Of a stretch of DNA of 64,000 nt, positions 1 to 64,000 are shown one piece after another (positions within the stretch are counted from its first letter, which is position 1; each line of letters opens with the position of its first letter). The notes under the pieces are model-generated. The model had not been told where the DNA came from. It searched no databases and saw only the letters and a list, made by a program, of their open reading frames with translations. Source of the DNA: an uncultured Fodinibius sp. (GTDB lineage: Bacteria; Bacteroidota; Rhodothermia; Balneolales; Balneolaceae); contig CAJXMW010000004.1 in NCBI GenBank assembly GCA_913056235.1, positions 186,001 through 250,000 on the forward strand, read 5' to 3'. The position numbers were made by a program, and so were the translations under genes.

Positions 1-1
1 C

Positions 2-445
2 TTCAGAGAGTTAAATGGGAACTGGCTTACAGCAGCAGATGCATCAGCGAAAAGTCGAAAGGAATCTTCCAACGGGATTTATTTCTTGAAAGAGCCTGCC
101 GGTTACTTTAGCAATCGTTGGCTTACGACCATACTGGTAAATCCAGCAGAGACGGGAGGAGTAACAAGGGAAGATCTGCGCCTTGCCTTGGAAAAGGAGA
201 ATATCGAAAGCCGACCGCTATGGAAGCCCATGCACATGCAGCCGCTGTATGAAAATTCACCTTATTATGGATGGGGGGTTTCTGACAGGTTATTTGAACT
301 GGGACTTTGTTTGCCATCAGGAAGCAATCTCACTGACGAGGAGCGTTTTCGTGTTGTGTCAACAATCAAGAAGAGATTAAAAAAAGCCGACATGAATTCT
401 AAGCAAAACAATAGTCGAGTAACTTTTACTCGACCAGCTGAATAA
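2..445 (+). CDS. DegT/DnrJ/EryC1-family sugar aminotransferase, C-terminal part (cut by window start)
   Basis: The frame is open from base 2 to the stop at 443-445, so this is the last ~147 codons of a gene that starts before the window. The family is PLP-dependent and makes amino sugars on nucleotide-sugar carriers. Seen here are the family's late motif RPLWKPMHMQP and the closing GLCLPSGSNLTDEE segment that precedes the last helix. The PLP-binding lysine would lie outside the window. The next gene encodes a PglF/WbpM-type 4,6-dehydratase, so a PglE/PseC-like job (transaminating a UDP-4-keto-6-deoxy-HexNAc) is a reasonable inference. The substrate cannot be read from this fragment. A 9-bp hairpin overlaps the last codons. 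Confidence 0.85.
   Translation, partial: FRELNGNWLTAADASAKSRKESSNGIYFLKEPAGYFSNRWLTTILVNPAETGGVTREDLRLALEKENIESRPLWKPMHMQPLYENSPYYGWGVSDRLFELGLCLPSGSNLTDEERFRVVSTIKKRLKKADMNSKQNNSRVTFTRPAE
414..434. repeat. 9-bp perfect hairpin at the end of the aminotransferase gene
   Basis: GTCGAGTAA and TTACTCGAC are exact reverse complements separated by CTT. They lie within the last codons before the stop at 445. No T-run follows, so it is not a classical terminator. It may stabilise the mRNA end or weakly terminate. The 205-bp gap that follows (446-650) shows no other feature I can support. Confidence 0.5.
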
Positions 446-650
446 AAGTAACACGATCTACTTGAAGACCTGTTTTCTTTTTTTTCAGAAATAGAAAAAT
501 AGTAATCAATTGATGCTTTCAGCCCTTGGATTCGTTTTCATCGTAATAAAAGAAATTGTTTTAGTGATTTTGAAGAACTGGCACAACTATTGTTTAGATA
601 ATAAATGAATAACATGACATCGTAGAGAATCAAAAATATGAGGGACTCTA

Positions 651-2591
651 ATGGTAACTCAATCATATAGCACTGGGAATAAGTATGTAAACAAGTTTAC
701 AAGAGCTGTGTTTTTTATAATCGGAGATATATCAGCTCTATTTTTATCCGCAGTAGTGGCATACCTTATTCTTTATCCTTTTACTTCTGCACAAAAACCA
801 TTTCCCGTTGATCATATTCTAATTATAACTGCTTCGGTACTTTTGGGATTAGCATTCTTCAGAATGTATTTGGTAAGCTGGCGATATACCAGCTTAAGCG
901 ATTTGGTTAGAATTATATTAGCCATTGTGGTAGGGGGAGCATTTTCACTGGGGATAGCACAGTTCTTTTTCCAGGTGGGGAATTATGAAGGTGCTTATAC
1001 CGCGCTTTTTTTAATTAATGGCGTCTTATTTGTGGGGGGATTCCGAATAAGTAAAAGAATGTATCAGGGCTTGGTTCCATCCCGAGAGAAAAAAAAACAC
1101 GCGATTATTTTCGGGGGTGAAAGCGAAGGAGAGCAAATCCTCCGAGATATTCTAACAAAAAACCGTTGGAATTTAACGGTTCATGCCATCTTTGATGATC
1201 GAGCGATGCCGGGACTTCGCTTGCACGGGGTTCAAATCTTAGGGGGCAAACAGAAGATGATTGATTATATCAAGATCCATCCTGTTGACCAGCTTATTGT
1301 AGCATTTCCAGAATTTCCCAAAAGTGAGTTAAAAGGAATTATCGATGAGGTAAAGGCAATACGGCCGGAAATGGATATCAAGATACTACCTTCATTTCAT
1401 TCTTTGACGGATGACCCGGTAGGAGTAAGGAATATTCGCGACGTTAGTATCGAAGATATTTTAGGCAGAAAGCCCGTAAGGATTGACATGGATTCGATCA
1501 AAGCTAGCATTAATGGGAAAATTGTGATGGTTACAGGGGGCGGGGGATCAATAGGAAGTGAATTGGTGCGGCAGTGTGCAAGCCTGAAACCTGCAAAGTT
1601 AATTGCTCTTGACATTGATGAGACCGACTTGTTCCACATTGAAAATGAATTTAAGGGATCCGAAACTGAGGTTATTCCTTGTGTAGCCAGTATTATCGAT
1701 GAGAAAAAAATGGATCAAATCTTACGGAGCGTTAAGCCGGATATAATTTTCCATGCGGCAGCTTATAAGCATGTTCCCATGATGGAAAACTTTCCCGAAG
1801 AGGCGATAAAAGTGAATGTTGGCGGAACTCGAACTATGGCTTTGCTTGCCTGTAAGCACAATGTGAAGAAGTTTGTTATGATTTCTACTGATAAAGCAGT
1901 AAATCCGGCAAATGTAATGGGAGCTACCAAGAGAATAGCCGAAGAAATCTGCATGGCCTACAATGGGATTTATGAGACTAGGTTTATATCTGTGCGGTTT
2001 GGTAATGTGTTGGGATCCAGAGGGTCGGTCGTTCCACTCTTTATCGATCAAATTAAAAATGGAGGTCCAGTTACCATAACTGATCCTGAGATGAAACGTT
2101 ACTTTATGACGATTCCTGAAGCAGTTCTGCTGGTTATGCAGGCCAGTTCAATGGGCGAAGGGGGAGAAGTTTTTGTACTCGATATGGGAGATCCAGTCAA
2201 GATATTAGATATGGCAAAAGATCTGATTCGATTGCACAATTTGGAGCCGTACCGGGATATTCAAATTGAAATTACGGGGATGCGTCCTGGTGAAAAACTT
2301 TTTGAAGAGCTTTTAAATGCAGAAGAGGGGATACTTAAAACCGAGCATGAAGAAATTTTTAAAGCTATTTGTTGCCGAAAAATGACCACCGATGAACTAG
2401 AAGTTCACATTTCACGGCTATTTGAACTGTCAAAAAATGGAAACATGGATTCGTTCAGGAGTCTCTTGAAAGTTATTGTTCCTACCTACACCTATAAGGA
2501 AAGTAAGAAAGTAGAAGGTTCGTCTCCGACAACCGACGAACCGACGATAAAAAGGTCGGATAATAAGCTAAATGTTAAAACAAAAGCTTAA
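651..2591 (+). CDS. PglF/WbpM/CapD-type nucleotide-sugar 4,6-dehydratase, membrane-anchored
   Basis: Large membrane-bound SDR of the PglF/WbpM/FlaA1-long class, which converts UDP-GlcNAc to UDP-4-keto-6-deoxy-GlcNAc at the cytoplasmic face. The N-terminus has about four hydrophobic helices (roughly residues 19-42, 54-74, 85-107, 114-131), followed by a CoA-binding-like domain. The catalytic Rossmann domain begins with VTGGGGSIGSE (about 294-304). The STDKAVNPANVMGATKR segment (about 410-428) has the Met-x3-Lys pair that this subclass uses in place of Tyr-x3-Lys. Its 646 aa is the normal length. It is followed after 41 bp by the Wzc-like gene. Pairing with the upstream aminotransferase suggests synthesis of a bacillosamine- or QuiNAc-type sugar for the glycan made by this locus. 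Confidence 0.9.
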   Translation: MVTQSYSTGNKYVNKFTRAVFFIIGDISALFLSAVVAYLILYPFTSAQKPFPVDHILIITASVLLGLAFFRMYLVSWRYTSLSDLVRIILAIVVGGAFSLGIAQFFFQVGNYEGAYTALFLINGVLFVGGFRISKRMYQGLVPSREKKKHAIIFGGESEGEQILRDILTKNRWNLTVHAIFDDRAMPGLRLHGVQILGGKQKMIDYIKIHPVDQLIVAFPEFPKSELKGIIDEVKAIRPEMDIKILPSFHSLTDDPVGVRNIRDVSIEDILGRKPVRIDMDSIKASINGKIVMVTGGGGSIGSELVRQCASLKPAKLIALDIDETDLFHIENEFKGSETEVIPCVASIIDEKKMDQILRSVKPDIIFHAAAYKHVPMMENFPEEAIKVNVGGTRTMALLACKHNVKKFVMISTDKAVNPANVMGATKRIAEEICMAYNGIYETRFISVRFGNVLGSRGSVVPLFIDQIKNGGPVTITDPEMKRYFMTIPEAVLLVMQASSMGEGGEVFVLDMGDPVKILDMAKDLIRLHNLEPYRDIQIEITGMRPGEKLFEELLNAEEGILKTEHEEIFKAICCRKMTTDELEVHISRLFELSKNGNMDSFRSLLKVIVPTYTYKESKKVEGSSPTTDEPTIKRSDNKLNVKTKA

Positions 2592-2632
2592 GCAAACATT
2601 GCGATTCACAAAACAACTATAAGGTTAATCTA

Positions 2633-4993
2633 ATGTCAAATTCACTTCAAAAAGGTAACAACAACAGTATCCAAAATGGACAAAACGACTTTCAGTTTAT
2701 ACCTAACGACTATCCTTTTGGAGAAGCGAATACTGATAAAAGTAAGCTAAGTCCAGAGAGAATAATTTCTATTCTTCTCAGATATAAATGGCTTATTATG
2801 TGTTTCTTGATTGCAGGTGCTGCCGGAGCCTGGTTCTATGCAGATAGTATGACCCCCATTTACGAAAGTAGTGGTACTATGTTAATTAGTTCTGGAAATA
2901 AATCAGAAGATGATATTTCCAGGATCATCACACAGACTACGGGATATGGCACGAGCTCTACCCTCGAAAATGAATTACAAGTGCTTCAATCGCGCAAATT
3001 TTCCCGTCAGATAGCACAGGAAGTTATAGCCGAGCAAGATTCGAGTTCGCCATCTGTATTTCCAGTATTATGGTCCTATCAAGAAGATGGTTCCGCCTAT
3101 AAAGCTGGAGAAGAAGCTGTGGCCTCCAGAATTAGAAAAGGTATAGGATTTACCCGGCCTGCAGAAGAGTCTGATGTAATTGTAATCAGCTACCTAAGCT
3201 CATCTCCTAAGGAGGCAACAACAATTGTAAATAAGGCGTTGGAAATCTATATCGAAAACTCTACCCGGCAGAACCGACAGGCGGCTGCTTCTACTGCCGA
3301 CTTCCTTGAAAAAGAGATGAAAGAGATTAAACAAAAGCTCGAAAATTCCGAGGAAATGCTCCGACGATATATGGACACTTCCGGTATTGTCCAGGTTGAT
3401 GAGCAGGCTAATGAAATGGTAAATCAGCGAGCGGCCATTGAAGTAGATTTACAACGAATTAATATAGATCTAAAGACCATAGGAGAAACAATTGATAATT
3501 ATGAAAGGCGACTCGAGAGCATTAAGCCGGGACTCTCGGAACAATTTTCAGAGGCTGTAGGCCCTAGAATTCGTAATCTGCAAGAGGAACTAGCACGATT
3601 TGAGGGAGAGCGAATGCAGATTATTGCCAAAAATCCAAAGGTATTGGAGCAGGCGGCCAAGCCACCGCGTTTGAAATTTGTGGATGATCAAATTCAAAGT
3701 TTAAAAGGTGAAATTAAGAATCTTTCGGCACAGTTATTTACCGAAAACGATGAGTTTGTGGGTATGGATGGTCAGGCAAGTGCCCAGATGGTATCAGAAA
3801 TCCAGAATCGCCTGATTGAATTACAGATTGAACGGAATCAGCTCTCGTCCCGACGAAGTGCGCTGATGCAACAGAAACAAGAAATGGACAGGAAATTCGA
3901 TTCACTTCCGAAAGGTATAATCGAACTGGCAAAACTAGAGAGAGATGTAAGAATTAACGAAGAACTCTATATGAATGTATCCAAGAAGTATGCGGATATG
4001 TCAATTTGGAAAGAGTCTCAGTTTGGATTTGGCCGAATAATAGATCCCGGTGAAGAGCCGAATTTCCCTGTTAGCCCCAACAAAAAAATGTTGATACTCT
4101 TGGGAATAATGTTGGGAGGTTTGGTTTCTACAGGTTTAATCTTGGTTAAAGAGTATACCGATAATAGCGTGAGAAGTGTTTCTATGCTCAAAACAAGACT
4201 TCCACAGCTTATGTTTTCGGCCATTCCATCAATTAACAAAATACAAGAAAAGGATAGAAAAATATTCACGGTGGGGGGAGGCGCAATGCCTGATGAAATG
4301 ATTCTTTTGCAAGATCCCACTGGTATTGCTTCGGAATCTTTTCGGAGGCTCAAAAATAATATTATTTATCAAAATGGAGTTGCTCCACCTAAAACGATAA
4401 TCATCACAAGTCCGGAAAAAGGAGATGGGAAATCAACGGTGGTATCAAACTTGGGGGTTGCATTTGCCGAAGAAGGATATAAAACACTATTGATAGGTGC
4501 TGACTTCCGCCGACCTAAACTGCAGCAATATTTTGGATTATCTGCACATAATGGGCTGAGTGATTTCCTGAGCGGCGATCTTACATTTCAGGAAGCACTG
4601 ATGCTCATCCAAAATACAGACTTAAAGGATTTAAAAGTGATTACTGCAGGCAAAGAAACACAAAGTCTTGAGGTTATTGGAAATATCAAAATGCTCAAAC
4701 AATTTTTGAAAAGGATGGAAGAGGTCTTTGATGTTATTATTCTGGATACTCCTCCATTTGGAATTATCAGTGATTCCACCGCACTGCTGAAGTATGCCAA
4801 GACAACCTTGGTTGTTGTAAGACATAGAAAGACAAACAGTGGAATGTTGCTTAGAACGATAGAAGAACTCGGCCGTATTCAAGCTAATGTTACGGGCGTT
4901 GTTTTGAACGACTTTGACCATGAAAAAGAACCTTACAATGCTGGATACTATCAAACGGTGTACGGCAACTATGAGTCTTATGTGAGACAATAA
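2633..4993 (+). CDS. Wzc-type polysaccharide co-polymerase / BY-kinase
   Basis: Inner-membrane protein that controls chain length and export of surface polysaccharide and autophosphorylates on tyrosine. It has an N-terminal Wzz domain with TM1 near residues 51-68, a long coiled-coil periplasmic part (about 200-470), TM2 near 486-505, and a cytoplasmic BY-kinase domain. Motifs visible are Walker A SPEKGDGKST (about 593-602), Walker A' LLIGADFRRP and Walker B VIILDTPPFG. The tail holds six tyrosines (YNAGYYQTVYGNYESYVRQ), the expected autophosphorylation cluster. 786 aa is typical of a fused Wzc. No cognate low-molecular-weight phosphatase or full-length Wza is in the window. The small SLBB gene follows 36 bp downstream. 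Confidence 0.92.
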   Translation: MSNSLQKGNNNSIQNGQNDFQFIPNDYPFGEANTDKSKLSPERIISILLRYKWLIMCFLIAGAAGAWFYADSMTPIYESSGTMLISSGNKSEDDISRIITQTTGYGTSSTLENELQVLQSRKFSRQIAQEVIAEQDSSSPSVFPVLWSYQEDGSAYKAGEEAVASRIRKGIGFTRPAEESDVIVISYLSSSPKEATTIVNKALEIYIENSTRQNRQAAASTADFLEKEMKEIKQKLENSEEMLRRYMDTSGIVQVDEQANEMVNQRAAIEVDLQRINIDLKTIGETIDNYERRLESIKPGLSEQFSEAVGPRIRNLQEELARFEGERMQIIAKNPKVLEQAAKPPRLKFVDDQIQSLKGEIKNLSAQLFTENDEFVGMDGQASAQMVSEIQNRLIELQIERNQLSSRRSALMQQKQEMDRKFDSLPKGIIELAKLERDVRINEELYMNVSKKYADMSIWKESQFGFGRIIDPGEEPNFPVSPNKKMLILLGIMLGGLVSTGLILVKEYTDNSVRSVSMLKTRLPQLMFSAIPSINKIQEKDRKIFTVGGGAMPDEMILLQDPTGIASESFRRLKNNIIYQNGVAPPKTIIITSPEKGDGKSTVVSNLGVAFAEEGYKTLLIGADFRRPKLQQYFGLSAHNGLSDFLSGDLTFQEALMLIQNTDLKDLKVITAGKETQSLEVIGNIKMLKQFLKRMEEVFDVIILDTPPFGIISDSTALLKYAKTTLVVVRHRKTNSGMLLRTIEELGRIQANVTGVVLNDFDHEKEPYNAGYYQTVYGNYESYVRQ

Positions 4994-5029
4994 AAATATG
5001 AACTATATCATCATTAATTAGAGATAACA

Positions 5030-5551
5030 ATGGACAACAAAATCAAATCTATTACCCTATTAATTGCCATTTGCGTTTTATCGCCGTTACTGTTGTACGC
5101 CCAGCTTCCGGGAGAAGTTAGCGGCCGGTATATCCGTGTGGCTGAGATCGGTCAACTAGCTGACTCTGTAAATGTGTGGGGAGATGTGACAAGCTCAGGA
5201 CGTTATATAATCCCGGTTGGAACCAGTTTGCCCGATCTAATATCATTTAGTTTGGGATACCGGGAGTTAAGGGGGCGTGATTCAGATATTAATTGGTCAA
5301 AAACTCAGATTGAGGTAAAAGTTTCGCGATATGATGCAAGAAGAAAATTAGTGGATATTGCACTATTTCGGTATAGGTATCAAGATCCAGAGCCGGTAGA
5401 AATGTTTGAATTCGGACTTAAAAACAATGATATCGTCACGCTCCAGGTTACCCGAAAGCCTGCTTTTACTGATTACGTTGGGGTTATTGCGCCTGTTGTC
5501 AGTGTGCTTGCGACTTCCATATTGTTGATCCAAAACCTCAGAGGAAATTGA
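5030..5551 (+). CDS. Short SLBB-domain protein with signal peptide and C-terminal membrane helix
   Basis: 173 aa. Residues 1-25 are a signal peptide ending ...LLYAQ. The segment VNVWGDVTSSGRYIIPVG followed by SLPDLISFSLG (about 46-75) reads as an SLBB fold of the type found in outer-membrane polysaccharide export (OPX/Wza) proteins. The C-terminus is a hydrophobic helix (about 148-167) like the C-terminal segment of Bacteroidota OPX proteins. The Poly_export domain that normally precedes SLBB is missing, so this resembles the C-terminal half of Wza standing alone. Its place between the wzc-like and ABC-transporter genes points to a role in glycan export. The SLBB call comes from motif reading only. 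Confidence 0.65.
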   Translation: MDNKIKSITLLIAICVLSPLLLYAQLPGEVSGRYIRVAEIGQLADSVNVWGDVTSSGRYIIPVGTSLPDLISFSLGYRELRGRDSDINWSKTQIEVKVSRYDARRKLVDIALFRYRYQDPEPVEMFEFGLKNNDIVTLQVTRKPAFTDYVGVIAPVVSVLATSILLIQNLRGN

Positions 5552-5605
5552 TATCAAACAGCCATAGGCTGCGGATATTGTTACATCATTTAAATAGGTA
5601 AAAAA

Positions 5606-7402
5606 ATGCCACAGACATTAAAAAAGATATTCTACGTTCTACCAGATGGTGATTCTATAAAATTGGCGGTCCTTTTGCTGGCTATGCTGGTAGCAGCCAG
5701 CTTAGAAGTAGTGGGAATCGGGATGATACCTGCATTTGTAGCTATCGTAGCAGATCCCGAAACGGTCATGAGTGTTGAGTTCCTCCAGCCGCTGTTTAAT
5801 TATTTGGGGATCGTTAGCGCAAGAGACCTCCTTATTTTTGGATCACTGGTATTGGTGGCCGTTTTTATACTCAAAAGCTTGTATATCATTGCATTTAACT
5901 ATTATGAAGCTCGTTTTGTCCTTAATCGGAGATATACCATTAGTCACCGTTTGATGCGTGCCTATATGCATGCTCCTTATATTTATCATCTGCAGAGAAA
6001 CACCGCTGAGCTATATAGAAATTTAGGTCAAGAGATACATGTGTTTATTAATAGTGTAGTCACAAGTCTTTTAAAAGTCTGCAGAGAAGGAGTTATGGCC
6101 TTGGCAATTTTGGGGTTCTTGTTTTTTATGGAACCCGTGATAACCTTGTTGGTAATCGCATTGTCAGGACTGGGAGCAGGATCGTTTATCCTTCTAAATA
6201 AGAAAAAAATGAAGGAGTATGGGGAGGAGGAACAGTTACTGCGTGGTGAAATGGTAAAAGCTGTTTATCAAGGGTTAGGTGGCATTAAGGATGCCCGGAT
6301 ACTTAATCGGGAAGAGGACTTCATTGAAAAGTTTCGTTCCAAGGCTTACAAAAGCACCCGACTGCTAACCTACATCCGGTTTATTCAACAAATACCAAGA
6401 CCGGTTGTTGAGACAACAGCTGTTTTCGGGATGTTACTAGTTGCAGCTCTTCTGGTATGGCAGGAAAGACCAATGAGCGCAATTATTCCAATATTAACCC
6501 TTTTTGCAATGGCCACGGTTCGGTTAATGCCCTCTGTCCAACAGATAATTACCATGTATACAACGTTACGGTATAACATGGTATCACTTGATCCTATTTA
6601 CGAGGACCTCAAGTATTTAGAGGCATACAACAAAAGATTTGTTAAAGACCGTAAGAGTCAAAAATTACTGGAACTTCAGCAAGAAATTCAGATCCGGAAT
6701 GTAAGTTATAGTTATCCGAATACTAAAGAACAAGCATTGCGAGAGGTGAGCTTAACAATTCCGAGAGGGGAGGCTGTGGCATTCGTAGGTTCTTCGGGAG
6801 CCGGCAAAACAACAATGGTTGATTTGATATTAGGCTTACTTGACCCGGATGAAGGTGAAATTATGGTGGACGGGACGAATATCCAGGATCATCTCTCAGC
6901 GTGGCAAAGAAATATTGGCTACATACCGCAATCAATCTATATAGCCGATGAATCGCTGCGTGCGAATATTGCTTTTGGGATCCCGGAATCCGAAATAGAT
7001 GAGGAAAAAGTGATGACGGCTGTGAAGCTGGCGCAGTTGAAGACGATGGTTGATCGACTACCTGATGGGCTTGATACTGTTATTGGTGAACACGGGACTC
7101 GTATATCTGGGGGGCAGCGTCAGCGGGTAGGGATCGCAAGGGCGCTTTATCATGATCCAAAAGTACTGGTAATGGATGAAGCTACGTCTTCTCTGGATAA
7201 CATTACTGAGCGACAAATTACAAGTGCTATCCAGTCGCTAAAAGGGGAACGTACACTGATAATGATTGCTCACAGGCTTACTACAGTTAAGAATTGCGAT
7301 AAGCTTTACTTCATGGAACAGGGCAGGATTATCCAAGAGGGAACATATCAGGGTTTGGTAAAATCGAATATGCAATTTAGAGAAATGGCGCTCGAAACCT
7401 AG
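5606..7402 (+). CDS. ABC transporter, fused permease-ATPase (PglK/MsbA-type lipid-linked glycan flippase)
   Basis: Half-transporter of 598 aa with about six membrane helices in residues 15-325, then a nucleotide-binding domain. Walker A is GSSGAGKTT (about 396-404), the ABC signature SGGQRQR (about 502-508), Walker B VLVMDEATSS, and the switch histidine is in MIAHRLTT. The architecture and context match PglK/WlaB, which flips undecaprenyl-PP-linked oligosaccharide across the inner membrane. An MsbA-like lipid exporter is the alternative. With the PglF-type dehydratase and DegT aminotransferase upstream, a pgl-like glycan pathway is plausible. No oligosaccharyltransferase (PglB) is seen in the window. 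Confidence 0.88.
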   Translation: MPQTLKKIFYVLPDGDSIKLAVLLLAMLVAASLEVVGIGMIPAFVAIVADPETVMSVEFLQPLFNYLGIVSARDLLIFGSLVLVAVFILKSLYIIAFNYYEARFVLNRRYTISHRLMRAYMHAPYIYHLQRNTAELYRNLGQEIHVFINSVVTSLLKVCREGVMALAILGFLFFMEPVITLLVIALSGLGAGSFILLNKKKMKEYGEEEQLLRGEMVKAVYQGLGGIKDARILNREEDFIEKFRSKAYKSTRLLTYIRFIQQIPRPVVETTAVFGMLLVAALLVWQERPMSAIIPILTLFAMATVRLMPSVQQIITMYTTLRYNMVSLDPIYEDLKYLEAYNKRFVKDRKSQKLLELQQEIQIRNVSYSYPNTKEQALREVSLTIPRGEAVAFVGSSGAGKTTMVDLILGLLDPDEGEIMVDGTNIQDHLSAWQRNIGYIPQSIYIADESLRANIAFGIPESEIDEEKVMTAVKLAQLKTMVDRLPDGLDTVIGEHGTRISGGQRQRVGIARALYHDPKVLVMDEATSSLDNITERQITSAIQSLKGERTLIMIAHRLTTVKNCDKLYFMEQGRIIQEGTYQGLVKSNMQFREMALET

Positions 7403-7525
7403 TGTGAGGTATAGATGCTGAATGAAAATAAACGATAACAAGCATTAAAGGGATCAGTAAGTTGGCACAAGCCGGGAGAGCTGTACGCCTAAAATATATC
7501 CTTGAAAATATAATTAATTCGACTC

Positions 7526-8743
7526 ATGGAAAATCATGATTTTATAATTATCGGGGGAGGAATAGTAGGTCTGGCGACTGCACATGCTATTTCAAATGCA
7601 AGTCCGCAGACGTCCATTCTTATACTTGAAAAAGAAGCTGAAACAGCTCGACATCAAACTGGCAGAAACAGTGGTGTAATTCACTCTGGGGTTTATTATA
7701 AACCTGGAAGTAAAAAAGCAGACCTCACGACGCGAGGCAGCAGCAGAATGATACGTTTTTGCCAAAAATACGGTGTACCCTACGAACAGTGTGGTAAAGT
7801 AATTGTGGCCACCAACAGAGTAGAATTACCGTATTTAGATACATTAGCTCAAAGAGGAGTCGAAAATGGGCTCAAGGTTCGAAAAATATCCAAAAGAGAG
7901 CTAAACGAGTTTGAGCCTTATGTTGATGGAATTGCGGCATTACATGTGCCTGAGGCTGGTATCGTTAGTTACAAGAAAGTTTGCGAGGTGTTGGTGGATT
8001 TACTTAAAAGCCAGCATGTTGATTTCCTCTTCAATCAGCAGGTTACATCGATTAAAACAGACGATAACAAGTGCTATATTGAAACAAAGAAATCCGCTTT
8101 TGAGAGTGATTATGTTATTAATTGTGCCGGTTTGCAAAGCGATATTCTTGCATCCGAAGCTGGTGTAGATTTACAACACCGCATTGTTCCATTTAGGGGC
8201 GAATATTATGAGCTTACCGAAGAACGCCGCTACTTAGTCAAGAACCTTATTTACCCAGTACCCAATCCTTCTTTCCCGTTTCTCGGAGTACATTTCACTC
8301 GTATGATAGATGGAAGTATACATGCCGGTCCCAATGCTGTACTTAGTCTTAAAAGAGAAGGTTATTCTAAATTTTCATTTGATGCCAAGGATGCATGGAA
8401 TTCATTAACCTATTCCGGTTTTTGGAAACTTGCTGCTAAACACTGGCAAGAGGGATTCAAAGAGCTTCACAGATCATTATCTAAGGCACAATTCGTTAAA
8501 AGTTTGCAGAAACTCATTCCGGATGTTCAGGCAGAAGACTTGGTTTCGTCACCGTCAGGAGTACGAGCACAGGCATTAAACCCTGACGGGAGCTTGGTGG
8601 AGGACTTCTTAATCAGGTATCACGGTAGAAGCATTCACGTTTGCAATGCGCCTTCACCGGCAGCTACGGCATCACTCGAAATCGGGACTACAATAGCGGA
8701 TCAGGTAATGAAGCACAAATCAAAAAAAGTCATGCGTATGTAA
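7526..8743 (+). CDS. lhgO: L-2-hydroxyglutarate oxidase/dehydrogenase, FAD-dependent
   Basis: DAO-superfamily flavoprotein of 405 aa that oxidises L-2-hydroxyglutarate to 2-oxoglutarate at the membrane. The N-terminal FAD motif IIGGGIVGLATA (residues 7-18) is followed by the LhgO hallmark RNSGVIHSGVYYKPGS (about 48-63). The late PSPAATASLEIG segment closes the FAD site. The ATG at 7526 is the only start that keeps the complete dinucleotide-binding fold, and no clear ribosome-binding site precedes it. In this locus it precedes a decayed SAF-type oxidoreductase gene. LhgO genes occur in other polysaccharide loci, but their role there is unclear to me. Confidence 0.88.
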   Translation: MENHDFIIIGGGIVGLATAHAISNASPQTSILILEKEAETARHQTGRNSGVIHSGVYYKPGSKKADLTTRGSSRMIRFCQKYGVPYEQCGKVIVATNRVELPYLDTLAQRGVENGLKVRKISKRELNEFEPYVDGIAALHVPEAGIVSYKKVCEVLVDLLKSQHVDFLFNQQVTSIKTDDNKCYIETKKSAFESDYVINCAGLQSDILASEAGVDLQHRIVPFRGEYYELTEERRYLVKNLIYPVPNPSFPFLGVHFTRMIDGSIHAGPNAVLSLKREGYSKFSFDAKDAWNSLTYSGFWKLAAKHWQEGFKELHRSLSKAQFVKSLQKLIPDVQAEDLVSSPSGVRAQALNPDGSLVEDFLIRYHGRSIHVCNAPSPAATASLEIGTTIADQVMKHKSKKVMRM

Positions 8744-8767
8744 TAAACTTTCCGGGGATATAAGATT

Positions 8768-9047
8768 ATGATTGTTGTTAATAAAGGCTTAGAAAGTTTG
8801 AAAAGAAGGTAAACCGATCAGGGTTGGGATGCTTATTGGAGCAGGTTTTTTGGAGGGAGTAGCGCTTCAATTTGAGAGAGCTGCCAAAGGTATGAGATTG
8901 GTTGCAATTTCGAATCGGACCCTGGGAAATGCATTCAAGGCCTATGAGGATGCAGAAGCAAAAGAAATAGCTGTAGTGACCTCCCAATATCAAATAGATA
9001 CCGCTATCAAAGAAAATAAATAGTGCATTACAGCAGATCCCAATTAA
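8768..9047 (+). pseudogene. Remnant of an NAD(P)-dependent SAF-domain (homoserine-dehydrogenase-like) oxidoreductase
   Basis: An ATG at 8768 opens MIVVNKGLESLKRR and then hits a stop. One base out of phase, from about 8808, the frame continues GKPIRVGMLIGAGF...ALQ and then GMRLVAISNRTL up to a TAG at 9021. After the TAG the same frame still reads CITADP, like the ITDDP stretch I recall from this family. In intact members (about 430-450 aa) the start, the G-x-G-x-x-G fold and the AISNRTL segment occur in this same order. Here the frame is broken at about 8808, at least one codon is lost in the glycine loop, an in-frame stop appears, and about 350 residues are missing. I read it as a truncated pseudogene. 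The family match is from memory. Confidence 0.7.
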
Positions 9048-9059
9048 GTAGAGCGTGAA

Positions 9060-9083
9060 ATTTTACTCAATCAGTGAGTAAAA
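9060..9083. repeat. Hairpin 1 of a tandem pair in the gap before the UDP-GlcA epimerase
   Basis: ATTTTACTCA and TGAGTAAAAT are exact reverse complements around ATCAG. The 3' arm shares its last bases with the next hairpin. The arrangement could serve as termination for the upstream glycan genes or as an operator. The rest of the 9048-9261 gap shows nothing I can assign. Confidence 0.5.
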
Positions 9084-9102
9084 TACTCTCATTCAAGAGT
9101 AT
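9083..9102. repeat. Hairpin 2 of the tandem pair
   Basis: ATACTCT and AGAGTAT pair exactly around CATTCA, beginning at the base where hairpin 1 ends. The two stems overlap by two bases and could be alternatives. Both arms reuse the ACTC/GAGT core. Confidence 0.45.
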
Positions 9103-9261
9103 CAATAGCCAGTATAGTTAAGAGCCTGCCCATAAAATCGTCTAAATCCGCTAGTAGTGATGAGTGGCACGTTTTTTGAGTCTTTAGATACAGTTGTAAT
9201 CAGGAGTATTGAGGTATTGTTCATCAAATTATACAAATATCAGACGTAAAATTTATTTCGC

Positions 9262-10344
9262 ATGAAAATTCTAGTTACTGGTGCCGCGGGTTTTATCGGA
9301 TTTCATTTAACAAAACGATTGATTGCAGAGGGGCATCAGGTTCTCGGCCTCGATAATATTAATGACTATTATTCTACCAAGCTAAAATATGATCGTTTAG
9401 CAACGTTAGGAATTCATAAAGATGCCATAATAGATGGCAAACTGGTAGAAAGCGTAAAGGATGCAAAGCTGAAATTTATTAAGGCCGATCTGCAGCGAAA
9501 AGAACTTATTGATAAACTATTTATGGATGAGGAGCTGGAAACTGTGGTAAATCTGGCTGCCCAGGCAGGCGTACGGTACAGCCTTGAAGATCCCTATCGC
9601 TATATTGATAGTAATATTACTGGTTTTTTAAATTTGTTGGAGGCTGCGCGCCATTACTCGTTAAAACACTTGATATATGCCTCATCGAGTTCTGTTTATG
9701 GTGCAAATACCAATATGCCATTTTCTACCAGTGATAATGTGGATCACCCAATGAGCTTGTATGCAGCCAGTAAAAAGGCGAACGAGCTGATGGCTCACAC
9801 CTATTCGAATTTGTTCAGTATCCCAACAACGGGGTTGCGCTTTTTTACTGTGTATGGACCCTGGGGACGGCCGGATATGGCGTTATTCTTGTTTGCAAAA
9901 GCTATGTTAAATGGTGAGCCGATAAATGTATTTAATCACGGTAAAATGGAACGTGATTTTACCTACATTGATGATATTGTCGAAGGAATTTATCGACTCC
10001 TCTCTAAACCTCCTGCCTCTAATCCCAATTGGGATGGTAAAACCCCCGATCCTTCTACGAGTTTCGCTCCTTACCGTTTATTTAATATTGGCAACAGTAG
10101 CCCGGTAAAATTGATGGATTTTATCGGCGAAATTGAAAATCAGTTAGATATTACGGCCAAGAAAAAGATGTTGGCTATGCAACCGGGAGATGTACCCAAG
10201 ACGTGGGCTAATGTCGATGATCTTTTTGAATATATCGATTTCAAGCCAGAGGTTAGCATCCAGGAGGGTATCAAGAATTTTATTGATTGGTATAAAGACT
10301 ACTATTTATCCAGCAAGCCCCAAAAGTCTGTCTTGTATAAATAA
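9262..10344 (+). CDS. UDP-glucuronate 4-epimerase (NAD-dependent, SDR)
   Basis: Interconverts UDP-glucuronate and UDP-galacturonate, supplying uronic acid to surface polysaccharide. The NAD motif GAAGFIG is at residues 7-13. The family signature LDNINDYYSTKLKYDRL follows at about 31-47. The serine-rich strand SSSSVYGAN and the catalytic Tyr167-x3-Lys171 (YAASK) are present, as is the conserved FTVYGPWGRPDMAL substrate segment. 360 aa is slightly longer than typical because of an insertion near residue 250. A likely bidirectional terminator follows at 10438. This is the last + strand gene of the glycan locus. Confidence 0.9.
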   Translation: MKILVTGAAGFIGFHLTKRLIAEGHQVLGLDNINDYYSTKLKYDRLATLGIHKDAIIDGKLVESVKDAKLKFIKADLQRKELIDKLFMDEELETVVNLAAQAGVRYSLEDPYRYIDSNITGFLNLLEAARHYSLKHLIYASSSSVYGANTNMPFSTSDNVDHPMSLYAASKKANELMAHTYSNLFSIPTTGLRFFTVYGPWGRPDMALFLFAKAMLNGEPINVFNHGKMERDFTYIDDIVEGIYRLLSKPPASNPNWDGKTPDPSTSFAPYRLFNIGNSSPVKLMDFIGEIENQLDITAKKKMLAMQPGDVPKTWANVDDLFEYIDFKPEVSIQEGIKNFIDWYKDYYLSSKPQKSVLYK

Positions 10345-10437
10345 AAGAGGGATAGTAGTAATTCTTATCTACGCAGGATTTGTGTAATATAAGGCATCCG
10401 TCAATGTTGATTGCCAATACTACCGGTATAAATAAAA

Positions 10438-10467
10438 AGGGAAGAAAACCGGTTGGCTTTCTTCCCT
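10438..10467. terminator. Hairpin between the convergent epimerase and nuoH genes
   Basis: AGGGAAGAAA (10438-10447) pairs exactly with TTTCTTCCCT (10458-10467) across a 10-base loop that contains CCGG. It lies in the 160-bp gap where the epimerase (+) and nuoH (-) transcripts converge. A T-run is lacking on the + side. On the - strand the stem is followed by CCTTTTTATTTAT, so it is the better terminator for the nuo transcript. Confidence 0.65.
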
Positions 10468-10504
10468 AAGAAATAAGTTATGGAGTAGGGCTCAGTATTT
10501 GGAT

Positions 10505-11524
10505 CTATCCCAAGTAATGGTGCCAGCCATAGACAATGATGGCCAGCCCAAGGAAATTAAATATGCTGATGGGCAGCATTCGTTTCCATCCCAGTTTCAT
10601 TACTTGGTTATACTTAAATCGGGGAATGGTCCAGCGTACCCAAATGAAAACGAAGGCCCATAATAAAGTCTTAAGTGTAAATACAGAAACATCTAAGATG
10701 GCTTTTGCTGTGGTGCCTGCTTCAGGCAATATTGAGGCGTACCAACCGGCAAAAGGCAGATGATATCCTCCGAAAAAGAAGGTCGTAATAAGCATGCTGC
10801 CAATCATTACGTGCATATATTCGGCCAGAAAAAACATCCCGAACTTCATAGAACTGTACTCGGTATGGAACCCACCGACGAGCTCCTGCTCGGCTTCAAC
10901 TAAGTCGAATGGGGTTCGATTAGCTTCGGCAAAAGCGGCAACTACAAAAATGACAGCTGCAATCGGATTACGGATAATATTCCACCAGACTTCCTGAGAA
11001 TTAACGACATCTATCATACTCAGGGATCCCGAAAATAAAATACAAGAGGCTACAGCCATACCCATCGGTAGTTCGTAGCTAATCATTTGTGCTGCAGCAC
11101 GAAGTCCACCGAGAAGTGAGTACTTACTGTTCGAAGCCCATCCACCAAGAGTAACTCCATAAACGCCCAGTGAGTTGACCGCGAGCAAATAGAGTACACC
11201 GGCATTGATATCAGTGGCATACAAACCATCGCCGAACGGAATGACGGCAACCGTCATCAGGGCAGTGGCTACCGGAATCATTGGAGCAATAGCGTGAATG
11301 GTTCGAAACCCGCGATGAGGAGTCACATCTTCTTTAAGCAGAAGTTTAAGGACGTCGGCAATAGGTTGTAACAGGCCAAAAGGTCCTACCCGGTTTGGCC
11401 CAAGCCGGTTTTGAATTGATGCTGAAATGCGTCGCTCAGCATACACGGCAAGGGCCGCAGAGTTGAGCAGCATAAACAGCGCGGTTCCTAAAACGATATA
11501 TGAGGTAGTTGTTACGGGCTCCAT
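10505..11524 (-). CDS. nuoH: NADH-quinone oxidoreductase subunit H
   Basis: Membrane subunit of complex I at the junction of the peripheral and membrane arms, forming much of the quinone chamber. 339 aa with about eight membrane helices. Landmarks are ERRISASIQNRLGPNRVGP (about 30-48), the QMISYELPMG segment, and the TPFDLVEAEQELVGGFHTEY loop near residues 205-225. It is the last nuo gene here, 10 bp after nuoG. nuoI, J, K, L, M and N do not follow, which is unusual because nuoH is normally followed by nuoI. Confidence 0.95.
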   Translation of the reverse strand: MEPVTTTSYIVLGTALFMLLNSAALAVYAERRISASIQNRLGPNRVGPFGLLQPIADVLKLLLKEDVTPHRGFRTIHAIAPMIPVATALMTVAVIPFGDGLYATDINAGVLYLLAVNSLGVYGVTLGGWASNSKYSLLGGLRAAAQMISYELPMGMAVASCILFSGSLSMIDVVNSQEVWWNIIRNPIAAVIFVVAAFAEANRTPFDLVEAEQELVGGFHTEYSSMKFGMFFLAEYMHVMIGSMLITTFFFGGYHLPFAGWYASILPEAGTTAKAILDVSVFTLKTLLWAFVFIWVRWTIPRFKYNQVMKLGWKRMLPISIFNFLGLAIIVYGWHHYLG

Positions 11525-11534
11525 TTAATGGTTA

Positions 11535-13274
11535 TTAAGCTTTTACTTCTTTTTGTTTGATCGGGAGCTGGACGCCTTGTTCTTCGTCCATGCGTTCGTA
11601 GGAGACCTCTTCAAGTGTCTCAAATTGACTAGAAAGATCTGAAAAAATCGCGCGCGAATGATCGTAATTGAAATCAAGACCGAGGCGATCGCCGAGTTTG
11701 TTGAGAAAATCCCAAACCGGCAGGCAATCCACCTTATTTTCTTCGCTTACCCAGTTATCAAAATTAGTTCCGAACCGATCCAGACGACCTTCTGACATCT
11801 CCAGATTTAGGCGACGATTAGTATATTTCGTCTCTTTGGCGGGGAAGGAGCGCTGAATGCGACCATCAACATTAACATAACTGGCGGCATGCTCTGCAAC
11901 GCAGGTTATGGGGATAACCAAATCCGAAGCTTTGGTGGTATCGGAGTAATTGGTTGCCAGAGAAATAGTGTAGCAGCCGTTGAGATCATCTGTTGAAAGT
12001 ACTTCTCGTCCCACCAAATCATCGGAAAGGATAATTACAACTTTGGCACCTTGTACTACTGATTGAATGCCGGCCTCATCGGCTTCATCGAGATTGATAA
12101 CGCGACATCCGTTAGTATTTGGTGCTTGGTCATCCGTAATCAAAAATCCATCGCCGGATCCCGGAATTACGTGTGGAGTGAATTTGGCGTTAGCAACGCC
12201 CATCAGATTGAAAAACTTGTTGAAGGCATAATTTTCTTCAACCGAAGCATGCGGACTTCCAATAATAGCAATGTCTTCAGAATCATGTGCTTCCAGCACC
12301 TCCGCAAACGTTTCGATCGCATTATTCCAGGAAGTATTGGACTGATTGTCGTCATCCAACGTGATCGACGGACGGTCCATACGGTTATTGTTAAATTTCT
12401 CATATGCATATCGACCGGCATCCGGCATCCAGTGGTCATTCACATCCGGATTTTCGCGCGGCGTGATGCGAAGTACTTCATTATCGCGGGTCCATAGATC
12501 CACGTTACAACCTTTGCCGTTGGTGATATCGATACTTGGGGTCTGATTCATTTCCCAAACGCGGGCCTTAAAACGGAAATCAGTAGAGGTAAGGGCACCA
12601 ACCGGGCAGATGTCCACGGTGTTCAGTGAATAGGGATCGTCAAACTCTTCGCCCGGCGCGGTCATAGGATAGTTCTTGTCGCCACGGGAAACAATGGTAA
12701 GCTGATTAGTCTCACTAATTTCTTCAGTAAAACGCACGCACCGCGTACAGTTGATGCAGCGCTCAGCATCCATTGTGACGCGGGGCCCAAGCTGAACGCG
12801 CTTAGGCTTGTGTACTTTCTTGACTTCGAAGCGACTGCCTTCTGGTCCGTATTTATAGGTTTGAATCTGGAGAGGACATTCACCGGCCTGATCACAAATG
12901 GGGCAATCCAGCGGGTGATTCGCTAGTATGAATTCCAGATTATCTTTTTGAACGCGTTCAATTTTTTCCGAAGTCTCTTGAGTGTGCACGACCATGCCAT
13001 CCTGCAATTTAGTAGAGCAGGAGGTCTGTGGTTTAGGGAACCAGCGAATTTTACGTTCGCCGTCCTCATCGAGCTCATATTCACCGGTCTCTTGATCTTT
13101 GACCGGTGTACCTACCTTAACCATGCACTGTCGGCAGTTGGCCGGGATTGACATGGAAGGGTGGTAGCAGAAGAATGGGACTTCTAACCCCTGATCCAGG
13201 ATAAACTGGAGCAGCATCTCGTCCTGTTCTTCGTCATATTCGTAACGTTTACCGTCTATAAATACTTCAGGCAT
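11535..13274 (-). CDS. nuoG: NADH-quinone oxidoreductase subunit G (iron-sulfur protein)
   Basis: Peripheral-arm subunit that carries several Fe-S clusters. The N-terminal ferredoxin domain holds the 2Fe-2S cysteines (FCYHPSMSIPANCRQC, about 35-50). HPLDCPICDQAGECPLQ is the His-Cys3 motif. ERCINCTRC with a later DICPVGALTS supplies the next 4Fe-4S site. A molybdopterin-oxidoreductase-like domain begins near the GKGCNVDLWTRDNEVLRITP segment. At 579 aa it is shorter than the ~900-aa E. coli form, closer to short NuoG of other bacteria. It is separated from nuoF by 88 bp that contain a palindromic repeat. Confidence 0.93.
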   Translation of the reverse strand: MPEVFIDGKRYEYDEEQDEMLLQFILDQGLEVPFFCYHPSMSIPANCRQCMVKVGTPVKDQETGEYELDEDGERKIRWFPKPQTSCSTKLQDGMVVHTQETSEKIERVQKDNLEFILANHPLDCPICDQAGECPLQIQTYKYGPEGSRFEVKKVHKPKRVQLGPRVTMDAERCINCTRCVRFTEEISETNQLTIVSRGDKNYPMTAPGEEFDDPYSLNTVDICPVGALTSTDFRFKARVWEMNQTPSIDITNGKGCNVDLWTRDNEVLRITPRENPDVNDHWMPDAGRYAYEKFNNNRMDRPSITLDDDNQSNTSWNNAIETFAEVLEAHDSEDIAIIGSPHASVEENYAFNKFFNLMGVANAKFTPHVIPGSGDGFLITDDQAPNTNGCRVINLDEADEAGIQSVVQGAKVVIILSDDLVGREVLSTDDLNGCYTISLATNYSDTTKASDLVIPITCVAEHAASYVNVDGRIQRSFPAKETKYTNRRLNLEMSEGRLDRFGTNFDNWVSEENKVDCLPVWDFLNKLGDRLGLDFNYDHSRAIFSDLSSQFETLEEVSYERMDEEQGVQLPIKQKEVKA

Positions 13275-13297
13275 CGGTTGTCTTGGTTAAAAAAGTT

Positions 13298-13363
13298 ATT
13301 TGTTATTGGTTATTAGCTATTTGGTGTTTCCGACTAACTAATAACGTTCAACGAATAACAAAT
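13298..13363. repeat. Palindromic GTTATTTGTTATT-type element between nuoG and nuoF
   Basis: ATTTGTTATT (13298-13307) pairs exactly with AATAACAAAT (13354-13363). Just inside, GTTATTAG (13309-13316) pairs with CTAATAAC (13338-13345). The result is a long, slightly interrupted hairpin that fills almost the whole gap inside the nuo operon. It reaches the first base of the nuoF stop triplet (13363-13365). It looks like a small dispersed palindromic element, not a terminator, because the operon continues. Confidence 0.6.
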
Positions 13364-14652
13364 CACGCAACAGCGTGAACTGATTTCTTTACTTTAGCTT
13401 CAAATTCGTCTCTGAAACGGTTGATGGTGTGACGCACCGGCCAAACGGCAGCATCAGCAAGGGCACAAATGGTACGTCCCTCAATTTGGTTACCCAGATC
13501 CAGTAACAGGTCTAAGTCTTTCATTTCACCTTCACCGTTTTTAATCTTAATCAAAATCTTTTCGAGCCAACCCGTGCCATCGCGGCAAGGCGTGCACTGT
13601 CCACAAGATTCGTGATGGTAGAAGTGGGCAATTCGCCACAGTACTTCCACCATGTCGGTATCTTCGTCCATTACCACCAATCCCGCCGTACCCATCATAG
13701 ATCCTGCGTCTTTGAGAGAGTCTGAATTCATGGTGACGCCCTCGAGCTGATCGGCGCGGAGTGGTGGAGTTGAAGATCCACCGGGAATTACGGCTTTGAG
13801 ATCCTTGCCGCCGCGTATACCACCGGCAACATCATTGATAAGATCCATTACCGGAACGCCCGTGGGATATTCATATACACCTGGACGATTTACATGTCCT
13901 GAAATTCCATAGAGTACCGGTCCGGGATGTTCTTCAGATCCAATATCGCCATACCAGTCGGCGCCATTGTTGATTACCAGGGGAACATTGGCCAGCGTTT
14001 CAATATTGTTAATCGTTGTTGGCCGTCCCCAGAGTCCCTTTTGAGCAGGGAAGGGAGGTTTCACACGTGGATAACCGCGTTTGCCTTCGAGCGATTCTAG
14101 CATGGCGGTTTCTTCGCCACAGATGTAAGCACCGGCACCATAGGTGATTTCCATGTCGATACTAATATCTGTGTCAAGAATATTGTCGCCGAGATAACCC
14201 TTGTCGTAGGCATCTTGTACAGCTTCTTCAAACATCTCAACCCAAGAGATATATTCACCCCGGATATAGACATAAATTGTATCTACAGCCATAGCGTAAG
14301 AGGCAATCAGTGCCCCCTCTATAAATAAGTGAGGGTTATACTCAAAAATCTTGCGATCCTTGAACGTGCCGGGCTCAGATTCATCGCCGTTGGCTGCAAG
14401 ATAGCGAGGGCCGCCATCGGGTTCGGGCATAAAGCTCCATTTGAGTCCGGCGTTAAATCCGGCACCGCCGCGGCCTCGAATATTGGCCTGTTTTACCTCA
14501 TTAACTACACTTTTTCGCGACCAGGTATCCTGATCATCTAAGATTTTACGTAGTGCGTCATAGCCGCCATTCTCCTCATACACCTCAATATCTTGCAGAT
14601 TGGGGATGTCGGGGATGAGCAGCGGTTCAAATGATTTCCAATCGTTAGCCAT
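13363..14652 (-). CDS. nuoF: NADH-quinone oxidoreductase subunit F (NADH/FMN site)
   Basis: NADH-oxidising flavoprotein subunit of complex I, 429 aa. The FMN/NADH-binding glycines are visible in GRGGAGFNAGLKWSFMP (about 59-75) and YGAGAYICGEETAMLESLEG (about 170-190). The 4Fe-4S site is SCGQCTPCRDG plus a fourth cysteine in RTICALADAA. Its start codon overlaps the nuoE stop in a TAATG junction at 14652, implying translational coupling of the NuoE/NuoF pair. Confidence 0.95.
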   Translation of the reverse strand: MANDWKSFEPLLIPDIPNLQDIEVYEENGGYDALRKILDDQDTWSRKSVVNEVKQANIRGRGGAGFNAGLKWSFMPEPDGGPRYLAANGDESEPGTFKDRKIFEYNPHLFIEGALIASYAMAVDTIYVYIRGEYISWVEMFEEAVQDAYDKGYLGDNILDTDISIDMEITYGAGAYICGEETAMLESLEGKRGYPRVKPPFPAQKGLWGRPTTINNIETLANVPLVINNGADWYGDIGSEEHPGPVLYGISGHVNRPGVYEYPTGVPVMDLINDVAGGIRGGKDLKAVIPGGSSTPPLRADQLEGVTMNSDSLKDAGSMMGTAGLVVMDEDTDMVEVLWRIAHFYHHESCGQCTPCRDGTGWLEKILIKIKNGEGEMKDLDLLLDLGNQIEGRTICALADAAVWPVRHTINRFRDEFEAKVKKSVHAVA

Positions 14653-15203
14653 TATTCTGCGGCAGCTTGATTTCGTTTTTCCAGTTCCGGCATTGCCATC
14701 GATTCAAACTCAGGCTTCTTGCCGTTTTTTAGATTCTCAATAAGTGTATCGACCTTTTCTTTCGTCAAATTGTTGACATAAACTCCATTGGTTACCTGCA
14801 GCATGGGAGCATATCCACAAGCTCCGAGGCATTCAACTTCCTGAATGCTAAACATACCGTCATCGGTAGTTTCACCGGCCTTAATCCCAAGCTTATCTTC
14901 GAGGTGATGTAAAATTTCATATCCACCGCAAAGCTGACAACTGAGGCAGGTGCAGACATCGAGCACAAACTTGCCTTGTTCCTCTTTATAATATTGGGTG
15001 TAGAAGCTGGCTACGCCGTGCACGTGTGATGCCGGCAGGTCGAGCGTTTCAGCAACAAGTTTCTGCACGTCCGGTTCTACATGACCGTATTTACGCTGTG
15101 CTACCCACAGAACCTGCAGTGTAGCTGCCTTGGCCGTGGGAAACTTGGCCTTGATCTTTTCAATTTCTTCGAGTTCTTCTTCTGTGAATGACAGTTCAGC
15201 CAT
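14652..15203 (-). CDS. nuoE: NADH-quinone oxidoreductase subunit E (2Fe-2S)
   Basis: Thioredoxin-like 2Fe-2S partner of NuoF. The four ligands are Cys-x4-Cys in DVCTCLSCQLCGG (about residues 92-104) and Cys-x3-Cys in ECLGACGYAPM (about 136-146). 183 aa is in the normal range, with a charged C-terminal tail. The 72-bp gap to nuoD contains no obvious signal. The stop overlaps the nuoF start by one base. Confidence 0.95.
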   Translation of the reverse strand: MAELSFTEEELEEIEKIKAKFPTAKAATLQVLWVAQRKYGHVEPDVQKLVAETLDLPASHVHGVASFYTQYYKEEQGKFVLDVCTCLSCQLCGGYEILHHLEDKLGIKAGETTDDGMFSIQEVECLGACGYAPMLQVTNGVYVNNLTKEKVDTLIENLKNGKKPEFESMAMPELEKRNQAAAE

Positions 15204-15275
15204 TAATCTTTCATCTTACGTTTAGAGCCTGAGATTAGAGGTTTTGCACAATACTCATGACTCACTACTAATTTT

Positions 15276-16568
15276 CTATTTATCTGCTTCACCCATTACT
15301 GGGTCAACGCCACCAATAATTACAACAGTGTCGGCGACCATCTCTCCATCCAGCATATCTTCAAGCGCTTGCAAGTTTTTAAAGGAAGGAGAATTGATTT
15401 TAAGTCGCCAGGGATGGCCCGTGCCATCGCTTTGAATGTAATATCCTAGTTCGCCTTTGGGCCCTTCAACAGCGTGATAGCTTTCGGCACCCTCAGGTGG
15501 GCAAATTCCAGTGTCGGTCATCATAAAGTCGTGAATCATGCCTTCCATAGAATAGTACACTTCGTCTTTGGAAGGATAGGCCTGCTTAGCATTATTGGTC
15601 CGAACCGGTCCTTTTGGAAGCTTGTCCAGGCATTGTTCAATGATACGGATACTTTCTTGCATCTCCTCCATCCGTACATAGTAGCGCGCCAGATTATCAC
15701 CTTCAAGACGTGTCGGGATTTCAAAATCGACCTCGTCATAACGTGCGTAAGGTGCAAAGTCACGAATGTCATACGCATATCCAGAGGCGCGAAGGGTGGG
15801 ACCAGTAGCACCAATTTCGAGCGCACGTTCAGGAGTCAATTTACCTACTTCCCGGTTGCGATCGAAGAAAATACGGTTTCGGTCGAGCAGACCATGAAAA
15901 TCTTTGAGTTCCTGTGGAAAATCGTTCACAAACTCTTTGATCATTCTCAAAGCGTCATCGGTAAGATCGTTCGCTACACCACCAATGCGGGCATGCGAGA
16001 TCGTGAATCGATGTCCGCCAATATTATCAAAAATATCGTACAGTTTCTCACGCTCTCGGAACGTCCAGATGAAGAACGAAACAGCTCCGGCGTCCATAAT
16101 CATGGTACCAAGCCAGAGTAGATGCGAAGAAATTCGTGCTAGTTCGCAGCCAATCATACGAATATAATGAGCACGCTCCGGTACTTCGACATTGGCAATT
16201 TTCTCAACTGCGGTACATAGTGCCACGTTGTTGCTATAAGGAGAGAGGTAGTCCATGCGATCGGTGTAGGGCATGAACTCCTGATACGTCTTATTTTCCG
16301 CAATTTTTTCAACACCGCGGTGAAGGTAGCCAATGTCGAGCTTAGCTTTTTCAATTAGCTCACCATTCAGTTGAAGAACAAGCCGTAACACCCCATGTGT
16401 AGCTGGGTGCTGCGGACCCATATTAAGCACCATCTTGGAATTAAGAGGATCTTCCTGATCCATCATCTCGATGGTGGTATGCTTATCCTCCAAAGCCTGA
16501 TAAAGCTTTTCCTGGTGCTCTTTGAAAAATTTAGGATCTACTTGTTTTGTAAGATGTTTCTTTTCCAT
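15276..16568 (-). CDS. nuoD: NADH-quinone oxidoreductase subunit D
   Basis: 49-kDa-type subunit, related to the [NiFe]-hydrogenase large subunit, lining the quinone site with NuoB. The N-terminal MGPQHPATHGVLRLVLQLNG (about 50-69) is the family hallmark. YLHRGVEK and the later SGYAYDIRDFAPYARYDE and AVEGPKGELGYYI segments are also present. 430 aa is the normal separate form; NuoC is not fused. It lies 8 bp after nuoC. Confidence 0.95.
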   Translation of the reverse strand: MEKKHLTKQVDPKFFKEHQEKLYQALEDKHTTIEMMDQEDPLNSKMVLNMGPQHPATHGVLRLVLQLNGELIEKAKLDIGYLHRGVEKIAENKTYQEFMPYTDRMDYLSPYSNNVALCTAVEKIANVEVPERAHYIRMIGCELARISSHLLWLGTMIMDAGAVSFFIWTFREREKLYDIFDNIGGHRFTISHARIGGVANDLTDDALRMIKEFVNDFPQELKDFHGLLDRNRIFFDRNREVGKLTPERALEIGATGPTLRASGYAYDIRDFAPYARYDEVDFEIPTRLEGDNLARYYVRMEEMQESIRIIEQCLDKLPKGPVRTNNAKQAYPSKDEVYYSMEGMIHDFMMTDTGICPPEGAESYHAVEGPKGELGYYIQSDGTGHPWRLKINSPSFKNLQALEDMLDGEMVADTVVIIGGVDPVMGEADK

Positions 16569-16576
16569 AGTGTAAA

Positions 16577-17089
16577 CTACTCGGTGTCGGGTGTTGAGCT
16601 TGGCAGTTCAATTGAACCGGGAATGCCCAACAGTGGAAATTCTTTGCGCATTGGGAAATACTCATAATCTTCCGGCATAAAGATACGGCGGAAGTCAGGA
16701 TGGTTCGTAAACGTAACGCCGAACATATCATACACTTCTCGCTCCATCCAGCTAGCCGATTTCCAGATATCTGTAACAGATTCCAATACGGGGTCTTGTT
16801 CTGGAAGTCGTACTTTGAGAAACAACCGTTCACGTTCCCGCAGTGATATCAAGTGGTATGCCACTTCAAAACGTCCTTCAGAAGTAAAGCGGTCGATTCC
16901 AAAAATGTCGTTCAAATAGATATAATGCAGTTGATTCTTAAGGTACTTGCATACTTCAACAATGCTGTCACCTTCAATTTGAACGAAAGTGTCGCCGGTT
17001 GATTGGTAAACGCCGATAAAGCCATCCGGAAAGTTCTCAGACAGCTTATCAACTGTTTGTTGTAGCGTTTCAGATAGTTCCAAATCCAT
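16577..17089 (-). CDS. nuoC: NADH-quinone oxidoreductase subunit C
   Basis: 30-kDa-type subunit of the peripheral arm. The conserved motif ASWMEREVYDMFGVTFTNHP (about 109-128) followed by RRIFMPEDYEYFPMRKEFPL is diagnostic. 170 aa, standard for the unfused form. The gap to nuoB is a single base, consistent with one operon. Confidence 0.94.
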   Translation of the reverse strand: MDLELSETLQQTVDKLSENFPDGFIGVYQSTGDTFVQIEGDSIVEVCKYLKNQLHYIYLNDIFGIDRFTSEGRFEVAYHLISLRERERLFLKVRLPEQDPVLESVTDIWKSASWMEREVYDMFGVTFTNHPDFRRIFMPEDYEYFPMRKEFPLLGIPGSIELPSSTPDTE

Positions 17090-17090
17090 A

Positions 17091-17573
17091 TTAGGTATCG
17101 AGCGTTACGGAGTGTTCAGTGCGAATTTTGTCCTGAATCTTCATAAGAGCGTGTAGCAGAGCATCAGGTCGCGGAGGGCATCCCGAGATGTAGGCATCAA
17201 CGGGAAGAAAGTTGTCGCATCCCTGTACCACACCATAACAACGGTGCATGCCGCCAGTAGAAGCACAAGCGCCCATGGCGATGCACCACTTGGGATCTGG
17301 CATTTGATCCCAAATCCGGCGGATGGCATGCGACATTTTATAGTTAACCCAGCCGGCGACGATCATTACATCGCTCTGGCGGGGAGAAAAGCGCATAACT
17401 TCTGACCCAAACCGCGCAGCATCATACTTTGGGCCGGCAAAAGCCATCATCTCGATAGCACAGCAGGCCAATCCCATTGGCATTGGCCAGGCGGCATTTG
17501 AGCGAGCCCAATTTGTAAGCGCATCAATTTTTGTGGTGAGAAAACCGTCACCGAGTGAATTTTCTATACCCAT
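17091..17573 (-). CDS. nuoB: NADH-quinone oxidoreductase subunit B (cluster N2)
   Basis: Carries the terminal 4Fe-4S cluster N2 that passes electrons to quinone. The ligand pattern is the tandem cysteine pair in [12 protein letters not shown], a third cysteine in MGACASTGG and a fourth in [12 protein letters not shown]. 160 aa is typical. [11 protein letters not shown] at the N-terminus fits this start. It sits between nuoA and nuoC in the usual order. Confidence 0.96.
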
Positions 17574-17594
17574 AAAGCTATAGGCTAAGTTAAG

Positions 17595-17972
17595 TTAGTT
17601 AAACATTCCTTGTTTTAGATCCCAGTCGAGCGTGCCTTTCTTGACCAAATATATTAACCCAACAAATAATTCCAGAATAAACAGGGTCATCGAAACAAGT
17701 GTTCCAGCTCCATAATCCAAATAGCTGACCGCCCAGGGATAAATAAAGACGACTTCGAGGTCAAAAACGATAAATGCAATAGCTACCAGATAAAAGCTGA
17801 TCGAATAGCGGTCGGCAGCATCCCCAACCGGATCCATTCCGCTTTCGTACGGTTCAAGCTTGTTTTTGTTGGGCCGGTATGGTCCCAGTATACGGGACAG
17901 GGTCATCAACAAAATTGCCAAGACTATGGCAACGCCGGCTAAAATTACAATTGGTAAATAGTTCGAAAGCAT
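17595..17972 (-). CDS. nuoA: NADH-quinone oxidoreductase subunit A
   Basis: Small membrane subunit with three helices. The conserved loop between helices 1 and 2, EPYESGMDPVGDA, and the following RYSISFYLVAIAFIVFDLEV segment identify it. 125 aa. It is the first nuo gene. The 320 bp upstream must hold the promoter unless the operon is read through from the Mth938-type gene. Confidence 0.95.
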   Translation of the reverse strand: MLSNYLPIVILAGVAIVLAILLMTLSRILGPYRPNKNKLEPYESGMDPVGDAADRYSISFYLVAIAFIVFDLEVVFIYPWAVSYLDYGAGTLVSMTLFILELFVGLIYLVKKGTLDWDLKQGMFN

Positions 17973-18292
17973 CGCGTTAATTCAGTTATTTTGATCAGTC
18001 GGAAATTAGGGGCAATGGCTCGTAATGTCAATGAAATTAAGGCAAGGAATATAGTATTTCTGCGACTGAAAACACATAAAATTGAGTACCCTTTCTTATT
18101 TAAACTGAGTTTAAACTCAGTGTTATCAGGTTGGAGGCCCGAATCTTAATTCTTAGTTGCACAGGGCTTAATATTCTTTCCCAAAACGTAATTATATTTA
18201 GCGTTTTAAAAGAGGGTGATTCGCTAAACCAAGGTATCAATACCACTAATAACAATTATGGGAAATGACCTTTCTGAACTGATCATCTCTTA
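17973..18292. other. 320-bp upstream region of the nuo operon
   Basis: No open frame here resembles a protein. The region contains the 18-bp palindrome at 18104-18121 and is AT-rich. I cannot point to a convincing promoter. The likely function is the nuoA leader/promoter. Confidence 0.5.
18104..18121. promoter_or_regulatory. 18-bp perfect palindrome upstream of nuoA (possible operator)
   Basis: ACTGAGTTTAAACTCAGT is its own reverse complement. It ends 132 bp upstream of the nuoA start codon on the - strand. No T-run follows on either side, so a protein-binding site is more likely than a terminator. The regulator is unknown. Confidence 0.45.
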
Positions 18293-18667
18293 TCAACAAG
18301 TAGAATGAATGAGAGCAGCGGCACGCTTATTGCTACAGAGCTGATTATATTTTTCTGCTGCTTTACCGGTTTCCAGGATAAAAAAATCAATACCCTTGTC
18401 GCGCAGCATTTCTTTGGTTTCATCTTTTACCTGTAGCCGTTCGTGAAAACCCTGCGAAAGAACGACTGCTTCGGCACCGTGTTCCAGCAGCTCATTCACA
18501 TCAGCAGGCTGGATGCCAGGAGCGTGGTGGGTTCCGGTTTCGTTCCAGTCCCAAGCTCGCGATCCGCCGGGAAAGAGTTTGGCATCTTTATAAGTGTTGC
18601 CATCATCGGTTACAACTTCTCCCCATTCAACAGATTTGATAGCGGGAGAACCAATTTGATCTTCCAT
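18293..18667 (-). CDS. Mth938/AAMDC-domain (DUF498) protein
   Basis: 124-aa protein of the Mth938-like family. LFPGGSRAWDWNETGTHHAP (about 32-51) and the following GIQPADVNELLEHGAE are diagnostic. The extreme C-terminus IHSTC matches what I recall of the AAMDC branch. The family has a compact alpha/beta fold and no settled biochemical activity. The human relative NDUFAF3 is a complex I assembly factor. The gene points toward nuoA, 320 bp upstream of it, so a link to complex I is possible but unproven. Confidence 0.8.
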   Translation of the reverse strand: MEDQIGSPAIKSVEWGEVVTDDGNTYKDAKLFPGGSRAWDWNETGTHHAPGIQPADVNELLEHGAEAVVLSQGFHERLQVKDETKEMLRDKGIDFFILETGKAAEKYNQLCSNKRAAALIHSTC

Positions 18668-18817
18668 AATAAGCAGATATTAATTCCTGTTCATTTTCTA
18701 AACATTTACACCGAAAAATCCGTTTATTAAGGTAAGGTTGAAAGTTTACGGGTACCTTAAAAATCAGTAAATTTAAAATCTGAATTTCAATTATTACTCA
18801 AAAGCAACCACACACCA

Positions 18818-19390
18818 TTGGATAAGATCAAGATGGACATATTAGGGCTGTCAACCAGTCCAAGTAGCGGCGGAGCTTATGCTTTAATACTTAATGAAGT
18901 TGAAGGGAACCGGCGTCTTCCCATTATAATAGGAACATTTGAGGCACAGGCTATTGCACTTGAGCTTGAACATATAAAGCCGCCCCGGCCCATGACGCAC
19001 GATTTGTTAAAGAATATGATTCAAAACTTTGGGGCCAATGTGAACCAGGTGTTTATTAACGATTTGAGTGAGGGCACCTTTTTCGCCAAAATTATTTACG
19101 AAGATAATGGTCAGAAGTTGGAACAGGATGCGCGTCCCAGTGATGCTATAGCACTAGCCGTACGGTTCAATGCCTCGATATACGTGGCGGGAGAAATCCT
19201 TGAAGAAGCTGGCATTATTTCGGAAGGGGAAGAAGGCGATGAATTGGCTACCACATCCCAAAGCCAACAGCAAACTAAAGAGATGACTAAGCTCGAAAAG
19301 TTGGAGAGTGAGTTACAAACGGCTATTGATACTGAGAACTATGAAAAAGCAGCCCGTCTGCGTGATGAAATCCAAAAGCTAAAAGGCTAA
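18818..19390 (+). CDS. DUF151/bifunctional-nuclease-family protein with C-terminal UVR motif
   Basis: 190 aa. Residues 1-135 match the DUF151 (BFN) family: LGLSTSPSSGGAYALIL, a PIIIGTFEAQAIALELE core, PRPMTHDLL, and DARPSDAIALAVRF. After an acidic/glutamine-rich linker, residues about 155-190 form a UvrB/UvrC-type UVR helix pair (ELQTAIDTENYEKAARLRDE). Plant BFN proteins have reported nuclease activity; the bacterial role is unsettled. TTG at 18818 is used here. An in-frame ATG at 18833 would drop five residues and is a real alternative. bshC follows after 3 bp. Confidence 0.85.
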   Translation: MDKIKMDILGLSTSPSSGGAYALILNEVEGNRRLPIIIGTFEAQAIALELEHIKPPRPMTHDLLKNMIQNFGANVNQVFINDLSEGTFFAKIIYEDNGQKLEQDARPSDAIALAVRFNASIYVAGEILEEAGIISEGEEGDELATTSQSQQQTKEMTKLEKLESELQTAIDTENYEKAARLRDEIQKLKG

Positions 19391-19393
19391 GCA

Positions 19394-21010
19394 TTGCAAG
19401 TTTCCAATTATTCCTTTGAGCACCTTCCGTTCTCAAAATTATTCAAAACTTATATTAATGACTTTCGGCAGTTACAAGAGTTTTATGCTGTAAATCCCTT
19501 CGACGAAGAAGCAATAGCCGATAAAATAGATAACTACCAGTTTGCTGGAGATCGTCAGAAAACGGTTGAAGTTCTCACCTCCTTGAACAGGCAGTTCGAT
19601 GTCCATCAGGCTGCCCTCGACAATCTGGAAAGACTCCGGGACGATAACGCCCTTGCGATTGTTACGGGACAGCAACTCGGTATTTACGGCGGACCACTCT
19701 ATACTATTCTTAAAACCATTAGTACTATCCACTTAGCGCACAGGTTGGAGCAGAAGTTTAACCGGCCCGTGATCCCGGTATTTTGGCTGGCGGATGAAGA
19801 TCATGATTATGATGAGATTCGTGGGCTAAATGTGCTGGACAATGATGAAGTCGCACATGTCGAACTGCCATCGGTCGAGGAGTCGCATCCCACCGTTGCA
19901 GAGATGACGATTCCAGAGCAACTTAACGAAATGCGGGATAAGCTCCGTGAATTACTCTACGATACCGACTTTTCTGATGAGCTCTGGGAGCTGCTGGATG
20001 AGGCTTTTCAGCCTGGAAGTACTTTTTTCGAAGGTTTTGGCCAATTAATTAGTAGCTTGTTTTCCAAGCATGGATTGGTATTGGCCGGAAGCAATCATCC
20101 GCAGGTAAAAAATTTGACCAGTAATTTGCTGAAACAGTCGATTGCAGATGCTGATAAAGTTCGTCAAACGCTCGAAGAGCAGACCAGCCGGTTGACTGAA
20201 CAGTATCATCAGCAAGTGACACTTTACGATTCAAACCTTTTTTACCTTGATGACAAAGCGGGCCGGACGAAGATCAGCCGTAATGGTAGTGGTTGGCATG
20301 CTGAACAAAGTGAGGAGTGGGATACCAATCAACTTGTTACAGAAATTGAAGAGCAGCCCGAGAAATTTTCTCCCAATGTATTTTTGCGTCCCATTTTGCA
20401 GGATGCCTTGCTTCCTACACTGGGATATGTGGCTGGGCCGGGAGAGACAGCCTATTTTGGGCAGATGAAGGGACTTTATTCGTGTTTTAACCTAGAGATG
20501 CCCATAATATTTCCCCGCCTTAGTGCCACCTTGATTGAGCCCGCTATTGATCGCATCATCGGAGAACTACCATTCGAATTTTACGAGTATGATAACCGCA
20601 TCGAGGATCTTGAATCGGATTATGTGGATCGCACTGAACAGCACGACCTGGAAGTGCTGTTTGAAAATTGGAAGCAGGATATCGAAGAACTTGTAGATTC
20701 CAGGAAAGATACGATTTCTGGTATCGATTCTACCTTGGAGGGAGCCGTGGAGAAGACGACATCGCGCTATTTCGGTGAACTTGAAAAGCTCAAAGGCAAG
20801 GTGTATCGATCGGTTAAGAAGCAGGATGAAATCCAGCTAAAACGTATTCGCCGAATTAAATCTAATTTGTTTCCGGATGATGATCTGCAGGAACGTACCA
20901 TAGCTGCCATATTCTTCATGAATAAATATGGCATCGACATTTGGGATCGCCTTTTGGATTCACTGGATTCCGAAGAACAATTTGACCACCATAAACTCGT
21001 CTATTTATAG
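19394..21010 (+). CDS. bshC: Bacillithiol biosynthesis cysteine-adding enzyme
   Basis: BshC adds cysteine to GlcN-malate in the last step of bacillithiol synthesis, giving the cell's low-molecular-weight thiol. 538 aa is the normal length. Diagnostic segments are AIVTGQQLGIYGGPLYTILK (about 89-108), PVFWLADEDHDYDEI and YVAGPGETAYFGQMKGLY. The C-terminal half is a long coiled coil. TTG at 19394 is the start that gives the complete N-terminus, 3 bp after the previous stop, with the next gene only 2 bp away. bshA and bshB are not in the window. Confidence 0.93.
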   Translation: MQVSNYSFEHLPFSKLFKTYINDFRQLQEFYAVNPFDEEAIADKIDNYQFAGDRQKTVEVLTSLNRQFDVHQAALDNLERLRDDNALAIVTGQQLGIYGGPLYTILKTISTIHLAHRLEQKFNRPVIPVFWLADEDHDYDEIRGLNVLDNDEVAHVELPSVEESHPTVAEMTIPEQLNEMRDKLRELLYDTDFSDELWELLDEAFQPGSTFFEGFGQLISSLFSKHGLVLAGSNHPQVKNLTSNLLKQSIADADKVRQTLEEQTSRLTEQYHQQVTLYDSNLFYLDDKAGRTKISRNGSGWHAEQSEEWDTNQLVTEIEEQPEKFSPNVFLRPILQDALLPTLGYVAGPGETAYFGQMKGLYSCFNLEMPIIFPRLSATLIEPAIDRIIGELPFEFYEYDNRIEDLESDYVDRTEQHDLEVLFENWKQDIEELVDSRKDTISGIDSTLEGAVEKTTSRYFGELEKLKGKVYRSVKKQDEIQLKRIRRIKSNLFPDDDLQERTIAAIFFMNKYGIDIWDRLLDSLDSEEQFDHHKLVYL

Positions 21011-21012
21011 TC

Positions 21013-21585
21013 GTGGATTCACATCAGCATAAAGAGAAGATTCGCAACAAATTGCTCGAGCGCCGCAAGTCTATTTCCGAACCCGAATACTATGGCGCTT
21101 CGGCTGATATTATTGAGCAATTAAAGGAGCAGGTTGAATACCGGGATGCCCGAACTATCCATTGCTATGTATCTATCAACAAACGCCGCGAGGTGGAGAC
21201 GCGTGAGCTCATTAAAGAGATGCTTTCGAAGGGCAAAGAGGTAGTAGTGCCTATAACGGACATGGAAGCCGGCACGCTCACACATGTTCAGCTAAGGTCG
21301 TACCAGGATCTTGAGTCGAACCGATGGGGGGTACTGGAACCCACTGGCGGCACCGAGATACCTCTTGAAGAATTCGATCTGGTGATCGTGCCAATGGTTG
21401 CGGCCGATGAAGCGTGCAATCGTATTGGGTACGGCGAAGGGTTTTATGATCGTTTTCTGAGCCAGGTAGATTGTCCCAAGATTGGATTAATTTTTGAATG
21501 CAATGTGGTGGATGAACTGCCGACAGAAGATTTTGATGTGCCAATGGATAAAATAATTACCGAAGAGCGGATTATTCATCAATAA
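21013..21585 (+). CDS. 5-formyltetrahydrofolate cyclo-ligase
   Basis: MTHFS/YgfA family: ATP-dependent conversion of 5-formyl-THF to 5,10-methenyl-THF in the folate one-carbon cycle. 190 aa. The N-terminal KEKIRNKLLERRKSI binding helix, the FDLVIVPMVAADEACNRIGY loop and the GEGFYDRFL motif (about 148-156) are all present. GTG start at 21013, two bases after bshC, suggesting a bshC-cyclo-ligase transcript that also includes the upstream DUF151 gene. Confidence 0.92.
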   Translation: MDSHQHKEKIRNKLLERRKSISEPEYYGASADIIEQLKEQVEYRDARTIHCYVSINKRREVETRELIKEMLSKGKEVVVPITDMEAGTLTHVQLRSYQDLESNRWGVLEPTGGTEIPLEEFDLVIVPMVAADEACNRIGYGEGFYDRFLSQVDCPKIGLIFECNVVDELPTEDFDVPMDKIITEERIIHQ

Positions 21586-21664
21586 TAAATTGCTATATTT
21601 GGCGTAACAATCAGCATTTATAGACGTATTGCAGGTTGTTCACAAAAACTTTGGGCATAGAACT

Positions 21665-22381
21665 ATGGCTGACAGAACAAGACAACATACAGGACAACAT
21701 AATCTCGACTCGCTCATGGAGTTTGAAGATCACGAACTTCGTACCACCATGAACGAGTTTCTTGAGGATGAGAGAAAAGCAAACAACAATATCTGGAATT
21801 TTGCAACCATCGCGGGCATCGCGATGTTTTTTGTGGGCATGATTTTTATCATCCAGACTATTGGTTTGGGATTAGGCCCCGATTTATCTGGACTTATTGA
21901 TGCCTTGCCCTTAATTGGAGGGGTATTGGTTACATTGGTGGGATTTGGCTTTTTCGTTGGAGATCGCAAGAAAAAGAAACAGCAGAAAAAGAAGAAGAGC
22001 AGTTCCCGCAGCTACAACTTTGACTATGAAGTTGATTTTGACAGTAAAACAACTTCTGAGGAAGATGATTATACGCTGAACAACGATCTGGGATCCAAGA
22101 GTAAAGGGAAATCGAAAAGTAAAAGTGCGTCTGGGACGTTTGATTTCGACAATTATGCTTTTAAGCAGTCAAAGAAACTGCACAAGTCACGGACCGACAA
22201 AAAATGGGCCGGGGTTTGTGGTGGACTGGCAAAATATTTTGGTATCAGCTCAACCGTAGTTCGGTTATTATTTGTTGTTACAACTTTAGTGGGCTGGGGA
22301 TCTCCGGTTATTATTTATATAGCCCTAGCCTTAGTCTTGGATAAAGAACCTCCCGAAATGATGGACGATTTTAACTTTTAA
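21665..22381 (+). CDS. PspC-domain membrane protein
   Basis: 238 aa from the ATG at 21665 (MADRTRQHTGQHN). An in-frame TTG at 21629 would add 12 residues, but the ATG is the more natural start. The N-terminal half has two hydrophobic helices (about 40-60 and 72-92) followed by a very basic Lys/Ser stretch. The C-terminal 65 residues form a PspC domain: KWAGVCGGLAKYFGIS and then a membrane helix within VVRLLFVVTTLVGWGSPVII. PspC proteins take part in envelope-stress sensing and toxin-antitoxin-like functions. No other psp gene is adjacent. Confidence 0.85.
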   Translation: MADRTRQHTGQHNLDSLMEFEDHELRTTMNEFLEDERKANNNIWNFATIAGIAMFFVGMIFIIQTIGLGLGPDLSGLIDALPLIGGVLVTLVGFGFFVGDRKKKKQQKKKKSSSRSYNFDYEVDFDSKTTSEEDDYTLNNDLGSKSKGKSKSKSASGTFDFDNYAFKQSKKLHKSRTDKKWAGVCGGLAKYFGISSTVVRLLFVVTTLVGWGSPVIIYIALALVLDKEPPEMMDDFNF

Positions 22382-22464
22382 AACTAAAGGCTCATTTAAA
22401 CGGGCGTTTTTTTGAGGTAAGTTTTATTAATCAGGAGGATTATTACATTTCGACTCCATTAAGA

Positions 22465-22496
22465 ACCTCAAAGTTTGCTTCGTGAAACTTTGAGGT
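22465..22496. repeat. 12-bp perfect hairpin between the PspC gene and tmk
   Basis: ACCTCAAAGTTT pairs exactly with AAACTTTGAGGT across GCTTCGTG. No T-run follows, so it is a weak candidate terminator and more likely a palindromic repeat unit. It lies 87-118 bp upstream of the tmk start. Confidence 0.55.
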
Positions 22497-22582
22497 ATTC
22501 AGTTTCTTATTTCGTAATTCGTTGGGAGGCGTATGATTGGTATATTCCACGACAACGTTGATTATTAACGAAAAGAGAAGAT

Positions 22583-23191
22583 GTGTTTATAACTTTTGAA
22601 GGAATCGACGGAAGCGGAAAATCAACGCAGATCAAAAGGTTAAAAGAGCGCCTTGAGAAGGAGGGGGCGTTGGTTAAAGAGTTCCGTGATCCCGGTGGGC
22701 CACTGGTATCAGAAAAAATACGGGAGATGTTACTCAACCCGGATTATGAAATTGATCCTGTTACAGAGTTGTTGCTGTTTTCAGCGGCCCGTTCGCAACT
22801 CATGGCCGAAAATGTGTTGCCCAGCCTCGAAGAGGGAGCTGTAGTTATCCTTGATCGTTTCTATGATTCTACCACGGCCTACCAGGGATATGGCCGCGAA
22901 TCGGTATCCCACGAAGAAATTGAGAAGATGAACGGTGTTGCAAGTCACAAGCGTGAACCGGATCTAACTATCTATATGAAGATTCCCCTCCAAGAGGCCA
23001 AAAGTCGAATGGCTGATGAGAAAGACCGCATGGAACAGGCTGGCGATCCCTTTTTTGAAAAAGTTGTTAAGGGATTTAATCGTATTGCCGAACAGGAGGA
23101 CCGGATCATTACGGTCGATGCAACTCAGCCTCAGGATCAGGTTCATGAACGAATTTGGCAGTGTGTTCAGCAGCATTTTTCCCGAAGGTAA
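22583..23191 (+). CDS. tmk: Thymidylate kinase
   Basis: Phosphorylates dTMP to dTDP. P-loop EGIDGSGKST at residues 6-15, the DRFYDSTTAYQGYGR dTMP-binding/DRx motif near 93-107, and a LID region with basic residues (MADEKDRMEQAG). 202 aa. The start is GTG at 22583; the only nearby ATG (22581) is out of frame and stops at once. The last 83 bp overlap the 3' end of the convergent RND-exporter gene. Confidence 0.93.
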   Translation: MFITFEGIDGSGKSTQIKRLKERLEKEGALVKEFRDPGGPLVSEKIREMLLNPDYEIDPVTELLLFSAARSQLMAENVLPSLEEGAVVILDRFYDSTTAYQGYGRESVSHEEIEKMNGVASHKREPDLTIYMKIPLQEAKSRMADEKDRMEQAGDPFFEKVVKGFNRIAEQEDRIITVDATQPQDQVHERIWQCVQQHFSRR

Positions 23192-25457
23192 TGCGGGGAC
23201 GGACCCAGTAAAAAAGCGATGGGAGTAGGAAGAGGTCGGCCAACACAGCAGCGAAAATAGTTATTCCCACCAAAAGCCCCATATACACTGTTGATGTAAA
23301 TACAGAGGTTAGCAAGCTTCCAAATCCTGCTAGTAAAATAAGGCTGGTAATGAGAATGGCCCTGCCGGTCATCTGGGTGGTATGAGGTAGCGCTTCCAAC
23401 AGCGATTTTCCACGTTTCATTTCTATGCGCAGCCGGGCCATAAAGTGGATGGAGTCGTCAACGGCGATGCCAAATGCGATACTGAAAATGACGGCTGTAG
23501 AAGATTTGATATCGATGCCGGTATAACCCATGATTCCAGCCGTTATAATTAACGGTAAAACATTGGGGATCAGTGAGATAAAGACCATTCGCACATTTTT
23601 GAACAAGAAGGCCATCACGATAGAAATCAATATGAAAGCCAAGCCGATGCTTTTGAAGAGCGAGTTTACAATTTTGCTGTTGAGGCTGGCACTCAGGATC
23701 GTTGATCCAGTAGTAGTAATTTCGGCATCAGGAAAATGCTCAGTCAGGTATTGCTGAAAATCAGATCGCAGCTTATTTACACGGTATGAGCCTATATCAT
23801 AAACCTGTGTTGAGACTCTCACTTTTTGATAGGAAAAATCCGTTACTCGTTGTAGTGCTTCATCACTGTTCATTTCAAACAACAGCAAGTACTGAGACAG
23901 TAGTGGCTCGCTATCGGGCAGTACGTTTTGCGAAGCCTGTTCCGGGGCCATTGTTTTGTGCATCTCTTTCATAAGTGTATTAAATGAAACCACACGCGCA
24001 ACTTCGGGTTTGGACTGCAGGTATTCCGTAAATTTTTCCAATTGCTTGACAAAATCAGGATTTGATATCCCGTTTTCTTTTCCTGTATCAATAATAAACT
24101 CAATAGGATAGGGCGGCGTTAAGTTATCAGAAAAGAATTGGGCATGCTGGATGGGTTCGGTTTCATCGCTAAGTTCGTCGAAAACTTTACCGTTTACTTT
24201 GAGGAAATAAAGTCCACCGCCGGCCAGAAGGGTAAAAACAAGCGAGCCTATAGTAATTGTCTTGTAATGATTGCGATTGAAACGGCTTACTGTTACGAGG
24301 ACTTTTTGTAGTGACTGGAATATGACTGCGCTTTTGTCCTTGAAGACCCGCTTTATGTTCATTGTAGAAAGCAGGCTCGGCAGCAAAAAGATGGTAACGC
24401 CAAAGGCGATCATTACTCCTGCTGCAGTGTATACCCCAAATCGCTTCATTGGAACAATCTCGCTGGTCACAAGCGTGCCAAAGCCGATGGCTGTTGTAAT
24501 ACTAGTTAAAAAGGTGGCACTGCCGAGCGTAGTGACCATTTCGCTAATTGAGTTAGGACGGTCTAACCCCTGCGAACGAGCATCATCATATTTTGAGATC
24601 ATGTGGATGGAATCGGCAATACCTACACATAACAAAATGGGCGCCAATGTACTGGTCATGACTTCAAAGTAACCGCCGGTCAGTTGCATCACAGCCAGCG
24701 TAAGCAGGATCGTGAGCCAGACGATAAGAATAGGGAAAAATATGCCCGTAAAGCTTCGGTACAATCCCCAAAGCAAAAGAATGACCAGGATCGAAGAGAT
24801 GATGACATAGAAAACCATTTCCTCATTTAGGTATTGCACATACTGGTTGCGATAGTAGGGAATGCCCGAGATTTTGAAGTCGTAGGTTGCTTGGTAGGGT
24901 TCGAGAATATTTTGTAAATGCCGTAAGATCTCTTTGCGTGAGGTGAAATTGTTTTCTCCTTGGGCAATTTCAAGATAGAAAGCAGTGACCGTAGCCTCCT
25001 TGTTCAAGAGATATCCTTCAGCAAAGGGATCGCTGGTAATGTTCTGTCTGATACTGGTTAGGCCTGCTGATGTAATTGAATCCGATTCAAGGTAGGGTTC
25101 AAAAGTTAGTTTTTGGTTCGTGTTCTGAATCTGAGTAGCGGAGAACAGGCTGCGCACCTCCGAAATGTTAGGGATGGTTTTGGCGGAATCTACAATGATC
25201 TTGAGGTCATTCAGGACGTTTTGTGAAAACAGCTTATCACTGCGAAAGCCAACCATGATGACATTATCATCGCGCCCAAACTCCTTCTCCAGGTATTCAT
25301 AATCATTGATGGTCGGATCATCCTTGGGGAAGAAGTTTTCGAGATTAAAGTCAGTACGGATCTGCAGGGCAGGATAGAGCGCAGCCAATGCCGCTATACC
25401 AATGACCGCTATAATTGTTTTTGAGTATGTAAGCAGAAATTTTGCTAGCTGTTTCAC
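23109..25457 (-). CDS. RND-superfamily (MMPL/HpnN-like) exporter
   Basis: 782 aa with the duplicated RND layout: one N-terminal helix, a large periplasmic loop, five helices, then the same again in the second half. Sterol-sensing-like segments carry LCVGIADSIHMISKYDDARSQ in the first half (20 residues of it at about 275-295) and FGIAVDDSIHFMARLR in the second. The family exports lipids or hydrophobic molecules. Substrate unknown. It follows the outer-membrane barrel gene by 99 bp on the same strand, so the two probably form an export pair. Its last 27 codons run antisense to tmk. Confidence 0.87.
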   Translation of the reverse strand: MKQLAKFLLTYSKTIIAVIGIAALAALYPALQIRTDFNLENFFPKDDPTINDYEYLEKEFGRDDNVIMVGFRSDKLFSQNVLNDLKIIVDSAKTIPNISEVRSLFSATQIQNTNQKLTFEPYLESDSITSAGLTSIRQNITSDPFAEGYLLNKEATVTAFYLEIAQGENNFTSRKEILRHLQNILEPYQATYDFKISGIPYYRNQYVQYLNEEMVFYVIISSILVILLLWGLYRSFTGIFFPILIVWLTILLTLAVMQLTGGYFEVMTSTLAPILLCVGIADSIHMISKYDDARSQGLDRPNSISEMVTTLGSATFLTSITTAIGFGTLVTSEIVPMKRFGVYTAAGVMIAFGVTIFLLPSLLSTMNIKRVFKDKSAVIFQSLQKVLVTVSRFNRNHYKTITIGSLVFTLLAGGGLYFLKVNGKVFDELSDETEPIQHAQFFSDNLTPPYPIEFIIDTGKENGISNPDFVKQLEKFTEYLQSKPEVARVVSFNTLMKEMHKTMAPEQASQNVLPDSEPLLSQYLLLFEMNSDEALQRVTDFSYQKVRVSTQVYDIGSYRVNKLRSDFQQYLTEHFPDAEITTTGSTILSASLNSKIVNSLFKSIGLAFILISIVMAFLFKNVRMVFISLIPNVLPLIITAGIMGYTGIDIKSSTAVIFSIAFGIAVDDSIHFMARLRIEMKRGKSLLEALPHTTQMTGRAILITSLILLAGFGSLLTSVFTSTVYMGLLVGITIFAAVLADLFLLPSLFYWVRPRITFGKNAAEHTAKFVHEPDPEAELHRP

Positions 25458-25556
25458 GCCGTTGATTTGATCGAATCCGAGTAAATGCAGACGTCACAAC
25501 TATAAAAAGTTCGCAGGCATTCCTCGTTCGAACTAAAAGTAGTTCAAATTAATCTA

Positions 25557-26894
25557 TCAGAAATAAGCTGATATGCTGAGATAGGCGAAGCTGTTCTGAG
25601 CGAAGCTGTTATAGGTGAGGTGACCGTAGAAGCTGCCTGGGTCTTGGCCTCCGAAAAGGTGGGTTCCTGCGGTAAATTCTACGGCGTCGATACCGGTGTA
25701 GGTTAGTTCAGGATTGAACCAAAAATCATGTCCAGAAAAGTTATAGCGTGAAAAGGCCAGCAGTTGCAGGGTATCACGGAAAAAGCTGCGGCGCAGGCTT
25801 AGCGTTGTATAGACAAAATTCTGTTCCTGCAAGACCGTCGGGTCGTAGTTAAAAATATGCTCGTTGATGAGTTGTGCCTTCGCCGTGATGCCCCACCGAT
25901 TGTATTGTAGACCTAACATAGAAACGAGCCAGGGACGCTCCTTGAGGAAGCCGTCTTCATTCTGGCTGAATATCTGCCCGATTTGTAAAAGTTCAGCAGG
26001 AGCTGGGTTTTGGAGGTCCAGCGACCGCAGGTCTTCCGGGAAATAATCCACCAGCCGGTTATTATGATAAGTCGACTCAGAGGTGAGAATAAGCCGGTCC
26101 GTCAGATTCAATGAGCCTGAATACGTGGCGATAAAGTTCTGCGTATATTTTTTTCTGAGATTCAGCTGTACTCCAGAAAGTTGAGTTTGCAGTGATTTGC
26201 TATAACGCGGCGTGGGGTAATGCCAATAAAGCAGGCCCAGATCCAGATCATAATCAAGGTTTGAGCGGAAGGCATAGCGGCCCGCCAGTTGCATATTTTT
26301 GAGCTTTGGCTCTTTAGTGCTTGGTTGTATGTTGATTGGGATTGAGGTTGAAAAAGGCAGTTGCGGAAACCAGCGATTGTCGAGAGAAGGCAGTTTGTTT
26401 GGCCTGGAAGCGGGATTAAGAACCAACTGCAGGTAATCGCTCCCAAAATAATGAGTATATTTGATCGCCGGAATACCGAGGCGGAGATCCGCAAAATCCT
26501 GCGTTAAAAACTCGGTTATATCAACCGGGGTGAGGATATCCGAGATAAAAGTGCCTTCAGCGCGTCCCCAGCTGATGATTTGCTTGCCAATACGCAAGTC
26601 GCTGGATTTGAAGTAGAGGTCTACATACGCTTCTCGCAACTGGTATTGGATAGAATCAGCTGATTGGGTGTAAATATTTTGGATATCATTAGATACGGCA
26701 ATTTCTCCCTTCGAAAAGGAATGGGCGAAATCCATCCGCAGTCTATTGCGTCCCGTGATTAGTTCGTGATCGGGTTGGGTAAGCAGGGCATTATAATTAC
26801 GGACAAAACCCGTAATATTGAGTTGAGCGTGAGAGGAGAGTGGAAAACATAAAAGTAGAGTCAGTATGCCGAGGGCGTATCGCAAGATCTTCAT
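25557..26894 (-). CDS. Outer-membrane beta-barrel protein (DUF1302-like)
   Basis: 445 aa with an N-terminal signal peptide ending SSHAQ. The sequence alternates short amphipathic strands with an aromatic C-terminal residue (...SISAYF), as in outer-membrane barrels. The segment LRIGKQIISWGRAEGTFISD (about 96-115) followed by ILTPVD resembles the GRQ-x-x-WGR...DxLxPxD motif of DUF1302-type barrels that accompany RND exporters. It is probably transcribed with the RND gene downstream. The DUF1302 link is from motif memory; the barrel call is stronger. Confidence 0.7.
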   Translation of the reverse strand: MKILRYALGILTLLLCFPLSSHAQLNITGFVRNYNALLTQPDHELITGRNRLRMDFAHSFSKGEIAVSNDIQNIYTQSADSIQYQLREAYVDLYFKSSDLRIGKQIISWGRAEGTFISDILTPVDITEFLTQDFADLRLGIPAIKYTHYFGSDYLQLVLNPASRPNKLPSLDNRWFPQLPFSTSIPINIQPSTKEPKLKNMQLAGRYAFRSNLDYDLDLGLLYWHYPTPRYSKSLQTQLSGVQLNLRKKYTQNFIATYSGSLNLTDRLILTSESTYHNNRLVDYFPEDLRSLDLQNPAPAELLQIGQIFSQNEDGFLKERPWLVSMLGLQYNRWGITAKAQLINEHIFNYDPTVLQEQNFVYTTLSLRRSFFRDTLQLLAFSRYNFSGHDFWFNPELTYTGIDAVEFTAGTHLFGGQDPGSFYGHLTYNSFAQNSFAYLSISAYF

Positions 26895-27084
26895 AAATAA
26901 GCCGTAAATATAGGAAAATTCTGCACTTGCAAAAATTCTGTGATGAAAATGAGAGCGAAACTAATTGCTGAAAAGGGAAAAAATGTTTATTTTAATTGCA
27001 TTGTGGGTAACACCTACTTCAAAATTGAAAAATCTCCTACAACGTTTTCAATTACTAATTTTAACCAATCCTGAAGTATAAATT

Positions 27085-27594
27085 ATGGCGCACGAAAGAA
27101 TTGAAGTTGACCTGCCTCTAGCCAAAGTCTATGAATACTTAAGTGATCCTACTTACTTTCCTCACTACTTCGAACGCATCGAGAAAGTTAACAAGATAAA
27201 TTCTCAAACATTCGAATTTTCTACTACACTCGGTGGAGAAAATTTCGAATGGACAACAAATATCATTGATGACCTGCGCAATACTCGTTTTGCATGGATT
27301 ACCATCAATGGAAATTTGAATCAAACGGGAACTATACGTTTTACTCCACTCGATAATGGGGAACGAACACGCGTAGACTTTAGCCTAGACTACCGTACAT
27401 TCTACGGTGAGCCTGGTGAAGAACTTGCCAACTTTATACAAGGACTTCCTGCTCAGATGAAAAAAGATCTGCAGCGCTTCAAGGAAGAGGCCGAAGATGG
27501 CACGTTTAAGCAAAAGGCAGATGAGACTCTCGCTGAAAGCGAGCAGGAGGATGCCGAAGCGGAAGCAGAGGCTGAGGAAGAAGCGGCAGCATAA
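27085..27594 (+). CDS. SRPBCC-fold protein with acidic C-terminal tail
   Basis: 169 aa. Residues 1-135 show the polyketide-cyclase/START-like pattern: ERIEVDLPLAKVYEYLSDPT at the start, then beta strands such as NTRFAWITING and ERTRVDFSLDY, and a final long helix (ANFIQGLPAQMKKDLQRFKE). The last ~25 residues are almost only Glu and Ala. The ligand is unknown. It stands alone, with a strong terminator right after it. The 190 bp upstream, shared with the divergent barrel gene, must hold its promoter. Confidence 0.75.
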   Translation: MAHERIEVDLPLAKVYEYLSDPTYFPHYFERIEKVNKINSQTFEFSTTLGGENFEWTTNIIDDLRNTRFAWITINGNLNQTGTIRFTPLDNGERTRVDFSLDYRTFYGEPGEELANFIQGLPAQMKKDLQRFKEEAEDGTFKQKADETLAESEQEDAEAEAEAEEEAAA

Positions 27595-27614
27595 CTTCAT
27601 ATCATATTTGAAAC

Positions 27615-27649
27615 AAAAATGCGCGCTTTAACCGGTGCGCATTTTTTTT
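27615..27649 (+). terminator. Rho-independent terminator after the SRPBCC gene
   Basis: AAAAATGCGC (27615-27624) and GCGCATTTTT (27637-27646) pair exactly, with a 12-base loop and a T-run to 27649. This is the cleanest intrinsic terminator in the window outside the trp leader. Confidence 0.9.
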
Positions 27650-27669
27650 GTCTATAAATAACGATTTGC

Positions 27670-28530
27670 ATGAACTTAACCGAGTTTAAGCGGTCTGATG
27701 CGTCAAATAATCCCCATTACTTATTATTGGGTCATCCCGTTGAACACAGTCTTTCGCCATTGATGCACAATCTTGCACTCGACCATCATGGTCTTGAGGG
27801 ACAGTATCATGCTGTTGATTTGCAGAGCAATGAGCTCACTGATTTGGCTTCTTACCTGAACAAGGATGAGTTTTGGGGAGCGAACATCACTATTCCTTAT
27901 AAGCAAGTAATCAGGCAATATCTTGACCAAGTTGATGGAAACGCTCAGAAAATTGGGGCGGTAAATACCATCCAAAAGAAAGATTATATGCTTAAAGGTT
28001 ACAACACTGACTACCAGGGATTTCGGGCTCCACTCGAAGAGTTTGAGTTTGCGCTGGAAGGCAGTGATGCTATTATATTTGGTACCGGTGGAGCAGCGCG
28101 TGCTATTGTAGTGTCACTCATCGATTTTGGTGTCGAGCGTATTTATCTTGTTTCAAGAAATCCGAGTAGAATATCGTCGTTTGACGATTTTTCGGTGGTT
28201 GATGTGGTTTCATATCACAACTGGACGTCCTTTGTTGATGAAGCTAGCCTAATTGTGAATGCAACGCCACTGGGCATGCACCCGAATACAGATGAGTCGC
28301 CAGTGCACGAGGCGGAAGTGCAATGGCTTGAAGACTGCATTTGTTATGACATTGTGTATAATCCGCTGAAAACGAAGTTTTTACATTTGGCCGAACAAGC
28401 TGGAGCCACAACGATAGGCGGACTGGAAATGTTAATTCATCAGGCGGCACAGTCGTTTACGTTGTGGACTGGCCGATCGTTTCCAATTAGACCTGTCAGA
28501 GATCGATTATATGATGAACTTGCAGACTAA
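27670..28530 (+). CDS. aroE: Shikimate dehydrogenase
   Basis: NADPH-dependent reduction of 3-dehydroshikimate in the chorismate pathway, upstream of tryptophan synthesis. 286 aa. LLGHPVEHSLSPLMHN (about 18-33) binds shikimate. The catalytic Lys is in NITIPYKQ (about residue 78) and the Asp in GYNTDYQGF (about 114). The nucleotide loop is GTGGAARA and the closing motif is GGLEMLIHQAAQSF. It overlaps the next gene by 20 bp. Confidence 0.93.
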   Translation: MNLTEFKRSDASNNPHYLLLGHPVEHSLSPLMHNLALDHHGLEGQYHAVDLQSNELTDLASYLNKDEFWGANITIPYKQVIRQYLDQVDGNAQKIGAVNTIQKKDYMLKGYNTDYQGFRAPLEEFEFALEGSDAIIFGTGGAARAIVVSLIDFGVERIYLVSRNPSRISSFDDFSVVDVVSYHNWTSFVDEASLIVNATPLGMHPNTDESPVHEAEVQWLEDCICYDIVYNPLKTKFLHLAEQAGATTIGGLEMLIHQAAQSFTLWTGRSFPIRPVRDRLYDELAD

Positions 28531-29275
28531 ATTTTCGCTCATTGAACCAAATCTTCTTTCAGAATCAGATGACGTTCAGGCTTGGTTTACCCTTAAAAAT
28601 AGCGAGTATGGATTTGAAGGTAGTAATATTCCGGGTTTGAACTTTGGGTTCAACACCTCAGAAACCAAAGAGCTTGTAGCCGCTAACCGCCTTACCCTGT
28701 TGAGCCACTTGCGGCTGGATCCCGAATGGGTGGCTTATGCCGACCAAGTGCACAGCAACCGGATCAAGGTGGTGGCAGAAGGAGGCACTTACCCTTCAAC
28801 AGACGGTTTAATTACACAAATTCCCACTCTCACACTGGGCATTCAGGTAGCTGATTGTGCAGCCATCTTGCTTTGGGATTCGACCAGTAGAGTGATTGGA
28901 GCACTGCATGCGGGCTGGCGTGGAGCGGCTGGAGACATCGTTCCAATGGGCATTGAAAAGATGGTCGAGCAGGGTGCCAATACCCGAAACATAAAGGCAT
29001 TTGTGAGCCCATGTATTTCGCTCAAAAACTTTGAAGTAGGGCAGGAGGTGGCGGTGCAGTTTCCGGATGAATTTGTGGACTATGAGCACTACCAAAAGCC
29101 GCATCTTAATCTCAAAGCCTTTTTGAAGCATCAGTTGGTCGAGGCCGGTATTTCGAAAGAACAGATTGAGGTGAGTGACAGATGTACGATCGAGGAGGCT
29201 GACGACTTTTATTCTTACCGCCGCGAAGGTGAAAAAAGCGGACGGATGTTAGCACTTATCCAAATGACAGAATAA
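28511..29275 (+). CDS. YfiH/PgeF-family (laccase-domain) protein
   Basis: Multicopper-oxidase-unrelated 'polyphenol oxidase' family, now assigned as purine nucleoside phosphorylase / peptidoglycan editing factor. 254 aa. The metal-site histidine and cysteine motifs are visible in YADQVHSNRIKVV (His), QVADCAAILLWD (Cys) and ALHAGWRGAAGDIV (His). It starts inside aroE (ATG at 28511; 28514 also possible), so translation is likely coupled. Confidence 0.88.
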   Translation: MMNLQTKFSLIEPNLLSESDDVQAWFTLKNSEYGFEGSNIPGLNFGFNTSETKELVAANRLTLLSHLRLDPEWVAYADQVHSNRIKVVAEGGTYPSTDGLITQIPTLTLGIQVADCAAILLWDSTSRVIGALHAGWRGAAGDIVPMGIEKMVEQGANTRNIKAFVSPCISLKNFEVGQEVAVQFPDEFVDYEHYQKPHLNLKAFLKHQLVEAGISKEQIEVSDRCTIEEADDFYSYRREGEKSGRMLALIQMTE

Positions 29276-29293
29276 ACTCTAATTGTTGAAGTT

Positions 29294-30193
29294 GTGAGAG
29301 TTTCATACGCTCCCGGTTATTATGCTCCAATCCCTGATGAGCATATTTTTCCAATGAAGAAGTTTAGAGGTCTGCACCGATATCTGACTGAGCAGAAGCT
29401 CATTCATCCCAGTGATGTGATCGCTCCTTCGATGGTGGATATGGCCAACCTGATGACGGTTCACAGTGTACGCTATTCCAATGGCATTATGAATGGAAAT
29501 CTGAGCGACCGGGAACTGCGTAAGCTAGGACTTCCATGGTCAAAGGGATTGGCTGTCCGGTCGCGACTGGCGGTGCAGGGCACGATCAATGCGGCGCTAA
29601 TGGCGTTGCAGGATGGCATTGCCGGCAATCTGGCCGGAGGCACGCATCATGCCATGCCGGATTATGGCGAAGGATTTTGCGTATTTAATGATGTTGCGGT
29701 GGCGATCAATGTGTTGCAGCAGTCGATGTGGGCACGAAAAATCCTGGTGATCGACTGTGATGTCCACCAGGGAAACGGTACGGCCGAGATTTTTAAAGAC
29801 AATCCTGATGTCTTTACCTTTTCGGTGCATGGGGAAAAGAATTATCCCTTTAAAAAGCCACCTTCGACCCTTGATATAGGATTACCGGACGAGACGGCGG
29901 ATAAAGAGTATCTTTATACACTAGGCGATGCGTTGGATGATATCTTCGAGCAATTTAATCCCGATTTGGTGTTTTATCTGGGCGGTATCGATCCACTGGA
30001 GACGGATCATTTTGGGCGATTATCCCTGACGCTGGAAGGACTTAAGCAGCGAGACCGTACCGTAATAAAGAAAGTTGTTGGAGAGAATACTCCGCTAACC
30101 TTGTTGCTTTCAGGTGGATATGCGCCAACTCTCAAACAGACGGTTCAGGCGCATGCGCTGATGTATGAAGCTGCACTGGAACTGGGATACTGA
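29294..30193 (+). CDS. Histone-deacetylase-like (class II-type) deacylase
   Basis: 299 aa, arginase/deacetylase fold. Zinc and catalytic motifs are GGTHHAMPDYGEGFCVFND (His-His, about 116-134), VIDCDVHQGNGTAEIF (Asp/His) and the LGGIDPLETDHFGRL segment near 230. Bacterial members act on acetylated small molecules (acetoin utilisation, polyamines) or proteins; the substrate here is unknown. The last zinc ligand region reads GGIDPLETD, where classical members read GxDxxxxD, which is compatible. GTG start at 29294, 18 bp after the previous gene. Confidence 0.87.
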   Translation: MRVSYAPGYYAPIPDEHIFPMKKFRGLHRYLTEQKLIHPSDVIAPSMVDMANLMTVHSVRYSNGIMNGNLSDRELRKLGLPWSKGLAVRSRLAVQGTINAALMALQDGIAGNLAGGTHHAMPDYGEGFCVFNDVAVAINVLQQSMWARKILVIDCDVHQGNGTAEIFKDNPDVFTFSVHGEKNYPFKKPPSTLDIGLPDETADKEYLYTLGDALDDIFEQFNPDLVFYLGGIDPLETDHFGRLSLTLEGLKQRDRTVIKKVVGENTPLTLLLSGGYAPTLKQTVQAHALMYEAALELGY

Positions 30194-30293
30194 AAAACCT
30201 TGTTTCGAAGTGGGGATTGGGTAGATATTCTATTCTGAGTTCTATCTGTTTTTCTCTATCTTCGACACTATTTTGAATTGAATTTAAACGTAC

Positions 30294-31442
30294 TTGGAAC
30301 AGATAAACTTAGTCATACTGGGTTCAACCGGATCGATTGGAGAACAGGCTCTGGACATTGTCCGAGAGCATCCTGACCGGTTTCGAGTGTTGGCAATCAG
30401 CTGCAACAGCAGTTGGGAGCAATTGTCCCAGCAGGTTGAGGAATTCAAGCCCAAGTATGCCTTAGTCTGTAACGAACAGGTCCACAAGGGGTATAAAGAA
30501 AGGCTTAAGGGGAGTGATACCGAACTCCTTTGTGGCAGTGACGACCTGCTCAGTTTGGCTACGCTCAGTGAGGCAGATGTAATCCTTAATGGACTTGTGG
30601 GCTTTGCGGGTTTTGAACCAACGATGAAGGCGCTGAAAGCTGGCAAGAAAGTAGCCTTAGCCAACAAAGAGTCACTGGTTGTGGGTGGTGAGATTATCAA
30701 TGACCTGCTCCAAGATCGCCGAGTGCAGTTAATTCCTGTGGACTCGGAGCACAGCGCTATGCTACAGTGCCTGGTTGGGGAGCCAATCGAGAAGATCGAA
30801 AAGCTTGTGATTACCGCCAGCGGTGGCCCGTTTCGGACTTGGTCGAAAGAGCAGATGAAGGATATTACCGTTGAAGATGCACTGGATCATCCCAACTGGT
30901 CGATGGGTTCAAAAATTACCATCGACTCAGCCACAATGATGAATAAGGGACTGGAGATCATCGAAGCGCACTGGTTGTTTGACATGCCGCTGTCTAAAAT
31001 TCAGGCGGTTGTGCATCCCCAGAGTGTGATACATTCGATTGTAGAATTTACTGATGGGTCCAGCAAAGCGCAGCTGGGGCCGCCAACGATGAAAGTACCT
31101 ATTCTTTATGCGCTTACGTATCCGGATAGAATTGAACTGGATGCACCACGTTTGGATTGGGAGAAGGCATTTGACCTGAATTTTGAACCGGTGGATTACG
31201 ACCGCTTCCCCTGCCTACGGCTTGCTAACGAAGCTATTGAGGCGGGTGGGCTGGCACCGGCTATCTTAAACGCGGCCAACGAAGTGGCTGTAGATCGCTT
31301 TCTGAAGGAAGAAATTACGTATATTGACATCCCGAAAGTTATTGAGTCGTGTTTGGATCAATTAAATAATTCGGAGACTATCACGTTAGAATCTCTAAAA
31401 AATATTGATAACGAAGCCAGAAAGCTGGCTTCAACAATTTAA
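30294..31442 (+). CDS. dxr: 1-deoxy-D-xylulose 5-phosphate reductoisomerase
   Basis: Second step of the MEP isoprenoid pathway, NADPH-dependent. 382 aa. NADPH motif GSTGSIGEQALDIV (about 9-22), ANKESLVVGGE (about 122), the metal/substrate motif PVDSEHSAMLQCL (about 148-160) and the later MNKGLEIIEAHWLF. The TTG at 30294 gives the complete N-terminus MEQINLVILG, and no ATG is available nearby. It is followed by rseP, a common neighbour. Confidence 0.94.
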   Translation: MEQINLVILGSTGSIGEQALDIVREHPDRFRVLAISCNSSWEQLSQQVEEFKPKYALVCNEQVHKGYKERLKGSDTELLCGSDDLLSLATLSEADVILNGLVGFAGFEPTMKALKAGKKVALANKESLVVGGEIINDLLQDRRVQLIPVDSEHSAMLQCLVGEPIEKIEKLVITASGGPFRTWSKEQMKDITVEDALDHPNWSMGSKITIDSATMMNKGLEIIEAHWLFDMPLSKIQAVVHPQSVIHSIVEFTDGSSKAQLGPPTMKVPILYALTYPDRIELDAPRLDWEKAFDLNFEPVDYDRFPCLRLANEAIEAGGLAPAILNAANEVAVDRFLKEEITYIDIPKVIESCLDQLNNSETITLESLKNIDNEARKLASTI

Positions 31443-31456
31443 CTGTATCGTACTAC

Positions 31457-32791
31457 ATGGAATGGATTGTTAGTTTACTGTCAACTCTTGGAATATTTGC
31501 CGGAGCGCTGCTGATATTGGTTTTTTTCCACGAGTTGGGTCACTTTTTGGCGGCTAAACTGTTTGGGATGCGCGTAGAGCGTTTCTCTCTGGGATTTCCG
31601 CCACGTATTTTTGGTATCAAGAAAGGAGATACGGATTACTGTATTGGTGCAACACCGTTGGGCGGATATGTGAAAATATCCGGTATGATTGATGAGAGTA
31701 TGGATACCGATTACCTGGAAGAAGAGGCCAAACCCTGGGAATTTCGAAGCAAGCCGGTGTGGCAGCGTATCGTGGTAATTACGGCTGGTGTTATTTTCAA
31801 CATGATATTGGCTGTGCTGATCTATGGTGGACTTGCACTCAACAACGGCGAAACCAAGGTGAAGCTCGACAGTGTCGAAAGTATTTACGTAGCTGACAGT
31901 TCGCTTGCAGCTCAGGCAGGTTTCCGGACAGGGGATAAAATTGTTGGCGTCAATGGCAAGGATGTTCCTTACTTCCAAGATTTATTAGCTCCTAACGAGA
32001 TGATGGCCTCGTCGCTGAGCTATACTGTCATCCGAGATGGAAACCAGTCAACGGTGCATGTTGCTGACAGTCTGATCAGTAAAATCGGGAAGCAGGGATT
32101 TTTATCATTATATAACGCTCTGCCAAGTAAAATAAGTGATATTGTAGAAGGAAGTCCGGCCGAAAAAGCGGGTCTCCAGGCAGGGGACGTCATAACTAAA
32201 ATAAATGGCCAGCCGGTTAACTACTGGGTTCAGGTGGTACAGGTTATCCAGGCCTCTGAGGGTTCGTTGAGTTTGACCGTTAATCGATCGGGGATATCCA
32301 AGCAGTTTACCCTTAGCCCCAACGAAAATAAGAAGATTGGTATTTATCAGCCTACTGAAGAGGCATTTGATGTAAAGCAGTTTAGTTATGGTTTGGGAGA
32401 TTCTTTCAACGTTGGCATGCAAAAAACAAAGGGAACTTTAACTGGGATTATTCAGGGATTTGGCAAGATGTTTTCGGGTGATATATCCGTCCGTGATAAC
32501 TTGGGCGGTCCGGTTGCTATTGCCAATGTAACTAAACAGGCTACCGATGCCGGTGGTTGGATCGGATTTTGGAACATCACAGCATTTCTGAGCGTTACGC
32601 TGGCGATTATGAATATTCTCCCGATTCCGGTACTTGATGGTGGACACCTGATGTTCCTTATTTATGAGGGAATTACCCGGCGCGAACCATCTCCCAAAGT
32701 ACGGATGGTGTTACAGCAAATCGGGTTCTTGCTTATTATCGCGTTATTTATTTTCGTTACATTCAATGATATTCTTAGACAGTTCGGTTAA
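31457..32791 (+). CDS. rseP: RseP-type site-2 intramembrane metalloprotease
   Basis: 444 aa. The zinc motif HELGH is at residues 25-29 in the first membrane helix, and the third ligand motif PVLDGGHL lies in a late helix. Two PDZ-like domains lie in the periplasmic part (GFRTGDKIVGVNG and GLQAGDVITKINGQPV). It releases membrane-bound anti-sigma factors or clears signal peptides. Order dxr-rseP-psd-pssA with gaps of about 15 bp suggests an envelope/lipid operon. Confidence 0.92.
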   Translation: MEWIVSLLSTLGIFAGALLILVFFHELGHFLAAKLFGMRVERFSLGFPPRIFGIKKGDTDYCIGATPLGGYVKISGMIDESMDTDYLEEEAKPWEFRSKPVWQRIVVITAGVIFNMILAVLIYGGLALNNGETKVKLDSVESIYVADSSLAAQAGFRTGDKIVGVNGKDVPYFQDLLAPNEMMASSLSYTVIRDGNQSTVHVADSLISKIGKQGFLSLYNALPSKISDIVEGSPAEKAGLQAGDVITKINGQPVNYWVQVVQVIQASEGSLSLTVNRSGISKQFTLSPNENKKIGIYQPTEEAFDVKQFSYGLGDSFNVGMQKTKGTLTGIIQGFGKMFSGDISVRDNLGGPVAIANVTKQATDAGGWIGFWNITAFLSVTLAIMNILPIPVLDGGHLMFLIYEGITRREPSPKVRMVLQQIGFLLIIALFIFVTFNDILRQFG

Positions 32792-32805
32792 TTAAAACTT
32801 ATTCT

Positions 32806-33459
32806 ATGTTTGCACGTGACGGATACACGACAATATTCGTAACCATAATTTTTGCGTTAATTGTCAGCGGTATTGCCCGTTACCTAGAGCCCCATTGGAC
32901 GGCCTATGTCATTTATACAGCCATGGCACTGCTCGTGGCATTTATTCTGTTCTTCTTTCGTGATCCGGATCGCGAAATTACGCAGGGTGATAACTATGTG
33001 TTGTCACCCGCCGATGGTAATGTGGTGCAGATCAAAGAGGTAGAAGAGGATCGATACATCAAAGGGTCGGCCCAGCAGATCAGTATTTTTCTGTCGCCCA
33101 TGGATGTCCACGTAAACCGTGTGCCGGTAACCGGAGAGGTGGAATACCTTGAATATGAGCCTGGAATTTTTCTAGTGGCATATGATCACCGGGCTTCAGA
33201 AATGAATGAGCGTGCCGATTTTGGGGTTAAGCATCCGTCGGGCACAAAAATTTTCTTTCGACAAATTACCGGTTTCCTGGCTCGTCGTATTGTATATCAC
33301 ATGGATGTGGGCGACCAGTTAAAGGCTGGCGAACGATTTGGGATGATGAAGTTTGGTTCCAGAATGGATATACTTGTTCCGGCCGATGTAGAAGTGAATG
33401 TTTCAGAAGGTGAAAAAGCCGTGGCCGGAGAAACAATTTTAGCTACGATTAACGCTTGA
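32806..33459 (+). CDS. psd: Phosphatidylserine decarboxylase, short (PSD-A-like) form
   Basis: Pyruvoyl enzyme that makes phosphatidylethanolamine. 217 aa, the short class. SPADGNVVQI and the FLSPMDVHVNRVPVTG segment hold the Asp and His of the catalytic set. The self-cleavage site is Gly184-Ser185 in MMKFGSRMDI, corresponding to the GS of this class (not LGST). Two N-terminal membrane helices. It lies 15 bp after rseP and one base before pssA. Confidence 0.93.
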   Translation: MFARDGYTTIFVTIIFALIVSGIARYLEPHWTAYVIYTAMALLVAFILFFFRDPDREITQGDNYVLSPADGNVVQIKEVEEDRYIKGSAQQISIFLSPMDVHVNRVPVTGEVEYLEYEPGIFLVAYDHRASEMNERADFGVKHPSGTKIFFRQITGFLARRIVYHMDVGDQLKAGERFGMMKFGSRMDILVPADVEVNVSEGEKAVAGETILATINA

Positions 33460-33460
33460 C

Positions 33461-34291
33461 ATGAAATATCCCATACAGAAGTGGAAACGTTTCCGCCGTC
33501 GCCGCAAGCATAAACGGAAAGAAAACGGGCGTAAACGGAGGCAGATTCCCCGTACAGTTATACCCAGTTTCTTTACGTTAATGAATCTGTTTTGTGGTTT
33601 CCTGGCCATTATCAGCATTGCCGAGAGGCGGCTCTTTTTTGGGGCGTGGCTGATCGTCTTTGCCGGTCTCTTTGACGCCCTTGATGGATTTATGGCCCGT
33701 CTTTCCAACGCTACCAGCCAGTTCGGTATTGAGCTTGATTCCATCAGTGACGTGGTTTCTTTTGGTGTGGCTCCCGGCTTTTTACTTTACGCCTTTGGCC
33801 TTGGAGAAATGCCGTTTGTGGGGATTATTCTGAGTGCTTTGACGCCGCTGTGTGGGGCTGTACGCCTGGCTCGATATAATGTAGATGCGCAGGAGAGCCG
33901 CGGCGACTACTTCAAAGGGTTGCCCATTCCGGGACAGGCCATTATGATTGCCGCATTTTATCTCACCTTTTATAACCAGCTTGAAATGTTTTCCGGCCTA
34001 GAATATGGTTTGAATACCGTATTGGTGCCGGTCATTGTGCTTCTTGCCTTCTTGATGGTCAGCACCATTCCGTTTGATAAGATGCCTAGTTTTGATCGGG
34101 AATCGATTAAAAGAAATAAAGTAAAGCTATCGCTGTTTATTTTTTATGGAATTTTAATACTGCTCTTTCAGGAAGTAGGGCTGATGATTGTTTTCTCAGC
34201 TTACATATTTAAGGGGATTATCCTGGGGGGTATCTCTTTCTGGAAAGAGGCGTTCGGAGAGCCCGAGGAGCTACCGGGAGATAAAAGGTAG
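33461..34291 (+). CDS. pssA: CDP-diacylglycerol-serine O-phosphatidyltransferase
   Basis: Makes phosphatidylserine, the substrate of the preceding decarboxylase. 276 aa with about seven helices. The CDP-alcohol motif D-G-x2-A-R-x8-G-x3-D-x3-D is seen in DGFMARLSNATSQFGIELDS followed by ISD (about 72-94). The N-terminus (about 30 residues) is extremely basic (Arg/Lys-rich), which is unusual in length. It is the last gene of the dxr-rseP-psd-pssA group. Confidence 0.92.
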   Translation: MKYPIQKWKRFRRRRKHKRKENGRKRRQIPRTVIPSFFTLMNLFCGFLAIISIAERRLFFGAWLIVFAGLFDALDGFMARLSNATSQFGIELDSISDVVSFGVAPGFLLYAFGLGEMPFVGIILSALTPLCGAVRLARYNVDAQESRGDYFKGLPIPGQAIMIAAFYLTFYNQLEMFSGLEYGLNTVLVPVIVLLAFLMVSTIPFDKMPSFDRESIKRNKVKLSLFIFYGILILLFQEVGLMIVFSAYIFKGIILGGISFWKEAFGEPEELPGDKR

Positions 34292-34302
34292 CATATCTTT
34301 CC

Positions 34303-34336
34303 ATCTCAATACGAAGCTGGAGTTTCGTAATGAGAT
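34303..34336. repeat. Hairpin in the convergent gap after pssA
   Basis: ATCTCA pairs with TGAGAT, and inside it ACGAA pairs with TTCGT around a short loop, with a 2-base internal bulge. The stem lies where pssA (+) meets the barrel gene (-) and probably acts as a two-way end signal or as a repeat unit. Confidence 0.5.
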
Positions 34337-34357
34337 AAAAGAGAGGTTTTAGACAAT

Positions 34358-34380
34358 GGCACAAGTTACAAACTTGCGCC
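34358..34380. repeat. GGCxCAAGTT-ACA-AACTTGxGCC palindrome
   Basis: GGCACAAGTT and AACTTGCGCC pair at nine of ten positions around ACA. It lies 12 bases beyond the end of the barrel gene. I recall similar AAGTTACAAACTTG palindromes in other Bacteroidota intergenic regions, but I cannot confirm this here. Confidence 0.45.
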
Positions 34381-34391
34381 AGTTGCTTAGA

Positions 34392-35342
34392 TCAAAAACG
34401 GTACCGAAGGCCAATTGAATGAGCTGTGCCAAAGCCTGTTTCGAATGGCACGATTGCATAATTGGCCATGATGGATCCTACGGAAATACCTGCACCTGCA
34501 CTCCAGTGGCGGACGGTATCACCAGTCTTGTAGCCCGTCCGTAGGAAAATGGTGTTGGCGATATCAAATTCGGCAGCAATATTGGTATACACTTCGTTTG
34601 CTGGATCTCCCTGTGTAGTTCCCCTGGCCGATTGAACCGGAAGTACCCAGTCATTTTTTAAATTTACGGTGATTGGCAAATCCTCGTTCTCAGGAGCCGT
34701 AAAAGTAAACAATTCGGCATCAAAGCCAGCTCGGAAGGTAGTGGGCAGGGTGGTGGATTCATTGCGGAGTTTGTCCATAGTACCAAGGTTCAGCAGGCTA
34801 GTACCTACCAGGATACGATCATCCCACAGTCTTACACTGGCGCCCAAATTAGCGGCATAGCCAGAGGCATTGTAAATGTAATACTCCTCCCGTAGATACT
34901 GGATGGTGGCTCCCAGAGCAACAGGACCAATTTTGTTTGCATAGCCGCCGCTCAGCGAAAGTGAACTTACGGTAAATGACCCATTAGAGGGACCCGGCTG
35001 GTCCCGCAATTGAATATCGTCCACCTGCGAGCCAAGAAAACCGAAAGCCAGTGCACGCGATCCTTTTCGGAAGTTAACTGCCGCATGGGTATGGGTTAAA
35101 TCACCTATCCAGAGGGTGTAAGTGGCATTAAGGCTTGAACTCTTCTCCAGTGCCAGGTTAGCTGGATTAGTGTATAAGTTCGAAGTTCCGAGTAGTTCAG
35201 CTGTAACCGTCTCATTTAATCCCAGGGCCTTAGCGTCGGGACCGATTGTGAGAATATCCAAGCCTGATTGCTGGGCATATAACCCTGTTGACAGCAAGAG
35301 CAGGACAAATAAATTCACTAACAAATACTTGGGATTGATCAT
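34392..35342 (-). CDS. PorV/PorQ-family (UPF0164) outer-membrane protein, 1
   Basis: 316 aa with a signal peptide ending TGLYAQ. The mature start SGLDILTIGPDAKALGLNET is the typical PorV/PorQ opening, with a later NLYTNPANLA. The body is glycine-rich beta hairpins and the protein ends in an aromatic residue (LRYRF). PorV-type barrels shuttle type IX secretion cargo at the outer membrane; related UPF0164 proteins have no proven role. It overlaps the next upstream gene by 4 bp and is the last gene of the three-gene operon. Confidence 0.8.
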   Translation of the reverse strand: MINPKYLLVNLFVLLLLSTGLYAQQSGLDILTIGPDAKALGLNETVTAELLGTSNLYTNPANLALEKSSSLNATYTLWIGDLTHTHAAVNFRKGSRALAFGFLGSQVDDIQLRDQPGPSNGSFTVSSLSLSGGYANKIGPVALGATIQYLREEYYIYNASGYAANLGASVRLWDDRILVGTSLLNLGTMDKLRNESTTLPTTFRAGFDAELFTFTAPENEDLPITVNLKNDWVLPVQSARGTTQGDPANEVYTNIAAEFDIANTIFLRTGYKTGDTVRHWSAGAGISVGSIMANYAIVPFETGFGTAHSIGLRYRF

Positions 35343-36307
35343 ATATTCAGTCGAAGTCCAAATGTGTGCATGTATGAAATGTTGTTACCTTCTTGAATAA
35401 ACGCATAATCAATAGAAGGTGATAACAAATCAAAGGGCAGGTGGAGCGAAAAGCCGGCACTACCATGATGGGTTGTTTCCACCGACGAGAGATTATCAAT
35501 TTGCAAGCCTGCGCGGACAGTGATTCGCTCGTGCAGAATATATGCGCTGCCAATACGAAGGTTAGTGCTCGACTCGTTTTCGTAAAACGTTTGCCCCCCG
35601 TCTAAGCTGATAATTAGATCTTCAATTCCGGAATAAGATCCCCCTATCCGAAATTGGGTGGGGAAATCGTCGATGCGACCCGATGAGTCATCCCCGTAGA
35701 GCGTGCTGGAGTCCCAGCTGTAGGAGGCCAGTAGATCGCGGAAGGTGAGCCCTACCTGGAGAAATTCAGAAAATTGGTAAAGTGTTCCCAAATCAAGGCC
35801 GAGGGTCGAAGCGTTAGAAAGATCGGTATGATAATCAGCAATATAATATTTCAAGCCAACTCCGGCAGATAGTTTAGACGTAAGCTGAATGCCCATCGAA
35901 GATGCGATCTGGTATTCGTGTGTTTGTAGCGTGCCGGTATCATATCCATCGGTTGAACGTCCGTCGATTTTGCCCACATTGGCGTTAATCAACGACAGGG
36001 TAATGCCGGCTGACGGAGGTAATCTGAAAGTCCCATTTACGGTATTAAAACTACGATCAAAGCTCATGGCAGCCGTGCCGAAATCGATTTGGTTGCCTCG
36101 GTTGACCTGGGCGGCCAGTGCCGGATTATAGTATGGGTAAATACCTTGACTGGTAACCGCCGTGAATGCATTACCCATAGCCATGCCCCGGGGACCAAAG
36201 CCGATACGGCTGAAAGCGCCGGCTGAGCCACTATTTTGGGCGATGGCTGTGGAAGCATATCCCCAAAACACGAAGAACAGTACGATATAAAATTTATTGA
36301 ATTTCAT
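35339..36307 (-). CDS. PorV/PorQ-family (UPF0164) outer-membrane protein, 2
   Basis: 322 aa with signal peptide ending TAIAQ. The mature start GSAGAFSRIGFGPRGMAMGN followed by AFTAV...YPYYNPALAA is the family hallmark. It is a repeated beta-hairpin barrel that ends LRLNI. It shares the fold and probably ancestry with the downstream gene. The start overlaps the propeller-gene stop by one base (TAATG) and its own end overlaps the next start by 4 bp, so all three genes are probably coupled. Confidence 0.82.
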   Translation of the reverse strand: MKFNKFYIVLFFVFWGYASTAIAQNSGSAGAFSRIGFGPRGMAMGNAFTAVTSQGIYPYYNPALAAQVNRGNQIDFGTAAMSFDRSFNTVNGTFRLPPSAGITLSLINANVGKIDGRSTDGYDTGTLQTHEYQIASSMGIQLTSKLSAGVGLKYYIADYHTDLSNASTLGLDLGTLYQFSEFLQVGLTFRDLLASYSWDSSTLYGDDSSGRIDDFPTQFRIGGSYSGIEDLIISLDGGQTFYENESSTNLRIGSAYILHERITVRAGLQIDNLSSVETTHHGSAGFSLHLPFDLLSPSIDYAFIQEGNNISYMHTFGLRLNI

Positions 36308-37857
36308 TAATCGATCACTAAAATTTTACCGCGGATGGTGTTGCCGGGCGTGTCGATCTGGTAGAAAACAGTCCCGTTTGCGACCTGGTTACCTTGAGCA
36401 TCACGCCCATTCCATATGGCTTCGTAGGTACCTGCGGAGAAATTGCCCGAATCGAGCTCACGAATGAGGTTCATACCGAAATCAAACAGCCTGATCTTTA
36501 CATTGCCTGCTTCCTGTACTTCATATTTGATGCGCACGAGCTCATGACGGCGCGGTGAAAAGGGATTGGGATAGGCGTAGGCTTCGACCGATGGCGCCTC
36601 TTCTTGGTAGCGGTTTTTGCCACTCAGCGGAAAGTTCACGCGCGTAATTTCCCAGCTTTGCCCATTATCGGCCGTTGAGGCCAGCCCGTCACTGGTGCCA
36701 ATCCACACGCGGTCGGTAGTTGAGGCAACACTGTAATACGTTGCGGATTCCTTGATAAAGGTGTTAGGACTTTCGATGCGCGGCAGTTTTGTCCAGTTAG
36801 CTCCACCATCTGAACTCATAAAGAGTCCGTTGTCGCCGGCCGCCCAAATTACGCCATCCTTGAAACCAATATCGTTAATGCGTTCGTTTATCAGGTAGCG
36901 GTCAAACGATTGTCCACCGTCGGAGGTACGTATGATCCCATACTGTTCATTACTGCTGAGCCCGGCAGTCCAGTTCGTCATCCAGATATCACCAGTCGAG
37001 GGCTGTTGTTTTATGGTGATGATCCAGTTGCCAAGCAGGCCGTCATTGGATCCATCGAACTGGATATGCTGCCAACGGATGCTATCAGCGGGAGCGGTGA
37101 GTGCATTGCTTGAAATATTGAGCCCGCCCGCGGTACCACACCAAACGTTGCCTTGGTGGTCAATTAACACGGAAAACCCCAACAGATTTTGATCGTAACG
37201 CGGATCGTAACGACTGGCTCCATCGGCAGTAAAGGTATATTCGTTGTTGGGGGCTAGGCTGTCCGCCTGTTGCGGGGGCAGGATGATGCGTTGCCAGCTT
37301 TGGCCAAAATCCTGGCTGCGGACCAATCCCAGCGCCCAATTGGCTGAGAAAACGGTATTGCCGTCAATGGCCACATCAAAAGGCGGGGATTGCTCTTGGG
37401 CTGTCACCGGCAGCTTTTGATAGGTTGTACCGCCATAGATAAAAGTTGTATCATCTTCAGCTTCATTGGGATTTTCGATGTATTGCCAGTTGTCTCCACC
37501 ATCAGTCGAATAATGAAATCCAAGTCCGGCCTGAACGCTGCCGTTGCTAGTTTGTGCGCTGTAGCCGAGCCCAGCCCAGATAGTGTCAGGTGCCAGCGCC
37601 AGTGAAAAAACACGACCTTCTTCGTTGATAATTTTTTCAGCGCCTTTGGGATAAGACCACTGTAAACTGTTGTTGATGCTCCGATTGAGGCCAGGGCCAA
37701 TCCAGAGCGTGTCTCCTAAAGCGGCCATATTTGAGACTGAATTTTGCTCGATAGACTCAAAGGGAGAAGGTACGGGTCCCACGATTTGGGCGGATGCATT
37801 GGACAGCCATCCCAAGAGCGAAATTAAAACGATAAGAAATAGCGATCTCAGAAGCAT
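36307..37857 (-). CDS. Secreted BNR/propeller protein with FlgD-like C-terminal domain
   Basis: 516 aa with a signal peptide ending SNASAQ. The body has at least five BNR/sortilin-type repeats (STDGGDNW, SQDFGQSW, TSDGGQSF, SSDGGANW, TADNGQSW), suggesting a beta-propeller. The last ~90 residues (from AYPNPFSPRRHELVRIKY) match the FlgD-Ig/type-IX-sorting-like C-terminal domain with the WNGRDAQGNQVANGTV turn. It is the first gene of an operon with two PorV/PorQ-like barrels, so a cell-surface or secreted role is likely. Ligand unknown. It is divergent from the trp leader. Confidence 0.8.
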   Translation of the reverse strand: MLLRSLFLIVLISLLGWLSNASAQIVGPVPSPFESIEQNSVSNMAALGDTLWIGPGLNRSINNSLQWSYPKGAEKIINEEGRVFSLALAPDTIWAGLGYSAQTSNGSVQAGLGFHYSTDGGDNWQYIENPNEAEDDTTFIYGGTTYQKLPVTAQEQSPPFDVAIDGNTVFSANWALGLVRSQDFGQSWQRIILPPQQADSLAPNNEYTFTADGASRYDPRYDQNLLGFSVLIDHQGNVWCGTAGGLNISSNALTAPADSIRWQHIQFDGSNDGLLGNWIITIKQQPSTGDIWMTNWTAGLSSNEQYGIIRTSDGGQSFDRYLINERINDIGFKDGVIWAAGDNGLFMSSDGGANWTKLPRIESPNTFIKESATYYSVASTTDRVWIGTSDGLASTADNGQSWEITRVNFPLSGKNRYQEEAPSVEAYAYPNPFSPRRHELVRIKYEVQEAGNVKIRLFDFGMNLIRELDSGNFSAGTYEAIWNGRDAQGNQVANGTVFYQIDTPGNTIRGKILVID

Positions 37858-37951
37858 AATTCCTGATTAAATTGAGAGCCAAATATAGGCTTTATTATTT
37901 CAAATTAAATCTATTGATTTTCGGCTGGCCGGCTATTATCTTCAGGTCGTT

Positions 37952-38029
37952 ATGAAAAAATCAGCTCATAAAAATACCAATTGGTGGTGGCCTGTGAACA
38001 AACTTTCGCAGGCAGTGGCATTTTTATGA
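37952..38029 (+). CDS. trpL: trp leader peptide with three tandem tryptophan codons
   Basis: A 25-codon frame that starts MKKSAHKNTN, continues WWWP and ends VAFL before TGA at 38027. The three adjacent TGG codons (37982-37990) are the sensor of charged tRNA-Trp. It begins with ATG nine bases after an AGG. It sits 150 bp upstream of trpE, immediately before complementary RNA segments and a terminator, exactly as in a ribosome-mediated attenuator. Three adjacent Trp codons in such a short frame are very unlikely by chance, and everything around them fits. It is too short for ordinary gene finders. Confidence 0.85.
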   Translation: MKKSAHKNTNWWWPVNKLSQAVAFL

Positions 38030-38032
38030 GCT
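37963..38032 (+). promoter_or_regulatory. trp leader pause hairpin, segments 1 and 2
   Basis: AGCTCATAAAAAT (37963-37975) is the exact reverse complement of ATTTTTATGAGCT (38020-38032). It flanks the Trp codons with a 44-base interior, inside which GCCTG (37990-37994) pairs with CAGGC (38009-38013). A ribosome reading the leader would open this structure. Such a hairpin is expected to hold RNA polymerase in step with translation. Confidence 0.65.
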
Positions 38033-38065
38033 AGATTAATCTAAGACTTTCATAGAGCCCACTGC
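38012..38065 (+). promoter_or_regulatory. trp antiterminator pairing, segments 2 and 3
   Basis: GCAGTGG (38012-38018) is the exact reverse complement of CCACTGC (38059-38065), which overlaps the 5' arm of the terminator. If the ribosome stalls on the Trp codons at 37982-37990, 38012-38018 stays free and can sequester the terminator arm. If it reads on to the stop at 38027-38029, it covers 38012-38018 and the terminator forms. The logic is that of the classical trp attenuator; the pairing is read by eye. Confidence 0.7.
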
Positions 38066-38093
38066 AGGAAACTGGAGTGGGCTTTTTTATTTT
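38056..38093 (+). terminator. trp attenuator terminator, segments 3 and 4
   Basis: AGCCCACT (38056-38063) pairs exactly with AGTGGGCT (38076-38083); a second inner stem CAG-GAAA-CTG closes the loop. It is followed by a T-rich run to 38093. It lies between the leader-peptide stop and trpE, so it must be bypassed for the operon to be expressed. Confidence 0.85.
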
Positions 38094-38102
38094 AATTCGA
38101 AT

Positions 38103-38166
38103 CTACCACAATGACGCTAAGGACACTGAGTATAAAAACCTTAATGTTCTCAGTGTCGAAGGTGGT
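38103..38166. repeat. Palindromic element between the attenuator and trpE (related to the 39655 and 50108 copies)
   Basis: GACACTGAG (38122-38130) pairs exactly with CTCAGTGTC (38149-38157), and the flanking ACCAC (38105-38109) pairs with GTGGT (38162-38166). The block resembles the AACCAC...GGACACxGAG elements found at 39655 and 50108 in this window, in degraded form. Confidence 0.5.
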
Positions 38167-38178
38167 AAAGTAAATTCT

Positions 38179-39642
38179 ATGGATTTAAAAGAATTTGAAA
38201 AATTAGCAGGTGAATATACGGCTATACCAGTTTATCGAAGGCTGATGGCCGATGTGTTAACCCCCGTATCGTTATTTCTGTCATTACGCAAAGAAGCTGA
38301 CTATCCCTTTCTGCTGGAGTCGGTCGAGGGCGGAGAACAGGTGGCGCGATATTCATTTTTGGGACGCAATCCTTACCAAGTGCTTAAGTACGACGGAGAA
38401 GAAGTGAGCTTGCAAAGGGATGGAGAAAAAGAAACACTCGAACAGCCGTATTTTGAAGCACTGAAAGAGTTGACGACCCAGCACAGCGAGCCCGATATTC
38501 CTGACTTACCACGTCTTTCAGGTGGAGCTGTAGGATTTTCATCCTATGATACGGTACGCGAAGTGGAGCAGTTGGGCAGCCCGCCTGAGGACGATATCAA
38601 TATTCCGGAGGCCATCTGGGCGTTTTATGATGAGGTGTTTGCCTTCGATCATGTAAAGCAGCAGGTGATCATCATAAAAACGGTGTTCGTGGATGAAGAT
38701 GATGATGCCGGCGATCTATTTGCCCAAGCCCAGCAGCGACTGGATGAGCTGGAAGAGTTGGTGTATCAGCCGGAGCGTGCTGAAGGCTCCTTTTCCATCG
38801 ATCCGGATGCACTGACCAGCAATGTTTCGCAGCCGCAGTTCGAACAGATGGTGGAGCAGGCCAAAGAGTATATTTACGAAGGCGACATTTTCCAGGTAGT
38901 ACTATCGCAGCGATTTGAAACGGATTTCAGCGGAGATCGCTTTATGTTGTATCGCGCACTGCGGATGGTGAATCCATCGCCGTACTTGTTCTTTTTGGAT
39001 TTTGAAGATTTTGCGCTGGTGGGATCATCTCCGGAAGTGCTGGTTCGAGTGCAGGATGAGACCGCGCAGCTTTTGCCCATTGCGGGAACACGTCCCCGTG
39101 GCAAAACACCCGAAGAAGATCTGGAGCTGGAAGAAGATCTCAAAAACGATCCCAAAGAAATTGCCGAACACGTGATGTTGGTGGATCTGGGACGCAACGA
39201 CCTATCACGCGTCTGCAAGCCGTCCACGGTTAAGCCGGTCCGCGAGCAGGTGATCGAACGATATTCGCATGTAATGCACATTGTCTCGGATGTGAAAGGG
39301 CAGTTAGCCGAGGGGCAGACCTCAGTGGATGCGTTGATGCGATGTTTCCCTGCGGGCACGGTCAGCGGGGCGCCTAAAATTCGGGCGATGGAGATTATAG
39401 ATGAGCTAGAGCCGACAAAACGCGGTCCTTATGCTGGCGCAGTGGGCTACTTCGATTTTTCCGGCAACATGGATACCTGCATTGTAATTCGGACCATGAT
39501 GGTTACCGACTCAAAAGTGTATATTCAAGCGGGAGCCGGTATTGTAGCCGACAGTGATCCCACAAAAGAATATGTAGAAACGAAGGATAAGGCCAGTGCG
39601 CTCGTGGAAGCGCTCAGCGTGGCTCTGTCAATAACAGATTAA
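38179..39642 (+). CDS. trpE: Anthranilate synthase component I
   Basis: Converts chorismate (with ammonia from TrpG) to anthranilate. I start it at ATG 38179 (MDLKEFEKLAG; 487 aa). An upstream GTG in the same frame at 38077 would place its codons in the terminator T-run and is rejected. The feedback tryptophan-binding motif FLLESVEG lies near residues 44-51. Catalytic segments include GTRPRGKTPEED, HVMLVDLGRNDLSRV, FPAGTVSGAPKIRAMEII and GPYAGAVGYFDFSGNMDTC. It is the first structural gene after the attenuator. The product should be both feedback-inhibited and attenuated. Confidence 0.95.
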   Translation: MDLKEFEKLAGEYTAIPVYRRLMADVLTPVSLFLSLRKEADYPFLLESVEGGEQVARYSFLGRNPYQVLKYDGEEVSLQRDGEKETLEQPYFEALKELTTQHSEPDIPDLPRLSGGAVGFSSYDTVREVEQLGSPPEDDINIPEAIWAFYDEVFAFDHVKQQVIIIKTVFVDEDDDAGDLFAQAQQRLDELEELVYQPERAEGSFSIDPDALTSNVSQPQFEQMVEQAKEYIYEGDIFQVVLSQRFETDFSGDRFMLYRALRMVNPSPYLFFLDFEDFALVGSSPEVLVRVQDETAQLLPIAGTRPRGKTPEEDLELEEDLKNDPKEIAEHVMLVDLGRNDLSRVCKPSTVKPVREQVIERYSHVMHIVSDVKGQLAEGQTSVDALMRCFPAGTVSGAPKIRAMEIIDELEPTKRGPYAGAVGYFDFSGNMDTCIVIRTMMVTDSKVYIQAGAGIVADSDPTKEYVETKDKASALVEALSVALSITD

Positions 39643-39654
39643 GTATAATTTTAA

Positions 39655-39730
39655 TAACCACAGAGGACACAGAGGTAATCACAGAGTGGATTTTTTCTCT
39701 GCGGAAAACCTCAGTGCGACTCTGCGGTTA
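39655..39730. repeat. Dispersed palindromic element (TAACCACAGAGG...CTCTGCGGTTA) between trpE and trpS
   Basis: The block begins TAACCACAGAGGACACAGAG and ends GACTCTGCGGTTA, so its ends are near-inverted repeats. A second copy at 50108-50202 shares CTCTGCGGTTAAATCAA exactly at its 3' end. Similar 'ACCACAGAGGCACAGAGG' elements are known from many genomes. It falls inside the trp operon. Confidence 0.65.
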
Positions 39731-39756
39731 AATCAAACAAAATTTTACAAGGAACA

Positions 39757-40746
39757 ATGAAAACTATTTTATCCGGTATTCAATCCTCAGGAAAATTGCA
39801 CCTTGGCAACTATTTTGGTGCACTTCGCCAGCACATCCAGATGCAGGAGGAGGGTGATGCGTTCTTTTTTATCGCTAATTATCACTCGCTGACCTCTATT
39901 AATGATGGCAAGGAAATCCATCAAAACACCATTGATGTAGCTTTGGATTACCTGGCCCTAGGGCTCGATCCCGAGAAGGCGACCTTTTTCGTACAGAGTG
40001 ATGTTCCCCAGCATGCCGAACTGGCCTGGATTTTGGGTACCTTTTGTCCCGTTAGCCTGATGGAAAAGGGCGTAGCGTATAAGGATAAAGTAGCGCAGGG
40101 ATTGAATCCCAACATAGGATTGTTTACCTATCCGATATTACAGGCCGCTGACATCCTGATGTATAATGCCGACGTGGTACCGGTGGGGCAGGATCAAAAA
40201 CAGAATATTGAGATTTGCCGTGATTTGGCCGGCAAGTTTAATCATAATTATGGGGATGAGTATTTGAAGCTGCCGGAGCCGCATATCCTTGACTCAGTGG
40301 CGGTTGTGCCTGGAACTGATGGACGAAAGATGAGCAAATCGTACGGCAACACCATCGGTATTTTTGATGAAGGGAAGGAGCTTAAAAAGAAGGTAATGTC
40401 CATTGAAACGGATTCGACGCCGTTGGATGAACCTAAAGATCCTGAAAATTGCAATGTATTTGCGCTGATCAAGCTATTTGCCGACGAAGAGAAACAGAAT
40501 GAGATTGCTGAAAAGTACCGTGCCGGTGGCTATGGCTATGGACATGCCAAGAAGGAGTTACTGGGCATGATTGAGGAATACTTTGCTGAGGCACGAGCCA
40601 AGCGCAAGGAGCTCGAGCAGGATCTTGATACCGTTCGGGATATCCTTAAAGAGGGCGGCAAGAAAGCCCGAAAGCGTGCTGAGAAAGTGATGGAGCCCGT
40701 CCGGGAGGTTACGGGTCTGTTTAAGTCATATGATTTTACGAGTTAA
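39757..40746 (+). CDS. trpS: Tryptophanyl-tRNA synthetase
   Basis: Class Ic synthetase of 329 aa that charges tRNA-Trp. The HIGH-type motif is SSGKLHLGNYFGALRQH (about 8-24). The KMSKS motif is exact in GRKMSKSYGNT (about 193-203). A specificity segment VGQDQKQNIEICRDLA and a basic C-terminus are present. It lies between trpE and trpG in the same orientation, so charging capacity and tryptophan synthesis share a transcript unless the 115-bp gap, which holds a palindromic element, carries its own promoter. Confidence 0.95.
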   Translation: MKTILSGIQSSGKLHLGNYFGALRQHIQMQEEGDAFFFIANYHSLTSINDGKEIHQNTIDVALDYLALGLDPEKATFFVQSDVPQHAELAWILGTFCPVSLMEKGVAYKDKVAQGLNPNIGLFTYPILQAADILMYNADVVPVGQDQKQNIEICRDLAGKFNHNYGDEYLKLPEPHILDSVAVVPGTDGRKMSKSYGNTIGIFDEGKELKKKVMSIETDSTPLDEPKDPENCNVFALIKLFADEEKQNEIAEKYRAGGYGYGHAKKELLGMIEEYFAEARAKRKELEQDLDTVRDILKEGGKKARKRAEKVMEPVREVTGLFKSYDFTS

Positions 40747-40857
40747 AGGGGTATTGCACAAAGAACCGCAGATAATAACAAAGTTATACAAAAGTTCCTT
40801 TGGAACACTTCGTGATTCTTAGTTTAGCCTTGCGAAACAATTGAAAGTTATAATAGC

Positions 40858-41454
40858 ATGATCCTAATAATCGACAATTACGATTCTTTTACCTATAACC
40901 TGGTCCACATCGTGGCGGAGTATAGCGATGATTACAAAGTAGTCCGCAATGATGCGCTGACTGTTGAGGAGGTACGGGAACTGAATCCCGACAAAATTCT
41001 TATTTCTCCCGGTCCGGGCCGTCCGGCCGATGCAGGTATAACCGAACCGTTGATCAAAGAGTTGGGAGCAGAGACTCCTATTTTAGGCGTTTGTCTTGGT
41101 CACCAAGCGATAGGAGAGGTCTTTGGCGGACAGGTCATTCATGCCCCAAAACTGATGCATGGGAAAACTTCCCAGATCAGCCATGACGGCCAATCAGTCT
41201 TTCAAAATATTCCCAATAACTTTACCGCCACGCGTTATCACTCACTTGTGCTGGATCCCAATCAGATTCCCGAGGAGCTGGTAGTTTCGGCCCGTAGTGA
41301 TGACGATGTAATTATGGGACTGCGCCATTGTGAATATCCCATTGAGGGCATTCAGTTTCACCCGGAAAGTATTCTCACCAAAGAAGGTCCGGGACTTATT
41401 AAGAACTGGATTTTACAGACTAAAAAAGAATTTCAATCCATAGCAAAATCGTAA
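40858..41454 (+). CDS. trpG: Anthranilate synthase component II (glutamine amidotransferase)
   Basis: Supplies ammonia to TrpE. 198 aa. Class-I amidotransferase motifs are DNYDSFTYNL at the start, ISPGPGRPADAGIT (about 50-63), the catalytic Cys in GVCLGHQAIGEVFGG (about 80-94) and the His-Glu pair in IQFHPESILT (about 168-177). The 111-bp gap from trpS contains a small GTTCC-TTT-GGAAC stem. It is followed by trpD after 2 bp. Confidence 0.95.
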   Translation: MILIIDNYDSFTYNLVHIVAEYSDDYKVVRNDALTVEEVRELNPDKILISPGPGRPADAGITEPLIKELGAETPILGVCLGHQAIGEVFGGQVIHAPKLMHGKTSQISHDGQSVFQNIPNNFTATRYHSLVLDPNQIPEELVVSARSDDDVIMGLRHCEYPIEGIQFHPESILTKEGPGLIKNWILQTKKEFQSIAKS

Positions 41455-41456
41455 CA

Positions 41457-42497
41457 ATGACTGACTTTAAACCGATTTTAGAGAAACTGGCCCAGCGTCA
41501 GGATTTAACATCTAAAGAAGCCCAAGAGGTTCTGCAGGGAATTATTAATGGTGATATGGGGGTCGAAAAAACGACCGCCTTTTTGCTGGGGATGCGCTCC
41601 AAAGGGGAGACTATTGAGGAGCTTACCGCCTTTGTAAAGGTGATGCGTGATGCGGCTGTGCACCCAGAGGTTGACGTCGAAGGTGCCGTAGATTTATGCG
41701 GAACCGGCGGCGACAATTTGGGTACTTTTAATATATCTACGGCGGCGATGTTTGTCGTGGCCGGTGCAGGTGTGCCGGTTCTCAAGCACGGCAATCGCAG
41801 CGTCTCCAGTAAAAGTGGCAGTGCTGATGTGTTAGAAGCACTAGATATTGTTGCTACGCTTCATAAAGAGCAGATTGAGCAGGTTTTTGAGGAAATTCAG
41901 GCCTGTTTTATGATTGCTCCCAACTTCCACCCGTCGATGAAGCATGTGATGCCTGCGCGCCAGATTTTGGGCATCCGATCGTTTTTCAACACGATGGGAC
42001 CATTGCTGAATCCCGCAGGGGTTCGCCGACAGGTCGTGGGTGCCTTTGATAATCGTACAGCTAGGCAAATCGCTCAAATCTTGTCGAATCTCGATTCTGA
42101 GCGTGTTTATAGCGTTCACTCCCGTGACGGACTGGATGAATTCAGCTTGACGGCACCGACTTTTGTCCATGAGATTGAAAACAATAAATACGTTGGTGAA
42201 GAAGAATTCAATGCGGCTTCATTGGGATTTGATCCCGTGAGCCTGCAAGATCTACAGGGCGGTGATCGTTTCTACAATGCCAATATCATTCGCTCCGTGC
42301 TCGAGGGGAAAGGCGAACCGGCGCACCGCAATATTATATTGTTAAATGCAACTTTTGGGATTCATGTCTCCGGTAAGACTGATTCATTAGAAGAGGCCAA
42401 ACAGATGGCAGAGGAAAGTATTGATTCGGGCGCAGCTCTAAAGAAGGTAGAGCGCATGAGCGAAGTAACCAATGACATCATGGAATCCGCTGGATAA
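41457..42497 (+). CDS. trpD: Anthranilate phosphoribosyltransferase
   Basis: Transfers phosphoribose from PRPP to anthranilate. 346 aa. The PRPP loop CGTGGDNLGTFNISTA (about 82-97), KHGNRSVSSKSGSADVLEAL (about 108-127) and the anthranilate-site MKHVMPARQILGIRSFFNTM segment are all standard. It begins 2 bp after trpG and ends 2 bp before trpC. Confidence 0.95.
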   Translation: MTDFKPILEKLAQRQDLTSKEAQEVLQGIINGDMGVEKTTAFLLGMRSKGETIEELTAFVKVMRDAAVHPEVDVEGAVDLCGTGGDNLGTFNISTAAMFVVAGAGVPVLKHGNRSVSSKSGSADVLEALDIVATLHKEQIEQVFEEIQACFMIAPNFHPSMKHVMPARQILGIRSFFNTMGPLLNPAGVRRQVVGAFDNRTARQIAQILSNLDSERVYSVHSRDGLDEFSLTAPTFVHEIENNKYVGEEEFNAASLGFDPVSLQDLQGGDRFYNANIIRSVLEGKGEPAHRNIILLNATFGIHVSGKTDSLEEAKQMAEESIDSGAALKKVERMSEVTNDIMESAG

Positions 42498-42499
42498 TT

Positions 42500-43315
42500 A
42501 TGGCAAATATTCTTGAAGAAATAGTTGAGCAAACTACTTTGGATCTCAAAAAGCGTAAGCGTAAAGTAAGCTTTAATGATTTGGGATCCATGGAGCTATA
42601 TGAGCAGCCCTCGAAAAATTTTAAGAATGCCTTACAGCTTGAACAGGATGTTGCCATTATTGCCGAGATTAAGAAGGCTTCTCCCTCTAAAGGATTGATT
42701 CGAAAGGATTTTGATCCGCAGAAAATAGCCGGTCAGTACCAGGAGGGCGGAGCATCAGCCATTTCTGTATTGACCGATGAGCCAGCTTTTCAAGGTAGTC
42801 TGGAGTACCTGGAAATTGCTTCAAGGGAAGTAGAGATTCCTTTGTTACGCAAAGATTTTATTATTGATCCATATCAAGTAAAGGAAGCAAAGGCTTTTGG
42901 GGCAGATGCGGTATTACTAATTGCCACGATTACCGATGGACATCAATTAGAGGAACTGCTTCATGCCACCGAAGAGTTTGGGATCCAGGCATTGGTGGAA
43001 TGTTATTCGGAGGATGATCTGCAATATGTTAACTTTGAGCAGGTAGATATCCTGGGCGTGAATAATCGCGACTTGAAGACGTTCAAAGTAGACTTGCATC
43101 GCGGGATCGAGTTGCTGCACAAGGCACCGGAAGGAACGGTCGTGGTCTCCGAAAGTGGATTAAGCAAGCCAAAGGACTTACAACTCCTTTTTGATGAAGG
43201 AATTCATGCCGCTTTAATTGGCGAACATTTTATGCGTCAGCCTGATCCGGGCGAAGCGGTTACGAACATGAAATCAAAATTACAGGAACTAATTACACAG
43301 AAAACAGAAGATTAA
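42500..43315 (+). CDS. trpC: Indole-3-glycerol-phosphate synthase
   Basis: TIM-barrel enzyme closing the indole ring. 271 aa. Catalytic motifs are IAEIKKASPSKGLIR (Glu and Lys, about 52-66), LLRKDFIIDPYQV (about 116-128), ALVECYSEDD, LGVNNRDLKTFKVDL and VVSESGLSKPKDL. Not fused to trpF. It ends directly before the trpF start with no spacer. Confidence 0.95.
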   Translation: MANILEEIVEQTTLDLKKRKRKVSFNDLGSMELYEQPSKNFKNALQLEQDVAIIAEIKKASPSKGLIRKDFDPQKIAGQYQEGGASAISVLTDEPAFQGSLEYLEIASREVEIPLLRKDFIIDPYQVKEAKAFGADAVLLIATITDGHQLEELLHATEEFGIQALVECYSEDDLQYVNFEQVDILGVNNRDLKTFKVDLHRGIELLHKAPEGTVVVSESGLSKPKDLQLLFDEGIHAALIGEHFMRQPDPGEAVTNMKSKLQELITQKTED

Positions 43316-43990
43316 ATGTTTGCAGATCCGGAAGAACGAACGAAAGTTAAAATTTGTGGAATTACCTCACTCGAAGATGCTCGGTTTGTGTCTGGCGCGC
43401 TGGCACATTATATGGGTTTCATCTTCTACGAAAATAGTCCACGTCATGTGAGTCCTGCCAAAGCGGGAGCCATGATCAATTGGCTGCACGGACCAGAATG
43501 TGTGGGCGTATTTGTCAATCAGCCGCTGGATGATGTGAATATGATTGGCCGCCAGACCGGTATCGACTACGTGCAGTTGCATGGCAATGAAAATCCTGAT
43601 TACTGCTCTCTGGTGGATAAACCGATTATCAAGGCCATTCACGTAGAGGAAGAGGATACTGCATCTGACTTAAACGAACGTATTGAACCATATCTCGATC
43701 ATATTGAGTACCTGCTTTTTGATACGAAGATCGAAGGCAAATGGGGCGGCACGGGGCAAACATTTGACTGGTCAATCCTGGATGAGGTAGCGCAGGGCGT
43801 ATCGTACTTTTTGTCCGGTGGATTGAATCCTGGGAATATTCGCCAGGCCTGCAAGCAGGTTCATCCCTATGCAGTGGATATTTCAAGTGGACTGGAAGCT
43901 AAGCCGGGTGTTAAAGATTTTGACAAAGTAGAAGCATTTATGGAAGAAATGCGTGATATCTGGGACAAGCAGGAGATGGGGGACTTATAA
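43316..43990 (+). CDS. trpF: Phosphoribosylanthranilate isomerase
   Basis: Amadori isomerisation step, TIM barrel of 224 aa. The catalytic Cys is in VKICGITSLEDA (about 10-21), followed by MGFIFYENSPRHV. The Asp region is FDTKIEGKWGGTGQTFDWS (about 138-156), and the phosphate site FLSGGLNPGNI. It is longer at the C-terminus than E. coli TrpF by a short helix. It abuts trpC. The 140-bp gap to trpB carries another palindromic element. Confidence 0.93.
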   Translation: MFADPEERTKVKICGITSLEDARFVSGALAHYMGFIFYENSPRHVSPAKAGAMINWLHGPECVGVFVNQPLDDVNMIGRQTGIDYVQLHGNENPDYCSLVDKPIIKAIHVEEEDTASDLNERIEPYLDHIEYLLFDTKIEGKWGGTGQTFDWSILDEVAQGVSYFLSGGLNPGNIRQACKQVHPYAVDISSGLEAKPGVKDFDKVEAFMEEMRDIWDKQEMGDL

Positions 43991-44001
43991 AAGCAGCGAT
44001 C

Positions 44002-44057
44002 AGCTGTCAGGTATCAGACATCAGAAAACGCTTGCTGAAAACTGAAGACTGATAGCT
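44002..44057. repeat. Palindromic CAGCTGTCAG...CTGATAGCT element between trpF and trpB
   Basis: AGCTGTCAG (44002-44010) and CTGATAGCT (44049-44057) pair with one G-T wobble. Between them are several repeated ATCAG and CTGAA units. It is the third palindromic block inside the trp operon. Confidence 0.45.
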
Positions 44058-44130
44058 TAAGTTGAGAAAATTTTGAAAAGTAAATTGTCCTGGATCATTT
44101 CAGGATTTCTAAAAACTGAGTTTCAAAACA

Positions 44131-45324
44131 ATGAAATACGATTTACCAACTAAAGAAGGATATTTTGGCGATTTCGGCGGCAGGTTTGTCCCTGAAATTT
44201 TGATACCAGTTCTTGAGGAACTCGAAGAAGCTTACAACGAGGCTTGGGCGGATGATACATTTCGTGAGCAGTTCCATCATCTCCTGGAGGAATATGTGGG
44301 ACGTCCGACAAAATTAACTTATGCCAATCGACTGACTGATCACTACGGCAAGGCGAAAATTTACCTCAAGCGGGAAGATCTCTGTCACACCGGTGCCCAC
44401 AAAATTAATAATGCTATTGGACAGATTTTGCTGGCGCAGCGTATGGGCAAGGATCGCATTATTGCCGAGACGGGAGCCGGTCAGCATGGGGTGGCAACCG
44501 CCACGGCCTGCGCCAAGTTTGGCGTCGATTGCATCGTGTACATGGGCGCCGAAGATATGGAGCGTCAAAAGCTGAATGTAGAGCGTATGCGACTGCTTGG
44601 CACCGAAGTGCGTCCTGTAACTAGTGGCTCCCAAACGCTCAAGGATGCTACCAACGAAGCCATCCGCGACTGGGTGACCAATGTAGAGGATACCTTCTAC
44701 ATTATCGGCTCGGTAGTGGGACCGCATCCTTATCCAAAGATGGTGCGTAATTTTCACCGTGTAATTGGAGATGAGACCCGAAGGCAGTTGCAGGAAGCCG
44801 AGGGACGCGAAACGCCCGATCATCTGCTGGCTTGTGTAGGGGGAGGTTCCAATGCAATGGGAATTTTCTATCCTTTTATTGAGGACGAGTCAGTGAAGAT
44901 GTACGGCCTGGAAGCCGCCGGTTTAGGTGCCGATACCGATGAGACGGCTGCTACACTTACAATTGGCCAGCCCGGTGTTTTACATGGATCTATGAGTTAT
45001 TTACTTCACAATTCCGAGGGGCAAATTCAACTGGCGCATTCTATTTCAGCGGGACTTGATTACCCGGGTATTGGTCCCGAGCACTCGTACCTGCATGACA
45101 GCAAGCGCGTGAATTATATCAGCATTACCGATGACCAAGCGATGGAAGGCGTGAAGCTGCTTTCAGAGACCGAAGGCATCATTCCAGCTTTGGAGACCGC
45201 ACATGCCGTGGCTTATCTTGATGAGTTGATGCCCAAGACATCCAAAGACGAAATTGTAGTGCTCAACTGCTCCGGCCGCGGCGACAAGGATATGGGCACG
45301 ATTTCAAAGAATATAGACCATTGA
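44131..45324 (+). CDS. trpB: Tryptophan synthase beta chain
   Basis: PLP enzyme joining indole and serine. 397 aa, TrpB1 class. Substrate-binding and PLP lysine segment [13 protein letters not shown] (Lys91), the [13 protein letters not shown] loop with the catalytic Glu (about residue 113), the phosphate loop [12 protein letters not shown] and the closing [15 protein letters not shown]. The ammonium-type GIGPEHSYL motif is also seen. It lies 140 bp after trpF, with trpA 124 bp downstream. Confidence 0.95.
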
Positions 45325-45363
45325 TCAAACAGATTATTTCGGATTAGAAACTTTAAACCAATA

Positions 45364-45429
45364 TGTCATCCTGAATTCAGGCTTCCTAGCTGCCGGTATA
45401 TCGGTGAAGTAGGCCTTGTTCCAGGATCT
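45364..45429. repeat. TGTCATxCTGAA-type palindromic element between trpB and trpA
   Basis: TGTCATCCTGAATTCAGG opens the block and CCAGGATCT closes it, so the ends are inverted relative to each other. CCTGAATTCAGG is itself a 12-bp palindrome. A shorter relative lies at 54813-54840. Confidence 0.55.
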
Positions 45430-45448
45430 TTTAAAAAACTGATTATTA

Positions 45449-46261
45449 ATGATTAAGACTGACAATCGCATTTCGCAACTTTTTGAACGGCACGAGGGCT
45501 CCGAAAAAATTATGAGCCTATTTCTAACGGCTGGCTATCCCGATCCGGAGGCTACTGTTGATCTCATTCTTGGATTTGAGGACAACGGTGTAGACATGGT
45601 GGAGCTGGGGATGCCGTTTAGCGATCCGTTGGCCGATGGTCCCACCATCCAATATTCCAGCAATAAAGCCATTGAGCAAGGTATTACAATGGCAAAAATC
45701 ATGGAGATCGTAGAGCGGGTTCGTGAGAAATCTGATATACCGATTATTCTGATGGGCTATATTAATCCCGTGTTGCGCTATGGCGTTGAGCGATTTTGCC
45801 AAGATGCTGCCAAGGCCGGTGTCGATGGGTTGATTATCCCGGATATTCCCATCGAAGAGTCGGGCATTTTGTCTGATCAGGCTGAGAAAAATGGACTGCC
45901 AATCATTTACCTGGTGGCACCGAATACTTCCGATGAACGAATGCGAAAGATTGATAAAGCTTCACAAGGATTTGTCTACTGCGTATCGGTCACGGGGGTT
46001 ACGGGCGCTCGCGAAGGGGATGAAGTGGCGCAGTCGGTGCAGCGGTTTATTGAGCGCGTGAAAGCCAATGTGACCCATAACCCGAAAATGGTCGGTTTCG
46101 GCATCAAATCCCACGAAGATGCCCAGCGCATTGCGGCCGATATGGACGGCTTTATTGTGGGAAGTGCACTTATCGATACCATCCGCGAGCACTATCCGGA
46201 GCAGGGGTGGAAGGATGAAGTGTTTGCTTTTGTTAGAGACTTGAAGTATGGTAAGAGGTAA
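45449..46261 (+). CDS. trpA: Tryptophan synthase alpha chain
   Basis: Cleaves indole-glycerol phosphate to indole, which is channelled to TrpB. 270 aa TIM barrel. The catalytic Glu and Asp lie in VELGMPFSDPLADGPTIQ (about 50-67). The phosphate site is VGFGIKSHEDAQRI and the later VGSALIDTI. VYCVSVTGVTGAREG marks loop 6. It is the last trp gene. The DUF4837 lipoprotein gene follows after 24 bp. Confidence 0.95.
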   Translation: MIKTDNRISQLFERHEGSEKIMSLFLTAGYPDPEATVDLILGFEDNGVDMVELGMPFSDPLADGPTIQYSSNKAIEQGITMAKIMEIVERVREKSDIPIILMGYINPVLRYGVERFCQDAAKAGVDGLIIPDIPIEESGILSDQAEKNGLPIIYLVAPNTSDERMRKIDKASQGFVYCVSVTGVTGAREGDEVAQSVQRFIERVKANVTHNPKMVGFGIKSHEDAQRIAADMDGFIVGSALIDTIREHYPEQGWKDEVFAFVRDLKYGKR

Positions 46262-46285
46262 TTTCTTTAAGCTAAAAGAATTCCT

Positions 46286-47401
46286 ATGAAATCATTACTT
46301 AAAAGTTGTCTGCTGATATTAATCGCAGCTATGTGGCTCGGGTGTGAAGGAGATTATCGTCAGGAAGCGCGTGGCAGTTTTGGTCAGGTTGTGGTGATGA
46401 TGGACTCCACGGAGCTGGATAGCAAAACGGCTGATGCTATTCGTCAGACGTTTGGCGGATGGATACAGACCATTCCCGGCAAACCGCCACAGTTTGATCT
46501 CAAATTTCATGATTTCGAAACCAATGCTCAGCTTGAGCAGCTCAAGCGGTACAAAAATATTATTATTGCAGCTCCGCTGAACGACAGTACCAACGTATCA
46601 CGTTTTGTTCGGGCGTTGCTCAGCGACGGCGTGGAGAAAGAAGTGGAAGCGGGTAATGCTTTTGCCTTTCCGCTAAATGACAAGTGGTATCGCAATCAGT
46701 GGTCGATGATCTTGACAGCACCGACAGATTCAGCGCTGGCTAAGCAGATCAAAAACTCCAAGGAGACACTCATCAACGATCTTGTACAGAAAGAATTTAA
46801 GCGGTGGAACGAAGAAATTTATGATCGCGGTGAACAATTGGCCTTTGAAGACAGCTTGTGGCAGAATTATGGGTGGAAAATTCGAGTACAGCACGATTGG
46901 GCGAAGCATTTGGATACGACAATCACCCAAAATGGTGAATCATATAACTTTTTAACCATGCGCAGGCCACTGCCCGATAATGATCGCTGGTTCTGGGCGT
47001 GGTGGAAAAAAACGGACAATCCTAATCAGCTGACCGAGGACTGGATCAACGCCAAGCGTGATACGCTGATGGAAAAGTGGGTTCGAGGATCGCGCGATAG
47101 TTCGTATGTAACTACGGCTTATAATCGCCCACATGAAACCGATACCCTTACTATAAACGGCCAAACAGTATACGAAACGCTGGGTGTGTGGACCATGACC
47201 AATGATGCCATGGCCGGCCCGTTTGTCAATTTCACGGTGTATGATGAGGCTACTAATCGCCTGTTTATGTTTGAATTTGCCCAATTTGCTCCTAAATATA
47301 GTAAGCGTCGGTTTGTCCGCCAGTTCCGTACGATGTTGCGGACCTTTGATATTGATTCTACCTGGCAGGAAAATGCAACTAAGGCCGTAGCGAAGAATTA
47401 G
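46286..47401 (+). CDS. DUF4837-family lipoprotein
   Basis: 371 aa. The N-terminus MKSLLKSCLLILIAAMWLGC is a lipoprotein signal ending in a lipobox Cys at residue 20. The rest is a soluble periplasmic part with no membrane helix. The sequence pattern (GSFGQVVVMMDS; AGNAFAFPLNDKWYRNQW; RRFVRQFRTMLRTF) is what I recall of DUF4837, a family of unknown function from Bacteroidota. It sits 24 bp after trpA and 2 bp before bioF, so it probably shares a transcript with one of them. The function is unknown. Confidence 0.75.
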   Translation: MKSLLKSCLLILIAAMWLGCEGDYRQEARGSFGQVVVMMDSTELDSKTADAIRQTFGGWIQTIPGKPPQFDLKFHDFETNAQLEQLKRYKNIIIAAPLNDSTNVSRFVRALLSDGVEKEVEAGNAFAFPLNDKWYRNQWSMILTAPTDSALAKQIKNSKETLINDLVQKEFKRWNEEIYDRGEQLAFEDSLWQNYGWKIRVQHDWAKHLDTTITQNGESYNFLTMRRPLPDNDRWFWAWWKKTDNPNQLTEDWINAKRDTLMEKWVRGSRDSSYVTTAYNRPHETDTLTINGQTVYETLGVWTMTNDAMAGPFVNFTVYDEATNRLFMFEFAQFAPKYSKRRFVRQFRTMLRTFDIDSTWQENATKAVAKN

Positions 47402-47403
47402 AC

Positions 47404-48579
47404 GTGGGTTCAGTTTCCAATTCCAAAGATCAGTTTATTGATGAGGCGTTAGCTAATCGCCGTGATCAGCATCGGTTTCGTACGTTGAGATCACTCGATC
47501 CTCAAGGCACTACTGTTGTCAGTGATGGTGAGAAAGAGCTCATTAATTTCAGTGGGAATGATTACCTGGGGCTTTCCAAGCATCCCGATGTGATTGATCG
47601 CGCCAAGCAGTATGCCGATAAATATGGCGCAGGTTCTACGGCTTCCAGACTTATCAGTGGCACGTATTCCATCCACAAGAAGCTCGAGCAGAAGCTCGCT
47701 GATACCTTTGGATGGGAGGGCTCGCTTGTCTTTAACAGCGGATTTCAGGCCAACAGTACCATCATTAGTACGCTTGCCGATCGCCATGCGCTTATTCTTG
47801 CAGATAAGTTGAGTCACAACAGCTTGCTGCAGGGATCACTCTCTAGCCGTGCTACCTTTCGGCGATTCGAGCATAATTCTTTGGAGGATCTGGAGGACCA
47901 ACTTGCCCACGCATCCAAGGAAGATTTTTCCCGCATCATTGTGATTTCCGAGTCGCTGTTCAGCATGGATGGAGACCGCAGTAATTTGGAGGCTATTGCC
48001 GAATGCACGGAATCCCATAACGCCTGGCTCTTTGTGGATGATGCGCACGCCGTGGGCGTCTGGGGCAAAAATGGACTTGGACTTGCCCACGGCATTGAGG
48101 GCATTGACATGGTGCTTGGGACCTGCGGAAAAGCCTTCGGCGGATTTGGGGCTTTTCTACTCTGTTCGGACAAAGTGAAAGATTATCTGATTAACTTTTG
48201 TCCTGGTTTTATTTACACCACCGCCTTGCCACCCGCAGTAATTGGCACTATTGAAGCTGCTGCTGAGCTCATTCCAGACATGGATGGTGCCCGTGAGCAG
48301 ATCAGGGAAAATATTGAAATGATGAAAACCGGCATTCATGATGCAGGATTTGAGACGGGTAACTCAGATTCGCAAATCATCCCGATATTGGTAGGCGGCG
48401 AACAGGAAACTCTCGACCTTGCGGATTATCTTGAAGAGCAGGGCTTTCTGGCAACAGCCATCCGTCCCCCCACCGTGCCGAAAGGTAGCGCACGGATTAG
48501 AATTACCCTATCTTCCGAACATTCAGCATCACAAATTGAAACTTTTGTAAGAGCATTGAAGGACTGGAGTAATGGCTAA
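47404..48579 (+). CDS. bioF: 8-amino-7-oxononanoate synthase
   Basis: PLP-dependent condensation of pimeloyl-ACP (or -CoA) with alanine in biotin synthesis. 391 aa. NFSGNDYLGLSKHP near the N-terminus, ISESLFSMDGDRSNL, FVDDAHAVGVWGKNGLG and the PLP lysine in TCGKAFGGFGAF (Lys243). The start is GTG at 47404, 2 bp after the lipoprotein stop. It overlaps the next gene by 8 bp. Confidence 0.93.
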   Translation: MGSVSNSKDQFIDEALANRRDQHRFRTLRSLDPQGTTVVSDGEKELINFSGNDYLGLSKHPDVIDRAKQYADKYGAGSTASRLISGTYSIHKKLEQKLADTFGWEGSLVFNSGFQANSTIISTLADRHALILADKLSHNSLLQGSLSSRATFRRFEHNSLEDLEDQLAHASKEDFSRIIVISESLFSMDGDRSNLEAIAECTESHNAWLFVDDAHAVGVWGKNGLGLAHGIEGIDMVLGTCGKAFGGFGAFLLCSDKVKDYLINFCPGFIYTTALPPAVIGTIEAAAELIPDMDGAREQIRENIEMMKTGIHDAGFETGNSDSQIIPILVGGEQETLDLADYLEEQGFLATAIRPPTVPKGSARIRITLSSEHSASQIETFVRALKDWSNG

Positions 48580-49261
48580 TTGCCAATTTATTGCCTATCA
48601 CGGCTGGGCTTTTGATCGCACATTTTGGCAGCCGTGGGCGAATCATCTATCAGAATTTGGAGACTTTCGAGCTTACGATCGCGGCTATTTTGGAAATCCC
48701 AGTAAAATCGAAGAACAAAAATATGCTGGAAAAACTGTTTTAATCACCCACTCTTTTGGATTGCACATGGTCGAGGATTGGCTGTTTGAGCAGGCCGACC
48801 TGCTGGTGATCTGTGGAGGATTTCTCTATTTTCATCCCTATGCCGCGCAGTACAAGCGCCGGTCGCGTCTCATTTTGCAGGAGATGATCAACAACCTGGA
48901 AGTTAAACCTGAGGAGGTGCTGGGCAAGTTTTATAAAAATTGCTTTGCCCCACAGGATACTCCCGATATTAATTTTGAGGGACTCAAACACCAGTTGCTG
49001 ATTGATGATCTGCGTAGGCTACAAAATTCTGATCTGGGACAAGAGAAATTGAAAAATGCCAACAAAGCCTGTATCCTGCATGGATCAGATGATCATATCG
49101 TACCCAATAAAAAAGGTCGTCAGATTTATACGCACCTCCAGCGAAAGGCTCAGTATTTTGAAATTAAAGGCGCTGGTCATGCGTTGCCCAATACTCACTA
49201 CAAGCAGTGCCTCGAATTTGTGACGCCAGAAATAACGCAGCTGGCACAACCAAAATCATAG
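48572..49261 (+). CDS. BioG/BioH-like pimeloyl-ACP methyl-ester esterase (alpha/beta hydrolase)
   Basis: 229 aa. The nucleophile elbow is ITHSFGLH (Ser about residue 63). The acid is in HGSDDHIV and the histidine in GAGHALP, giving a Ser-Asp-His triad. The N-terminal FIAYHGWAFDRTFWQPW holds the oxyanion region. It lies between bioF and bioC, where BioH or BioG removes the methyl group that BioC adds. Which of the two isofunctional families it belongs to is unclear to me. Its start lies 8 bp inside bioF. Confidence 0.8.
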   Translation: MANCQFIAYHGWAFDRTFWQPWANHLSEFGDFRAYDRGYFGNPSKIEEQKYAGKTVLITHSFGLHMVEDWLFEQADLLVICGGFLYFHPYAAQYKRRSRLILQEMINNLEVKPEEVLGKFYKNCFAPQDTPDINFEGLKHQLLIDDLRRLQNSDLGQEKLKNANKACILHGSDDHIVPNKKGRQIYTHLQRKAQYFEIKGAGHALPNTHYKQCLEFVTPEITQLAQPKS

Positions 49262-49273
49262 GATAGAATAGAT

Positions 49274-50086
49274 TTGACCACGAATAAACTGGCAATTCTT
49301 GCCGATGATCTGAAGCAACAAATATCCACTTCTTTTGGAGCGGCTGCTCCTTATTATGATGAAAATGCCCAAGTGCAGCGAGAGGTGGCCAATCGACTGA
49401 TTGCCTCGTTGCAGCCGTGGCGGGATATTCTTCCACAAGGACCGATTATTGAACTCGGCTGCGGTACCGGTTTTGTAACGGAAGGACTGGCAGAGCTGTA
49501 TCCCAAGAAGGAAATACAAGTGACAGATCTGTCGGAAGAAATGGTGGCGTTTTGCGAGCAAAAATTTGATCAGGATAACCTGAAATTTCGCGTGCAGGAT
49601 GCTGAAGACCCGCCGCATGAGGAACCGCATTATGCAATGACCATCAGTGGATTTACGCCGCAATGGTTTAAAGATCCGGCACAGACGCTCGGCCGGTGGT
49701 TGGAGGCCACCAAGCCCGGGGGATTGCTGTTAGCTTCATTTCCGGGTAATGAGAGTTTTCCCGAGTGGAAGAAAAAGTGCGAAGAGTTAGGACTGCCGTT
49801 TACAGGCAATGATTTGCCGGATGTGGAAGAGATGGTTATCAAGATGTCGGTGGGACCGGCCCAGGTTGATTACTACGAAGATACGGTTACTCAACACTAT
49901 GAAAGCGCCCGTGATTTCTTCCGCGATCTCAAAAAACTGGGCGCTAGTACGCAGCGGTCGGGACGTTCGTTGACGCCCAAAGAGCTATCGCTGTTAATTA
50001 ATCATTGGGATGATTCGACAGAAGGCGATATCACGGTGAGCTATCACGCTGTCTTTTTAGCCGTAAAGCGTGACTATGATTCCTAA
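49274..50086 (+). CDS. bioC: Malonyl-ACP O-methyltransferase
   Basis: SAM-dependent enzyme that primes pimelate synthesis by methylating malonyl-ACP. 270 aa. A BioC-type start STSFGAAAPYYDENAQVQRE (about 18-37) precedes the SAM motif IIELGCGTGFVTEGL (about 58-72) and DLSEEMVAFCEQ. The segment LKKLGASTQRSGRSLTPKEL near the C-terminus is typical of BioC. TTG start at 49274, 12 bp after the esterase stop. The 112-bp gap that follows holds a palindromic element. Confidence 0.9.
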   Translation: MTTNKLAILADDLKQQISTSFGAAAPYYDENAQVQREVANRLIASLQPWRDILPQGPIIELGCGTGFVTEGLAELYPKKEIQVTDLSEEMVAFCEQKFDQDNLKFRVQDAEDPPHEEPHYAMTISGFTPQWFKDPAQTLGRWLEATKPGGLLLASFPGNESFPEWKKKCEELGLPFTGNDLPDVEEMVIKMSVGPAQVDYYEDTVTQHYESARDFFRDLKKLGASTQRSGRSLTPKELSLLINHWDDSTEGDITVSYHAVFLAVKRDYDS

Positions 50087-50107
50087 TACAGATGTGGGAT
50101 GCATTTC

Positions 50108-50202
50108 TTAACCACGAGGCATGGGGGATGCGCCGAGGGGCGCAGAGTATGTCTTGGAAACGCAAATTTCCTCTGTGTAACTCAGCGAACCTCTGCGGTT
50201 AA
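50108..50202. repeat. Dispersed palindromic element whose edge supplies the aminotransferase stop codon
   Basis: It begins TTAACCACGAGGC and ends CCTCTGCGGTTAA, a near-inverted pair. It shares CTCTGCGGTTAAATCAA with the copy at 39655-39730. TTA at 50199-50201 is read on the - strand as the TAA stop of the neighbouring aminotransferase gene. The middle differs between the copies. Confidence 0.65.
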
Positions 50203-51266
50203 ATCAACTCAATTACTTTGCCCAGATTCTCTAATCCCTTTTCCAATTTTTCAGTGGGTATCGACCATCCGATACGAAAACAATCAGGGTCTCCGAAAAA
50301 GTGTCCGGGGGCAATGAGCGTTTGATAATTTTCTAATAGATGATCCGCTAGCATATCCACACTCCCACTGGTATAATTAACAAAGCCTATCGAACCATAG
50401 CTTGGCTTATGCCAGGAGAGGCTGGAATGTTGGTCGACAAACTCATCAACGAGCTGAAAGTTATAGTCTAAAAGACTGATATTTTTATCCAGTATTGGAT
50501 CGGCTTTTTCAAGCGCCATAAGGCCCAACTGTTCACTGGGAGAAGCCATGGTAGTCATAAATAGGTCCTGCAGCTTACGAATTCGTTCAGCAGTAATAGA
50601 CTCCGCAATAATCCAGCCGACACGCAGGTCATCCAGCCCAAATGCTTTCGTAAGACTACGAGTGGTGATAATGTTGTCACTGTATTTAGCCGCCGTTCGT
50701 TCACCATTTGGATACAAAAATTCCAGATAGACCTCATCTATAAGAATATGGCAGTTATATTTTTCAGCAATATCGATTAATTGCCACAGAACGGGCTCGT
50801 CGATCAGCATACCCGAAGGATTATGCAGATTCGATAGAATAATGAGCTTCGTTTGGTCGGTAACGAGTTCTTCAATCTGCGATGGATCGGGCTGGTAGCG
50901 CTGATCAGGGTTGCGGTCGAATCGTTTTACAGAGGCATTAAAATATTTTGGTAACGAAACCAACGGTTCATAAGCAGGCGACTCGACCAATACCTCATCT
51001 CCAGAATCTAGAAAGAGAGCACAGACCAAGTGGTTGGCAAATGAAGTACTATGCACGGGAACCACCTGATTGATATTAACCTCGTAGCGGTTGGCAATCT
51101 TCTTCATCAAAGGAGGCCAGCCATTTTCATGATCAACCGGTTCCAGTATTTTTTGGGGATCTTTTACGAGATTAGATAACGATGGTCTCGGCATTCCACT
51201 GCTTGCCAAATTGCATTCTACATTGTGATGCTTTTTTGCCCAGGAAATATAGGGACTGTGTTTCAT
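50199..51266 (-). CDS. PLP-dependent class I/II aminotransferase
   Basis: 355 aa, fold-type I aminotransferase. Motifs are SNLHNPSGMLID (Asn-Pro-x-Gly), ILIDEVYLEF (Asp of the pyridine nitrogen), TTRSLTKAFGLDDLRVGW (PLP Lys, about residue 210), and FRIGWSIP (the C-terminal carboxylate-binding arginine). The N-terminus LASSGMPRPSL differs from aspartate aminotransferases. Its start overlaps the permease stop by 4 bp, so it probably acts on the amino acid imported by that permease. The substrate is unknown, and its stop codon lies in a repeat element. Confidence 0.82.
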   Translation of the reverse strand: MKHSPYISWAKKHHNVECNLASSGMPRPSLSNLVKDPQKILEPVDHENGWPPLMKKIANRYEVNINQVVPVHSTSFANHLVCALFLDSGDEVLVESPAYEPLVSLPKYFNASVKRFDRNPDQRYQPDPSQIEELVTDQTKLIILSNLHNPSGMLIDEPVLWQLIDIAEKYNCHILIDEVYLEFLYPNGERTAAKYSDNIITTRSLTKAFGLDDLRVGWIIAESITAERIRKLQDLFMTTMASPSEQLGLMALEKADPILDKNISLLDYNFQLVDEFVDQHSSLSWHKPSYGSIGFVNYTSGSVDMLADHLLENYQTLIAPGHFFGDPDCFRIGWSIPTEKLEKGLENLGKVIELI

Positions 51267-52609
51267 GATGTTTGTTGATCTTTTTGAGAATTCCAGTAGA
51301 GATAAATAGGGATGCCTGCTAAAATGAGTCCCGCGCCAATCATAGCATTAAACAGGTTCGAGGAGATGCTGCTGGCAACTACAAATCCTGCGGCCAGGAT
51401 AAACACAATTGGTAGCCAGGGATAGCCCGGCATTTTAAAGGAGTTATCGGATTGCTGGTTTGCCTGGTTGCGGTAGTAGAACAGGGTTCCGGCCACGAGA
51501 CCGAAGAAAATCCAGTCCCCGAAAACGGTATAGTCGAGCAGTTGTCCATACGATCCAGAGAGAATAAGAATAATGATCCAGCCAGCTTGAATGATAAGCG
51601 AAAAGCTGGGCGTTCGGTACTTGGGATGAAGCTCTGCTGCTTTTTCGAAGAAGAGTCCATCGTCGGCCATGGCTTGATACACGCGGGCACCGCCGAGAAT
51701 GGCCAGATTCACAAAACCAAAGGTAGAAATGGCGATACCGGCCGAGATTAGTTTGCCATCAAAACCGCCCCAAATAGCCTTTGTGACATCCGAAGCCGGA
51801 GCGCTGCTGGCAGCCAATCCATCCACGCCAAGTGCGGTAACATAGGCCAGGTTCACCAGCAGATAACTGACAACCACGATAGCGACTCCGATAATAGTAG
51901 TGCGGGGTAGATTCTTTTGTGGATTACGGATTTCTCCTGCAATGTGATTAGCCTGCTGCCATCCCCCAAAGGCAAAAAGTACGGGAATTAAGGCCGTACC
52001 CATGGCGACGATCAGTCCCCAGCTGCCGGTAGAATGCGCTTGCACGGATTCGGTGGCCGTGCCGGTACCAAAGAGCAGCAGTCCGGCTACGGTGAGTACG
52101 GCAACGGCTACGAGTTTAAGAACAGTAAAAATATTCTGGGTGATGCTTCCGGGCTTAATCCCTAAGTAGTTAATGCCGGTAAGCAGTACGACTGATCCAA
52201 TGGCCAGTGGCTTTGTAAAGGCGCCAGCCAATCCGAAGAGGTCGCCGGTGTAATAAGCAAAGGTCATGGCAACAGCAGCAATGCCGCCGGTATTGATAAC
52301 AAAGAGTTGGGTCCAGCCATAGAGAAAGGCAGGGAGCGGTCCAAAGGCTTCACGGAGATATACATAGCCGCCGCCGGCTTCGGGACGCCGCGACCCTAAT
52401 TCACCAAAACAGAGGGCACCAATCAGGGCAATAGCGCCGCCGATGGCCCAGGCTCCCAGCACTAACCCTGGTGTGGGCAAGCGTTGTGCTACAATGGCGG
52501 GATTCAAGAATATACCGGCTCCGATGATTCCACCCACAACGACCATGATACCGTCGAAGAGTGTTAACCGCCGCGCGTAGGTAGTCTTATTGTTACTTTC
52601 TGACACCAT
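51263..52609 (-). CDS. APC-superfamily amino-acid permease
   Basis: 448 aa, about 12 membrane helices. The first helix reads GIMVVVGGIIGAGIFLNPAI, the APC-family G-x-G-I-F motif. FGELGSRRPEAGGGYVYLRE (about 69-88) is the second conserved segment. The C-terminal aminotransferase gene overlaps by 4 bp. It is transcribed against the bio genes on both sides. The substrate is not visible. Confidence 0.86.
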   Translation of the reverse strand: MVSESNNKTTYARRLTLFDGIMVVVGGIIGAGIFLNPAIVAQRLPTPGLVLGAWAIGGAIALIGALCFGELGSRRPEAGGGYVYLREAFGPLPAFLYGWTQLFVINTGGIAAVAMTFAYYTGDLFGLAGAFTKPLAIGSVVLLTGINYLGIKPGSITQNIFTVLKLVAVAVLTVAGLLLFGTGTATESVQAHSTGSWGLIVAMGTALIPVLFAFGGWQQANHIAGEIRNPQKNLPRTTIIGVAIVVVSYLLVNLAYVTALGVDGLAASSAPASDVTKAIWGGFDGKLISAGIAISTFGFVNLAILGGARVYQAMADDGLFFEKAAELHPKYRTPSFSLIIQAGWIIILILSGSYGQLLDYTVFGDWIFFGLVAGTLFYYRNQANQQSDNSFKMPGYPWLPIVFILAAGFVVASSISSNLFNAMIGAGLILAGIPIYLYWNSQKDQQTS

Positions 52610-52732
52610 CTGATTTTTGATTCAAATTGAAGTTGAAAATAGCGGTACTGAACTAACAAACAAGTTTTTTATTAGTGGGCGGAGTCATTAACTTTGACGC
52701 GTCGAATTTTGAAGCACAATAAAAACAAGAAC

Positions 52733-53353
52733 ATGCACGATTGGCCCTCAGCATTTTTTGTGACCGGAACCGACACCGGAATTGGCAAGACCGTAGTTTC
52801 AGCTATATTCACCAAAGCTCTGAATGCCAGTTATTGGAAGCCGATACAGGCGGGGCTGGACGAAGAGACAGACACCGAATTTGTTCAACGGGCGACGGGT
52901 TTTTCTGATTCCCAAATCAAACCGGAACTTTATCGGCTGAATACCCCAATGTCGCCCCATGCTGCGGCCAAAATTGATGATGTGGAGATCAACATGGATG
53001 ATTTTGAGCTGCCGGATTATTCTACTGATCACTTGGTGGTCGAAGGGGCGGGGGGATTGCACGTGCCAATGAACGATCAGGATATGATTATTGACCTGAT
53101 TTCGTATCTGGAGCTACCCGTGGTGTTGGTGGCACGCAGCACCTTGGGGACGTTAAATCATACCTTATTGTCTATAGAGGCACTTCGAAGTCGGGATATT
53201 CCTATTCTTGGCGTTGTTATGAACGGTCCGGAGCACAAGAGCAACCGCGAGACCATCCAACATTTTGGGGATGTAGCGATCCTCGCTGAAATCGACACCG
53301 TTGATCCGCTAAATCCCAACACACTGCAAGAGACATTTGAAAACAATTTTTAA
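52733..53353 (+). CDS. bioD: Dethiobiotin synthetase
   Basis: ATP-dependent ring closure giving dethiobiotin. I use ATG 52733 (MHDWPSAFF; 206 aa). An in-frame TTG at 52694 would add 13 basic residues that do not belong to the fold. The P-loop is VTGTDTGIGKTVVS (about 10-23). WKPIQAGLDEETDTE holds the KPxQ-type catalytic Lys. PMSPHAAAK and VVEGAGGLHVPM are standard BioD segments. bioA follows after 25 bp. Confidence 0.93.
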   Translation: MHDWPSAFFVTGTDTGIGKTVVSAIFTKALNASYWKPIQAGLDEETDTEFVQRATGFSDSQIKPELYRLNTPMSPHAAAKIDDVEINMDDFELPDYSTDHLVVEGAGGLHVPMNDQDMIIDLISYLELPVVLVARSTLGTLNHTLLSIEALRSRDIPILGVVMNGPEHKSNRETIQHFGDVAILAEIDTVDPLNPNTLQETFENNF

Positions 53354-53378
53354 CTGACAACCCAATCGCTTCCTGTTT

Positions 53379-54710
53379 ATGTCGAAGTTTCACCGCAATT
53401 TGTGGTACCCGTTTACCATCCTTAAAGATGCCCCAAAGCCGCTGAAGGTAAAAAGTGGCAAAGGACTCTGGTTGGAGCTTGAGGATGGGCGCGAAATTAT
53501 GGACGCCATCTCCAGCTGGTGGGTCAATACGTTTGGTCATGCACATCCCAAGATTACTCAAGCCATCACCCAACAGTCCGAAAAGCTGGAGCACGTGGTT
53601 TTTGCAAATTTTACGCATGATCCCGCGGAGCAGGCGGCCGAGATGATTGCCGATGCGTTGCCGGGTTCGTTGAACCGCGTGTTCTATTCCGATGATGGAT
53701 CCACGGCCATGGAGGTAGCGATGAAGATGGCCTATCAGTACTGGAAAAACAAAGGGCAGGATCGTCCAAAGTTTATCTGTTTTGAGGGAGCCTATCACGG
53801 TGATACGTTTGGAGCAATGTCAGCAGGTGAGCGCTCAGTGTTTACCAATGTGTTTCAGGACCTGTTATTTGATGTTGAGTTTCTGCCGTATCCCGACACC
53901 TGGATTGGCGATAATACCGTGGGAGATCGCGAAGATGAAATAATCGCTGAATTGGAAATGATGCTTACAGACAATCCAGAGACCTATGCCGGTATCATGA
54001 TCGAGCCGCTGGTGCAGGGCGCTGGCGGAATGAAGATGTGTCGCGAGGATTTTCTGCAAAAACTTCACTGGGTAAATCGTCAGTACAATACGCTGCTCAT
54101 TTTTGATGAGGTGATGACCGGCTTTGGACGAACGGGCGACTGGTTTGCCTGTCAGCGTGCCCAGGTTGAGCCTGATATCATTGCCATGGCCAAGGGGTTG
54201 ACCGGGGGATTTTTGCCGCTCTCAGCTACGGTGGCCTCTGATGACATTTATGATACATTCTACAGCAGTGATCCCGAGAAAACGTTTTGGCACGGACACA
54301 GCTACACGGCGAATCCGCTGGGATGCGTGGCTGCTATTGCTGCTTGTGAGCTTATGGAAGAGTATGAGCCCGTTTATTCGACCATGGAGCAGTGGCATGC
54401 CGATGAACTGCATAAGCTGCGTGATCATCCACGGCTTAAGAAACATCGTGTGCTGGGTACCATCGCCGCCATGGATATCGATACTGAGAACCGAGATGTG
54501 GAGGTGGATCCCTATACCAGTGAGGTACTGCGGGATGAAGATGGCTACCTGAATTCGGTGGCTGATGAGATCAAGAAGCGCTGCGTCGATCATGGGGTAC
54601 TGTTGCGTCCGCTGGGCAATGTGCTATACCTGATGCCGCCGTACTGCACGACCCGCGAACAGCTCAGCCAGATGTACAGTGCTATTACTGATCTGCTGGA
54701 GGAGATTTAG
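53379..54710 (+). CDS. bioA: Adenosylmethionine-8-amino-7-oxononanoate aminotransferase
   Basis: PLP enzyme using SAM as amino donor to make DAPA. 443 aa. The N-terminal LWYPFT (about 8-13) is the BioA hallmark, and the substrate loop SSWWVNTFGHAHPKI follows. ADALPGSLNRVFYSDDGSTA, FEGAYHGDTFGAMS, LIFDEVMTGFGRTG and the PLP lysine in MAKGLTGGFLPLSA (Lys272) are all present. bioB is not in the window. Confidence 0.95.
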   Translation: MSKFHRNLWYPFTILKDAPKPLKVKSGKGLWLELEDGREIMDAISSWWVNTFGHAHPKITQAITQQSEKLEHVVFANFTHDPAEQAAEMIADALPGSLNRVFYSDDGSTAMEVAMKMAYQYWKNKGQDRPKFICFEGAYHGDTFGAMSAGERSVFTNVFQDLLFDVEFLPYPDTWIGDNTVGDREDEIIAELEMMLTDNPETYAGIMIEPLVQGAGGMKMCREDFLQKLHWVNRQYNTLLIFDEVMTGFGRTGDWFACQRAQVEPDIIAMAKGLTGGFLPLSATVASDDIYDTFYSSDPEKTFWHGHSYTANPLGCVAAIAACELMEEYEPVYSTMEQWHADELHKLRDHPRLKKHRVLGTIAAMDIDTENRDVEVDPYTSEVLRDEDGYLNSVADEIKKRCVDHGVLLRPLGNVLYLMPPYCTTREQLSQMYSAITDLLEEI

Positions 54711-54812
54711 TGTCATTTAAGACCCTCAGGGTTTGGTAATTTTATTCAGAAATTGGGCAAATAAATATCTTAACCCGGAGGATTTAATCGGTAAAGAAAT
54801 AAAAAGTATCCG

Positions 54813-54840
54813 TGTCATGCTGAACTTGTTTCAGCATCTA
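54813..54840. repeat. Short TGTCATGCTGAA palindrome in the gap after bioA
   Basis: ATGCTGAA (54817-54824) pairs exactly with TTCAGCAT (54830-54837) around CTTGT. It resembles the TGTCATCCTGAA block at 45364. The same gap (54711-54873) also holds ACCCT-C-AGGGT near 54731. Confidence 0.55.
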
Positions 54841-54873
54841 TAAGTCAACAATTTCTTTAGTATCTAACTAAGA

Positions 54874-55233
54874 TTACGACTTTAACTTGTCCGTGTTTTG
54901 ATTTTGAGGAGGGAGCTGGCGGGTATAGGCAATACTCTTGTCTATAAACTTTTGTAGTGCTTTGGAGTGCTCATAAATCGATTCATCTACCATCACTAGA
55001 TCTTCATAGAGTCCCTTATCGGGCAGGTACCGGTGGACGCCATTCTGGGATAGTAATTTTTCAGCCAGTGATTCCCCAATTCTGGCTACCAGCATATCCT
55101 CGTAAATACCCAGGCACATATTACCGTTGAGCAGGTAGCCAACGCCACCGCCTTCTTTTCTTTTTTTCAATTCTTCATTGGCTATAAGGTGATGATCCAG
55201 CAGGTCTTCAAGTCGTTCGCTATAGTCAGCCAC
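54874..55233 (-). CDS. TfoX N-terminal-domain protein
   Basis: 119 aa. The segment GVGYLLNGNMCLGIYEDMLVARIG and the late SIAYTRQLPP match the TfoX/Sxy N-terminal domain (I quote no more than part of it: GVGYLLNGNMCLGIYEDML). In competent bacteria TfoX regulates competence genes. Stand-alone N-domains have no settled role, and the C-terminal domain is absent here. The usual MFGG is replaced by KEGGG. It is on the - strand after an unrecognised 151-aa gene with a 67-bp gap. Confidence 0.75.
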   Translation of the reverse strand: MADYSERLEDLLDHHLIANEELKKRKEGGGVGYLLNGNMCLGIYEDMLVARIGESLAEKLLSQNGVHRYLPDKGLYEDLVMVDESIYEHSKALQKFIDKSIAYTRQLPPQNQNTDKLKS

Positions 55234-55299
55234 GGTGTTTAATTAGTTAAAATGAAGGATAAGATGTGATCTTTTGAGTAATTTCAAAATACCTGTTAA

Positions 55300-55755
55300 T
55301 CAAGATTCGAACAGGGTATTTACATCTTCAAGGTAATCTGAATGAGTGAGCTTCTTGGTTAGATCATCGATAGTATCATGAATCTCCAGTGGTACAGCAG
55401 CGGCATCATCTTCCAGTGTCTTGCGATAGAGGGCTAAGGCCTGTGCATAGCACTTTTGGGCGCGGGTCAATGATTCCTCATGTCGGATATTACCTTCTTC
55501 GACTAGTAGATCGGCGACGGCCACGGCCAACTCAGACTGAAATTTTTCCGGTCGTTGAAAATAAGAAATGGTTTCTTCGAGGGTGAGTTCGTGAAATTCT
55601 TTGGGATGGTCTTTGGTCAACCGTCGAAAGGCGTCCTCAATTTCTTGCTTGGCTTCTTCCTGCCGGTTCTGATCTTTCTTGAATATAACATGTTGTAGTA
55701 TCTGCGTCAGGAATTGGATCTGACGCATCAGGAAGTCCTGCCGGTGAAGTGACAT
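55300..55755 (-). CDS. Uncharacterised helical protein (DUF6483-like)
   Basis: 151 aa, predicted to be almost all alpha-helical and rich in Glu, Gln and Leu, with no signal peptide or membrane segment. The N-terminus RQDFLMRQIQFLTQILQHVI resembles what I recall of DUF6483. The middle has a TPR-like helix (QKCYAQALALYRKTL). I cannot assign a function. It lies between the TfoX-N gene and the NTF2-like gene on the same strand. The frame, length and coding character support a real gene. Confidence 0.6.
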   Translation of the reverse strand: MSLHRQDFLMRQIQFLTQILQHVIFKKDQNRQEEAKQEIEDAFRRLTKDHPKEFHELTLEETISYFQRPEKFQSELAVAVADLLVEEGNIRHEESLTRAQKCYAQALALYRKTLEDDAAAVPLEIHDTIDDLTKKLTHSDYLEDVNTLFES

Positions 55756-55976
55756 AATCCCAAAATTTCTGAGTGAATGTTTTTCTAAAGCTCAGCATTC
55801 ATCAGTCCATTCTCAAACTTAAATGACCTAGTTTAGGTGTGCCGACAGGGTATTTATCATCCGATCACCCATCCGGTTCATAGGCTCGTAATTTGTAACT
55901 AGTAAGCATTACAAATCGGATCAGCAGAAAAGTTATCCAGATGAATAACGATCGTTTTGAAATATTTATTCATGCA

Positions 55977-56411
55977 TTAATAAATTGAGGCAGCGTTGAT
56001 GACTTTTACGGATTCGGGTTCACCATGAACGCCAATCAAGAGCCAAGACTGATCTTTTTTGTAAAATATTTCGGTCCATCGCCCTTTGATAGCTCGTACA
56101 TTTTGTTGTTGATCTCGGATACGTGCGTTGTAACGGTAATTTACTATACCTACCTGATTCTCGCAGATGGTGATCCTAAGTGGAAAAAGCCTGTATTCAA
56201 CGAGCTTGGATGACTTGTCGATTATTGACTTGATAGCATAAGTGCGATCATGTGGTACTACGCTATTGGCATCCCAACCTGCGTACTGTGGATGAATAGC
56301 TTGCCTGATTAGCCTGAAGTCCCCCTTTAGGGAACATTTCCACAATTCGTCAACCCGTTGCCAAAGTACTTGCTCTTCCGTAGTTAGGTCATTGATGGTT
56401 TGGTGTCCCAT
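55977..56411 (-). CDS. NTF2-like/SnoaL (DUF4440-type) protein
   Basis: 144 aa. The pattern of an N-terminal helix pair (EEQVLWQRVDELWKCSLKGD), HPQYAGWD, then four long strands ending in GRWTEIFYKKDQSWLLIGVH is the cone-shaped NTF2 fold. Members serve as small enzymes or binding modules; the closest label is a DUF4440/SnoaL-like protein. No partner is obvious. The 221-bp gap before it (55756-55976) is AT-rich with no feature I can support. Confidence 0.72.
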   Translation of the reverse strand: MGHQTINDLTTEEQVLWQRVDELWKCSLKGDFRLIRQAIHPQYAGWDANSVVPHDRTYAIKSIIDKSSKLVEYRLFPLRITICENQVGIVNYRYNARIRDQQQNVRAIKGRWTEIFYKKDQSWLLIGVHGEPESVKVINAASIY

Positions 56412-56546
56412 GATGAACCTCTCTAAAAGTTAGATGAATAGGAACTAACACTGTCCCTTTAAATCAAATTTATCAAAAAGGACAACACCTGCAAGTTAGA
56501 GCTATATAATAATTTGGTAGGGGTTAACCTCACAGATCCGGAGCAG

Positions 56547-57035
56547 TTAGGTCAAATTTTTAGTCTTAGCGCGGGATTCCTCGGCCATCTGATCGTGATA
56601 GTCAGATAGTTTCTCAGCTAGTTCGGTATCCTGCATACTCAGCATCCGAACCGCAAGCAGGCCGGCATTTTCTGCTTTACCGATAGCAACTGTTGCTACA
56701 GGAACGCCAGGCGGCATTTGGACGATTGAGTAGAGGCTGTCCAAACCACTAAGCGTGCTTGTTTTCACAGGAACACCAATCACGGGAAGGGTGGTATGGG
56801 CAGCGGTCATTCCGGGAAGATGGGCAGCGCCGCCAGCACCGGCAATGATTACCTTGATACCACGCTGCCGCGCTTTTTTGCCGTATTTTGCCATGTCATC
56901 GGGAGTGCGGTGAGCTGAAACCACTTTTTTTTCGTAGGGAATATCGAATTCGTCCAGTATTTCACAGGCATCTTTCATGGTGGGCCAGTCGCTGTCGCTA
57001 CCCATGATGACGCCAACTTTGGGTTCATTACTCAT
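56547..57035 (-). CDS. purE: N5-carboxyaminoimidazole ribonucleotide mutase
   Basis: Class I PurE, converting N5-CAIR to CAIR in purine synthesis. 162 aa. [16 protein letters not shown] (about 8-23), [11 protein letters not shown] (about 38-48), [19 protein letters not shown] (about 64-82) and [17 protein letters not shown] are diagnostic. It follows purK, with a 117-bp gap that contains GTATCCAGTATCCTG-like short repeats. Confidence 0.95.
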
Positions 57036-57152
57036 TTTCAGGAAAGATTTTAGATATTAATATTAGTTTATGAAAATTACTTTTAGAAGTCAGGATTTTA
57101 GATTAATCCTCCATTTAATCCTGTAAATTGTATCCAGTATCCTGAATGAACT

Positions 57153-58313
57153 TTAAATTCGTACCTCTTGGGTTACTTCTTTTGCCCGATTGTAGGTCTT
57201 TTCCATATCCTTACCCAGCATGGTATAGTGACTCATCTTTCGTCCTACCCGACTGTCTAGCTTGCCATAAACATGTAAGTGACCGTCGGATTCCGCCACG
57301 GCTTTCAAGGCATTATCAACTTGGGCATCACGCTCATTCGTACCCAGCAGATTTATCATAGCTACGGCCGGTTTACGCAGCTTCGTTGAACCGAGGGGAA
57401 GTCCCATCACGGCACGCACATGATTCTCGAACTGAGAGGTTACGCATCCTTCAATGGTATAGTGTCCCGAGTTGTGGGGACGCGGCGCCGACTCATTAAG
57501 CAGTAGCTCACCATCAGGAGTGAGGAAAAATTCATAAGCGAAGATTCCTTTGCCGTCAATTGCCTCAGTCGCTTTTATAGCCAGTTCTTGTGCCTTCTCC
57601 CGGACGGACGGATCAACCGGTGCAGGCGATTTTACCGCCACACAGATATGATCTTCCTGTACGGTCTCACAACAGGGATAGACGACATGTCCCGTTTCAT
57701 TGCGTGCTACTTGCACCGCTAGTTCATGCGTAAAATCGACAAATGCCTCAGCTACAATATCGTGTCCCTTGGTACCGCCAAGACTGTCAAAAGCTTCCAG
57801 CGCTTCCTCTAGGTTTTCCACCGTTTCGTTGCCAAAGCCGTCGTATCCCCCTTTGGATGACTTCAACAGGTAGGGCCAGCCGTGGTTGTCTCCAAATGCT
57901 TTTAAGTCAGACTCATCTTGTACAAGTCCATACGGCGTAACCGGGATACCGGCTCCTTCAAAAGTTTGTTTTTCGATCAGCTTGTTTTCAATAAGTGCAA
58001 AGCTGTCCGGTGAGGGATAAATGGGGGTTCCACTTTGTTTTTGGGTCTGCTTTAATACATCCGAGCTGATGAACTCATTTTCGAGGGTGAGTACATAGCA
58101 GGTTTTGGCGAATGCGCTCATATCATCCACCGAATCGAACGAGCCGGTCTGAGAATGCGGCGTAATAAATTGAACGGGCTCATTTTCAGGTCGATCCGAA
58201 AACACCCCTACTTGTACGCCGTAGCGGAATGCCTGTAGCCCCGACATACGGGCAAGCTGTCCAGCGCCCAAAAATCCTATTCTGAAATCTGCTGAAAGTG
58301 GATTCGTATCCAT
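57153..58313 (-). CDS. purK: N5-carboxyaminoimidazole ribonucleotide synthase
   Basis: ATP-grasp enzyme that carboxylates AIR using bicarbonate, the partner of PurE. 386 aa. FLGAGQLARMSGLQAFRYG (about 14-32) opens the preATP-grasp domain. GWPYLLKSSKGGYDGFGNE (about 140-158) is the ATP loop, and LLLNESAPRPHNSGHYTIEG (about 268-287) holds metal ligands. It is upstream of purE on the - strand. Confidence 0.94.
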   Translation of the reverse strand: MDTNPLSADFRIGFLGAGQLARMSGLQAFRYGVQVGVFSDRPENEPVQFITPHSQTGSFDSVDDMSAFAKTCYVLTLENEFISSDVLKQTQKQSGTPIYPSPDSFALIENKLIEKQTFEGAGIPVTPYGLVQDESDLKAFGDNHGWPYLLKSSKGGYDGFGNETVENLEEALEAFDSLGGTKGHDIVAEAFVDFTHELAVQVARNETGHVVYPCCETVQEDHICVAVKSPAPVDPSVREKAQELAIKATEAIDGKGIFAYEFFLTPDGELLLNESAPRPHNSGHYTIEGCVTSQFENHVRAVMGLPLGSTKLRKPAVAMINLLGTNERDAQVDNALKAVAESDGHLHVYGKLDSRVGRKMSHYTMLGKDMEKTYNRAKEVTQEVRI

Positions 58314-58476
58314 TTATCTGGCAATTTATCTTTTTAAAATTGAAATCGGAACATAAGCAATATTCCAGTAGGAATTAAGAGATGGTTGTAAACCAGATTC
58401 TTCATTTTGTGGAAAGAATCGTATTTTAAAAGCCGAAATAAAAAGCCATCTCATTTGTAATTGAATTAGTACCCAC

Positions 58477-59559
58477 ATGGATATAGAAGCAAAACTTGAG
58501 CAGGTCAAAGAGCGGTTTGAAGAAGTGACTGCAGCAATGAGTGATCCCGCTGTGTATGATGATCCCCAGCGGTATACGGAGTTGACCAAAGAGCACAGCG
58601 ACCTCAAAGAATTGGTAGAGCTTTACGAAGAATGGAAAGACACCAAAAAGCAAATTGAGGGAAATCAAGAGCTCATTGAAGAGGGCGACGACGCTGAGAT
58701 TACTGAGATGGCCGAGATGGAAAACGAAGAGCTCAAACCTAAATTGGAGCAGCTCGAAGAGGATATCAAGTTTAAGCTGATACCCAAAGATCCCGACGAC
58801 TCGAAGAACGTAATTGTGGAGCTGCGTGCGGGTACCGGTGGTGATGAGGCCGCAATTTTTGCCGGTGACCTTTTTGATATGTATCGGCGTTATGCCGATA
58901 AAAAAGGCTGGAAATTGAACCTGCTAAGCCTTAGTGAATCTGAAAAGGGCGGATACAAAGAACTCACTTTCGGATTAGAAGGAGATAACGTGTACGGGGA
59001 AATGAAGTACGAGAGTGGTGTTCACCGCGTGCAACGTGTGCCTGAAACAGAAACACAGGGCAGGGTACATACTTCGGCAGCTACGGTGGCCGTGTTACCC
59101 GAAGCCGAAGAGGTGGATATTGATATTAATACTGCCGACATCCGTGTGGATACATTCCGTGCCAGTGGAGCTGGGGGACAGCACGTCAACAAGACGGATT
59201 CGGCCGTTCGGCTGACGCATGAACCTTCTGGGGTGGTAGTGGAGTGTCAGCAGGAGCGATCGCAGCACCAGAACAAGGATAAGGCCATGAAGATGTTACG
59301 CTCAAAACTGTATGAAATTGAAGAGGAAAAGCAGCGCAGAGAACGTGAACAGGAGCGCAACAGCCAGATTTCTACAGGCGATCGAAGCGCTAAAATCCGA
59401 ACGTACAACTTTCCGCAAAGCAGGTTGACTGATCATCGAATTAATCTGACGCTCTATAACCTCGAAGATATTATGAAGGGTGAAATTGGAGAAGTGATTG
59501 AGGCGCTGCGTGTGCAGGACAATCTCGATAAGCTGAATGCGGTAATGAAGGAAGGGTAA
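58477..59559 (+). CDS. prfA: Peptide chain release factor 1
   Basis: Recognises UAA/UAG and triggers peptide release. 360 aa, full length. The GGQ hydrolysis motif is at residues 233-235 ([19 protein letters not shown]). The codon-recognition loop reads [14 protein letters not shown], that is P-E-T at the PxT position typical of RF1. Coiled N-terminal domain ([16 protein letters not shown]). It is convergent with pckA, separated by 67 bp that hold a hairpin. Confidence 0.96.
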
Positions 59560-59578
59560 CAGTTTGCAGTAAACAGTC

Positions 59579-59599
59579 AACAGTGGATAAACCACTGTT
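59579..59599. terminator. Hairpin between convergent prfA and pckA
   Basis: AACAGTGG (59579-59586) pairs exactly with CCACTGTT (59592-59599) around ATAAA. Flanking CAGT/ACTG units add further weak pairing. Bidirectional end signal or small palindromic repeat; there is no long T-run. Confidence 0.5.
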
Positions 59600-59626
59600 A
59601 ACTGCTCACTGATGACTGTATAACTA

Positions 59627-61225
59627 TTAAACTTTCGGACCGGCTTTGATTAATTCTTGGCTCGCCTCTTCTTCGAATTGTTCAAAGTTTTCGGCAAACA
59701 TCGCAGCCAGCTTGTCTGCTTTCTGGTCATAAGCCTCTTTGTCGGCCCAGGTGTTGCGTGGAAACAGAATCTCGCTGGGCACATCATTCACTTCGGTGGG
59801 GATGGCCAACCCGAATACATCGTCAATTTTGAAGGTGGCATCGTCGAGATTACCCTCAAGGGCTTCGCTGAGCATCTGTCGCGTATGTCCCAGTTTCATG
59901 CGGTGGCCTGTACCATAAGGACCTCCGGTCCAGCCGGTGTTCAGCAGCCATACCGTGGAGTTGTGCTTGCGGATTTTGTCAGCCAGCAGTTCGGCGTACA
60001 CTGTGGGATGCAGCGGCATAAATGGAGCGCCAAAGCAAGCAGAAAAAGTCGCCTGCGGCTGGGTGACGCCACGCTCAGTGCCGGCCACCTTGGCTGTGTA
60101 TCCGCTGATAAAGTGGTACATCGCCTGCTCGGGGGTCAGCTTGGAAATGGGAGGGAGCACGCCAAAGGCATCACAGGTTAGGAAAATAACATTACTTGGA
60201 TGATTGCCCTGGCCAGATTCGGTTGCATTCGGGATATAACTAATGGGATACGAGCAGCGGGTGTTCTGGGTGTAGCTGGTATCGTCAAAATCCGGTTCGC
60301 GATTATCATAGAGAGGGACATTTTCCAGGATAGTACCCGGCATCTTCGTAGTCGCATAGATCAGGGGCTCACCCTCCTCAGACAGGTTGATGGTCTTGGC
60401 GTAGCATCCACCTTCAATGTTAAAGACGCCATCTTCACTCCATCCATGTTCGTCGTCGCCGATCAAGATGCGGTCTTGATCCGACGAGAGCGTGGTTTTA
60501 CCGGTGCCCGACAGGCCGAAGAATACGGCTGTATCACCCTCTTCGTCCATGTTGGCCGAACAGTGCATGGCCATCACATCCTGCTTGGGCAACAGATAGT
60601 TCATGACCGAAAAGATACCTTTCTTGACTTCTCCGGAATAAAGGGTACCACCAATCAGGATGATTTCTTTGTCAAAGTTTACGAGGACAAAGGCCTCGCT
60701 GCGAGTTCCATCGACTTCGGGATCCGCTTTAAAGTTCGGGGCCGCCAAGACCGTAAATTCCGGTTGGTGGTTGTTAAGTTTTTCCTTACTGGGACGAATG
60801 AACATATTGTGGGCAAAAAGCCCGTGATAGGCGGCCTCACTGACCACACGCACATTGAGCTGATAGTGTTCATCGGCACCGGCATAACAGTCTTTTACGT
60901 AGAGCTTTTTATCCTGCAAGTAATCGGTGACCTTGTCAAACAGATTGTCAAAAACTTCCTCGTCGGTGGGCTGGTTGATGTCGCCCCAGTCGATGTCGTC
61001 ATGAATCGACGGCTGATCGACAATAAACTTATCCTTTGGTGAACGGCCGGTGTATTGGCCGGTAAGTACGCGGATGGCGTAGTCTTTGGTTAAGGTCGCC
61101 TCTCCGTTTTTGATGGCTTCTTCGTAAAGTTCAGGTGGGGTAAGATTCCAAATAGTCTTATCGTTGTTCTCAAGCCCCAAATAGTCGAGTCCGATACTAC
61201 TGCGAGGATGTGAATGGTTACTCAT
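59627..61225 (-). CDS. pckA: Phosphoenolpyruvate carboxykinase (ATP)
   Basis: Gluconeogenic decarboxylation of oxaloacetate to PEP. 532 aa. The kinase-1a P-loop is FFGLSGTGKTTLS (about 236-248). Metal-site segment LIGDDEHGWSEDGVFNIEGG (about 256-275), the VLTGQYTGRSPKDKFIVD start motif and NTGWTGGPYGTGHRMKL near residue 430 are present. The 457-bp upstream gap carries a LacI-type operator. Confidence 0.96.
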   Translation of the reverse strand: MSNHSHPRSSIGLDYLGLENNDKTIWNLTPPELYEEAIKNGEATLTKDYAIRVLTGQYTGRSPKDKFIVDQPSIHDDIDWGDINQPTDEEVFDNLFDKVTDYLQDKKLYVKDCYAGADEHYQLNVRVVSEAAYHGLFAHNMFIRPSKEKLNNHQPEFTVLAAPNFKADPEVDGTRSEAFVLVNFDKEIILIGGTLYSGEVKKGIFSVMNYLLPKQDVMAMHCSANMDEEGDTAVFFGLSGTGKTTLSSDQDRILIGDDEHGWSEDGVFNIEGGCYAKTINLSEEGEPLIYATTKMPGTILENVPLYDNREPDFDDTSYTQNTRCSYPISYIPNATESGQGNHPSNVIFLTCDAFGVLPPISKLTPEQAMYHFISGYTAKVAGTERGVTQPQATFSACFGAPFMPLHPTVYAELLADKIRKHNSTVWLLNTGWTGGPYGTGHRMKLGHTRQMLSEALEGNLDDATFKIDDVFGLAIPTEVNDVPSEILFPRNTWADKEAYDQKADKLAAMFAENFEQFEEEASQELIKAGPKV

Positions 61226-61682
61226 CTGATCTTATTAGTCTTTTAGCGTTGTAAATTTTCAGCTCAAATAAAAATTGACAGTCAAAGAAGTGCTGTCGAG
61301 TGAGGCAGTAAGTATAAGGATTATTCGCTTGAATTTGTTGGGGAAATCATAATGCGAAGTGTTTGATGGGTTTAAGCGCTTTATAACTTAAATATTTAGT
61401 TATCTATACTTTTTAAATTAAAGTTTAGAAGGTTTTAGTGTTTAACTGCAATACTTTTTGAACAGTATATGTAACCGGTTACATAGGTTTAATGCGAAAC
61501 TTCAGTCTATGCGTGAAATCATTGTGCAGATGCATATAGACGAAGCTATCACTTATTTTTCGGTTGAATCCAATGTCGTTAGGCAAAAGCACTTTTGCTT
61601 TGTCCGGCTGCTTTTTTAATTCGTATTCTTTTGCTTTGTTACTTTACGTAAATTATGTGGCTCATTTTATATAATTAAACCT
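61226..61682. other. 457-bp divergent intergenic region pckA/amidase
   Basis: No coding frame. It holds the 18-bp operator at 61468-61485 and, nearer pckA, an ATAACT...AGTTAT near-palindrome around AAATATTT (61383-61403). Both divergent genes need promoters here; I cannot fix their positions. Confidence 0.5.
61468..61485. promoter_or_regulatory. LacI-type operator palindrome
   Basis: TATGTAACCGGTTACATA is a perfect 18-bp palindrome with the central CG and TGTAACC-GGTTACA arms typical of LacI/GntR(E. coli)-class repressor sites. It lies 243 bp upstream of the pckA start and 198 bp upstream of the amidase start. A LacI regulator gene is not in the window. Confidence 0.65.
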
Positions 61683-62549
61683 ATGCAAGAGAAGAAAGTA
61701 ACGCTTGGATTAGTTCAGCAAAGCTGCTCAGAAAATATCGATCAAAATATATCAAAGACCATTGCAGCTATAAGGCAGGCCTCAAATAATGGGGCAGAGG
61801 TTATTTTGCTGCAGGAGATGTTCAATACCACTTATTTTTGTCAGACGGTTGATGACCAATATTTCGACTGGGCACAGGCCATCCCCGGCTCCATTACGGA
61901 TGAGCTTACCAACTTGGCCAAAGAACTGGGCGTTGTAATTGTAGCACCTTTTTTTGAACGGCGCGCAGCCGGCGTATATCACAATTCGCTCGTGGTGATC
62001 GATGCCGATGGCACGCTGATGGGAAAATACCGAAAGAAGCATATTCCGGATGATCCCAGCTTTCATGAAAAATATTATTTTACGCCCGGTGAAGATAGTT
62101 ACCAGGTTTTTGATACCCAATTTGGCAAAATTGGTCCACTCATCTGCTGGGACCAGTGGTATCCGGAGGCGGCGCGTATAACGGCCTTGCAGGGAGCTGA
62201 ATTGCTGGTGTATCCAACAGCAATTGGCACGTTGCCGGATGAAGACGAACACCAGGGCCAGGAATTTTTAGATGCTTGGCAGACCATTCAGCGAAGCCAT
62301 GCGATTGCCAACGGATGCTTTGTGGCCAGCATCAATAGAGTGGGACAGGAAGGGGGGATTTCCTTTTGGGGGCATTCTTTTGTAGCCGGGCCATTTGGAC
62401 AGATGCAGGCAGAGGCGGGAACAGATGAACAGGTGCTGATCCAGGAAATTGATTTGTCAAAAATTGAAAAACAACGACAGGTCTGGCCTTTCTTTCGCGA
62501 TCGCCGCATCGATACCTACGAGCCTATTTTAGAGCGCTTTATTGACTAG
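61683..62549 (+). CDS. aguB: N-carbamoylputrescine amidase-type carbon-nitrogen hydrolase
   Basis: Nitrilase-superfamily amidase. 288 aa. The Glu-Lys-Cys triad is in EVILLQEMFNTTYF (Glu about 43-44), KYRKKHIPDDPSFHEKYYF (Lys about 116-121) and GPLICWDQWYPEAAR (Cys155). The combination FHEKYYFTPG and CWDQWYPEAAR is that of AguB, which hydrolyses N-carbamoylputrescine to putrescine. The substrate follows from similarity only. The agmatine deiminase AguA is not in the window. It overlaps the convergent TPR gene by 11 bp. Confidence 0.88.
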   Translation: MQEKKVTLGLVQQSCSENIDQNISKTIAAIRQASNNGAEVILLQEMFNTTYFCQTVDDQYFDWAQAIPGSITDELTNLAKELGVVIVAPFFERRAAGVYHNSLVVIDADGTLMGKYRKKHIPDDPSFHEKYYFTPGEDSYQVFDTQFGKIGPLICWDQWYPEAARITALQGAELLVYPTAIGTLPDEDEHQGQEFLDAWQTIQRSHAIANGCFVASINRVGQEGGISFWGHSFVAGPFGQMQAEAGTDEQVLIQEIDLSKIEKQRQVWPFFRDRRIDTYEPILERFID

Positions 62550-63999
62550 CCTCGTTTTGAATATACTGCGAAAGGGAATCTGCTTCAGCTTCTTGCCCGG
62601 ATGCTTGCAGTAGATCTGTTAACGGTCTTAAGATTTCTTGTACCGGTTTTTCTGATAACCCATATCGCTGTTGGCGTACTTTGAGCGCTTCCCGATATAG
62701 TGCTTTAGCAGTTGAAAGATCTCCTTGCTGACGTTCGACTTTTGCTTTGCTTATTTTCCAGTCAACAAGCTCGGGATGATTAGGATTAAATTTATCTTCC
62801 AGAATAGCCTTACTCTTATTCAGCATTGTATTTGTTCGTGAGAATTGGTCCAAACGGACATATACTTTAGCGCCGTTATCTAAGATGTTTGCCATCTGTT
62901 TTGAGTCGGGATCAACTTGTTCTTGTATTTCTCGGGCCTTTTTGAAGTGAAAAATAGCTGAGTCTAACTTGCCTTCGTAGAGATATCCACTGCTCAAGCT
63001 ACTATGGATATTTGCTAAACTTCGGTGCGTATCACCGTGAAGTTTTTTATTCATGACAAGTCCTTGCTGATAATACTTGCGTGCTTTTTGAATCTTTTGC
63101 TGATGATCATAAAGATTGGCCAGGTTTACTAAGTTATTGGCTATGCCGGGATGAGGTTTATTAGTTATTGTTTGTACCATATCCAGCGACTGCTTTTGTA
63201 CCTTGATGGCTTCTTCAAACTTATCCTGAAATCGCAAGATTGAAGCTAATACGTACAACGTTTCGGCAATGCGAACGTCAGGAGCCTCATACAGTTTCCG
63301 TTCTATATTCAAGGCCTCACGGACCAGTGAAGAAGCGTGATTGTAATTGTTTTGGATGCGCTCTACATAGGCCAAATCACGCAGAGCCTTGGAATATGAT
63401 CCGGTATTTTCTTGATCATTTGAACGGTAAAGTTGAACGGATTTTTGCAGGGCCGTTCGAGCCGAGTCATAATGGCCAAGATCTCGTTGTACAATGCCGT
63501 AAATATTATACGATCGGGCCATTTCAACACTACTTTGTTCTTTCTTCTCTAGGATAGTCAGTGCTTGTTTGAGAAGGGTTGATGCTTTCTGGGGATCGCT
63601 GAGGGAGCGAAAGGTATGCCCCATTGTATTAAGTAATTCTGCTTTTAACAGCGGGTTTTTTTCAAGTTTTTGAACTTCGGTAAAGCCTTGATTTAAGAAC
63701 TCTCTCACCGTCACCGTATCGCCCTGCGCATTACTGGGGGCACTGGCTTCAATAAGATCAGTGAGGAAAGTAGTTACGGCTTCGGCTTTTTGGGCTTCCA
63801 GCTGGGCTTTATCACGCTCCTGCGATATCTGATAGGTGTAGAAGGCGGTAAAGCCGGTCGTTAACGCTATGAGCACAACAGCCCCGGCAATGGGCCATTT
63901 ATTTCGTTTCACAAATTTTGAAAAGTGATAGCTGATGGCACCTGAACGAGCAACGACCGCTTCGGATTTTTGGGACCGGCGGATATCTTCTTTTAACTG
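62539..63999 (-). CDS. TPR-bearing Ser/Thr-kinase-type protein, C-terminal part (cut by window end)
   Basis: The - strand frame is open to the window edge; the GTG at 63912 is not the true start. Residues just before it, QLKEDIRRSQKSEAVVAR and SYHFSKFVKRNKWP, match the juxtamembrane segment that follows the kinase domain in PknB-type kinases with TPR tails. One membrane helix follows (AGAVVLIALTTGFTAFY), then a short coiled coil, then about eight TPR-type helix pairs (such as ARSYNIYGIVQRDLGHYDSA). The kinase domain itself is outside the window, so the kinase assignment is inferred. Confidence 0.7.
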   Translation of the reverse strand, partial: QLKEDIRRSQKSEAVVARSGAISYHFSKFVKRNKWPIAGAVVLIALTTGFTAFYTYQISQERDKAQLEAQKAEAVTTFLTDLIEASAPSNAQGDTVTVREFLNQGFTEVQKLEKNPLLKAELLNTMGHTFRSLSDPQKASTLLKQALTILEKKEQSSVEMARSYNIYGIVQRDLGHYDSARTALQKSVQLYRSNDQENTGSYSKALRDLAYVERIQNNYNHASSLVREALNIERKLYEAPDVRIAETLYVLASILRFQDKFEEAIKVQKQSLDMVQTITNKPHPGIANNLVNLANLYDHQQKIQKARKYYQQGLVMNKKLHGDTHRSLANIHSSLSSGYLYEGKLDSAIFHFKKAREIQEQVDPDSKQMANILDNGAKVYVRLDQFSRTNTMLNKSKAILEDKFNPNHPELVDWKISKAKVERQQGDLSTAKALYREALKVRQQRYGLSEKPVQEILRPLTDLLQASGQEAEADSLSQYIQNEASQ

Positions 64000-64000
64000 G

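Follow-up and report, generated by a model that had tools for sequence, protein, structure and literature searches.

A predicted trp attenuator of the classical, ribosome-mediated kind upstream of trpE in the Balneolales

Introduction

The trpL leader of E. coli (Rfam RF00513, Trp_leader) combines a short leader peptide that contains tandem Trp codons with the 1:2, 2:3 and 3:4 pairings of the leader RNA and a U-tailed terminator. In Sinorhizobium meliloti, the trp attenuator RNA, rnTrpL, begins at the ATG of trpL and is therefore leaderless (PMC7298713). Attenuators of the Actinobacteria (Corynebacterium, Streptomyces) are similarly characterized by leader peptides with double or triple UGG codons and by GC-rich, U-tailed terminators, and trpS has a separate attenuator in that phylum (PMC1262725). 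An additional system that resembles these leaders in layout is the trpB motif (RF04312), a riboswitch candidate described from Firmicutes and Fusobacteria, which consists of a hairpin and a terminator and carries its antiterminator strand on the right shoulder of the former (PMC11109978).

Within the phylum of the organism studied here, a study on Flavobacterium psychrophilum, a member of a different class in the GTDB taxonomy, speaks of 'strong clues' of leader-peptide attenuation upstream of amino-acid operons (PMC9723704). A search of the literature on Balneolota, Rhodothermota and Ignavibacteria found no worked-out trp attenuator, and an earlier survey-level prediction is possible.

The locus described here lies in a window of 64,000 nucleotides, which is the whole stretch of DNA that was analysed, from an uncultured Fodinibius sp. 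of the family Balneolaceae (contig CAJXMW010000004.1, positions 186,001 to 250,000). Judged from its sequence and from comparison with relatives, its trp leader very probably works by classical ribosome-mediated transcription attenuation. It shares with E. coli trpL the short leader peptide, the tandem Trp codons, the three alternative pairings, the U-tailed terminator and the response to a masking ribosome, but differs in that strand 1 follows the Trp codons, an outer stem surrounds them, and trpS is part of the downstream gene cluster. The last feature also sets it apart from the Actinobacteria, while rnTrpL differs in belonging to an alphaproteobacterium, in its leader of 14 amino acids and in controlling only trpE(G). 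The original prediction for this locus had held that attenuation is best known in gammaproteobacteria and had been aware of no case in this phylum; the mechanism it proposed is supported, and its scope has to be widened, since such attenuation is documented in alphaproteobacteria and Actinobacteria and the F. psychrophilum work offers clues to it (PMC9723704).

Architecture of the leader

A check of the sequence recovered, to the base, all of the elements that the original prediction had named, including the leader open reading frame with its triplet of Trp codons, the exactly complementary 7-base antiterminator pairing, the U-tailed terminator and the 13-bp exact inverted repeat that encloses the Trp codons (Table 1). 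Strand 3 forms part of the 5' arm of the terminator, the stem of which spans 38057-38082. Folding of positions 37940-38100 yielded -61.7 kcal/mol (z = -7.4), and none of 200 shuffled sequences folded as well. Against dinucleotide shuffles, the 2:3 pairing of the window reached p = 0.006 and the outer stem 0:0' p = 0.0005. Furthermore, the fold contains a 9-bp hairpin adjoining the Trp codons, which was absent from the original prediction; this hairpin is the real 1:2 stem, and the antiterminator strand has its initial two bases within it.

Table 1. Features of the trp leader and of the genes that follow it (positions within the window).
Feature	Position	Strand	Sequence, detail and evidence
Bacteroidota-type promoter	37914-37944	+	TTGATTTT at 37914-37921 and TATCTTCA at 37937-37944; comparison of 77 loci
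trpL leader ORF	37952-38029	+	MKKSAHKNTNWWWPVNKLSQAVAFL; ATG 37952, stop TGA 38027-38029; 25 codons plus stop; homologous leaders in relatives
Strand 0 of outer stem	37963-37975	+	AGCTCATAAAAAT, codons 4-8; pairs with 38020-38032, 13 bp exact; p = 0.0005; coevolves
Sensor, TGG TGG TGG	37982-37990	+	three Trp codons; sequence check, Trp clusters in relatives
Strand 1 of 1:2 hairpin	37990-37998	+	directly 3' of the Trp codons; fold, paired changes within the genus
3' arm of 1:2 hairpin	38005-38013	+	overlaps strand 2 by two bases at the start of the latter; fold, pair counts
Strand 2, antiterminator arm	38012-38018	+	GCAGTGG, exact complement of 38059-38065; swap test, pair counts
Strand 0' of outer stem	38020-38032	+	ATTTTTATGAGCT, partner of strand 0; coevolution, shuffle test
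Strand 3	38059-38065	+	CCACTGC, partner of strand 2 (antiterminator) or 4 (terminator); swap test, pair counts
Intrinsic terminator	38057-38088	+	GCCCACT 38057-38063 / AGTGGGC 38076-38082, then T6 38083-38088
trpE	38179-39642	+	anthranilate synthase component I; Pfam PF04715, PF00425
trpS	39757-40746	+	tryptophanyl-tRNA synthetase, between trpE and trpG; Pfam PF00579
trpG, trpD, trpC, trpF, trpB, trpA	40858-46261	+	Pfam matches

Positions 38040-38056, which link the outer stem to strand 3, carry a AAAGAATTTT-like stretch that recurs in many genera in the alignment and is possibly a pause site. No Rfam family, T-boxes and riboswitches included, reached its gathering score anywhere in the window; the best-scoring families, RF00513 with 22.4 bits and RF04312 with 30.6 bits, stayed below their gathering scores of 41 and 59, respectively.

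A promoter next to the leader start codon

A sigma-70 consensus scan detected no promoter on the forward strand, and the leader terminator escaped its terminator rule. Comparison of loci of relatives revealed instead a Bacteroidota-type motif, TTG(A/C)..TTT followed by TAnnTT, in 77 of 77 loci, with a distance from TTG to TA of 23 in every one of them (TTG-N20-TAnnTT). The TAnnTT element is positioned 11-16 nt upstream of the leader ATG in 75 of the 77, and a search of the 4-Mb genome for two spellings of the promoter-plus-ATG pattern gave a single hit, at the trp leader. That a promoter abuts the leader ATG had not been part of the original prediction.

The position of the motif predicts a transcription start at about 37949 and hence a 5' UTR of 3 nt in the window, as compared with 26 nt in E. 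coli trpL; for nearly all of the 77 loci, the predicted length is 0-4 nt. This prediction is based on the sigma-A box of F. psychrophilum, TAnnTTTG at -12 to -5, in which species leaderless mRNAs are put at only 5.5% (PMC9723704); in B. thetaiotaomicron, approximately 3.7% of 5' UTRs are shorter than 10 nt (PMC7366714). With a promoter placed in this manner, the leader mRNA is likely to be near-leaderless, for which trpL of S. meliloti provides a precedent (PMC7298713).

Conservation among relatives

By TrpE, the closest named relatives are the Balneolaceae genera Gracilimonas, Rhodohalobacter and Balneola (70-73%). Sequences upstream of trpE were collected from genomes of the family and from other Balneolales, with the genera numbered g1-g21, and were parsed for an in-frame start codon, a Trp cluster and a U-tailed hairpin located 40-120 nt further on. 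A clustered-Trp leader and a terminator with conserved spacing precede trpE in 77 of 78 Balneolales loci, which represent 23 genus-level groups. The cluster is nearly always WWW, with WCW (L086, L122), WRW (L094) and WW as rare variants, and a U tract of at least five T follows a GC-rich stem in all parsed loci. Counting from the promoter, the earliest ATG opens a frame that includes the Trp codons in 73 of the 77 loci; of the remaining four, two use GTG or TTG as start codon and two contain an additional ATG that overlaps.

The GCAGTGG of strand 2 is constant despite a reading frame that varies across it (QAVA in g1, AVESL in g11, SSG or NSG in g2, g3 and g10), and the leaders of L088, L112, L131 and L132 even end before it, so that strand 2 is conserved as RNA and not as peptide. 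As a contrast set, approximately 50 trpE loci of cyanobacteria, planctomycetes, Nitrospirota and others were inspected, among which a convincing WWW frame was present only in L053.

All six loci taken from the order outside this family carry WW leaders. In the same class, such leaders precede about 14-16 of 20 sampled loci, and in families including the Melioribacteraceae (Ignavibacteria) most loci show a WWW or WWWW leader together with a terminator. All of these counts come from one ORF scan and inspection, not from a tree. A TAnnTT promoter-like motif is also found near the leader ATG in loci of these class-level and Ignavibacteria types, and loci sampled from families f17, f20, f23, f30, f36 and f37 showed no such leader.

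Some leaders depart from the common form. In genus g20 (L162, L163), a minimal leader of 13-14 residues, MQTQHSNTNAWWR or MMQIQHSTTNAWWR, accompanies the terminator, of which the loop and 3' arm, rather than the 5' arm, seem to be the partners of a possible antiterminator. Several loci of the same class and of Ignavibacteria type, including L190, L191, L193, L226, L227 and L239, have Tyr or Phe codons ahead of the Trp run (AHYYGWWW, TYY...WWWW), which perhaps reflects sensing of other aromatic amino acids.

A second leader of the same design, with Cys codons (MRGFNYIYNFCSMCMAMQCMYCCCMKTAEGSGCDSIT), is located in the same genome at about 127150-127330 of the minus strand (G000:C5, L262), upstream of a gene for a rhodanese-type sulfurtransferase, and has relatives in L253, L254 and L255. 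In a terminator there, either CCCGCTGCC or CCCACTACC can serve as the pairing partner of its strand 2, GGTAGTGGG. The leader is probably a cysteine attenuator. No run of five His codons exists in the genome, and a non-exhaustive search near leuA, hisG and pheA-type genes found only apparent chance runs.

Coevolution of the paired strands

The stems were compared by a swap test in which each strand was paired either with the partner from its own locus or with those of loci in other genera. Among the 23 genera, the own partner was better for 2:3 in 19 (mean -14.4 versus -12.6 kcal/mol, p = 3e-4), for 1:2 likewise in 19 (p = 2e-4), and for 0:0' in 21 (-10.5 versus -6.8, p = 8e-6). Pair counts gave 23 cells with both sides changed for 2:3, compared to 7.5 in shuffles, and 22 for 3:4, compared to 4.5, with 98% of the 3:4 cells paired. 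Within the genus of the window, 0:0' and 1:2 contributed 13 cells changed on both sides versus 4.8, which is above slid versions of the stems, and five of the nine 1:2 pairs have changed on both sides. In addition, RNAalifold recovered the same 0:0', 1:2 and 3:4 stems in this genus unprompted, and a model built from the alignment ranked the locus first in 12 of 12 genomes of the genus, the same loci having been in its training set. The comparison with relatives on which the original prediction had staked itself thus speaks for it, as leaders are present in nearly all of the Balneolales loci and their stems, the 13-bp outer repeat included, coevolve.

Since the outer stem is the longest one, is significant in the window at the shuffle level given above and coevolves, it might itself be the main regulatory element; strand 2 lies in its loop, so that 0:0' and 2:3 together would constitute a pseudoknot. 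This explanation is improbable, because 0:0' beats dinucleotide shuffles at p<0.05 in 27 of 77 loci as opposed to 75 of 77 for 2:3, which makes it auxiliary outside this genus. On the evidence of these comparisons, the antiterminator pairing 2:3 of the attenuator is general, and the outer stem is a real structure that is strong within this genus and becomes weaker or variable outside it.

Effect of ribosome position on the fold

The leaders were truncated just behind strand 3 and folded with a ribosome mask that reached 14 nt behind the P site and 12 nt beyond the A site. With the mask on the Trp codons, which corresponds to a stalled ribosome, the 2:3 pairing forms in 77 of 77 loci. With the mask at the stop codon it forms in none of the 77, a result that is partly by construction, as the mask covers strand 2; a spacing test placed strand 2 inside the footprint of a ribosome at the stop codon in 77 of 77 loci. 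The predicted spacing rule, by which a stall frees strand 2 and a ribosome at the stop covers it, therefore extends to all of the parsed loci. The E. coli trpL control behaves in the same way, with 2:3 at 0.00 when free of ribosomes, 0.36 and 0.96 when stalled at the first and second Trp codon, respectively, and 0.00 at the stop.

When no ribosome is present, 2:3 exceeds 0.5 in 27 of the 77 loci and is close to zero in the inspected members of the genus of the window, where 0:0' and 1:2 hide strand 2. Removal of 0:0' in these members raises 2:3 to about 0.6-0.9, for which reason 0:0' is regarded as a protecting stem. When the full-length RNA is folded thermodynamically, the terminator prevails in every case, as it does for the E. 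coli leader in the same procedure, so that the switch would rely on kinetics.

One genus bears on whether the Trp codons matter at all. The nine g19 genomes (L152-L160) are without the Trp leader and keep the terminator before trpE, so that the switch is dispensable there and other control is possible; the terminator might accordingly be constitutive or governed by a factor (a Trp-binding protein, a T-box or a riboswitch) with the Trp codons being incidental. Nevertheless, this is very improbable as an account of the present locus, given that the Trp-codon cluster is kept in 77 of 78 loci, that strand 2 is positioned by both the stop and the Trp codons, that no T-box match appears in Rfam at E values up to 1, and that the ribosome model accounts for every stem. 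A conserved CTAGTGTTTACCC-like stretch adjoins the retained terminator in g19.

The anatomy of the leader, its conservation, the coevolution of its stems and their spacing are direct results of the computations. The locus has every defining feature of a ribosome-mediated attenuator that can be read from sequence, its predicted working is E. coli-like, and it is assigned to this known kind of attenuator.

The downstream gene cluster

The genes downstream of the attenuator are arranged in the order trpE-trpS-trpG-trpD-trpC-trpF-trpB-trpA with gaps of approximately 110 nt between them, and the neighbouring gene upstream of the leader has the opposite orientation. In every Balneolales locus with enough flanking sequence (about 50 loci, g19 included), trpS follows trpE, and in the Ignavibacteria loci trpG, not trpS, is next after trpE. 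The trpS gene may be co-transcribed with the trp genes, in which case the attenuator would control the synthesis of the very enzyme on which the charging of its signal tRNA depends, and would raise it along with the pathway.

That the leader might instead act on translation or through Rho, by governing ribosome access to trpE or the loading of Rho, fits the many relatives in which only 5-15 nt separate the U tract from trpE and the stem may affect trpE translation, but is scarcely credible in view of the GC-rich stem and T run of all parsed loci and of the trpE gene of the window, which begins 90 nt past the U tract, outside the stems.

Proposed mechanism and implications

In the proposed transcription attenuation, polymerase would start within a few bases of the AUG, so that a ribosome could load on an almost leaderless transcript and trail the polymerase. 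When charged tRNA-Trp is scarce, the ribosome would stall on UGG UGG UGG and cover strands 0 and 1, leaving strand 2 free to pair with strand 3 once the latter is made; the terminator would then be blocked and the genes from trpE to trpA transcribed. When tRNA-Trp is charged, the ribosome would reach the stop codon and cover strand 2, strand 3 would pair with strand 4, and transcription would end at the U tract. Before any ribosome has loaded, or once it has been released, 0:0' and the nested 1:2 stem would hide strand 2, and termination would be the default state in this genus. Stalling and read-through, as well as the transcription start, the co-transcription of trpS and a protecting or timing role of 0:0', are the parts of the scheme that we infer.

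A broader and tentative proposal, which may well prove wrong, is that these leaders represent an ancient attenuator of Rhodothermia, Balneolia and Ignavibacteria with a promoter tied in position to the leader AUG and a message that is read leaderless. The outer stem, which the earliest codons form together with the stretch behind strand 2, would close after the polymerase has passed, such that only a promptly loaded ribosome decides the outcome. If true, it would imply tight coupling of transcription and translation in bacteria that rely little on Shine-Dalgarno sequences.

To conclude, the textbook trp attenuator is extended here, with strong comparative support, to a branch of bacteria for which no worked-out case was found. 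With trpS under its control, if co-transcribed, the attenuator would close a loop on the signal that is being sensed. Furthermore, attenuation needs a ribosome close behind RNA polymerase, and both coupling and near-leaderless initiation therefore become directly testable in this phylum.

Follow-up and report, generated by a model that had tools for sequence, protein, structure and literature searches.

A palindromic candidate operator for a LacI-family regulator between pckA and an aguB-like gene in an uncultured Fodinibius (Balneolaceae)

Operators of the cre-like kind bound by Cra/FruR and CcpA are CG-centered, and these proteins exert global LacI-family control of central carbon, a role that the regulator proposed below would share. 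LacI-type global carbon control has been described for Firmicutes and Proteobacteria (PMC4052901); searches of the open-licence literature listed no report of a comparable regulon from Balneolaceae. As reported in the same survey, 1173 of 1303 LacI regulators have an even palindromic operator with a central CG, and more than 75% of known sites lie 30-140 bp upstream of a start codon, with ∼7% beyond 200 bp, distances that are typical and not defining (PMC4052901). The system proposed here also resembles that of PckR, a LacI-family regulator that is mostly unlinked to its targets, has pckA among the most conserved of them, and is predicted to exert dual control of carbon flow. The survey reports PckR orthologs in Rhizobiales only, and the PckR targets are glycolysis, Entner-Doudoroff, and TCA genes, whereas those predicted here belong to fatty-acid, aromatic, and glycerol catabolism (PMC4052901).

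The window analyzed here is a stretch of 64,000 nucleotides (C4:186001-250000) from the genome of an uncultured Fodinibius sp. (G000; nine contigs, 98.4% complete, 3.97 Mb). In this window, pckA (ATP-dependent phosphoenolpyruvate carboxykinase; 59627-61225, minus strand; NCBIfam TIGR00224, above cut-off) diverges from a gene for an AguB-like N-carbamoylputrescine amidase (61683-62549, plus strand), for which TIGR03381 is the best match at 322 bits, below the 410-bit cut-off. An agmatine-deiminase-like gene lies ∼3.5 kb past the amidase, outside the window. The 457-bp intergenic gap of the divergon houses TATGTAACCGGTTACATA (61468-61485, no strand; 14-bp core at 61470-61483), a predicted LacI-family operator. 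The sequence lies exactly at the coordinates given in an earlier note on this DNA, which had pointed to its central CG and LacI-class arms. All 18 bp are perfectly palindromic around a CG, the even symmetry and central dinucleotide of LacI operators. Its position falls outside the typical range of distances: the center is 251 bp from the pckA start codon and 206 bp from that of aguB. Perfect palindromes of at least 16 bp occur only twice in the window, at 61468 and at 18104, the latter also spanning 18 bp (ACTGAGTTTAAACTCAGT, 18104-18121). Scans of positions 61200-61720 for sigma-70 promoters and terminators found neither; the presumed leader of aguB contains a perfect inverted repeat, GCAAAAGCACTTTTGC (61583-61598), which the terminator scan did not call.

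Given the dinucleotide composition of the window, the exact 14-bp core is expected 0.00011 times per window and 0.007 times in a genome of 3.97 Mb. The genome contains two exact copies, both of them intergenic (pckA/aguB and amtB). When one mismatch is permitted, there are 10 sites, against one for the backwards control and a Markov expectation of 0.35; at up to two mismatches no clear excess remains (26 sites vs. 21 in the control), and a scan of the window at three mismatches is too weak to judge (two matches vs. 1.6 expected). Of the 10 sites, three are coding and seven intergenic, as assigned by frame reading rather than annotation (one of the intergenic sites overlaps the last bases of the upstream gene), compared with ∼0.03 intergenic sites expected. 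Across 12 loci selected around sites and LacI genes in this genome, intergenic DNA accounts for ∼8% of bases, and at 10% intergenic DNA the binomial probability of seven or more out of 10 is ∼1e-5. A palindrome that arose by chance and has no function would agree with its lack of conservation at pckA in relatives and with the vanished excess at two mismatches, but the exact copies and the intergenic excess make this reading very improbable. It is very probably a genuine regulatory site, recognized by a LacI-family protein whose gene lies in another part of the genome.

The seven intergenic sites are located (i) in the pckA/aguB divergon, (ii) before the ammonium transporter gene amtB and a divergent FMN reductase gene, (iii) ahead of etfB, (iv) ahead of a Ser/Thr kinase gene, (v) at an amino-acid dehydrogenase stop codon, 84 bp before hslO, (vi) directly after fbp, and (vii) after a histidine kinase gene and 543 bp upstream of a metY-like gene, a SAM riboswitch lying between site and gene. 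The earlier note had proposed looking for further sites upstream of gluconeogenic or sugar-utilisation genes; the genome does contain other sites, beside gluconeogenic and catabolic genes. Sites (v) to (vii) closely follow stop codons without a clear promoter position, and they are not claimed as promoter operators. The palindromes at C2:477117, C1:982804, and C5:408018 are ∼25 bp or less from a stop codon (fbp, amino-acid dehydrogenase, histidine kinase), and two of these three precede a terminator-like hairpin, as judged by eye. A search for RNA elements at the palindromes (seven loci) found none there, the sole match being the SAM riboswitch near the metY-like gene (85 bits; locus positions 1796-1912, G000 C5). 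In two other genomes (G020 and G073), TGTAACCGTTTACA occurs ∼40-45 bp past a gene read as ispG. The amtB, etfB, hslO, and kinase sites were seen in this genome alone. Across the family, TGTAAMCGKTTACA is present in 12 of 92 genomes, with five copies in this genome and at most two in any other.

A Pfam LacI search of the whole genome identified three genes, all above cut-off (C4:278035, C4:323676, and C1:1499723; hereafter LacI-A, LacI-C, and LacI-B), and none inside the window. The earlier claim of a LacI-class operator whose regulator acts in trans is well supported, with the binding itself predicted from sequence. LacI-A heads a maltose-type cluster of beta-phosphoglucomutase, GH65, alpha-amylase-like, and MFS genes; its boxes have a GCGC center, so that the second base from the middle stays G, and TGTAA arms. 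In this genome TGTAAGCCCTTACA precedes its own gene, and TGTAAGCGCTTWCA or TGTAAGCCCTTACA does so in 10 of 21 LacI-A-type loci. A TonB-receptor gene here is preceded by a doublet of TGAAAGCGCTTACA-type sites, and the same doublet is found in G002, G003, G005, and G009. Directly after the LacI-C gene lies TGTTATCGCTAACA, with near counterparts in G002, G003, and G005; LacI-C was ruled out as the palindrome binder, its local box being TGTTAnCGnTAACA.

LacI-B is an orphan gene (C1:1499708-1500718), flanked by the same two neighbors in G002, G003, G005, and G009 (sequences read by eye). No convincing palindrome was found upstream of it in 30 loci. The gene adjoining it in other family genomes (loci L209 and L216) is presumably purC, which would hint at an older purine link. 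Among known structures LacI-B is nearest in sequence to PurR, CcpA, and RbsR, the CcpA match (PDB 1zvv, E 2e-41) covering most of the protein. It nevertheless falls below the cut-off of all 17 matching NCBIfam models and does not qualify as CcpA, Cra, GalR, PurR, or RbsR by name, lying far below the cut-offs for CcpA (163 of 442 bits), Cra (85 of 385 bits), and GalR (172 of 557 bits). No PckR model is among these matches, and the likeness to PckR is one of description rather than of sequence comparison. The GalR and GalS proteins of E. coli have V15 A16 in the recognition helix, the same pair as LacI-B, and their operator consensus, GTGTAAnCGnTTACAC, would fit the palindrome; GalR/GalS differ in governing a local galactose regulon.

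We consider it reasonably likely that the palindrome is an operator for LacI-B, belonging with a few other TGWAAMCGKTTWCA-like sites beside genes for gluconeogenesis and non-sugar catabolism. One line of evidence is the distribution of CCGG-class sites. A LacI-B counterpart (at least 45% identity) was found in 47 of 58 relatives' genomes and in five of the 12 genus genomes (G000, G002, G003, G005, and G009), and TGWAACCGGTTWCA is present in all five of the latter and in none of the seven genus genomes without LacI-B (a 5/5 vs. 0/7 split not corrected for phylogeny), six of which carry other LacI genes. Because the motif patterns were widened during the search, this split is partly post hoc, and because a pckA protein tree of 22 genomes leaves the place of this genome within the genus unsettled, the association is uncorrected for descent; it may rest on a single evolutionary event. 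Another co-inherited regulator would produce an identical pattern. Further points weigh against the LacI-B reading: the missing box upstream of its own gene, the lack of a clear excess at two mismatches, the three sites that closely follow stop codons, the distance of the palindrome from both starts, the four sites seen in this genome alone, and, as described below, two glpK genes without a box in genomes that have LacI-B and T15 in place of V15 in the sister genomes. The earlier note had called for a match to a LacI regulator: the co-occurrence supplies one at the level of the genus, but it is we who infer that LacI-B is the binder, together with the sign of regulation and the signal, and the predicted operator is TGTAACCGGTTACA.

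A scan of the genus with TGWAANCGNTTWCA returned 25 CCGG-core sites (3, 5, 8, 5, and 4 in G000, G002, G003, G005, and G009); the seven genomes without LacI-B yielded 20 sites, comprised of 16 GCGC, four other, and zero CCGG. With frames read by eye, 13 of the 25 are intergenic and 12 coding. The intergenic sites are found at pckA and amtB in G000, at hppD-paaA in G002, G003, and G005, in an acyl-CoA dehydrogenase/methylmalonyl-CoA mutase divergon in G002 and G003, at fadL in G002 and G005, at a susC gene after a FecR-like gene in G003, G005, and G009, and at glpK in G009. The hppD-paaA box also occurs in this genome with one mismatch, giving orthologous sites in four genomes, and a further box lies 14 bp before paaH here. 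The glpK box of this genome, TGTAAGCGTTTACA, stands at the place of TGTAACCGGTTTCA in G009, and is thus shared by two genomes. It is absent from all four same-type glpK genes (74-76% identical) in genomes without LacI-B; among the eight glpK promoters examined, the distant copies (62% identical) in G005 and G003, both of which have LacI-B, have no box. Conservation thus differs by target: hppD-paaA in four genomes, glpK in two, and the pckA palindrome in this genome only.

These target genes also bear on whether a regulator of another family (TetR, IclR, or GntR type) binds the palindrome, its likeness to a LacI operator being convergent. Fatty-acid and phenylacetate breakdown are often under TetR or GntR control in other bacteria, and a GntR/HutC-type gene adjoins glpK. 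A box of the GTnTAnAC GntR/HutC kind is, however, a separate element beside glpK in five of the eight promoters, three of them without a LacI-like box, and the TGTAA arms and central CG of the palindrome fit LacI rules. Furthermore, three of nine TGTAAMCGKTTACA matches outside the genus (among 92 family genomes) adjoin a LacI gene, in each case one encoding T15 A16. We regard a regulator of another family as unlikely. The HutC/GntR-type sequence beside glpK, GTATAGAC, is probably the site of the neighboring GntR-family gene.

The history of the pckA promoter was examined in the upstream regions of the best 30 of 45 pckA matches, the 45 coming from 39 of 58 genomes. The earlier note had named as refuting evidence a genome without other sites and a lack of conservation upstream of pckA in relatives, and the outcome is divided: the genome has other sites, and the exact palindrome is absent from the 29 other promoters among these 30, but a sister LacI box is conserved there. 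Its core, AAGCGCTT, occurs 89-166 bp before pckA in 17 of the 30 promoters (again the best 30 of 45 matches), compared with 0.24 expected, and in four of five named Balneolaceae records; in the nearest genomes its arms are TGTAA/TTACR. In this genome a second LacI-like box with degenerate arms, ATAAAGCGCTTAAA (61371-61384, minus strand), occupies the place of the relatives' TGTAAGCGCTTACG-type box, 99 bp from the palindrome. In the close relatives G007, G013, and G024, no LacI gene was found and no LacI box at pckA. The pattern does not follow a simple rule, however: G004 and G010 keep LacI-A and lack the pckA box; eight further genomes with LacI genes score without the core, G001 among them as a near miss (TGTAAGCGCATACC). 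Ten genomes carry a box in front of the LacI-A gene itself; nine of them have the AAGCGCTT core at pckA and the tenth is G001. The sister box in relatives probably belongs to LacI-A, and pckA appears to be a variable member of a LacI regulon in the family, probably that of LacI-A in the genus. Exact matches to the palindrome motif in relatives were also considered as conserved sites: there are three, in G002 and G003, and they were set aside because each encodes VTGY within a receptor-like gene.

These results divide the earlier suggestion that the site couples pckA to a sugar signal. Such coupling is plausible in the genus, because the sister box probably belongs to the LacI-A of a maltose-type cluster, but in this genome the palindrome fits LacI-B, whose predicted targets are mostly in non-sugar catabolism. 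The contrary reading, in which LacI-A itself binds the palindrome as a replacement for its degraded GCGC box and pckA stays under one sugar-linked regulator, agrees with the LacI-A history of this promoter, with the TGTAA arms of LacI-A's own boxes, and with the A16 and R20 that it has in common with LacI-B. It is, in our view, improbable: the CCGG class is missing from all seven genus genomes without LacI-B, of which at least five (G001, G004, G006, G008, and G010) have LacI-A-like genes, LacI-A boxes retain the G next to the central pair, and, compared between this genome and G005, the DNA-binding domain of LacI-A shows 91% identity.

The corresponding identity is 82% for LacI-C and 70% for LacI-B. 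Published covariation assigns the bases 5 and 4 from the operator center to residues 15 and 16, associates residue 20 with base 6, and reports that base 2 covaries with residues 55, 15, and 5 (PMC2978694). R20 and L54 are common to the three LacI proteins of this genome; the variable residues are Y5 I15 A16 in LacI-A, K5 A15 M16 in LacI-C, and R5 V15 A16 in LacI-B. In four sister genomes LacI-B has Y5 T15 A16, and in nine other family members examined it has Y5 I15 S16. LacI-B thus keeps A16, R20, and L54 but differs at residues 5 and 15, which are among the three positions linked to base 2. Divergence of this kind would be expected from a change of specificity, without proving one.

A possible -7/-10 promoter element, TATACTTA (61309-61316, minus strand), has a match by eye at the corresponding place upstream of pckA in several relatives; counting from it, again by eye, the old box lies near -75 and the palindrome near -174. 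At ∼170 bp upstream of the likely pckA promoter, the palindrome may control pckA at long range, aguB, or the two genes together, aguB being an alternative target because more than 200 bp separate the site from either start codon. That the operator serves the amidase gene (an agmatine/putrescine route) and not pckA is a less likely reading, although one to be kept in mind, and it is compatible with LacI-B as the binder. The site is nearer to aguB, the other exact copy sits at the nitrogen gene amtB, and in G005, G009, and G004, where a different gene adjoins pckA, the CCGG site is absent there; against this, pckA fits the functional theme of the sites and is probably a LacI target in relatives, and the comparison of neighboring genes covers three relatives only.

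Under the LacI-B reading, the protein would bind as a dimer with its hinge leucine entering the central CG, and its predicted regulon includes pckA (gluconeogenesis), etfB (acyl-CoA oxidation), hppD-paaA and paaH (phenylacetate/tyrosine breakdown), glpK (glycerol), amtB, and others. Through it these genes would respond to a signal from central metabolism, in the manner of Cra, CcpA, or PckR in other phyla. For most of the remaining predicted sites the center lies 14-119 bp before the start codon (177-179 bp at hppD of relatives), distances which suit repression, and LacI-B would therefore act as a repressor there, presumably holding down most targets when better carbon is present. From an upstream box it could instead activate pckA, the action predicted for PckR (PMC4052901).

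More tentatively, control of pckA may have passed within the genus from a maltose-type LacI, whose GCGC box has decayed here, to an orphan LacI with changed DNA-reading residues (residue 5 from Y to R; residues 15/16 as I/S, T/A, and V/A in successive groups). In this scenario, which we consider less likely than not, the orphan would now govern gluconeogenesis and the catabolism of non-sugar carbon in this Balneolaceae clade as a master regulator of the Cra/CcpA kind, and it would have co-evolved with its operators over few species. At the pckA promoter of this clade, one LacI box is kept, lost, or replaced among close relatives, and a second LacI protein changes in the residues that read DNA. 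With box turnover at pckA and residue change both present, regulator-operator co-evolution is therefore testable in this clade.
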